Source: Candidatus Aenigmatarchaeota archaeon (GTDB lineage Archaea; Aenigmatarchaeota; Aenigmatarchaeia; QMZP01). Taken from it: a stretch of 33,098 bases of DNA. A program made the translations under genes and the position numbers. The DNA lies in the NCBI GenBank assembly GCA_017609225.1, contig JAFCEK010000002.1, forward strand, positions 1-33,098, in the 5' to 3' direction. This document shows positions 1 through 33,098 of this stretch, piece by piece; position 1 is the stretch's first letter, and each line of letters opens with the position of its first letter. The notes beneath the pieces were generated by a model. The model ran no database searches. It was given only the letters and a program-made list of their open reading frames with translations, and was not told where the DNA came from.

Positions 1-512
1 TTGCAGGCTTCAATGGACTGGAAACAGGGCTTGGCCTGATAATATTGAGCACCCTGGGGGTTGTGGCGCTTTTTGTTAACGGAACCATATGGCTTGCTGT
101 TATTGCATTTGCTGCTGCAGCTGCGCTTCTTGGTTTTCTGATATTCAACTGGTGCCCTGCAAGGGTTTTCCCTGGTGATTCCATGACATACAGCATAGGT
201 GCGCTTATTGCAAGCATAGCGATTGTTGGCAATATGGAGAAGATTGGCCTTATACTGTTCATACCATTCATACTGGATGCTATTCTTTCCCTTTGGCCAG
301 AATTTACAGGAAAGGGCAAGGTTGAGGCGTTTGGGAAGCCTAATCCTGACGGGAGTCTGGAGATGCCTTACAAAGGCATAAATGACATGACGCATGTGGC
401 AATGTTTGTGCTGAAAAAAGTAAAGAAAAAGGTTTATGAAGCCAATGTAACAGAATTTCTGCTTCTGTTTGAGCTTTTCTTTGTGCTGGTTGTTTTTGCT
501 TTCTTTGTCTGA
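1..512 (+). CDS. UDP-GlcNAc--(dolichyl)-phosphate GlcNAc-1-phosphotransferase / MraY-WecA-ALG7 family, C-terminal part (5' truncated by window)
   Basis: Open reading frame 3 continues to the window edge. Polytopic membrane protein with the motif FNWCPARVFPGDSMTYSIGALIA, typical of the polyprenyl-P HexNAc-1-P transferase family. Confidence 0.82.
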   Translation, partial: AGFNGLETGLGLIILSTLGVVALFVNGTIWLAVIAFAAAAALLGFLIFNWCPARVFPGDSMTYSIGALIASIAIVGNMEKIGLILFIPFILDAILSLWPEFTGKGKVEAFGKPNPDGSLEMPYKGINDMTHVAMFVLKKVKKKVYEANVTEFLLLFELFFVLVVFAFFV

Positions 513-513
513 T

Positions 514-969
514 TTATTCGCTTCTCCAGTTTTTGGATACCAGATATAAAATCCCTATTATCAGGGCTATTCCGAGAATCAGTACAAGGTTTTCGGATGT
601 TACAAAGCCATACGGGAGCCAGTCATTTATCAAATCTGTTCCCTGGTTTGCAAGGAATATTATTATAAGGGTTATTATAACCAGCAGCAGTCCTGTGTTT
701 ATGCCACCCTTACCCCCAACCTTCGGGAAGCTCTTCTTAATGAATCCTATCAAAAAAACAACAACAAACAGAACAACTGCATAGGGAAGCACTGCAAAAA
801 TAAATGTCACAAACTCGTACTGGCTTGCTGTAAAGAAAGCCAGAATAAGTGCTATAATCATCTTGGCGCCCTTGTTTTTGAAGGGAGCGCCCATCTCCAG
901 GGCGCCGTATGCTATTGCAAGTACCAAAAAGAACGGAATTGCAAAATCCATGAAATTGTACAGTACCAT
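514..969 (-). CDS. small polytopic membrane protein, unknown function
   Basis: 151 aa ORF, about four hydrophobic segments, converges with the preceding gene with no gap. Confidence 0.7.
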   Translation of the reverse strand: MVLYNFMDFAIPFFLVLAIAYGALEMGAPFKNKGAKMIIALILAFFTASQYEFVTFIFAVLPYAVVLFVVVFLIGFIKKSFPKVGGKGGINTGLLLVIITLIIIFLANQGTDLINDWLPYGFVTSENLVLILGIALIIGILYLVSKNWRSE

Positions 970-978
970 GCTAAAACC

Positions 979-1710
979 CTATGGCAATCTGCCGCCAGAT
1001 GCCTTTTTCTCTTCATAATCCATTTTTTCAAGTATTTTTTCCAGTTTCTTAACTTTTTCCTTAAGCCTTCCGCCAACAGGAACTCCGCCTATCATAAGTT
1101 TTTCCTTGTATTCGGATATTATGGCATAAGCCTCTCCTGACATGGCTGCATATGCCCTCCAGGCGCCAGGGTCTTCCTTCACTGCCTTTTGTATGTTTTC
1201 AAGTTCCTGTAATTTTAAATCAACCTTTTTTTCAAGGCTTTTTACTTCACCAAGCAGTTCAGCCTTACCTCTTTGGATAACCTGCTCTACAATGCCTTGT
1301 TTGCCGCTGGATCTCAGGGCAGACATGCTGCCGCCTTCTCCTCCGCCTTTGCCAAAATGTCCTCTTATGAAGTACCAGAATCCCCCAAGGATTATTATTA
1401 TTATGAACCAGATGTCAGAAAGCCAGAGGAATATTGGATACCATCCGTTAATTATTATGAATATATACACAGCAATCGCTATAAGCAGTCTCAGGCCCTG
1501 CGTAAGCTTTGTGCCATGAAGAACAGTGTTGCTCAGTATGTAAATGAACAGCAGGATTATGACTGTTGGAAAGAAGAAAAAATAAAGCAATGGTCCCAGC
1601 GGCTGCAGAACCTGATGGTATGGTGCCTGCACAAAACTCTGGCAGCTCTGCATGGACTGCGATGTAGGGCACAGAAACTGCATGAGCAGGTTCATTATGT
1701 CAATCGCCAT
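979..1710 (-). CDS. membrane protein with three or more TM segments and a C-terminal charged/coiled-coil domain, unknown function
   Basis: 243 aa ORF directly upstream of 514..969 on the same strand, likely co-transcribed. Hydrophobic N-terminal half, then a K/E-rich helical C-terminus. Confidence 0.7.
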   Translation of the reverse strand: MAIDIMNLLMQFLCPTSQSMQSCQSFVQAPYHQVLQPLGPLLYFFFFPTVIILLFIYILSNTVLHGTKLTQGLRLLIAIAVYIFIIINGWYPIFLWLSDIWFIIIIILGGFWYFIRGHFGKGGGEGGSMSALRSSGKQGIVEQVIQRGKAELLGEVKSLEKKVDLKLQELENIQKAVKEDPGAWRAYAAMSGEAYAIISEYKEKLMIGGVPVGGRLKEKVKKLEKILEKMDYEEKKASGGRLP

Positions 1711-1811
1711 GTTTAAAATATGTATCCAAATGCTTAAATTGGTTCATGAACCAACTGGCTGCAGGAGATAATATTATAACAGGTTACCAATTATAATACG
1801 GGTAGTATAAA

Positions 1812-3068
1812 ATGCTGCTGGAAATTGCTATTCTGGTTATACTTATAATTTTGTCGGCTTTTTTCTCTGGAACAGAGATAGCATTGTTTTCGCTGAGTGA
1901 TGTAAAGGTTAAGAAGCTCATAAAGGCAAGAAAAAAAGGAGCCAAAACACTGAAGAAGCTGAAATCAAGGCCGCACAGACTGCTTGTGACCATACTGATA
2001 GGAAACAATATAGTTAATATAGGGGCGGCCTCTCTTGCAACAGTGGTTGCCACCAATACATTCGGCTCTTCAGGCATGGGAATAGCAACAGGTATAATGA
2101 CATTCCTTATACTTGTTTTTGGGGAGATTGCACCAAAATCGTTTTTTCATCAAAAGGCTGAAAGCATGTCGCTGCTTGTTGCAAAGCCCATATACATTCT
2201 CTCATATGTTCTTTATCCCATTATAGTGTTTCTTGATCTGATAAGCAGGGGAATAATGAGAATTGCAGGGGTGAAAAGGATCAAGGATGAGATAACAGAA
2301 GAGGAGGTAATGGCTGCATTGTCCCTTGGTGCCGAGGCAGGGGTAATAGAAAGGGATGAAGAGGAAATGATTGAGAATATAATAGATTTTGGTGACAACA
2401 GAGTCAGGGATGTTATGACTCCCATAAAGAAAACAGTAACCATGAGCTCTGACAAGAAGCTGATGCATGTGATAACAAAGATACTTGAAACCAGGTATTC
2501 AAGGATTCCCGTATACAGAAAAAACATCAACAACATCATAGGGATAGTGAATCTGAGAAGCATAATGAAGCATGTAAAAAGAAAGGATTTTGATGTGAGC
2601 GTGGACAGGCTTGTATATCCTGTTATCTTTGTAAAAGAGGATGATATGCTTGATGATGTGCTTGATTTGCTGAAGGAAAACGCAACCCATATGGCAATAG
2701 TGCTTGACAAAAAAAGGAAGGTAAAAGGTGTTGTGACTATGGAGGACCTGCTGGAGGAAATAGTAGGGGAAATATATGATGAGTCTGATATCAAGAGGGT
2801 AAAGATACACTTCATAGACAGAAAAACAGCAATAGTTAACGGAAACACGCTGATAAAAGAGCTGCAGGAGGAGATAGGAATCCCTTTAAAGGGCAGGGGA
2901 TTCAGTATCTCTGATGTTGTTTCTGCAAGGTTTAATCAAAAGCCAAAGAAAGGGCAGAAAATAGAGCTGAAAAACTTTGTTCTGACTGTTCTTTCTGTTA
3001 GTAAAAACAATCCTGCAAAAATAAACAGAATAAAAATAGTAAAGAAGAGGGGAAAAATAAAGAAATAG
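1812..3068 (+). CDS. CNNM/CorC-family transporter (DUF21 + CBS pair + CorC_HlyC C-terminal domain)
   Basis: N-terminal FFSGTEIALFSLSDVKVKKL, GNNIVNIGAASLAT, FGEIAPKSF; CBS region RDVMTPIKKTVTM...RYSRIPVYRKNINNIIGIVNLR; VVTMEDLLEEIVGEIYDE; C-terminal domain. Confidence 0.93.
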   Translation: MLLEIAILVILIILSAFFSGTEIALFSLSDVKVKKLIKARKKGAKTLKKLKSRPHRLLVTILIGNNIVNIGAASLATVVATNTFGSSGMGIATGIMTFLILVFGEIAPKSFFHQKAESMSLLVAKPIYILSYVLYPIIVFLDLISRGIMRIAGVKRIKDEITEEEVMAALSLGAEAGVIERDEEEMIENIIDFGDNRVRDVMTPIKKTVTMSSDKKLMHVITKILETRYSRIPVYRKNINNIIGIVNLRSIMKHVKRKDFDVSVDRLVYPVIFVKEDDMLDDVLDLLKENATHMAIVLDKKRKVKGVVTMEDLLEEIVGEIYDESDIKRVKIHFIDRKTAIVNGNTLIKELQEEIGIPLKGRGFSISDVVSARFNQKPKKGQKIELKNFVLTVLSVSKNNPAKINRIKIVKKRGKIKK

Positions 3069-3109
3069 TTTCTGCTTTTTTGAAGCATTGAAAATTTATA
3101 ATTCAGAAC

Positions 3110-6100
3110 ATGCAAAGAAAAGTATTTAAATTAAAAATACAAGATGATTTTATGTTTGGAAGGGGGCTTTCCGGATTTGCTGGATTTGGGTTTGTATCCA
3201 TATCTTTCATGCTGATTCTGTTTCTCTGTTTTTTAGCATTTCCTGTTTTCAGCGCTTACAGTGCATATGGAAATTTCAGTGTCCAGAATGAAACCGTGTA
3301 TGTGAACTGGTCAAGCGGCTTTGTGAATGTAACATCTTATACAGATTACATTAACATAAGTATAATAAATACATCAACAGGAGTTTTTTCACTCTATTAT
3401 CAGAATGACAGCAGTCTTTACTGGAATGGTTCATATTCGAATCTGACGGAAACAACATATTCATACTGTTTTTCTGCTGTTGGTTTTCCTGGCATGAAGT
3501 TTATTGTGCAAAACGGCTCTATGGCATACAGCAATGTTAACTTTAATGTAAGCAATGGAACAAGCACCAACTTCACAATAACAGCACATATGCTGTGCCC
3601 CCCCGGAAGGTATTCAGGGAATGTCACATTGAACAACACAAATCATACATATGCAAATGATTCTGTGAACATCATGGTTACATTTGATATACCAATAAGC
3701 AGGCATAATGTTCTGAACGAAACAACATATACAGGATGGCTGAAAGGCAAAATTCCATTATACAATGAAACCGGGACGAATGAAACATACCACAAATATT
3801 ACATGAATACAAGCGAGCTGGAGAATGTGTCAGGCTTCACTGCAACAATGACAGGGTATACAGATGACCTGGATTTGTTTTTATTTGATGAGAACGGCGT
3901 ACTTATAAACCAGAGCATAAACAAAAGCTCTCTGAATGAGGAAATATCTTTTGCAAGGTTCCCTTCCCCAAATTCCGGTGTTATGTGGGAGTTCAGGGTT
4001 TATGGTAATGTCACATCTTCTGCGCTTCAAAACTATAATATATCCTTATATTTCACCACGCTTGATGCCCTGAACAGCTCCAATGAAAGCCAGAGAATCA
4101 ATTCACTGAATTTTGGAGCATTAATTTCAAATCAGAGCAATTCAAGTGAAGTGTTCAGGCTTGCGAACATGGATGACCAGAACCTGACAAACGTGAATGA
4201 AACAAAGGAGCTTTATCATATAAAAATCTGGAACAATGGCTCAACCGGATACAATGAAACGAGAAACTTTACTGATTTCCTTGTTGTGAATTTCACTGAA
4301 AGAATTGAGGTCAGCATAGAATGGGGTCCTGAATCAGGAAAAAACATAACCGACTGGGACCTTTATCTCTATGACAACTCAGGCAATCTTATAAACAGCT
4401 CAACATCAAAGTACATAAATGCAAACATCACAAACGGGACAAGAACAGAATATATAACATACAGCGGTCCGTTTAACTCAAGCAATGATGGCTTCTGGAA
4501 GATATATGTTGTAAATATGACATCTGCAACAGGTGCTGGCCATAGTTTATACAAGGTGAGGGCAAAGATGTGGCTTAATGCATCTGCATGGATAAACACA
4601 AACTTTACTGCAAACACATCGTTTGCCGGGAATGCCACAGGAGGGAATTCAAGCTATGATGTGAATGTAACAATAACAGTGCCTTCAAGAAATATTATAA
4701 ACGGCAGCTACAGGGGGTTCCTTATATACAGCAATGGAAGCGGATGGAAATTTATGCTGCCTCTTAAATTTGATGTTTATGCAGGCATGCTTATAATGAA
4801 CAATTCTATTAGCAATGCGACATATGCTTTCAGGGACAACATAGGATTCAACAAAACCATAAACATAAGCATACCTTATGAAAATATCGGCGGCCTGACT
4901 ATATATTATAATGAATCCAGTTCATATTCTCTTGTGAACACTAACAATGCATCTGCATACATAAATTTTAGCGTGGAGCTGCCTGGAGGAAGCGACAGGG
5001 CTATAAACCCGGGAGAAAACAGCACAATAAACATAACAATCTATCTTGATGTAGATAAAACAGGGAACCAGGAAGGGGTATATACAGGGAATATAACCTT
5101 TTTCACAAACACAACAAATGAAACGAAAAGCTCTTATCCTTACAGTGTATTTACGCAAACAATAACCCTGAACCTTTCACGCTATCTTGATGTTTCACTG
5201 GACAGCATAACACCAACCAACATAAACGGAACAGCGCAGCCTGTTACATTTACATTATCCGTAAGGCTTGCAAACGGCACAGTGATATCAAAGAATAATA
5301 TAATGAACTATCAGAACTTCACATCTGTTTCTGTAAGGGAAACGAATGTTTCATCATATACCCAGTCATTCAGCTCTATAGAATCTGCTGTTGGCTCTTC
5401 TGCATGCGGCGTAAGCACATGCAGCATAAATGCAACATCATACTCGGGCCTTAAGGGGGGAAATTTCAATGTAACTGTTTCTGTGAGCTGGAACACATCC
5501 ATGTACAGCGATGGGTATGGTGCACAGGAGCTTACAGGCAGGGTAACAAACGGCAGCCTTTATGTCCAGGAGCTTGGCTTGTATATAATAGCACTGAACA
5601 GCACAAGCATTGGTGTAATAAACGAGGGAAGCTACAAGTACTTTTATGTTGGTTTGATAAATTATGGGAACAGGTCGGCTGCCATAACAGCAGACCAGAT
5701 ATCATTCAACAAGGGCAGCTGCCAGGTAACGCTTGCCACATCCAGCAGCTACAGCAACTGCTCTGTTTCTGCTTTTAACACATCAACATACAATTATACT
5801 TTGGCTGGTCTTGCTACACAGCAATGTTATTTTTACTGGAGGATTACAGGGAATTCTGTAAGCTCTGATTCCTCGTGTTCAGATGCCAGCATACAGGTTA
5901 ACACAGACAATGTATACAACAGCATGACAGGGATATCTCTTACTGTAAATAATACAGGAACAGGCTCATCCTCCAGCAGTTCAAATCCTTCGGAAACTGT
6001 CAACAGGTCACTGTCAATACTTGCATATCCTTCGCATATTTCAATAAAGCTTAATGAAACAAACACATCAGCAATAACAGTAAGCAATACAGGCAATGTT

Positions 6101-7084
6101 TCCATTACAGCCCAGCTCAGCGTTATATTTACAGAACTGCAGAATGCAAGTGTATACATAACTCCAAGCAACTGCAGCCTGAGTTCAACAGGCACAAGCT
6201 GCATATTTACAGTAAAAATAAATGTTTCAAACACAACCCTGCTGGGCAACTACAGCGGGATTTTCAAGGCTGTTTCCACTACACACTCAAGTGTATACAG
6301 TACAAAGGATTTTGTGCTTTCTGTTCTTCCAACACCTGAAAGAGAAGAGGAGATAAATTATTCATATACCGAATACTTTAATGACTTTCTGAATCTGAGT
6401 TCGGTGTTTGAAGGGATAAAAGCATCCGGCCTTGTTTCTGAAGATAATATAAGCAAGGTTGAACTGCTTCTGAACCAGACAAACGAAACAATAAACCAGA
6501 TGAAAGCATATATATCAGCAGGTGACTTTGTATCAGCTGAGGGGTTGCTGGAAGACCTTAAACTAAAACTTGACAGGATAAGAACAGAAATCCTGCTTCT
6601 TTCAGAGGAGGAACAGGTAAAGATGGAGGCAGCTGCAAGCGGAATCTGGATATGGGTTGTGATAGTTATTGTGATTATAGGTGCAGCTGGTCTGTTAATT
6701 TATATGTTTCTGCCTCCTGAAGGCTACAAGCATGGGCGTGGGTTTATTCCAAAAAAAGAGCGCGACATGCGAAGCAGGATAAAGGAACTGCTGAAAAAAT
6801 TCATATCAAAATTCAGGGGGAGTGGGGAAGGCATAAAATCCGTTAGAAAGGCCTTTAAGAGAAAATCCGGTTATAAATTCAAACCGCACAGATACTCCAA
6901 TGGATATGAAAGGGTGGGCGGCTACAAATATTCATATGGATCTGCGATTAACAATATCAGAATGCCTGAACTTCCAAGGATGAGGTCAGGATTTCTTAAA
7001 AAACTGGGTTCAATAAGGAAAATAGCAAGAAGGAGGCAAAGGGAGCAGAGATTTATTTATGAGTTTGTGCCTGTTTCCCAGTAA
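3110..7084 (+). CDS. giant N-glycosylation-sequon-rich surface protein with N-terminal hydrophobic segment, C-terminal TM anchor and basic cytoplasmic tail
   Basis: 1324 aa; dozens of N-x-S/T motifs; beta-rich repetitive ectodomain; juxtamembrane helical region; TM WIWVVIVIVIIGAAGLLIYMFL; K/R/Y-rich ~120 aa tail. Confidence 0.85.
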   Translation: MQRKVFKLKIQDDFMFGRGLSGFAGFGFVSISFMLILFLCFLAFPVFSAYSAYGNFSVQNETVYVNWSSGFVNVTSYTDYINISIINTSTGVFSLYYQNDSSLYWNGSYSNLTETTYSYCFSAVGFPGMKFIVQNGSMAYSNVNFNVSNGTSTNFTITAHMLCPPGRYSGNVTLNNTNHTYANDSVNIMVTFDIPISRHNVLNETTYTGWLKGKIPLYNETGTNETYHKYYMNTSELENVSGFTATMTGYTDDLDLFLFDENGVLINQSINKSSLNEEISFARFPSPNSGVMWEFRVYGNVTSSALQNYNISLYFTTLDALNSSNESQRINSLNFGALISNQSNSSEVFRLANMDDQNLTNVNETKELYHIKIWNNGSTGYNETRNFTDFLVVNFTERIEVSIEWGPESGKNITDWDLYLYDNSGNLINSSTSKYINANITNGTRTEYITYSGPFNSSNDGFWKIYVVNMTSATGAGHSLYKVRAKMWLNASAWINTNFTANTSFAGNATGGNSSYDVNVTITVPSRNIINGSYRGFLIYSNGSGWKFMLPLKFDVYAGMLIMNNSISNATYAFRDNIGFNKTINISIPYENIGGLTIYYNESSSYSLVNTNNASAYINFSVELPGGSDRAINPGENSTINITIYLDVDKTGNQEGVYTGNITFFTNTTNETKSSYPYSVFTQTITLNLSRYLDVSLDSITPTNINGTAQPVTFTLSVRLANGTVISKNNIMNYQNFTSVSVRETNVSSYTQSFSSIESAVGSSACGVSTCSINATSYSGLKGGNFNVTVSVSWNTSMYSDGYGAQELTGRVTNGSLYVQELGLYIIALNSTSIGVINEGSYKYFYVGLINYGNRSAAITADQISFNKGSCQVTLATSSSYSNCSVSAFNTSTYNYTLAGLATQQCYFYWRITGNSVSSDSSCSDASIQVNTDNVYNSMTGISLTVNNTGTGSSSSSSNPSETVNRSLSILAYPSHISIKLNETNTSAITVSNTGNVSITAQLSVIFTELQNASVYITPSNCSLSSTGTSCIFTVKINVSNTTLLGNYSGIFKAVSTTHSSVYSTKDFVLSVLPTPEREEEINYSYTEYFNDFLNLSSVFEGIKASGLVSEDNISKVELLLNQTNETINQMKAYISAGDFVSAEGLLEDLKLKLDRIRTEILLLSEEEQVKMEAAASGIWIWVVIVIVIIGAAGLLIYMFLPPEGYKHGRGFIPKKERDMRSRIKELLKKFISKFRGSGEGIKSVRKAFKRKSGYKFKPHRYSNGYERVGGYKYSYGSAINNIRMPELPRMRSGFLKKLGSIRKIARRRQREQRFIYEFVPVSQ

Positions 7085-7113
7085 ATAGCTTTTGGGTTTT
7101 TAGCTGAGTAAAA

Positions 7114-8904
7114 TTATTCCCTGCCTGTAAGTGTTTCCACTATTTTTGCATAGGCAGGCCTTGTTATCAGTATTCCTATCAGCACACCCACAACAGTGGT
7201 TATGGCAAAGCCCCTTACCAGTCCAATACCAAGAAACATCAGAGGCATCATGGCTGCTATGGTTGTTGCTGCAGCTCCGAATATGATGAAGAATGCCATT
7301 TTAATTTTATCCTTTATTGTATATGCCCGTTTTTCCTCCTTGCCTGACATGGTTTCATCCGCAATTATTATCTGATGGTCAACACTTGTTCCCAGGGCTG
7401 CTATCATCCCGCCTATGGCCGGAAGGTCTATGGTCCATGACATTAAACCAAGAAGTGGTATAAGTATTGCGCCAACCCATGCATATATGTCTATTTCATG
7501 CTTCTTCCACCATGCAGTTGATATAAGAAGGAAATTTAAAACAAGTATTACTGCCCATATCATTGAATCTCCTGTTGATGCAACTCCAAGTATTATAATA
7601 ACCTCTGACATTCCTATAAGCACAAGGGGTATGGAAATCTTCAGGCTTCTGTATCTGACAAAAACAATGATTATTACAATTACTGCTGCAATGCCTGCTG
7701 CACAAAAAGCGGAATTAAAGAAGCCCTCACCAAGCCTTGGTGAAATAACATCAACAGAAACTGTTTCAATCTTGACGGGAAGCTCCCCTGACCTCAGTAT
7801 GGTCTGAAGTCTCAGTTTTTCCTCCACAGCATCCTCTTTTTGCTGCCTTGTTCCTGTAATCTGTGGTGTCTGGTAAACCCTGCCTCCCAAATCTGCTCCA
7901 ATCCTCAGGTCGGAAACAAGCTTATCATCAAGGTATAAATATATTTTTGAGTCAAGGTATTCCTCGCCTGTCTGAATGTCAACATATCTTGGGATGCCTG
8001 CTGTTACATCAGCAAATCTCTCTGCACCTTCAAGCGACACCGATATAACAAAATAGAACTGATACACATTCCCGAGCGGTCTTATGCCTGACCTTTGGGG
8101 GTCTGAATAGACGATCTCTATGTCTTTTCCCGTGTAAACCGTTGCCAGAAGTATTATTTTGTTTCCTGTTTTGTTCGCATACTGGAATTCCATGCCTCTG
8201 AAATTGAATGTCTGGTTCAGATAAAGAACTGTGTTGTTGATTTCAATGCTGTTGTTATATACAATCACAGGATAGCTGCTTTCGCCCAGAACCAGCGTTC
8301 CTCTGCTGTCAGATATCTCTATGGGCTTCTCAACCTTTGCCTCAAATCTTCCCTGTTTTGACAGCAGGTTTTCAATCACCTCTCCGCCTATGCCTGCTGC
8401 CTCTATCTGCACATAATAATTTTCTCCGGATTTTATGCTGTAAAACCCTATCTCTCTCAGGCCGTAAAGATTTGCCCTTGTCTGAAGCGTTGATATTATC
8501 TGGTCTATTGTATCAGCTGTGTCATTTTCCTTTGGCTTGAGTATTATCCTTGTTCCTCCGCGCAGGTCAAGGCCAAGGTCCAGGTTTGTTCTTTCAATAT
8601 CTGTTGCATCTATCCCAAGGCTGTTATTCACATCAAAAATGTATTTTTTTCCGTTTGCTGTAAGGGAAACCTTTCCTGTTAGGTTTTCTGTTTTTAAGGC
8701 CCATTCATCATAGTTTTTTATTTTTTGTCCGTTCAGGGCTGTTATTATCATGCCCTGCTCCAGTTCGCCAAACGCCGGCGAGTTTTCTGAAACATAAACT
8801 ATTTCAACGCCGTTTCTTCCGTATGGATATGCCTTCATGCCTATTGCAAGCACTGCACCAATCACCATTATTACCAGAAGCCATACACGCCAGTACTTAA
8901 GCAT
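7114..8904 (-). CDS. secD: protein-export membrane protein SecD
   Basis: DLGLDLRGGTRIIL signature, C-terminal SecD/RND TM block (GFFNSAFCAAGIAAVIVIIIVFVRYR...AALGTSVDHQIIIADE). Overlaps secF start. Confidence 0.95.
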   Translation of the reverse strand: MLKYWRVWLLVIMVIGAVLAIGMKAYPYGRNGVEIVYVSENSPAFGELEQGMIITALNGQKIKNYDEWALKTENLTGKVSLTANGKKYIFDVNNSLGIDATDIERTNLDLGLDLRGGTRIILKPKENDTADTIDQIISTLQTRANLYGLREIGFYSIKSGENYYVQIEAAGIGGEVIENLLSKQGRFEAKVEKPIEISDSRGTLVLGESSYPVIVYNNSIEINNTVLYLNQTFNFRGMEFQYANKTGNKIILLATVYTGKDIEIVYSDPQRSGIRPLGNVYQFYFVISVSLEGAERFADVTAGIPRYVDIQTGEEYLDSKIYLYLDDKLVSDLRIGADLGGRVYQTPQITGTRQQKEDAVEEKLRLQTILRSGELPVKIETVSVDVISPRLGEGFFNSAFCAAGIAAVIVIIIVFVRYRSLKISIPLVLIGMSEVIIILGVASTGDSMIWAVILVLNFLLISTAWWKKHEIDIYAWVGAILIPLLGLMSWTIDLPAIGGMIAALGTSVDHQIIIADETMSGKEEKRAYTIKDKIKMAFFIIFGAAATTIAAMMPLMFLGIGLVRGFAITTVVGVLIGILITRPAYAKIVETLTGRE

Positions 8905-9790
8905 ATGTTCTTCCCTTCCTTTCTGTATACCATCTTAGCAGAACAGAGTTCTGGAGCCATGTGTTCATTATATCAACAATCAGGCCTATCAGCAGAACAG
9001 CAGCTATCTGGGACAGCACAGGAGAGATTGCCGAGAGAAGCAGCGCTGCCAGTGCCCCTATGCTTGTCATGCTCATTGTAATTCCTGTTTTGAATGCACC
9101 CCTTATTTTTTCGCTGGTTTCACCTGCTGATTTTAATATTCTGGTTGTAAGCAGTATATCGGTATCAACAGAATAACCTATAATCATAAGCAGCGCTGCC
9201 AGCCCTGCAAGGCTCAGCTCAATGCCAAAAAGCTGCATGAGCCCCAGCGTTATAACAATGTCTGATGCTGCAGCAGCTATCACATAAAGCGATGGCATCA
9301 AAATCCTGAAAACAATGAAAACAATTATTCCCATAAATATGAAGGCAACTATTATTGCTGTTTGTGCCTGCACCCAGAATACCTCTCCAAGCGCAGGGCC
9401 TATGTTTGCTATGGAATAATCCTCTGTTGGTATTCCAAGTTCATGGATTTTCTGGAGAACAAGCTTTGAATCCACAGCAGAATCCGTGTTTATCATAACG
9501 CCTGTTCCTCCAAGGCCCCTTATTTCTCTTATTATAACATCCCCGAAACTCTCTTCAAGTGACTGCTCCAAAAACTGCGTATCAACAGAGTTTGGGGTTA
9601 TTAGTGTTATTACTTTTCCTCCCCTGAGCTCTATTGACCTCTGAAACCATTCACCTGTCTGAGTATATTGATTTACAAGCAGTGCTACAGAAAATACAAG
9701 AACCGCTACAGGTATTATTAAAAGCAGCCTGTATTTTCTGCTCTCTTCTCTGTCGCTCTCCACAAGAACACCTTTTATCTGTTTCTGCAT
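8897..9790 (-). CDS. secF: protein-export membrane protein SecF
   Basis: SIELRGGKVITLI, ...IGPALGEVFWVQAQTAIIVAFIFMGIIVFIVFR..., LLMIIGYSVDTDILLTTRILK. Operonic with secD. Confidence 0.94.
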   Translation of the reverse strand: MQKQIKGVLVESDREESRKYRLLLIIPVAVLVFSVALLVNQYTQTGEWFQRSIELRGGKVITLITPNSVDTQFLEQSLEESFGDVIIREIRGLGGTGVMINTDSAVDSKLVLQKIHELGIPTEDYSIANIGPALGEVFWVQAQTAIIVAFIFMGIIVFIVFRILMPSLYVIAAAASDIVITLGLMQLFGIELSLAGLAALLMIIGYSVDTDILLTTRILKSAGETSEKIRGAFKTGITMSMTSIGALAALLLSAISPVLSQIAAVLLIGLIVDIMNTWLQNSVLLRWYTERKGRTYA

Positions 9791-9815
9791 TCCATATGTT
9801 TTTTCAGTATTTGAA

Positions 9816-11192
9816 TTAAGTTTTTAAATAGGTTATTCCTGCTTCAATAATCTTTTTAAATAAAAAGATGTTGCCTGCCCTTATCTGGTTAAGAAGGAAT
9901 CCTGGCCTTATATAAAAACTAAGATATGCCTTTCTCAGGAGCTTCTTCAGTTCCCTGTAACTAAGTCCGGGAATGCTCATAACAGGCTCCAGGGTTGTGT
10001 ACTTTGACCAGTCCTCTGTAAGAAGCAGTCCCTTTCTTTTGGCTTCATCAAAAATTCTTGTTCCGGGATATGGCGTGCATATTGTGAACTGGGCAAAATC
10101 TGTTTTGAGAATTCTTGCAAATTTTATGGTTTTGTTTATGGTTTTTTTTGTTTCGCCGGGTATTCCCAGTATGAAAGATCCCAGGGTTTTTATGCCTTCC
10201 TGCTTTGCTGTTTTTATTGCATCCACTGACTGTCTTAGTGTTATGCCCTTGCCTATTTTGTCAAGAATCCTCTGGCTTCCTGATTCTATGCCAAAATATA
10301 TGGTGTGGCAGCCTGCCTTTTTCAGTTTTCTGGCGAGTCCCCTGCTTATTGTGTTTACCCTTGAGGAGCATGTCCATGACAGGTCAATCTTTTCCTTTGT
10401 CATTATATTGCATATCTCTTCAGCCCTTTTCTGGTTCAGGGTAAATGTGTCATCCATGAATTCCACTTCCTTTATGCTGTATTCATCCTTCAGCATACGC
10501 AGCTCCTCTGCCACATTTTCAGGGCTTCTGGATCTCCATATATTGCCGCAAATAAGGGATGAAGAGCAATAGATGCAGTTGTACGGGCATCCTCTTGATG
10601 TCATTATTATACCGAATCTGTATCTTCCCAGCTTATATTTTTCCATTGGCAGCAGATGTCTTGCAGGATGCGGAAGTGAATCAAGGTTTTTTATAAAGCC
10701 CCTGTCCGGGTTGTTTATGATCTTATTTCCAATTCTGAATGATATGCCTCTTATTTTTTTCATTTCTGCTTTTGGTTTTTTCTTTTCCAGAAAATTTGCA
10801 ATCTCCAGTATTGTCTGCTCCCCCTCGCCCCTTACTATAATATCTATGTATCTGCATTCCCTTAGTGTCTGTTCTGCTGTAAATGTTACATGCGGCCCCC
10901 CGATAATAACAGTGCAGTTTGGGTTTTCCTCCTTTGCTGTTTTTGCTGTTTTGTATGCCCCGTATATGGCTGATGTCACGCTTGTTATGCCTACTATGTC
11001 TGGTTTTGATTTTTTTATTATCCTTTTGAAATCAGAGAAGCTGTAATTCATGGTAGGACAGTCTATTATGCTGACATCATGCATTTTTTCAAGAACAGCT
11101 GCCAAATATGCAAGACCCAGTGGCTGGCCTGAAACACCAAGAAATTTTTTGAGGTCGGATTCTGCCGGCGGTGAAACAAGCATTATCTTCAT
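9816..11192 (-). CDS. B12-binding-domain radical SAM protein
   Basis: N-terminal B12-binding-like fold (MKIMLVSPPAES...); radical SAM motif CPYNCIYCSS; FMDDTFTLN; IYFGIESGSQRILDKIGKG. The track ORF runs to 11429, but the ATG at 11192 fits family length and avoids overlap with the divergent gene. Confidence 0.9.
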   Translation of the reverse strand: MKIMLVSPPAESDLKKFLGVSGQPLGLAYLAAVLEKMHDVSIIDCPTMNYSFSDFKRIIKKSKPDIVGITSVTSAIYGAYKTAKTAKEENPNCTVIIGGPHVTFTAEQTLRECRYIDIIVRGEGEQTILEIANFLEKKKPKAEMKKIRGISFRIGNKIINNPDRGFIKNLDSLPHPARHLLPMEKYKLGRYRFGIIMTSRGCPYNCIYCSSSLICGNIWRSRSPENVAEELRMLKDEYSIKEVEFMDDTFTLNQKRAEEICNIMTKEKIDLSWTCSSRVNTISRGLARKLKKAGCHTIYFGIESGSQRILDKIGKGITLRQSVDAIKTAKQEGIKTLGSFILGIPGETKKTINKTIKFARILKTDFAQFTICTPYPGTRIFDEAKRKGLLLTEDWSKYTTLEPVMSIPGLSYRELKKLLRKAYLSFYIRPGFLLNQIRAGNIFLFKKIIEAGITYLKT

Positions 11193-11250
11193 GAAACCAC
11201 ATGTTAGAATTGCTGTTAAACTTTTTATTGTTTTTATGTAAATCAAATTC

Positions 11251-12291
11251 ATGTATGATCTTGTTGTTGCTGGAGCAGGGCCTGCAGGGATATATGCAGC
11301 AAAGCTCTGCGAGTCCAAGCTTAAGGTTCTGGTTATTGAGGAGCATGAAGAGATAGGCATGCCCATGCACTGTTCCGGTCTGGTTTCAAAAAACCTTGAC
11401 AGGTTTGTGAAGGCTGATATAAAATTCATTGATCACAGGGTTTCCGGGGCTGTGCTTCATTCTGCCGGAGGCAGGAAGCTTAAATTGAAAAAACATGGAA
11501 CAGCTGCATATGTGATAAACAGGGCTGATTTTGACAGGCATATGGCAAAGGGGCTTGCATCAGAGCTTAAGCTGAAAACAAGGGTTGAATCTGTTTCATT
11601 TGAAAAGGACAGGGTTCTGGTTGAAACAGATAAAGGCATGTTTGAGGCAAAATTGCTTCTTGCTGCTGATGGCTCGAATTCTGCTGTGGGCAGAGCCCTT
11701 GGGGCAAAGCCAAAGGAAATTCTGAACGGGCTTATTGGCATTGTAAAAAAGCCTGACAAATCAAAAAACGTGGAGATGTGGTTCAATAGAAATAAAACAG
11801 ACGGCTTCTTCTGGAAGATACCAAGAGGTACAAGCACTGAATACGGCATGATGGGTTCAGGCGCAAAATTCATCCAGCTTGAAAACTTCTTTGGACTGGA
11901 TGACTATGAAAAAATGTCACATCCCATTCCTCTGGGACCTCCAAAAACATTTTTCAGCAGATGTCTGCTTGTTGGAGATGCTGCAGCACAGGTAAAGCCA
12001 TGGTCAGGCGGCGGTGTTATATATGGACTTACATGCGCAGAAATTGCTGCAAAAACCATACTTAACGCTTTCCGGAAAAACGATTTTTCCGAAGAATTTC
12101 TGCGCAGCTATGAAGATGAATGGAGGAAAAAAATCGGAAAAAACATAGCAATGGGCATGCTGTTCAGGGAATTCTACAAAAAAATGAGCAATGAGCAGAT
12201 TGAAAGGATTTTTCAGATGCTTAAAAAAAGAAAAACTGACTTCAGCTTCCTGGATATGGATTTTCCTGCTGAATATTTAACTAAGTTTTGA
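11251..12291 (+). CDS. geranylgeranyl reductase family FAD-dependent oxidoreductase (archaeal lipid saturation)
   Basis: N-terminal DLVVAGAGPAGIYAAKLCES dinucleotide-binding motif, MHCSGLVS, LLVGDAAAQVKPWSGGGVIYGLTCAEIAA. Confidence 0.9.
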   Translation: MYDLVVAGAGPAGIYAAKLCESKLKVLVIEEHEEIGMPMHCSGLVSKNLDRFVKADIKFIDHRVSGAVLHSAGGRKLKLKKHGTAAYVINRADFDRHMAKGLASELKLKTRVESVSFEKDRVLVETDKGMFEAKLLLAADGSNSAVGRALGAKPKEILNGLIGIVKKPDKSKNVEMWFNRNKTDGFFWKIPRGTSTEYGMMGSGAKFIQLENFFGLDDYEKMSHPIPLGPPKTFFSRCLLVGDAAAQVKPWSGGGVIYGLTCAEIAAKTILNAFRKNDFSEEFLRSYEDEWRKKIGKNIAMGMLFREFYKKMSNEQIERIFQMLKKRKTDFSFLDMDFPAEYLTKF

Positions 12292-12294
12292 GTT
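12250..12294 (+). repeat. 45-bp perfect direct repeat, copy 1 (3' end of the geranylgeranyl reductase gene including its TGA stop)
   Basis: ctggatatggattttcctgctgaatatttaactaagttttgagtt, identical to 12351..12395. Confidence 0.97.
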
Positions 12295-12303
12295 CTTTTT
12301 CCC

Positions 12304-12350
12304 AAGGGTTTTTCTTGTGACATGCGGCAGCGTCTGTAAGAAAAAGGCTT
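12304..12350. other. inverted repeat between the two 45-bp copies
   Basis: aagggtttttctt (12304-12316) vs aagaaaaaggctt (12338-12350): 13-bp arms with 2 mismatches and a 21-nt loop. Confidence 0.75.
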
Positions 12351-12395
12351 CTGGATATGGATTTTCCTGCTGAATATTTAACTAAGTTTTGAGTT
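12351..12395 (+). repeat. 45-bp perfect direct repeat, copy 2 (intergenic, 4 nt beyond the DUF35 gene stop)
   Basis: Same 45 nt as 12250..12294, offset 101 bp. Confidence 0.97.
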
Positions 12396-12398
12396 GCA

Positions 12399-12812
12399 TC
12401 ATTCATTCCCTTCTTCTAATTCCCATTTAAGGCCATAATGTATCAGGCCGTCCTTGCCGTCTTCATATATTTTTCTGAAAACCGCTCTTACCTTTTTTCC
12501 TATTTCTATATTTTCTATATCACCCACAACATGGCCTGCTATATTTGTTCCCTCTTCAAGCTTTATTACAGCAATAGCATATGGAATGTTCTTTTCAAAT
12601 CCTTCTGGAGGAACCTTTATTATAGTATAGGAAATTATTTCACCTTTTCCTGAGAACTGGAAAGATTCAAGCTTTCCTTTTCTTCTGCATTTCGGGCACA
12701 ATATCCTTGAAGGGAAAAAAACAGTGTTACATGTAACGCATTTTGAACCTATTAAATTGTACCTTGATTTCTGCATCCTCCAATGCAATGGAACACTTGA
12801 CTTATGAACCAT
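12399..12812 (-). CDS. DUF35-type Zn-ribbon/OB-fold protein (Zn-ribbon CVTCNTVFFPSRILCPKCR)
   Basis: Two CxxC knuckles, OB-fold ISYTIIKVPPEGFEKNIPYAIAVIKLEEGTNIAGHV, next to thiolase and HMG-CoA synthase. Start placed at 12812 because of the upstream AAGGTGA; the track start is 12821. Confidence 0.9.
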   Translation of the reverse strand: MVHKSSVPLHWRMQKSRYNLIGSKCVTCNTVFFPSRILCPKCRRKGKLESFQFSGKGEIISYTIIKVPPEGFEKNIPYAIAVIKLEEGTNIAGHVVGDIENIEIGKKVRAVFRKIYEDGKDGLIHYGLKWELEEGNE

Positions 12813-13040
12813 ATACTTCACCTTGCAATCTGTTACGGGGACAGCTTTGTTATCAGCATATCCTGTTTTTGGTGTTAGCTATCATTTTATACTTCGCCTT
12901 GTATTCTGTGACGGGGACCACTTTGTTCATCCTGTGTTAGTGGTCAAACCCTTACTTATGCTTTGTATTCTATGACGGAACAGCTATAAATTCAGTGTAG
13001 TCTGTTAGGTAGTAGCTGTCATTTTTTTCATATCACCTCT
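12812..13040 (-). repeat. three degenerate tandem units (about 76, 69 and ~72 nt), each with a 7-bp stem, between the thiolase and DUF35 genes
   Basis: Conserved core, minus sense: AACAAAGCTGTCCCCGTAACAGATTGCAAGGTGAAGTATA / AACAAAGTGGTCCCCGTCACAGAATACAAGGCGAAGTATA / TTTATAGCTGTTCCGTCATAGAATACAAAGCATAAGTA. Plus-strand unit starts near 12812, 12888 and 12957. Confidence 0.85.
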
Positions 13041-13053
13041 TAATCATCATATA

Positions 13054-14235
13054 TTAGCTTGTTATGGGCTCTGGCTCTGTTCCCAGTATATGCACAATGC
13101 TTGTTGCGCCCGAACCTCCTATATTGAGGGCAAGGCCATTGTCTGCACCTTTAATCTGAATTGGCCCGCATTCTCCCCTGAGCTGTCTTACAATATCAAC
13201 AATCTGCCTTATGCCTGTTGCACCGACCGGATGTCCTATTGCCTTCAGACCGCCTGTTGTATTGATTGGCTTTTCTCCCTTTATTGTAATCTTTCCTTCT
13301 TCCACGAATTTTCCTCCCTTGCCTTTTTCACAGAATCCCAGGTCCTCTATTGATATGATTTCATTAATTGAGAAGCAGTCATGAACCTCTGCAAGGTTTA
13401 TATCTTCCGGTTTCATATGTGCCTGCTCATATGCCTTTCTTGACGCAACCTTTGTTGCAGCCATCTCCACTAAACTCTTTCTGTCATGCAGGGCGAGCGT
13501 GTCAGATGCCTGGCCGGAGCCCAGAATCCATACAGGCTGTTTGGCTATGTTTCTTGCAATTCTTTCTGATGCCAGAACAACAGCTGCTGCACCATCTGTT
13601 ATGGGAGAGCAGTCAAGAAGCCTTAAAGGATCTGCAATAACAGGGGACTTTATAACATCATCAACTGTTATCTCTTTTGGAAACTGTGCCTTTTCATTAT
13701 GAACAGCGTTTTTATGGTTGTTTACGCTAACCATTGCCAGCTGCTCTCTTGTGGTTCCAAACATATGCATATGTGCCCTTGCTATTAAGGCATAAAGCCC
13801 TGTGAATGTCAGCCCTATGGAGCTTTCCCATTCCTGGTCACCCGCTCCCATAAGGGTTGCTATTGCATCTGTTCCCTTTAAATCAGTCATCTTTTCTGCT
13901 CCTGCTGCAACAACTATCTCATGCTCCCCTGAAAGTATTGAGTGGTATGCCTTTCTGAACGCCAGCGCACCGGAAGCGCATGCTGCCTCGCATCTTGTTG
14001 CAGGTATAGGGTTCAGCCCTGCCTGGTCTGTTGCCAATGGGGCAAGGTGTTCCTGGCCTATAAACCTTCCTGCAGACATATTTCCTATAAACAGGGCGTT
14101 TATGCTTGAGCCGTCCACTCCCGCATCCTTGATTGCAAGTATGCCTGCCTCTGTAGATAGGTCTCTCAGGGATTTTTCCCAGTGTTCATCAAACTTTGTC
14201 ATTCCTATTCCAATTACAGCAACTCTCTTTGTCAT
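13054..14235 (-). CDS. archaeal acetoacetyl-CoA thiolase (thiolase-domain protein)
   Basis: RVAVIGIGMTKFDEHWEKSLRDL, ATRCEAACASGALAF, NTTGGLKAIGHPVGATGIRQI. ATG at 14235; the track start at 14244 is GTG. Confidence 0.93.
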   Translation of the reverse strand: MTKRVAVIGIGMTKFDEHWEKSLRDLSTEAGILAIKDAGVDGSSINALFIGNMSAGRFIGQEHLAPLATDQAGLNPIPATRCEAACASGALAFRKAYHSILSGEHEIVVAAGAEKMTDLKGTDAIATLMGAGDQEWESSIGLTFTGLYALIARAHMHMFGTTREQLAMVSVNNHKNAVHNEKAQFPKEITVDDVIKSPVIADPLRLLDCSPITDGAAAVVLASERIARNIAKQPVWILGSGQASDTLALHDRKSLVEMAATKVASRKAYEQAHMKPEDINLAEVHDCFSINEIISIEDLGFCEKGKGGKFVEEGKITIKGEKPINTTGGLKAIGHPVGATGIRQIVDIVRQLRGECGPIQIKGADNGLALNIGGSGATSIVHILGTEPEPITS

Positions 14236-14240
14236 GTTAA

Positions 14241-15290
14241 TCACTCTGTTTTCAGTTTTCCCATTATTCTTGCATACCTCCCATAATCAATGTTCTGTTT
14301 TCTTTTTATGTAATATTCTGTTTTTTTCGCCTTTTCCCTTCTTTCAAGAATTTTATCTGTAACATTTATCACAAACGAGTCAGAGCCTGCCCCGGAACCA
14401 TATGATGTCATAAGAATCCTGTCGCCTGGCTTTGCCACATCCAGAACATTGCATAAACCCAGCGGTGAGGAGCCTGAATAGCAGTTTCCTATTCGGGTTA
14501 CAACAAGACTCTGTTTTAGCTGTTCCATTGAAAATCCCAGAACCTTTGCTGCCCTTGTAGGGAATTTTCCATTGGGCATATGAAGAACAACATATGCAAA
14601 ATCCGAGGGTCTTAATCCTAGCTTTTTCATCATGTTTGTTGAGGCAGATACAACATGCTTGAAATATGCAGGCTTTCCTGTAAATCTTGCTCCATGCCTT
14701 GGATAGTCCTGCTTGTCCCTTCTCCAGAAATCCGGAGTGTCTGTTGTGAATGAACATGTGCCTTCTATTTCTGCAAGCGGGTCTTTCCCTATCACAAAGG
14801 CAGCACCACCTGCGGCTGCTGTATATTCCAGTGCATCGCCGGGCCTGCTCTGGCTTGTATCAGCACCAATTGCCATTCCATATTCTATCTGTCCTGCCTT
14901 TACATGGGAAATGCAGCACTGTATGCCTGCTGTTCCTGCCTTGCATGCAAACTCCAGGTCAGCAACCATAAGGTCTGTGCCAAGCTGCAGTGCCTCGGCA
15001 ACTATTGTGCCTGAAGGCTTTACAACATAAGGATGGCTCTCTGAACCTATGTAGAGTGCCCCTATTTTTTCCGGCTTTATGCCTGCCCTTAAAAGCGCGT
15101 TTTTCCCTGCCTCAACGCTGATGGTAACTGTATCTTCGTCTATATCAGGGACGCTTTTTTCCTCTATCCCAAGGCCTTTTTTTATGTTTTCCGGGTTTTC
15201 TCCCCAGACCTTTGTTATCTCTTCAACTGTTATCCTGAATTTTGGTATATAACAGCCATAACCTACTATACCTACGGACATAATCATCAA
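14241..15290 (-). CDS. hydroxymethylglutaryl-CoA synthase
   Basis: [83 protein letters not shown]. Confidence 0.95.
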
Positions 15291-15315
15291 GCCTATTAAT
15301 TAAGCAATGCTAAAC

Positions 15316-15330
15316 TTTTTAAATACTAAA
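15316..15330 (-). promoter_or_regulatory. putative TATA/BRE promoter of the HMG-CoA synthase operon
   Basis: Minus strand AGTATTTAAAAAGTT roughly 26-40 nt upstream of the start codon. Confidence 0.45.
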
Positions 15331-15427
15331 ACTTAACTTCGACTATTGTCTAACTATGGTTTGGTATATTATGAGCCCTGTGAATTAAGATTTAAAGCTT
15401 TGCATTATATTTAATACAGATGATGTT

Positions 15428-16513
15428 ATGATCAGCATATCAAAGCCTATGATAGGCAAAGAGGAGATAAAGGCTGTAATTGATGTACTGCAGTCAGGCA
15501 GTCTTGTGCAGGGAAAGAACGTAAAACTTTTTGAAAGGGAGTTTGCAGAGTATATTGGCACAGCCCATGCTGCTGCAGTCAGCTCCGGAACAGCAGCGCT
15601 TCACATAGCCCTTGAATGCCTTGGCATAAGGCCGGGAGATGAGGTTATAACAACGCCCTTTACATTTATTGCAACAGCAAATGCTGTTCTTTACCAGAAG
15701 GCAAAACCAGTATTTGCAGACATAAAGCCAGACACATACAACATAAATCCTGATGAAATAAAGAAAAAAATAACAGACAAAACAAAGGCTGTTATAGCGG
15801 TTCATCTTTATGGCAACCCATGTGATATGGAACATATTGCAGAGATATGCAGGGAAAAGGGAATAGCCCTTGTTGAGGATTGTGCACAGGCTGCTGGTGC
15901 AGAATACAAAGGCAAAAAGGTTGGTGGGTTCGGGGATATGGCTGTGTTCTCTTTTTATGCAACCAAAAACATGAGCACAGGAGAAGGGGGAATGATTGCT
16001 GCAGACAAAAAGGAACTGGTTGAAAGGGCCAAGGTGATGATAAACCAGGGACAGTCAAAAGAATATGAGCATGTGGAGCTGGGATATAACTACAGGATGA
16101 CAGAGATACAGGCAGCAATAGGCATGATCCAGCTGAAAAATCTTGACTCCTGGAACAGGATGAGAATTGAGAATGCAAACTTTTTAACAGAAAACCTGAA
16201 AGGGATCTCCGGTATTGGAACGCCTATAGCAAAACCGGAAGCAAAGCATGTTTTTCATCAGTACACGATAAAGGTACTGAATGGAAAAAGGGGCAGGGTA
16301 ATGGAACATCTGAAAAACAAAAGAATCGACTCAAGGGTTTATTATCCAAAGCCTGTATACCTGCAGCCTTTTTATCTAAGAAAAGGCTTCAGGCCAGGAC
16401 TTTGCCCTGTTGCAGAAAAAATTTCAGAGCAGGTTCTGAGCCTGCCTGTACATCCCGGACTGACACAGGAGAATCTTAACAGAATTGTTTCAGAAGTGAA
16501 AAATGCCTTGTAA
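15428..16513 (+). CDS. DegT/DnrJ/EryC1/StrS-family PLP sugar aminotransferase
   Basis: MISISKPMIGKEEIKAVIDVLQSGSLVQG..., FAEYIGTAHAAAVSSGTAALHIAL, EDCAQAAGAEYKGKKVGGFGDMAVFSFYATKNMSTGEGGMI (Lys of PLP site). Confidence 0.95.
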   Translation: MISISKPMIGKEEIKAVIDVLQSGSLVQGKNVKLFEREFAEYIGTAHAAAVSSGTAALHIALECLGIRPGDEVITTPFTFIATANAVLYQKAKPVFADIKPDTYNINPDEIKKKITDKTKAVIAVHLYGNPCDMEHIAEICREKGIALVEDCAQAAGAEYKGKKVGGFGDMAVFSFYATKNMSTGEGGMIAADKKELVERAKVMINQGQSKEYEHVELGYNYRMTEIQAAIGMIQLKNLDSWNRMRIENANFLTENLKGISGIGTPIAKPEAKHVFHQYTIKVLNGKRGRVMEHLKNKRIDSRVYYPKPVYLQPFYLRKGFRPGLCPVAEKISEQVLSLPVHPGLTQENLNRIVSEVKNAL

Positions 16514-16514
16514 T

Positions 16515-17093
16515 CTATTTTTCAAAAACCTCTTTTGGCACCTCAAATGTTTTCCTGCATTTCGGGCATTCAAACAATATGCTGCCGGCTTTTTCCTGTT
16601 TTTTCTCGGATTTCATGCCGCATATGCATACAAATCCTTTTATCTTTGCAGGATTTCCGTAAACAAGCGCATGAGCAGGAACATCCTTTGTTACAACAGA
16701 ACCTGCACCAACCATTGCATATTCCCCTATAACAACTCCGCAGAGTATTGTGGAATTGGCTCCTATGCTTGCTCCTTTTTTCACAACTATCTTCTTTCCA
16801 ACCCTGCTTTTATCCCAGATAAAGGCCCTGGGATAGGGGTCATTGGTGAATGTAACATGCGGTCCTATCAGGACATCATCCCCTATTTCCGCATTGTAAA
16901 CGCATGCATTGTTTTCTATTTTTACGCCTGAACCTATTTTCACTCCGGCATCAATATAAACATTCTTTCCCAGCACGCAGTTTTTTCCAAGTTCAGCATT
17001 TTCCCTTATCTGGGCATGATGCCATATCCTGCAGTTTTCGCCTATCTTCGATTTCGGCGAAACATCTGCTGTTTTATGCATATAGCTTTCCAT
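16515..17093 (-). CDS. WbpD-like left-handed beta-helix N-acetyltransferase with C-terminal Zn-ribbon
   Basis: Hexapeptide repeats (IGENCRIW..., [32 protein letters not shown]...CPKCRK). Start at ATG 17093, 1 nt after the upstream gene. Confidence 0.9.
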
Positions 17094-17094
17094 A

Positions 17095-18066
17095 TCAATC
17101 CCTTGAAAGTTCTGCTGCCTTAAGGGCAATCTCAAGTACAGAGAAGCCATCCTCCCCTGTAACAAGCGGTTTTTTGTTGTTTATTATGCATTCCAAAAAA
17201 CTTTTCAGCTCAAGCCTGAGGGGCTCCTGCTTTTCAATCTTAACCTCAATCTTTTCTGGTTTTGCAAACTCCACAACATCCTCAAAGCTTTTCTCCGGCT
17301 TTCTGTATTTGCTTTTATATAATATTAATTCCTGGGTTATGTAATTTACCTCTGCATAGCCCTTTGTGCCTGTTACCGCAAGGTTTCTTATTTTTACAGG
17401 TGTTATCCAGTTCACCTGAACAAAGGCGTTTGTTCCGTCATACTTTAACAGTATATCAGCATAATCCTCCCTGTGGTTTATCAGCGCCCTGCCGGCTGCT
17501 GCTGCTATATCTGTTGGCTTTTTTTCAAGTATGTAATTGAAAATATCAATATCATGAACGCCTATATCCACTATCACATTTGCATCCTTAACCTGCGGGG
17601 GGAACACGCCAACCCTTCTGGCAACAATGGTTGTTATGTCTCCAAGTTCTCCTTTTTTTATTATTTCCTTCAGTTTCTGGACAGCCGGATTAAACCTTTC
17701 TATGTGACCAACTGCAAGCTTTATGTCCTTTGATTTTGCAGCAGCCATTATTTCCCTTGCGTTTTCCAGCGTATCTGCTATGGGCTTTTCAATAAGAACA
17801 TGCTTTCCTGCATTAATGCAGTCAATGGCTATCTGTTTGTGATAGATTGTGGGCACTGCGATGGAAACCGCATCTATATCTTCCTTTTCAAGCATCTTTC
17901 TGTAATCCCTGTAATAGCTGCAGCCAAACCTTTCTGCGATTTTTCTGCCTTTTTTTTCATTCAAATCAGAAACAGCTACAAGATTTGACTCAGGAAGCTC
18001 TGAATATATTCTTGCATGGTGCTGTCCCATGTTTCCGATACCAATAACAGCTGTATTTAATGGCAT
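17095..18066 (-). CDS. Gfo/Idh/MocA-family NAD(P)-dependent oxidoreductase (WbpB-like sugar dehydrogenase)
   Basis: [62 protein letters not shown]. Confidence 0.93.
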
Positions 18067-18069
18067 AAT

Positions 18070-18678
18070 TCACCTGTATGCAAAGCGGTAAACCTCGAAC
18101 CCTTCAGCAAAATCAAATCCCATCTGCTTTCCTCTTACCTTTGCAAGGGCTCTTATAAATTCCATATCAAAGTAATATCTTCTCTTCTGGGTTTCATAAC
18201 ATTCCAGTGACCTTATTTTCTTTTCAAGCTGCTCCTCTGTAAGGGAAACAAAGGCAACAGGCTGAAACCTTGGCGTGCTCTTCACATCCTCATACATTAT
18301 TATGCTCTGGTTTCTGAAAATCCTGACAGCCTCTTCTGCAAGGGTTTTATGGTCCTGATGTATGTTGTTTATTGAATGTACAACTATGATATCAGGTTTC
18401 CAGTTTTCTCTTTCCTCCTCCAGTATGCCTCTTATTTTTTCCGCATTTTCAGGGAATTTTGTATTTGGTATGTTCAGCAGCCTGTAATGCTCTTTGCCAA
18501 TGCCAAGGGCTTCCATGCTTTTTTCAAATTCCTTTGTTATGCCCTGATTCCCGGGCTGCTCTTCACAATCAGAAAAAACCAGCAGCTTTATTTCATTTTT
18601 GTCCTTTAATCTTACAAGTAGCCCTGCTGCCCCCAGTTCAATATCATCTGGATGTGCTCCAAGGAACATTATCTTCAT
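18070..18678 (-). CDS. PIG-L/LmbE family deacetylase
   Basis: MKIMFLGAHPDDIELGAAGLL (HPDD motif), IIVVHSINNIHQDHKTLAEEAVR (HxDH motif). Confidence 0.92.
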   Translation of the reverse strand: MKIMFLGAHPDDIELGAAGLLVRLKDKNEIKLLVFSDCEEQPGNQGITKEFEKSMEALGIGKEHYRLLNIPNTKFPENAEKIRGILEEERENWKPDIIVVHSINNIHQDHKTLAEEAVRIFRNQSIIMYEDVKSTPRFQPVAFVSLTEEQLEKKIRSLECYETQKRRYYFDMEFIRALAKVRGKQMGFDFAEGFEVYRFAYR

Positions 18679-18777
18679 ATGAATCATTTCCTTATTGTAT
18701 AGAGTGCTTTTATTTGTTCTCTTTATAAATTTTATAAATAGCGAAAAACCCTATATAACCACTACAGGAGAATAGAA

Positions 18778-19827
18778 ATGGAAAAACTTACTATACTAAC
18801 AACAGGCGCTGGCGCTCCCGGGGCAGCAGGCATATTCAAAGGGTTCAGGATGGGAGCAGAACAGGATGGAAAACAGCTCAGGATAATAACCTCTGATATG
18901 GACAGGTATGCCTATGGATTCCATCTTGCTGACAAAGGATATGTGATACCTGAGGCATCAAGTCCCAGATTTATTCAGAGGCTTATGGAAATATGCAGGA
19001 AGGAAAGACCTGACTTGCTTTTTTCCTGGGTAACGCCTGAGCTTCTTAAAATATCAAGGTTTTCTGAAAACTTCAAAAACATTGATGTGATACCTGTGGT
19101 ATCAGGGATGGAGGCAATTGAAATTTCCCAGAATAAACCAAAATGTTTTGAGTTGTTCAGCAGGATTTCGCCGAAATTCAGGGTTGTTGAAACCCTGGAG
19201 GATTTTGAAAAAACCGTAAAGGAATTTGGATATCCTGAAAAGAATGTCTGCTTCAAGCCGGTTAGCGGATACGGAATGAGGGGATTCCGCATCCTTTCAG
19301 GAAAAGCCAATCTGCTTGAGGAAAAACCGGAAAAGGCAACCACTGATATGGCCAGTGCGCTGAATATGCTTGCATCATATGATGAATTTCCAGAGATTGT
19401 TGTCATGGAATACCTGTCCGGGAAGGAGTACACTGTTGATATGCTGCTGGATAATGGAAATCCTGTTCTAACAGTACCAAGAGAAAGGTTCAGGATAAAG
19501 TCAGGCATATCAAACATTGCGGTAATAAAAGAAAACCAGGAGATTGCAGGAACTGCTGAAAAAATAGCAAAGAAACTGGATCTGTCATACAATGCAAACA
19601 TACAGTTCAAGCTGGATGAAAACAAAAAACCAAAACTTATAGAGGTGCAGCCAAGGCTTTCAGGAACGGTGATAGCATGTATCGGGGCAGGTGTCAATTT
19701 CCCATACATGGCAGCAAAGCTTGCCCTGGGTGAGAGTTTTGAAAAGCCTGAAATAAAATGGGAAACCACAATGAAGAGGTTCTGGAATGAAGTTTTTATA
19801 AGGAATGGGGAGAAATGGTTTTTATGA
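18778..19827 (+). CDS. ATP-grasp superfamily (carbamoyl-phosphate-synthase-like) ligase
   Basis: N-terminal Rossmann-like TGAGAPGAAGIFKGFR; VCFKPVSGYGMRGFRIL; VVMEYLSGKEYTVDMLLDNG; ANIQFKLDENKKPKLIEVQPRLSGT. Confidence 0.88.
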   Translation: MEKLTILTTGAGAPGAAGIFKGFRMGAEQDGKQLRIITSDMDRYAYGFHLADKGYVIPEASSPRFIQRLMEICRKERPDLLFSWVTPELLKISRFSENFKNIDVIPVVSGMEAIEISQNKPKCFELFSRISPKFRVVETLEDFEKTVKEFGYPEKNVCFKPVSGYGMRGFRILSGKANLLEEKPEKATTDMASALNMLASYDEFPEIVVMEYLSGKEYTVDMLLDNGNPVLTVPRERFRIKSGISNIAVIKENQEIAGTAEKIAKKLDLSYNANIQFKLDENKKPKLIEVQPRLSGTVIACIGAGVNFPYMAAKLALGESFEKPEIKWETTMKRFWNEVFIRNGEKWFL

Positions 19828-20357
19828 ACACAACTGAATGCATTAAAACCAGATACAGCATAAGGGAATACAGCGATGCAGCAGTATCTGAAGGTTTGGT
19901 TAAGGAAATACTTCAGGCTGCTGTTTGCGCGCCATCTGCAGGGAACGCCCAGGACTGGGAGTTTATAGTTGTAAGAAAACAAGAGATAAAAAAACAGCTT
20001 GCCGAGGCAGCGCTGGGTCAGGGCTTCATAGCTGATGCGCCTGTTCTTGTTGTTGTATGTTCCAACCTGAAAAAGATAGGCTCTGCATACGGGGAAAGGG
20101 GGGTTTCGCTTTACTCCATACAGGATACAGCTGCTGCGGCAATGTGTCTTATGCTTGCTGCCTGGGAAAAAGGCCTGGGAACATGCTGGGTTGGCGCGTT
20201 TGATGAAGGGAGAGTTAAAGAAATCCTTGTACTTCCAATGGATGTCAGACCGCTTGCAATAATAACGCTGGGCTATCCAAGGGCTGGCATTGAAAAGCCA
20301 AAATCCAGGGATTTATCCGGGGTGCTGCACTGGGAGCATTATGGTGGTGCTGAATGA
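19815..20357 (+). CDS. nitroreductase family protein
   Basis: TRYSIREYSDAAVSEGLVKEILQAAVCAPSAGNAQDWEFIVV; GLGTCWVGAFDEGRVKEIL; overlaps preceding gene end. Confidence 0.92.
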   Translation: MVFMNTTECIKTRYSIREYSDAAVSEGLVKEILQAAVCAPSAGNAQDWEFIVVRKQEIKKQLAEAALGQGFIADAPVLVVVCSNLKKIGSAYGERGVSLYSIQDTAAAAMCLMLAAWEKGLGTCWVGAFDEGRVKEILVLPMDVRPLAIITLGYPRAGIEKPKSRDLSGVLHWEHYGGAE

Positions 20358-20803
20358 GAAAAGAAGCTATGATGAGTTTGTTTGTAGGGCTGGTAATGAT
20401 CTCCTCAATTCTGGGTTTTGCTGTAATGCATCTGAATTTCACAAATGCTCCTGCAAACCAGGGGCCTGCAATATCAAATATTGTAAACAGAACCCTCACG
20501 ACAGAAGAAAGGCTTTTCGTGCTCAGAACAGGCAGGGTTTTGATAAGGGATTTGTATCCCTTTAATTGTACATCATGTATTGAGGATAACATAGCCTTTG
20601 AATCCTTTGCCAACAAATTTTCAAATTTTGTTGTTCTGGAAATGGCTGCTGTTCCTGAAAATGAAACCAGAATAGAAATGATAGGTAGAGATGGGAAAAT
20701 AATAGACCTTTGGAACATTACAATAACAGAAGATGCACTGCTTCCAATGTTTTGTGAACTTGTGCTGGCACAGCCAAAAGAATGCCTGCTGCTGGAGATA
20801 TAG
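20354..20803 (+). CDS. small membrane-anchored protein with CxxC motif, possible thioredoxin-like fold
   Basis: ATGA overlap with the nitroreductase gene; N-terminal TM helix; YPFNCTSCIEDNIAFESFANKF followed by alternating beta/alpha pattern ending EMIGRDGKIIDLW. Confidence 0.65.
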   Translation: MRKEAMMSLFVGLVMISSILGFAVMHLNFTNAPANQGPAISNIVNRTLTTEERLFVLRTGRVLIRDLYPFNCTSCIEDNIAFESFANKFSNFVVLEMAAVPENETRIEMIGRDGKIIDLWNITITEDALLPMFCELVLAQPKECLLLEI

Positions 20804-20821
20804 TTTTAATCCGTTTAATAC

Positions 20822-20879
20822 TGTTTTTAGTAAAGATTTTTCATCTGTTATCTAATGGTTCAGTTAGCTGAAAAAGTGC
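20822..20879. repeat. 58-nt imperfect direct repeat, copy 1
   Basis: tgttatctaatggttcagttagctgaaaaagtgc matches tgttagcaaatagtttagttaactgaaaaagtgc of copy 2 at 29/34 positions, with weaker similarity over the 5' part. Confidence 0.75.
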
Positions 20880-20881
20880 AA

Positions 20882-20907
20882 CGCCTCCTTTGGAGGTGTG
20901 TGTTTTT
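20882..20907 (+). terminator. intrinsic-terminator-like hairpin followed by T-run
   Basis: cgcctcc-ttt-ggaggtg stem, then tgtgttttttgg, downstream of the 20354..20803 CDS. Confidence 0.55.
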
Positions 20908-20958
20908 TGGGCGCTTTTTGCCATTGTTAGCAAATAGTTTAGTTAACTGAAAAAGTGC
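20901..20958. repeat. 58-nt imperfect direct repeat, copy 2, extending into the last codons of alaS
   Basis: 79-bp period relative to 20822..20879. Contains the perfect palindrome cagttaactg... variant agttaact and the alaS stop. Confidence 0.75.
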
Positions 20959-23854
20959 TTTTGATAACTTTAAGAAGTTTTGAAAGTTCTGCCTTGCCCT
21001 GACCCAGCTCCTTTGAGCCTCCTCCAGAGCCGCCCGCAAGCTGGCATATTTCCTTTATCTTTTTTCCAATATCTGTTTTTCTGCTCATGCCAACAATATC
21101 GCCTGCCTGGTTTGCAAGTATAACAGAAAGCTCTGGGTTTTTGGAAACAAGGTTATGTGCAATTTCTATCATTTCCTTTCTCTCTGCAGCAATCACATCA
21201 AACAGCCTGTTTTCATTTGCTTTTTTCAAAAGCTTTTCTGCTTCAAGGGCTGCAAATTCTTTTCTGATTTTTTCAAGCTCCTTTTTCTGGGCTTTCCAGA
21301 CGCTGAAAATATACCTGCTCAGATCACCCAGGGTTTTCATGGTTTTTTTCTCCAGATATTCATCCAGTTTTTTTTCCTTCATACCAGACCTTTTTCTCAG
21401 TGTGTTGATTTCCTTCCATTGCTGCACTATCTCCCTGAGAAATCTTTCTATTGTTTTTTCAAGCTGGTCAGGATGCACAGAAAAAACAGAGGATGCATCA
21501 TTTATCTGTCCCAAAACATTCTTTTCTGTAAACCTCTTTAATTCATTTCCTGTCTTCACGAAATGCAGGTCTTTTTTTATCATTTTTATTATGTTTTCCA
21601 TTGTTTTCATGCTTCTCCGGATATGCATCTCTGCCTGGGCGCCTGACTTTATTGTTATTCTGTCAATCCCGTCCTGAATCCTTTCAGAGCCCAGAACAAT
21701 GATTCTGCCAACATCTCCTGTATTGCTGTAATGGGTTCCGCCGCATGCCTCATGGTCAAGGTTTCCTATTGAAACTATTCTTATTGTTTTCTCTGGAACC
21801 GCACCGCCCTGATATATGCCCATTCCATATTTGTTTTCTGCCTTATTTCTTGGCAGCATCTCAATCTTTATGGGTATGCGTTTCTTTACAATATCATTTG
21901 CCTTTTCCTCTATCTTTTCAATCTCTTCTTTTGATATCGGCTTGTAGTGCGTTATGTCAAGATGTGCCTTTTCTGTTGTCTTTTTTGAGCCTGCCTGGAA
22001 AACATGCCTTCCCAAAATCTCCCTGGCTGCCAGGTTTATTATATGTATTGATGTATGGTGTTTTGCGAGCTGCTCTCTTCTTTCCCTGTCAATTTTTCCT
22101 GCAATAGTCATGCCTTCCCTGAGTTTCGGATTTTCCAGGTAATGCACAATAACATCCCCAAACTTCTGAACATTGAAAACCCTGAAATTGTTTATATAAC
22201 CAGAATCAGCATCCTGTCCTCCTGACTCCGGATAGAAGAGTGTTTTGTCAAGAACTATCTTGTTTTTGTCAATTATTTTCAGAACCTTTGCCCTGAATTC
22301 CGTCTGCTGCGGATTTTCATGGTAAAGCTTTTTTGTTGCAGGAATTCCTGAAACATCAACATGCTCTTCTTCCTCTTCCCTTTCAGTCATATGCCTCTCG
22401 GAAAGCTTTGTATAAAAATCATCAGGTATCTCAATCCTGATTTTTTTCTCTCTTGCAATCTCCTGAACAAGCTCAGGCTGGATGCCATTGGATTCATAAA
22501 GCTGTATTAGTTTGCTCTCATCAAATGTGCTGTCTCTGGAGCTTCTTGCCTTTTCAAGAATTGACTCAACAATCTTTCTTCCTCTTCCCCTTGTTTCCTC
22601 GAGTCTTTTTCTTTCAACATCAATTATATCTGAAAAGTTTTCAAGGCCTGCACTGAGATTTGGAAACATTGGCTTCAGATATCTTGCATGCTCCTCTGCT
22701 ATTTTTACAATATCTATGTCAAAACCAAACTCCTTTATAAATTCCAGCGCCCTCCTCAGAATAACCCTCAGATTGTAGCCGCCCCCAACATTGCTTGGCA
22801 GTGCGCCATCGCTTACTGCAAACAACAGGGCCTTTGTATGGTCTGCTATTGCATAAAGTGCCTCAAGCGGTGCTATATGCCTTTCCAGCTTCTCAAAGCT
22901 TGTTCCGAGTTTTTTTGCAATAGCTGTCTTTACATCTTTCATGCTCCTTGCCTCATCAATATTCATCCCGCCGGCAAGTTCTGCATACCTTAAAAACAAT
23001 TCCCTGTCATAATCTGTGTTTTTTTTCAGTTTTTCCATGACAGGCCCGAATGTGGCATCATAACTTGTGGGGGTTCCCTGGGTTATCCAGGCAAACCTCT
23101 CCAGGCCTGCACCCATGTCTATAACCTTGTTTTTCATGATTTTGTATTTATCCAGTGTTCCAATGAATTCCGTAAAAACAGCATTGCCAAGCTCAAGCCC
23201 TCTTGCAAAATATTCAAGGGAGTATCCAAATGCTGCGGGCCCAAGCCAGGCATCCTCAATCCATGTTATTTCTTCCGGTTTTATGCCAAAAACCCTTGTA
23301 ACAAGCTCAAAATCAAGCTCTGCGCACCTGTCCTTCCAGTAGCCGTTCCTGCCGTCATACAGGGAGTGCTGGCCTATCATTACAAAGTTTGTGTAATGTT
23401 TTCCTGTCCTGCCTACATTGGGGATGTCATTAAAACGCATGCATGACTGCGGTATAATCAGCGGATTTGCAGGGAATTCAAAAACTGTTTCTCTTCCTAC
23501 CTTTCTCTGAAATGAAACTATGCTTGCTATTGTAAAGTACAGGCCGGGAAACCATCTGCATACAGAAGGGTATGACTGTATGCTCTCATGTCCTCTCTTC
23601 ACAAAAAATTTCTCAATTGCCCTCCATGTTTCAATATAATCCATTTTTCTTTTGCATGGAGAATTGTTTATAAAGCCATATCTGACGCATGGTGCATCAC
23701 CGCAAAGCTCTGTCTGCGGGTCAAGCGTCCAGAAAAATTTTCCGCATGAGCTGCATTTTTTTCTGGTAAATCCATTCTCCTCAAAGAGTTTTACCTTCCA
23801 GTACTTATCCGGGTTTTTCTGCAGTTTCCTTATAAGGTCTTTTTTTGTTGCCAT
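20939..23854 (-). CDS. alaS: alanyl-tRNA synthetase (archaeal type)
   Basis: CVRYGFINNSPCKRKMDYIETWRAIEKFFVKRGHESIQSYPSVCRWFPGLYFTIASIVSFQ; editing-domain AKHHTSIHIINLAAREILGRHVFQAGSKK; IGNLDHEACGGTHYSNTGDVGRIIVLGSERIQDGIDRITI; C-terminal GGSGGGSKELGQG. Confidence 0.97.
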   Translation of the reverse strand: MATKKDLIRKLQKNPDKYWKVKLFEENGFTRKKCSSCGKFFWTLDPQTELCGDAPCVRYGFINNSPCKRKMDYIETWRAIEKFFVKRGHESIQSYPSVCRWFPGLYFTIASIVSFQRKVGRETVFEFPANPLIIPQSCMRFNDIPNVGRTGKHYTNFVMIGQHSLYDGRNGYWKDRCAELDFELVTRVFGIKPEEITWIEDAWLGPAAFGYSLEYFARGLELGNAVFTEFIGTLDKYKIMKNKVIDMGAGLERFAWITQGTPTSYDATFGPVMEKLKKNTDYDRELFLRYAELAGGMNIDEARSMKDVKTAIAKKLGTSFEKLERHIAPLEALYAIADHTKALLFAVSDGALPSNVGGGYNLRVILRRALEFIKEFGFDIDIVKIAEEHARYLKPMFPNLSAGLENFSDIIDVERKRLEETRGRGRKIVESILEKARSSRDSTFDESKLIQLYESNGIQPELVQEIAREKKIRIEIPDDFYTKLSERHMTEREEEEEHVDVSGIPATKKLYHENPQQTEFRAKVLKIIDKNKIVLDKTLFYPESGGQDADSGYINNFRVFNVQKFGDVIVHYLENPKLREGMTIAGKIDRERREQLAKHHTSIHIINLAAREILGRHVFQAGSKKTTEKAHLDITHYKPISKEEIEKIEEKANDIVKKRIPIKIEMLPRNKAENKYGMGIYQGGAVPEKTIRIVSIGNLDHEACGGTHYSNTGDVGRIIVLGSERIQDGIDRITIKSGAQAEMHIRRSMKTMENIIKMIKKDLHFVKTGNELKRFTEKNVLGQINDASSVFSVHPDQLEKTIERFLREIVQQWKEINTLRKRSGMKEKKLDEYLEKKTMKTLGDLSRYIFSVWKAQKKELEKIRKEFAALEAEKLLKKANENRLFDVIAAERKEMIEIAHNLVSKNPELSVILANQAGDIVGMSRKTDIGKKIKEICQLAGGSGGGSKELGQGKAELSKLLKVIKSTFSVN

Positions 23855-23970
23855 AAAAACACAGCACCGTATAAAATTAAATAAGTGTTGTATCTTTGTA
23901 TATATTAAATATATTTAGTGTTTATAGCAACAGTATCAGGAATTTAATAAGAGGCATCCAATTATATTAT

Positions 23971-26082
23971 ATGAAGAGGGGGCAGGCTGAATTAATCATC
24001 ATAATTGGACTGTTTGCGGTTTTGGCTTTGGTTGCCTATTTTACATACCAGAGTGGCATATTTGTTTCTTCAGCTGTTCCTGAAAGCATAAAGGCAGAGC
24101 AGGAGCAGGTAAAGAATTCTGTGCTGAATCTGGCAAGGACTGGTGCATCCAGGGTTATAGAAATTACAGAGGCACATGGCGGATATCTGAATTTGTCTTT
24201 GCTTGCCGGTGATTATGATTTTGAGCCCGGCTTTGATTATACTGTTTTTATGCAAACCAAGGTGCCTTACTGGCAGAAATGCCAGAATGACATAAGCCCC
24301 ACAAAAGCACTGGCCAAAAGAAATATTGAATCCGGACTGGAATTTTACCTGAAAAAAAATCTTAATGATACCCTGGCTGTCTATGGGGAAAACATTACAT
24401 ATGATCTGGAAAATCTGGATGTAAAGGCAACAATTCTGAATGACAAGATAGATTTTGAAGTTGACCTTCCAACCACAGTACAGGACTATGAAATAGAACA
24501 GCCGTATGCATTTTCAATACCTTCAAAGTTTGGTGATATATTTGACTTTGCAAAGGACTTTGCATCTGCATCAGCATCAAAAAGGTTTTTGGAATCCTTT
24601 ACCATAAATACCATTTATTCTTCAAACACGCTGAAAACTTCAGGTGTGCTGACAGAATGTGGTGATTCAATCTATCTCTCAACAGATGACATAAAGAACG
24701 GGCTTTATGGTGCAATAGAATACACGCTTGCCAATATATTATGGTGGCAGGAAATGCCTGCTGCTGGTTCAGGCTTCAAGGTTTATGCAATAGAAGATTT
24801 AAACGGAAAGAAATATCCGCATCTCAGCCCAATAAGATTCTATCTTCCTGACGGATTTAAGCCCAGTGCATCAGCTCCTGTAATCGTTACCAATAATGAA
24901 TACATTATAGATTATCTTATATTTGTTTTGCCTGCATGCATCAAGGCATACAACCTGAAATACACTGTTTCATATCCTGTTATCATAAGAATAAACGACC
25001 AGCTCACAGGCCATGGATTTAATTTTGCATCGCTTGTTTTTGTGGATAACATGACAAAGGGAGAATGCACTGCTGCAGGTATTGTTCCTGGTCCTTCCGC
25101 ATGTGAAAACCTTGCCTGCTCTGCAAATATAGCTGTTGTTGATGGAAACAACAACGCACTTGAAAATGTTTCTGTATTTTTTGGTGGTTGTCTTATAGGA
25201 AAAACAGGAGATAATGGGGTTGTTGAAGGCAGCATAGCCTGCGGCGAACAGATATTCATGATGCAGAAACCCGGTTATGAGCTTTATATGCAAACCCTTT
25301 CATCTTCATCTGTAAATGGCACATACAAGCTGCACAAAATTCCTGAGCTGACAATAAAGTTTGCAGATGTTTTAATAACTGAAAATTCCAGTACATTTTC
25401 TTTGCCGGATGGAAATATAACAAATATTAACTACAGAAAATGCACTGTAAATACCGCGACAGAAACTGTTTTCACAAACCTTTCTTCAACAGAAAACCCA
25501 GGCAGGCATTATATGTTAACAAATATAAATTCATCCAGCGTGCCGGAAGGCTGCTCAAATAATCCTGCCTGCGAGAGCTGTTATGCAGACCCTGCAAACA
25601 ATAATGATGACTGTATTGCATGCTCCCGGCTTTGCACCGCAAACATCACTGACTCTGTAACAGTTGATTACATAACAGCTGGTAATTATGATATAGAATG
25701 CGAGATATGGGATACTGAAAACTACATAGTAAAAGGCGGTTTCAAATCAAATTACAACCTGCCTGAACAGGACAGTAATCTGTATTTTTATATACCGCGC
25801 GGCATTGATGATGCATCTGCTGCAGAATCAGAAAAAATTGAAATAACGGAAAGACTCAGGAACTGGTGCAGCATGGAGCCTGTGTCAGTAGCCGAGCAGA
25901 AAAACACAATAGGCATTACAGGGGTTTGCGGCTGCCATGAATTAAGAGGTCTTATAGATAAGGAGTTTCTTTCCTGCATGGGCAGTATGAATGATCTTTT
26001 TGACAGTAACTGGAACTGCAACAGGGACAATGTTTTAAGCGAGATATATTCAAGATGTGGTTACAGGGTGTTGGGATGTTAG
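23971..26082 (+). CDS. large secreted protein with archaeal class III (pilin-like) signal sequence
   Basis: MKRGQAELIIIIGLFAVLALVAYFTYQSG resembles a KRG|QAE prepilin processing site plus hydrophobic helix. Cys-containing C-terminal half with a carboxypeptidase-regulatory-like segment (NVSVFFGGCLIGKTGDNGVVEGSIACGE). Start set at ATG 23971; the track ORF begins upstream at 23896. Confidence 0.78.
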   Translation: MKRGQAELIIIIGLFAVLALVAYFTYQSGIFVSSAVPESIKAEQEQVKNSVLNLARTGASRVIEITEAHGGYLNLSLLAGDYDFEPGFDYTVFMQTKVPYWQKCQNDISPTKALAKRNIESGLEFYLKKNLNDTLAVYGENITYDLENLDVKATILNDKIDFEVDLPTTVQDYEIEQPYAFSIPSKFGDIFDFAKDFASASASKRFLESFTINTIYSSNTLKTSGVLTECGDSIYLSTDDIKNGLYGAIEYTLANILWWQEMPAAGSGFKVYAIEDLNGKKYPHLSPIRFYLPDGFKPSASAPVIVTNNEYIIDYLIFVLPACIKAYNLKYTVSYPVIIRINDQLTGHGFNFASLVFVDNMTKGECTAAGIVPGPSACENLACSANIAVVDGNNNALENVSVFFGGCLIGKTGDNGVVEGSIACGEQIFMMQKPGYELYMQTLSSSSVNGTYKLHKIPELTIKFADVLITENSSTFSLPDGNITNINYRKCTVNTATETVFTNLSSTENPGRHYMLTNINSSSVPEGCSNNPACESCYADPANNNDDCIACSRLCTANITDSVTVDYITAGNYDIECEIWDTENYIVKGGFKSNYNLPEQDSNLYFYIPRGIDDASAAESEKIEITERLRNWCSMEPVSVAEQKNTIGITGVCGCHELRGLIDKEFLSCMGSMNDLFDSNWNCNRDNVLSEIYSRCGYRVLGC

Positions 26083-29000
26083 ATTACAGGATGTTTAACT
26101 TGGCAGTTGTGTTTTTTGCAGCATATCTGCTGATTTCCTTAACCATGGTGCAGGCCACCAATATTAACATATATGTTGCGGGTATTTCTTTCGGTACCGT
26201 GGAATACAAACCGGAAAAGCTTGTAAAAAGGGAAATAAGGATTGAAAAAACAGATCCTTTCTGGAACAGTGCGAATGTTTTTATGAATATAAGCGTCAGG
26301 GAAGGGGAAATGAAGGCAGCATATATCTACAAATGCAGAGGCCTCCAGCCTCATGAATGTATTAAATCTGGTTTCTATGACAGCTTTATACCTGAAAATG
26401 GTTTATGGTTTGCAAAAAACTATCAATGGTCTGAGCTGGCAGACACATCGGTTCCGCCATCTCCTGAAAATCCACAAAAAGCAAAGATTATAATGCTGAT
26501 TGAACTGGAAACAGAAACAGGCGAAAGATGGGTTGGATTTTTTGACGAAATAAAAAGAACTGATTTCAGTTTTCCTGAGCCATGGCTCTTCAATTATTCA
26601 CTGAATGAAGCAGAGCTTCATGTAAATATGGATTATGCAACCCAGATAGAATCGTTTGTTCAGGGGAAAGAAATGATTCCCTTTAACCCGGAATGGACTG
26701 AAAAGATTGTTTTTTCTGGCACAGAAAAAGCGTATGAGTTCCAGGCTGAAAGCCCTCCAGGATTTCAGGCAGATGATGTATATAACCACAGTACAAACAC
26801 AATAACAAATATAAGCAAAGAGTATTCTTTTGCCCTGCCTTATACTGATGGTATTGTTTATAATCCTATTGTTTTAAACCTGAATCCGTCTTTCACATGC
26901 GGTAACGGCCAGTGCGAAACAGAGCTCGGGGAAAGTTCAGCAAACTGCTGCTATGACTGTGCATGCACAGCAGGATATTACTGCGATGCCTCAAGTCCAT
27001 GCAAGCGGATTGATGGGATAACGCTTGATTTATATGGAAAGCAAAATACACATATCACCAGTTGCTCTGAATCTCATGTTGTGAATATCACGCTCAGGCT
27101 GAACAATCCGCCTTTTGGCATGCAGTTTATAGGCAAACAATATATACTTGCAGGCCAGACATATACTGCAGCATGCGAAGGCGGACCTTCAGTATATATT
27201 TGCCATATTCCTGTTCCTGCTGATCCCAAGTGCGATGAGGGAACATATAACATTGGCCCAAACTATATTATATTTAACATAACATTTCCTGATGGTCCAA
27301 GAAATCCGATAAAAAAAGATCTTGTTGTGCAGTTTCCAAATATAACAGTTGCCTCATGGGAATGCGGAAACAACATGTGTGAGACAGAGCTTGGGGAAAG
27401 TTCAGCAAACTGCTGCTATGACTGTGCATGCACAGCAGGATATTACTGCGACTGGTACGATGGATCTGGAACATGCAAACCCGAAGTTACAGACTCCAAT
27501 CTTTTGATATCTTTTGTAAACCCAAGGGTGTTTAATTCATCATTACAAGGCCAGGAGCATTTTAATCTGATTGCTCAGATACTGAACAGGCCTGACAGTC
27601 TTGTATCAAATCCTGAAGCTTCATGTGCCATAGACTGCAGGTATAACCTTACCAGCATATGTACTGCTGCATGCAGCATTAGCTGCGCCGAAGAGGCCGG
27701 CGGTCCAAATCCTAATATATACAATTCCTCATGCGAGATAAGCTTTGATATATTAAATTACAACCAGAGCAGAAACTATATTCTGTATCCGGAGATGAAC
27801 TATATCATCAGTTATAAGAACGGCTCTGCAAGCATAACAAAAACACTGACAGGCAGTATTGATACGATCACACTGGGTCCGCATCGCTGCGGGGATGGTG
27901 AATGCACACCTGATGAGAGCATGGAAACATGCTGCTATGACTGTGCATGCACAGCAGGATATTACTGCTATACGGAGAATCCGGGTTATCCTGGTTTATA
28001 TGATGAATGCAGGAACGAATCAGGGATTAGTATGCAAATAACAACCAATTCTCCAACCGTTTTTTCAGATTCCAGTGCAGAGCATACCATAAACATTACA
28101 ATTAATATAAGCAACAAGCCAGGCGGAACTGTTATTGAAGGCAAAATATGCAAACTTGGCGGCCTGGAAAACGGTGTTGCATGTTTCCTGTCATGTTCAG
28201 ATGATGTTTCTTCCAGCCCTGAAAACTATGTAATGAACTGCAATATAACTGTTCCTGCAATAAACTATCTGACCTCTCCCTTTTACAATAACCAGACAAA
28301 AAAACTTGAGTTTTCATCAAACAGCATAAGGATTTCAATAAGGTTTAATGACGGCTCGCGCGGTTATGCTACAAAAGAGCTTAACGGGGAATTTGATGAT
28401 GTTGTGATAACGCCTGAATTTTATTGCGGAAACCATGTATGCGAAGATAGTCTGGAAACTCCTGAAACAGCAAGCAACTGCTGTGTGGATTGTGCCTGCA
28501 AGCAAGACCCCTTGTTCGGTTCAGAGTATTTCTGTCTTATATCATCTGAAAATCCCGGCGGCACCTGCATTCATATGACTGATATAGGGCTTGTTATTGA
28601 TGACCCAGACACTGCAAAATGCACAATAAGCAACATTGGCGATGGGTGCCTGTTTATGCATGCAGTGAATTTCAATGCAGAAATAGTCAATGCCCCACAT
28701 GATGTTCAAATAATAAGCAGTTACTATACATATGATGGCATTGATTACGCATTAACCTGCATGCAGGATTCCATGAACCATACAAATTATTCCTGCTCCT
28801 TTGTGATTCCTCATCCCGAAGGCCCGCAGGAAGGGAGCATGGTGAAAAATGTTGATGTTAATTTTGTTGTAAGATATACAGATGGAAACGAGCTTATAAC
28901 GCAGAACATCTCCGGAAGTTTCAGCCTTTACATAAAAATGGAAAAAACATCTGATGTCAGGACATGCGAAGCCCAGCTAAATGAAATTGAAGAGGATATT

Positions 29001-29381
29001 AAAGAGATAAAAGACCTGAAGGATTTTGTTAAAGGGTTTGTTAATGTGTTTCTGGGCATTGCTTCATTTTTTGCTCCTTTTTGTGCTCTGGAAATAGCCA
29101 CAGGAGGATTGCTGCTGTGGTTTGGTGTGGCTTCATGTGTCTGGGCTGCTGTTGCTAGTTGTATGGCTTCCTGCATTAGTGCAACTATTATACCGCTTAT
29201 TGATGATACCCTGGAAGAAGCAGAAGGTATGAAAGCCAATATAGAATCCAGATGCCAGGCCACAGATCTTGACAGCCTTAACAGCGGTATTATTGGGATG
29301 TTTGATAAAAGCGAAAGGATATCAACACTTGTTTCGGGTGTAACATGTGCTGTCTGCTTTATAGCAGCCATTTTCCTTTAG
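26076..29381 (+). CDS. large secreted/surface protein with four Cys-rich modules alternating with beta-sandwich-like segments
   Basis: Repeats CGNGQCETELGESSANCCYDCACTAGYYCD / CGNNMCETELGESSANCCYDCACTAGYYCD / CGDGECTPDESMETCCYDCACTAGYYCY / CGNHVCEDSLETPETASNCCVDCACK; N-terminal signal-like helix; hydrophobic C-terminal Cys-containing segments. Overlaps upstream gene. Confidence 0.85.
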   Translation: MLDYRMFNLAVVFFAAYLLISLTMVQATNINIYVAGISFGTVEYKPEKLVKREIRIEKTDPFWNSANVFMNISVREGEMKAAYIYKCRGLQPHECIKSGFYDSFIPENGLWFAKNYQWSELADTSVPPSPENPQKAKIIMLIELETETGERWVGFFDEIKRTDFSFPEPWLFNYSLNEAELHVNMDYATQIESFVQGKEMIPFNPEWTEKIVFSGTEKAYEFQAESPPGFQADDVYNHSTNTITNISKEYSFALPYTDGIVYNPIVLNLNPSFTCGNGQCETELGESSANCCYDCACTAGYYCDASSPCKRIDGITLDLYGKQNTHITSCSESHVVNITLRLNNPPFGMQFIGKQYILAGQTYTAACEGGPSVYICHIPVPADPKCDEGTYNIGPNYIIFNITFPDGPRNPIKKDLVVQFPNITVASWECGNNMCETELGESSANCCYDCACTAGYYCDWYDGSGTCKPEVTDSNLLISFVNPRVFNSSLQGQEHFNLIAQILNRPDSLVSNPEASCAIDCRYNLTSICTAACSISCAEEAGGPNPNIYNSSCEISFDILNYNQSRNYILYPEMNYIISYKNGSASITKTLTGSIDTITLGPHRCGDGECTPDESMETCCYDCACTAGYYCYTENPGYPGLYDECRNESGISMQITTNSPTVFSDSSAEHTINITINISNKPGGTVIEGKICKLGGLENGVACFLSCSDDVSSSPENYVMNCNITVPAINYLTSPFYNNQTKKLEFSSNSIRISIRFNDGSRGYATKELNGEFDDVVITPEFYCGNHVCEDSLETPETASNCCVDCACKQDPLFGSEYFCLISSENPGGTCIHMTDIGLVIDDPDTAKCTISNIGDGCLFMHAVNFNAEIVNAPHDVQIISSYYTYDGIDYALTCMQDSMNHTNYSCSFVIPHPEGPQEGSMVKNVDVNFVVRYTDGNELITQNISGSFSLYIKMEKTSDVRTCEAQLNEIEEDIKEIKDLKDFVKGFVNVFLGIASFFAPFCALEIATGGLLLWFGVASCVWAAVASCMASCISATIIPLIDDTLEEAEGMKANIESRCQATDLDSLNSGIIGMFDKSERISTLVSGVTCAVCFIAAIFL
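26928..26986 (+). repeat. 59-bp repeat within Cys-rich module 1
   Basis: ggggaaagttcagcaaactgctgctatgactgtgcatgcacagcaggatattactgcga, identical to 27393..27451. Confidence 0.95.
27393..27451 (+). repeat. 59-bp repeat within Cys-rich module 2
   Basis: Identical to 26928..26986. Confidence 0.95.
27930..27968 (+). repeat. 39-bp repeat within Cys-rich module 3
   Basis: tgctgctatgactgtgcatgcacagcaggatattactgc, identical to 26946..26984 of module 1. Confidence 0.95.
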
Positions 29382-29432
29382 GAACATGACAACTAAGCCA
29401 AATCCTGCCCGGGCTTCAAAATTTTCAAAAAA

Positions 29433-29900
29433 TTACCCGAACAGGCTGCTTAGTCCTGCTGCTGCCTCTTCAGCTTTCTTGGCAGAATCTTCCTCTTTCT
29501 TTTCTTCCTTTTTTTCCTCTGTTTTTTCTGCTGCTGGTGCTGCTGATGGGACTGCAACTGCCTGCTTTACTGCTTCATCTATGTTGACTCCTTCAAGGCT
29601 TGCAACAAGAGCCTTGACCTGTGCTTCATCCGGTTTCTCTCCTGTAGCCTCTATTACCTTTTTTACTCCCTGTTCATCAACAGGCTTTCCGGCTGAATGG
29701 AGAAGCAATGCAGCATATACATAGTTTACCTTGGGTTCTGCCTTTGCTTCCTCTGGTTTTTCTTCGGGTTTTTGCTCTTTTGCATTTTCCTTGGATTCTT
29801 TCTGCTCTTCTGGTTTTGCCTCTTCATTTGAAGCTTCCTGCTTTGGCTCCTCTTTTGGCTCTTCCTTTTTTTCAGCTTCTGGTTTGTTTTCCTCTGTCAT
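29433..29900 (-). CDS. ribosomal stalk protein P1 (L12ae) with charged N-terminal extension
   Basis: [55 protein letters not shown] core and [13 protein letters not shown]-terminus. ~57-residue K/E/P-rich N-terminal extension preceded by SD GGAGGTG. Confidence 0.94.
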
Positions 29901-29925
29901 CTATTACACCTCCGTTTTTATCTGT

Positions 29926-30759
29926 TCATTTTATTTTTTCCTTGAGTGCCGCTGCATGGGCACTGGCACAGGCAAGCATCTGGGCTATATTTTCCTGGGT
30001 TGGTATGCCTGCCTCCAATGATAATGAAAGTGCCTCATTATATGCCTTTGATATCAGTATTGAAATGTTTTCTGGAGTAAAGTAATTTATATTTATTGAA
30101 AGATTGAATCCCTGGGATGCGCAGGATTTTAGTGCATCCAAATATGCATCCTTTGGTATGAACAGTATATCTTTTGTATATATGGTCCCGTTTTCCCAGG
30201 CAGCTGCAAGATTCAGGCCGAGATTCATGGGATTAATTCCAAGCTTTGAAAGAACATCTGCAAGCTCTTTGCTTATTTCATCTCCCTCTTTTGCCACAAC
30301 AGTGTCCTCTTTTACAACAATTTTTTCTGCCTCAACGCCTGCCGGGATTTTAACCTTCTGAAGCTCTCCTATAACAGGTCCCGGAGCAAGGTTTGTGGGA
30401 CCTGCCCTGACAACAATATCATTGGGTGCTATGTCACCAGGTTTGGCAGGCGCCTCTGATTTTGATTCTTCTATTATTCTTGCAAGCTTGAACGGATTTT
30501 CACTGCTGAACAGGAATGCCGGCTCACCTTCTATATATGCCTCAAGTCCTGACAGCCCCTTCTTTTTTGCTTCCTTGAGTATGATTTTTATAAGCCTCTT
30601 TTTGACCATTTTTATTACTGCCTTTCCTCTCAGCTTTTCTCTTATCTGATGGAGCTGCCTGGCAGGCAGTTTGTGCATATTCAGTATTCCTATAACAGGG
30701 TATTTCTCCATCTTTTCCTTAACCTCTTTCACTGTTTTTATTTTCTTTTTACTTACCAT
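29926..30759 (-). CDS. ribosomal protein L10/P0, lacking the usual acidic C-terminal tail
   Basis: KYPVIGILNMHKLPARQLHQIREKLRG, IVVRAGPTNLAPGPVIGELQKVKIPAGVEAEKIVVKEDTVVAKEGDEIS, helical P1-binding region NISILISKAYNEALSLSLEAGIPT. Confidence 0.95.
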   Translation of the reverse strand: MVSKKKIKTVKEVKEKMEKYPVIGILNMHKLPARQLHQIREKLRGKAVIKMVKKRLIKIILKEAKKKGLSGLEAYIEGEPAFLFSSENPFKLARIIEESKSEAPAKPGDIAPNDIVVRAGPTNLAPGPVIGELQKVKIPAGVEAEKIVVKEDTVVAKEGDEISKELADVLSKLGINPMNLGLNLAAAWENGTIYTKDILFIPKDAYLDALKSCASQGFNLSININYFTPENISILISKAYNEALSLSLEAGIPTQENIAQMLACASAHAAALKEKIK

Positions 30760-30772
30760 ACTACTACCTCTT

Positions 30773-31603
30773 TTACCTGAATGGAACCTTTACAGCCGGT
30801 CCCATTGTTAGTTTGACATGCACGGATTTTATATTGTTAACGCCTTTTGGCAGTTTTTCTTTTATTGACTCCAGCACAGCATCCGCATTTGCAGCCACAT
30901 CATCATCAGGCATTTTTTCTGAACCAATAACCATATGAACTACAGGGCTTTCTTTGAGAGAGATTCTGATTGTTTTGTTTGCCATAGCAACAAAGGGTTC
31001 TATTTTTGCATTCGGTGGTACTGGCTTTGGCACCTTGCCTCTCGGGCCAAGAACTGCTCCAAGGCTTTTACCAATCAGCGGCATGAGTGAAACCTCGCTG
31101 TAAAACCAGTCATATTCATTGGCTATTTTCTTCATTTTTTTTCTGTCCTTTGCGAGTTTTTCTATCTCATTCTTGCTTACAACAAGTCCTATCCCTTCTG
31201 CTTTTTTTGCCAATGTTGTAAGGCTGTCTGTAAACATTGCTATTTTAACTGGCTTGCCTCTTCCCTTTGGAAGTGAAAAATCATAACTGAATCTGTTTTC
31301 GGGTTTTTTCAGGTTTATATCCTTCAGATTAACAGAGATTGTCCATGTCTGCTCAAAATTTCTTTTTTTTGAGTTTTCCCTTGCCTTTTTTATGCCATCA
31401 AGCACTGTCTTTATTTTGGTTTTTTCTTCATTCTCCGGGCTGGGTTTTTCAGGCACAGAGCCCTGGCTGCCCTTTTTTTTAATTTTTGCCTTTTCAATCC
31501 TTTCCGCATCAGAACCAGCAGTACTGGGTTTTTTGGTTGCTTCTTCTGAATCAGTATGCCCTAGCCTTTTCTCTGCCTTCCTAGCGGGTTGTTCCCTGTC
31601 CAT
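30773..31603 (-). CDS. ribosomal protein L1 with charged insertion near the N-terminus
   Basis: KARENSKKRNFEQTWTISVNLKDINLKKPENRFSYDFSLPKGRGKPVKIAMF; LGPRGKVPKPVPPNAKIEPFVAMANKTIRISLKESPVVHMVIGSEKM. ATG at 31603 preceded by GGAGGATTGCA; the track start is 31636. Confidence 0.95.
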   Translation of the reverse strand: MDREQPARKAEKRLGHTDSEEATKKPSTAGSDAERIEKAKIKKKGSQGSVPEKPSPENEEKTKIKTVLDGIKKARENSKKRNFEQTWTISVNLKDINLKKPENRFSYDFSLPKGRGKPVKIAMFTDSLTTLAKKAEGIGLVVSKNEIEKLAKDRKKMKKIANEYDWFYSEVSLMPLIGKSLGAVLGPRGKVPKPVPPNAKIEPFVAMANKTIRISLKESPVVHMVIGSEKMPDDDVAANADAVLESIKEKLPKGVNNIKSVHVKLTMGPAVKVPFR

Positions 31604-31670
31604 TGCAATCCTCCTACCGAAGTAGTATGAAAGCATCCTGCTTTGGATGTTATGAATATTAGCATGGAAG

Positions 31671-31680
31671 TATTTATAAA
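31671..31680 (-). promoter_or_regulatory. putative TATA box upstream of L1
   Basis: Minus-strand TTTATAAATA, ~68 nt upstream of the L1 start. Confidence 0.45.
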
Positions 31681-31718
31681 CTTTAGGTGCTTTCTCCCAA
31701 TAACTTTTATGTTAATGC

Positions 31719-32216
31719 TTATTTTCTTGCCCTTATTTTTTTCATTCTTTCCTTCAGGGTTTCATGCTTTCTTTCAAGGGCTTTAAGCCTTTTTTCTGTC
31801 TGCTGCCTTTTTTTGAACTCCTGCACAATAACCTTTGTTGCATCATTCAGCCGGTTTTCAATTTCCACCATCTTTCTTATCAAATCCCTCTGCGTTTTTT
31901 CTATTTTTTCATCAAGGTCTGCCCTTTTCACATCAAGATGGTAAAGCCTGTTTTCATGCCTTTCCTTCAGGTTGCGCGTCAGCGAATGGCTCTTGTCCAT
32001 CCAGTTTGTAAGATATCTTATGCTTTCAGCAAATTCCTTTTTTTGTCTTTCAAATTCCCTGTTTGAAAGCTCTTCATTGATTTTATGTATGCCTATGACT
32101 ATTACCATCAGGCCGAATGCTATATCCAGAAAGAATATATTAAACGCTGTCTGGAATATTATTGCTGCTCCAAGTATTACAAACAATATCCAGAATATTG
32201 TATTCCAGGTTATCAT
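31719..32216 (-). CDS. membrane-anchored coiled-coil protein inserted in the L11-L1 ribosomal operon
   Basis: Two N-terminal hydrophobic segments, then ~110 aa of K/E/R-rich heptad-like helix (TQRDLIRKMVEIENRLNDATKVIVQEFKKRQQTEKRLKALERKHETLKERMKKI). Confidence 0.8.
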   Translation of the reverse strand: MITWNTIFWILFVILGAAIIFQTAFNIFFLDIAFGLMVIVIGIHKINEELSNREFERQKKEFAESIRYLTNWMDKSHSLTRNLKERHENRLYHLDVKRADLDEKIEKTQRDLIRKMVEIENRLNDATKVIVQEFKKRQQTEKRLKALERKHETLKERMKKIRARK

Positions 32217-32236
32217 GTTTCGCTATTAAACAGTAA

Positions 32237-32253
32237 ATAATTTAAACCTTTCG
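32237..32253 (-). promoter_or_regulatory. putative BRE/TATA promoter of the inserted coiled-coil membrane protein
   Basis: Minus strand GAAAGGTTTAAATTATT centred about 28 nt upstream of the ATG at 32216, consistent with leaderless transcription. Confidence 0.5.
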
Positions 32254-32255
32254 CT

Positions 32256-32879
32256 CTATTTGTCCTGCTTTTCCTCGGGTTTTTCCTTTGTTTCAGCTGG
32301 TTTTTCTTCTGCTGCTTCTGCCTCTGCTTCGGCTGGCTTTTCCTTTTCTTCAGCCTCTGCCGGCGCCTCCTCTTCAGTTGTCTTTGCCCTTGCCGACTCC
32401 TTTGCTGCCTCTTCCTCTGCCCTTTGTTTGTCCAGCTCTTCGTATCTTTTAAGCTCCTCTTCTGTTATGGCGCCTTTTCCTATTGTCACGCCCATGCTCC
32501 TTGCTGTTCCTTTTACCTGGTTCAGGAATTGCGGGTCATCAGAACCGAATTTCATTTTTGATATTTTCTTTACCTGCTCCTCTGTCAGGTCACCAACCCT
32601 TTTTATGCCAGGCATGTCGCAGCCCTTGTTTATGTCAATCTCTTTTTTTATCAGCGCTGAAACCGGTGGCGTTCCAACCTCTATTTCAAATGTTTTCTTT
32701 TCTGTATCAACTATAACCTTAACCGGCACCTGCATTCCCTTAAGCTCGCCTGTTTTCTCATTTATGCTGTCTATAACCTCTTTTATGTTTACACCCAGAG
32801 GTCCCAGTGCAGGACCGAGCGGCGGGCCTGCTGATGCCTTTCCTCCTTCCACCATTGCTGAAACTGTTTGCTTTGGCAT
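32256..32879 (-). CDS. ribosomal protein L11 with acidic Ala/Glu/Lys-rich C-terminal extension
   Basis: [89 protein letters not shown], then ~60 aa low complexity. Confidence 0.96.
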
Positions 32880-32910
32880 ATTACACCAACATTTCTTTTT
32901 AAAAGAAACA

Positions 32911-32920
32911 ACTATTTAAA
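32911..32920 (-). promoter_or_regulatory. putative TATA box upstream of L11
   Basis: Minus strand TTTAAATAGT about 32-41 nt upstream of the L11 ATG. Confidence 0.45.
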
Positions 32921-32921
32921 T

Positions 32922-33098
32922 TTATTCTTCTTTCTTTTCCTTCTTCTTTTCGCCAGGCTCTTCTGTTTCAGGGCCTTCTTTGATTATTTCTGCCTGCTCT
33001 GGTTCTGTTTTTTCCGGCTCTTTTGGCGGATATTCCTCTTCTCCTTCTTTTATAAGATGCTCTCCCTCCCTTGCCTCTTCTTCTATGGCTTCCATTGG
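32922..33098 (-). CDS. C-terminal acidic tail of an upstream protein, candidate NusG/Spt5 (truncated by window)
   Basis: Translation PMEAIEEEAREGEHLIKEGEEEYPPKEPEKTEPEQAEIIKEGPETEEPGEKKKEKKEE*. Identity rests on archaeal synteny (nusG/spt5 upstream of L11), not on a recognised domain. Confidence 0.4.
   Translation of the reverse strand, partial: PMEAIEEEAREGEHLIKEGEEEYPPKEPEKTEPEQAEIIKEGPETEEPGEKKKEKKEE

Follow-up and report, generated by a model that had tools for sequence, protein, structure and literature searches.

The three tandem hairpin units that lie upstream of a DUF35-type gene form, judged from sequence, a single array within a family of dispersed, non-coding palindromic repeats found in one order of Aenigmatarchaeota. 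The initial annotation had described them as a structured element of the DUF35 mRNA leader. The structure was right, but the reading as a DUF35-specific leader was not: units also precede many unrelated genes, and most orthologous thiolase-DUF35 junctions have none.

The array at the thiolase-DUF35 junction

The units occupy the minus strand of the window, by which we mean the whole stretch of 33,098 nucleotides analyzed here. The relevant features, in the direction of the operon, are:

14241-15290, minus strand: HMG-CoA-synthase-like gene, which opens the operon
13054-14244, minus strand: thiolase gene, the 5' neighbor in the operon, with its stop codon at 13056-13054
13029-13039, minus strand: GAGGTGATATG, candidate original ribosome-binding site and start codon of the DUF35-type gene, read from the sequence 5' of the array
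12958-13020, minus strand: unit 1, the most diverged of the three; stem GACAGCT (13020-13014) / AGCTGTT (12985-12979), then the tail; covariance-model match of 53.6 bits
12894-12945, minus strand: unit 2, of the short-loop type; stem GACCACT (12945-12939) / AGTGGTC (12922-12916), then the tail
12818-12883, minus strand: unit 3; stem GATAGCT (12883-12877) / AGCTGTC (12846-12840), then the tail; covariance-model match of 76 bits
12399-12812, minus strand: DUF35-type gene, ATG at 12812-12810; the N-terminus M-VHKSSVPLHWR aligns with orthologues

The DUF35-type gene was identified from its domains (zf-ChsH2 and OB_ChsH2_C), and the closest relatives of the thiolase are all from Candidatus Aenigmatarchaeota. 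Since the N-terminus of the DUF35 protein aligns with its orthologues, the point at which the array stops is the true start codon. All six stem arms were found at the minus-strand positions given above, and the three units align with one another, shared 3' flank included, as had been claimed. The repeats themselves stood, but their period, put at ~70-76 nt, had to be corrected to 75 and 62 nt between stems and to 64 and 76 nt between flanks. An ATG (13022-13020) lies at the stem base of unit 1 and a TTG at that of unit 2, which at 75.1 bits also scores highest against R2, a cross-genus model. The tail of unit 3 ends in AAGGTGA (12824-12818), 5 nt 5' of the DUF35 ATG, and thus occupies the ribosome-binding position of the gene, in agreement with the proposal that the flank is the likely Shine-Dalgarno sequence. 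A complete Shine-Dalgarno sequence and ATG, GAGGTGATATG (13039-13029), is left 5' of the array and is possibly the original start region of the DUF35-type gene; such a remnant would be expected if the units had been inserted between that region and the coding sequence.

The window alone provides weak evidence for the element, whose significance comes from its copies elsewhere in the genome. The folding energy of the minus-strand leader does not surpass that of its shuffles (z = -0.85, compared with z = 0.21 for the plus strand of the same leader), and an Rfam scan of the leader gave no match.

Copies in the source genome and their position at start codons

We searched the source metagenome-assembled genome (MAG; 879,629 bases in 79 contigs, 78% complete). 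BLAST gave 27 places, all of which, leaving aside the query itself, matched at 70-92% identity. A covariance model, a search that the initial annotation had suggested, was built on 40 units with intact stems and returned 54 matches. Apart from a few weak or partial matches, they fall into 18 main arrays, each with between one and about five units. Matches within rRNA genes (L035 and L076) cover only model positions 1-45, lack the tail and look like chance. Examples of the arrays are:

C79: five intact units
C48: array before uS17
C67: array before uL23
C32: array
C11: array before RtcB

Each unit consists of a hairpin, the conserved tail CCGTNACAGATTGCAAGGCGA of about 21 nt and a short spacer, followed by the next unit or by the start of a gene. 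The hairpin has a stem of 7 bp and a loop of 16 or about 30 nt, so that a unit measures about 52-66 nt plus the spacer. Four stem types recur (GACAGCT, GACCACT, GACTGCT and GACCGCT, with matching 3' arms), in several loop backgrounds and in varying order; among the copies of the source MAG, the tail is conserved and the stem varies while remaining paired. Units are precise at their 3' end, at the start codon, and often truncated at their 5' end. Nearly every unit set aside from the model was the one farthest 5' in its array, a copy that is often truncated inside the hairpin and typically lacks the 5' arm. This arm is missing, too, from the solitary unit before uS13.

The compensatory stem changes claimed from the three units of the window recur genome-wide. 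In the 40 units, whose selection for an intact stem biases the pairing and covariation figures, 99.6% of stem cells are paired (89.5% in shuffles), and the sense-strand stem has a covariation score of 0.358 versus 0.170 for shuffles, a value reached by 0 of 500 shuffles; scores in slid registers are at most 0.079. Pairs of near-identical copies, likewise chosen for intact stems, have 5 of their 89 differences in the stem where 18.9 are expected (p = 8e-5), and all keep pairing. In one such pair (L009:377 and L013:97), two of the three differing sites make up a compensatory change. The initial annotation had further noted that G.U pairs occur only in the operon sense. This is true of the cells seen, but it is a weaker argument about the strand than it looks, because most G.U cells fall at pair 1, whose invariant 5' G allows only G.C or G.U; outside pair 1 there are only about three independent events. 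A symmetric comparison of G.U with A.C was subject to the same fixed G and to unrestricted stem extension, which drew in spurious pairs.

All 18 arrays are oriented in the sense of the downstream gene. In 17 of them, the last unit stops 5-6 nt before the start codon, after GGCGA or GGTGA, a count that includes by-eye corrections to the table rows of the window, C8b, C37 and C24, which had no ORF or a start farther upstream. In the remaining array, at C9, 17 nt separate the last unit from a RecJ-like gene. The probability of this spacing arising by chance is about 0.0016 per array. Judged by position, the tail of the last unit sits where a ribosome-binding site would belong. The downstream genes include uL2, uS17, uS13, uL16, Spt4, RtcB, an NrdD-like gene, a RecJ-like nuclease gene, an acylphosphatase gene and DUF35; the gene at L012 is read as uL23 from its neighbors and sequence rather than from a family match. 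Ribosomal-protein genes are enriched, with gene totals assumed, in both genomes in which this was calculated: 5 of 18 in the source MAG (p about 0.004) and 5 of 14 in G014 (p about 0.001). The gene at L009 had been considered an aminoacyl-tRNA synthetase; NCBIfam gave no match to it, and its sequence reads like an OB-fold protein. At L010, two adjacent minus-strand genes (567-1079 and 2433-2990) encode distantly related proteins, neither with a Pfam or NCBIfam match; the pair is conserved together in at least 10 genera of the family, and both genes have arrays in the source MAG.

Distribution and turnover within the order

Conservation in related genomes, a test proposed in the initial annotation, gave a mixed result: the family is conserved within the order, in a patchy distribution, but its locations mostly are not. 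Exact matches to the tail numbered 32, in 7 of 41 genomes, versus 1 for a reversed control pattern, and other genera of the order (G036, G028, G024, G014, G020, G009, G005 and G002) carry the tail with different but paired stems. When 160 genomes of the phylum were searched, none from outside the order was among the matches listed. An alignment of 23 short-loop units across genomes, again chosen for an intact stem, contains compensatory changes at 4 of the 7 pairs and has a covariation score of 0.538 versus 0.186. In G014 and G020, units abut start codons as in the source MAG (for example GGCGAGGTATATG); most units of G014 end 5-6 nt before the start codon of the following gene, and several units of these two genomes have loops of 3-5 nt. 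The link to starts is looser in G036, where some units lie 5' of a separate Shine-Dalgarno sequence and some lie in frame within genes.

Several individual loci were recorded. In G014 (L042, contig C22, about positions 480-520), the 3' end of a unit lies, by eye, directly at the start of a tRNA-Arg-like gene; a Y1 transposase gene is about 190 nt away. Units at L031 and L037 (G036) and L039 (G028) are in, or near, frame inside a pilin-like gene region and a TtuA-like gene, and the TtuA-like insertion is common to two species of one genus. G036 also has a second repeat family, interleaved with the first, in which a hairpin with a short loop precedes GGACACAACTCAAATTCAAATNNAAGTGGAA; the pattern used gives no match in the other genomes of the 41. 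Its copies include:

L030, L032 and L037: C6, 2856-2885, and C40, 2361-2390
also C26 at 5128 and C93 at 4885

Comparison of orthologous leaders revealed both occupied and empty sites. The thiolase-DUF35 junction at L050 has units with other stems, and at L051, L053, L054 and L055 it is tight and has no unit. In the TraB-like gene of G036 the element lies in frame, and six other genomes of its family do not have those residues. A hypothetical gene carries units in the source MAG and G020 and a degenerate unit in G014; in most of the other genera, the junction is short and plain. The NrdD-like gene carries units in both the source MAG and G014. Apart from these few shared loci (NrdD-like, the hypothetical gene and DUF35), different genera mostly have units at different genes, and no ribosomal-protein gene is a target in both the source MAG and G014. 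Insertion combined with partial retention and loss would produce such a pattern; more stability would be expected of an ancestral regulon.

Origin and possible function of the repeats

The empty orthologous junctions, the in-frame copy in the TraB-like gene and the turnover of loci between genera argue for a mobile palindromic repeat rather than a DUF35 riboswitch. As would be expected of such a repeat, many similar copies occupy unrelated loci of one genome, and orthologous sites in relatives lack the element (the thiolase-DUF35 junction and the TraB-like gene). We consider it somewhat probable that the family is mobile, a palindromic repeat with a ribosome-binding tail that comes to lie at start codons. 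Units would either insert at start-codon regions or be copied into them, and tandem arrays would result from several such events in succession. Because the 3' end of a unit would supply sequence at the ribosome-binding position and leave the protein unchanged, an insertion would be tolerable. Among near-identical copies with intact stems, loop and tail vary more than the stem, which is not expected of plain decaying relics; pairing of the stem might be kept because mobilization requires it, because copying from one arm to the other re-establishes the palindrome, or because specific folding is required of a leader next to a start codon. A more specific version, which we hold only tentatively, is a hairpin specialized for start codons, which would insert between the start region of a gene and its coding sequence and bring its own ribosome-binding site, giving arrays of exchangeable self-pairing leader modules before ribosomal-protein and other housekeeping genes.

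The covarying stems, the fixed distance to the start codon and the enrichment of ribosomal-protein genes mean that a translational role may apply. Taken further, these features could describe a family of cis-regulatory RNA leaders, in which tandem hairpins beside the ribosome-binding site would modulate translation of growth-related genes via a protein, temperature or a ligand. A sense-strand stem constrained beyond loop and tail would suit such leaders (in units chosen for intact stems, and with weak strand evidence), as would the NrdD-like locus common to two genera and the hypothetical gene common to three. Beyond those few loci, however, there is no stable association with genes across genera: targets mostly differ, and the ribosomal-protein targets of the source MAG and G014 are disjoint. 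Arrays vary from one to five units, a loop motif conserved across genera is absent, and the units of G036 within coding sequence or 5' of a separate Shine-Dalgarno sequence do not fit. We regard such leaders as rather unlikely to be the main explanation, although a leader family may have been assembled by transposition, in which case this reading and the mobile repeat could both be partly true. The units might also be tandem upstream mini-ORFs, with an NTG at the stem base opening a frame of 5-12 codons that ends in the loop, so that termination by the 3' arm would control re-initiation at the next unit. The stem-base triplet is ATG in 16 of the 40 units and TTG in 10, the frame stops before the 3' arm in 35 of 40, and many units in other genera also have NTG there. 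But the triplet is ACG in the remaining 14, and ACG, TCG or CCG in several G036 units; five units have no stop before the 3' arm, the counts are not independent because copying links the units, and no codon-level coding signature was seen. We judge this mechanism improbable.

Folded sites with variable stems, in tandem and on one strand, also recall integron attC sites, whose core sites are RYYYAAC/GTTRRRY. These cores are absent from the unit consensus, no gene cassettes lie between units, the locations are housekeeping genes, and an integron integrase scored above cut-off in 0 of 41 genomes. Archaeal integrons, including those of Aenigmatarchaeota, have been reported (PMC9668308). Without cores, cassettes or integrase, we rejected the identification as attC sites; these or another recombination array would be a most improbable source of the units.

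Returning to the mobile repeat, no mobilizing enzyme was identified among the reverse transcriptases, Y1 transposases and integron integrases looked for. Spread via a reverse transcriptase had been suggested by the 5'-truncated first units, but no RVT_1 match was found in the main carriers (G000, G014, G036 and G028). Mobilization by a Y1 transposase of the IS200/IS605 type was likewise rejected, as Y1 genes are present in the source MAG and G014 and absent from G036, G028, G020 and G009, and the ends of resident IS200-like copies are unlike the unit. Carriage by viruses was also considered: the tail matched exactly once in each of 11 IMG/VR contigs, a number that by our own estimate is about that expected by chance for so specific a pattern in such a large collection. 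A tandem duplication of ~60 nt was observed 5' of an IS200-like Y1 transposase gene (L081, 780-890; G000, contig C54).

Conserved stem sequences and an association with RAYT Y1 transposases characterize bacterial REP and BIME elements. The units described here resemble them as hairpins in oriented tandem intergenic clusters, but have a conserved tail and a variable stem, and Y1 genes do not track them. They share with the ribosomal-protein leader RNAs and riboswitches of Rfam a covarying stem beside the ribosome-binding site, but have no Rfam match, are not tied to one gene family and turn over between genera. Rickettsia palindromic elements (RPEs) are about 150 bp long and noted for in-frame insertion in genes (PMC10969869). 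The likeness, in behavior only, is that of a short palindromic repeat with many copies per genome, some in frame within genes (here in G036); the present units are shorter, abut start codons one way round, are tandem, and have stems that vary yet pair. The PATEs and other small mobile repeats of Haloquadratum go with IS605-type transposons; they too are archaeal, have a palindrome near an end, are too short to encode a transposase and occur in many copies (PMC3119063). The IS605 link is not borne out here, and the material consulted on PATEs does not mention abutment to start codons (PMC3119063). Nor does any of the material consulted on RPEs, PATEs or REPs describe such abutment with a single orientation, and no earlier description of this hairpin family, only of comparable elements, was found in the open-access literature. 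By analogy, the family behaves like RPEs, PATEs or REPs but fails the IS200/605 transposase link where this was tested.

Descriptions of palindromic repeats usually place them between genes or in frame within genes; here, in small DPANN genomes, the units abut start codons with a precision of 5-6 nt and in one orientation. Near-identical copies that differ by a compensatory pair, as in the TGC and CGC stem types, offer a natural test of selection versus arm-to-arm copying. Start-codon specificity of insertion, if real, would render a selfish repeat harmless by an unusual route, and an action of the hairpins on translation, if real, would make the family an example of how transposition can assemble a leader regulon.
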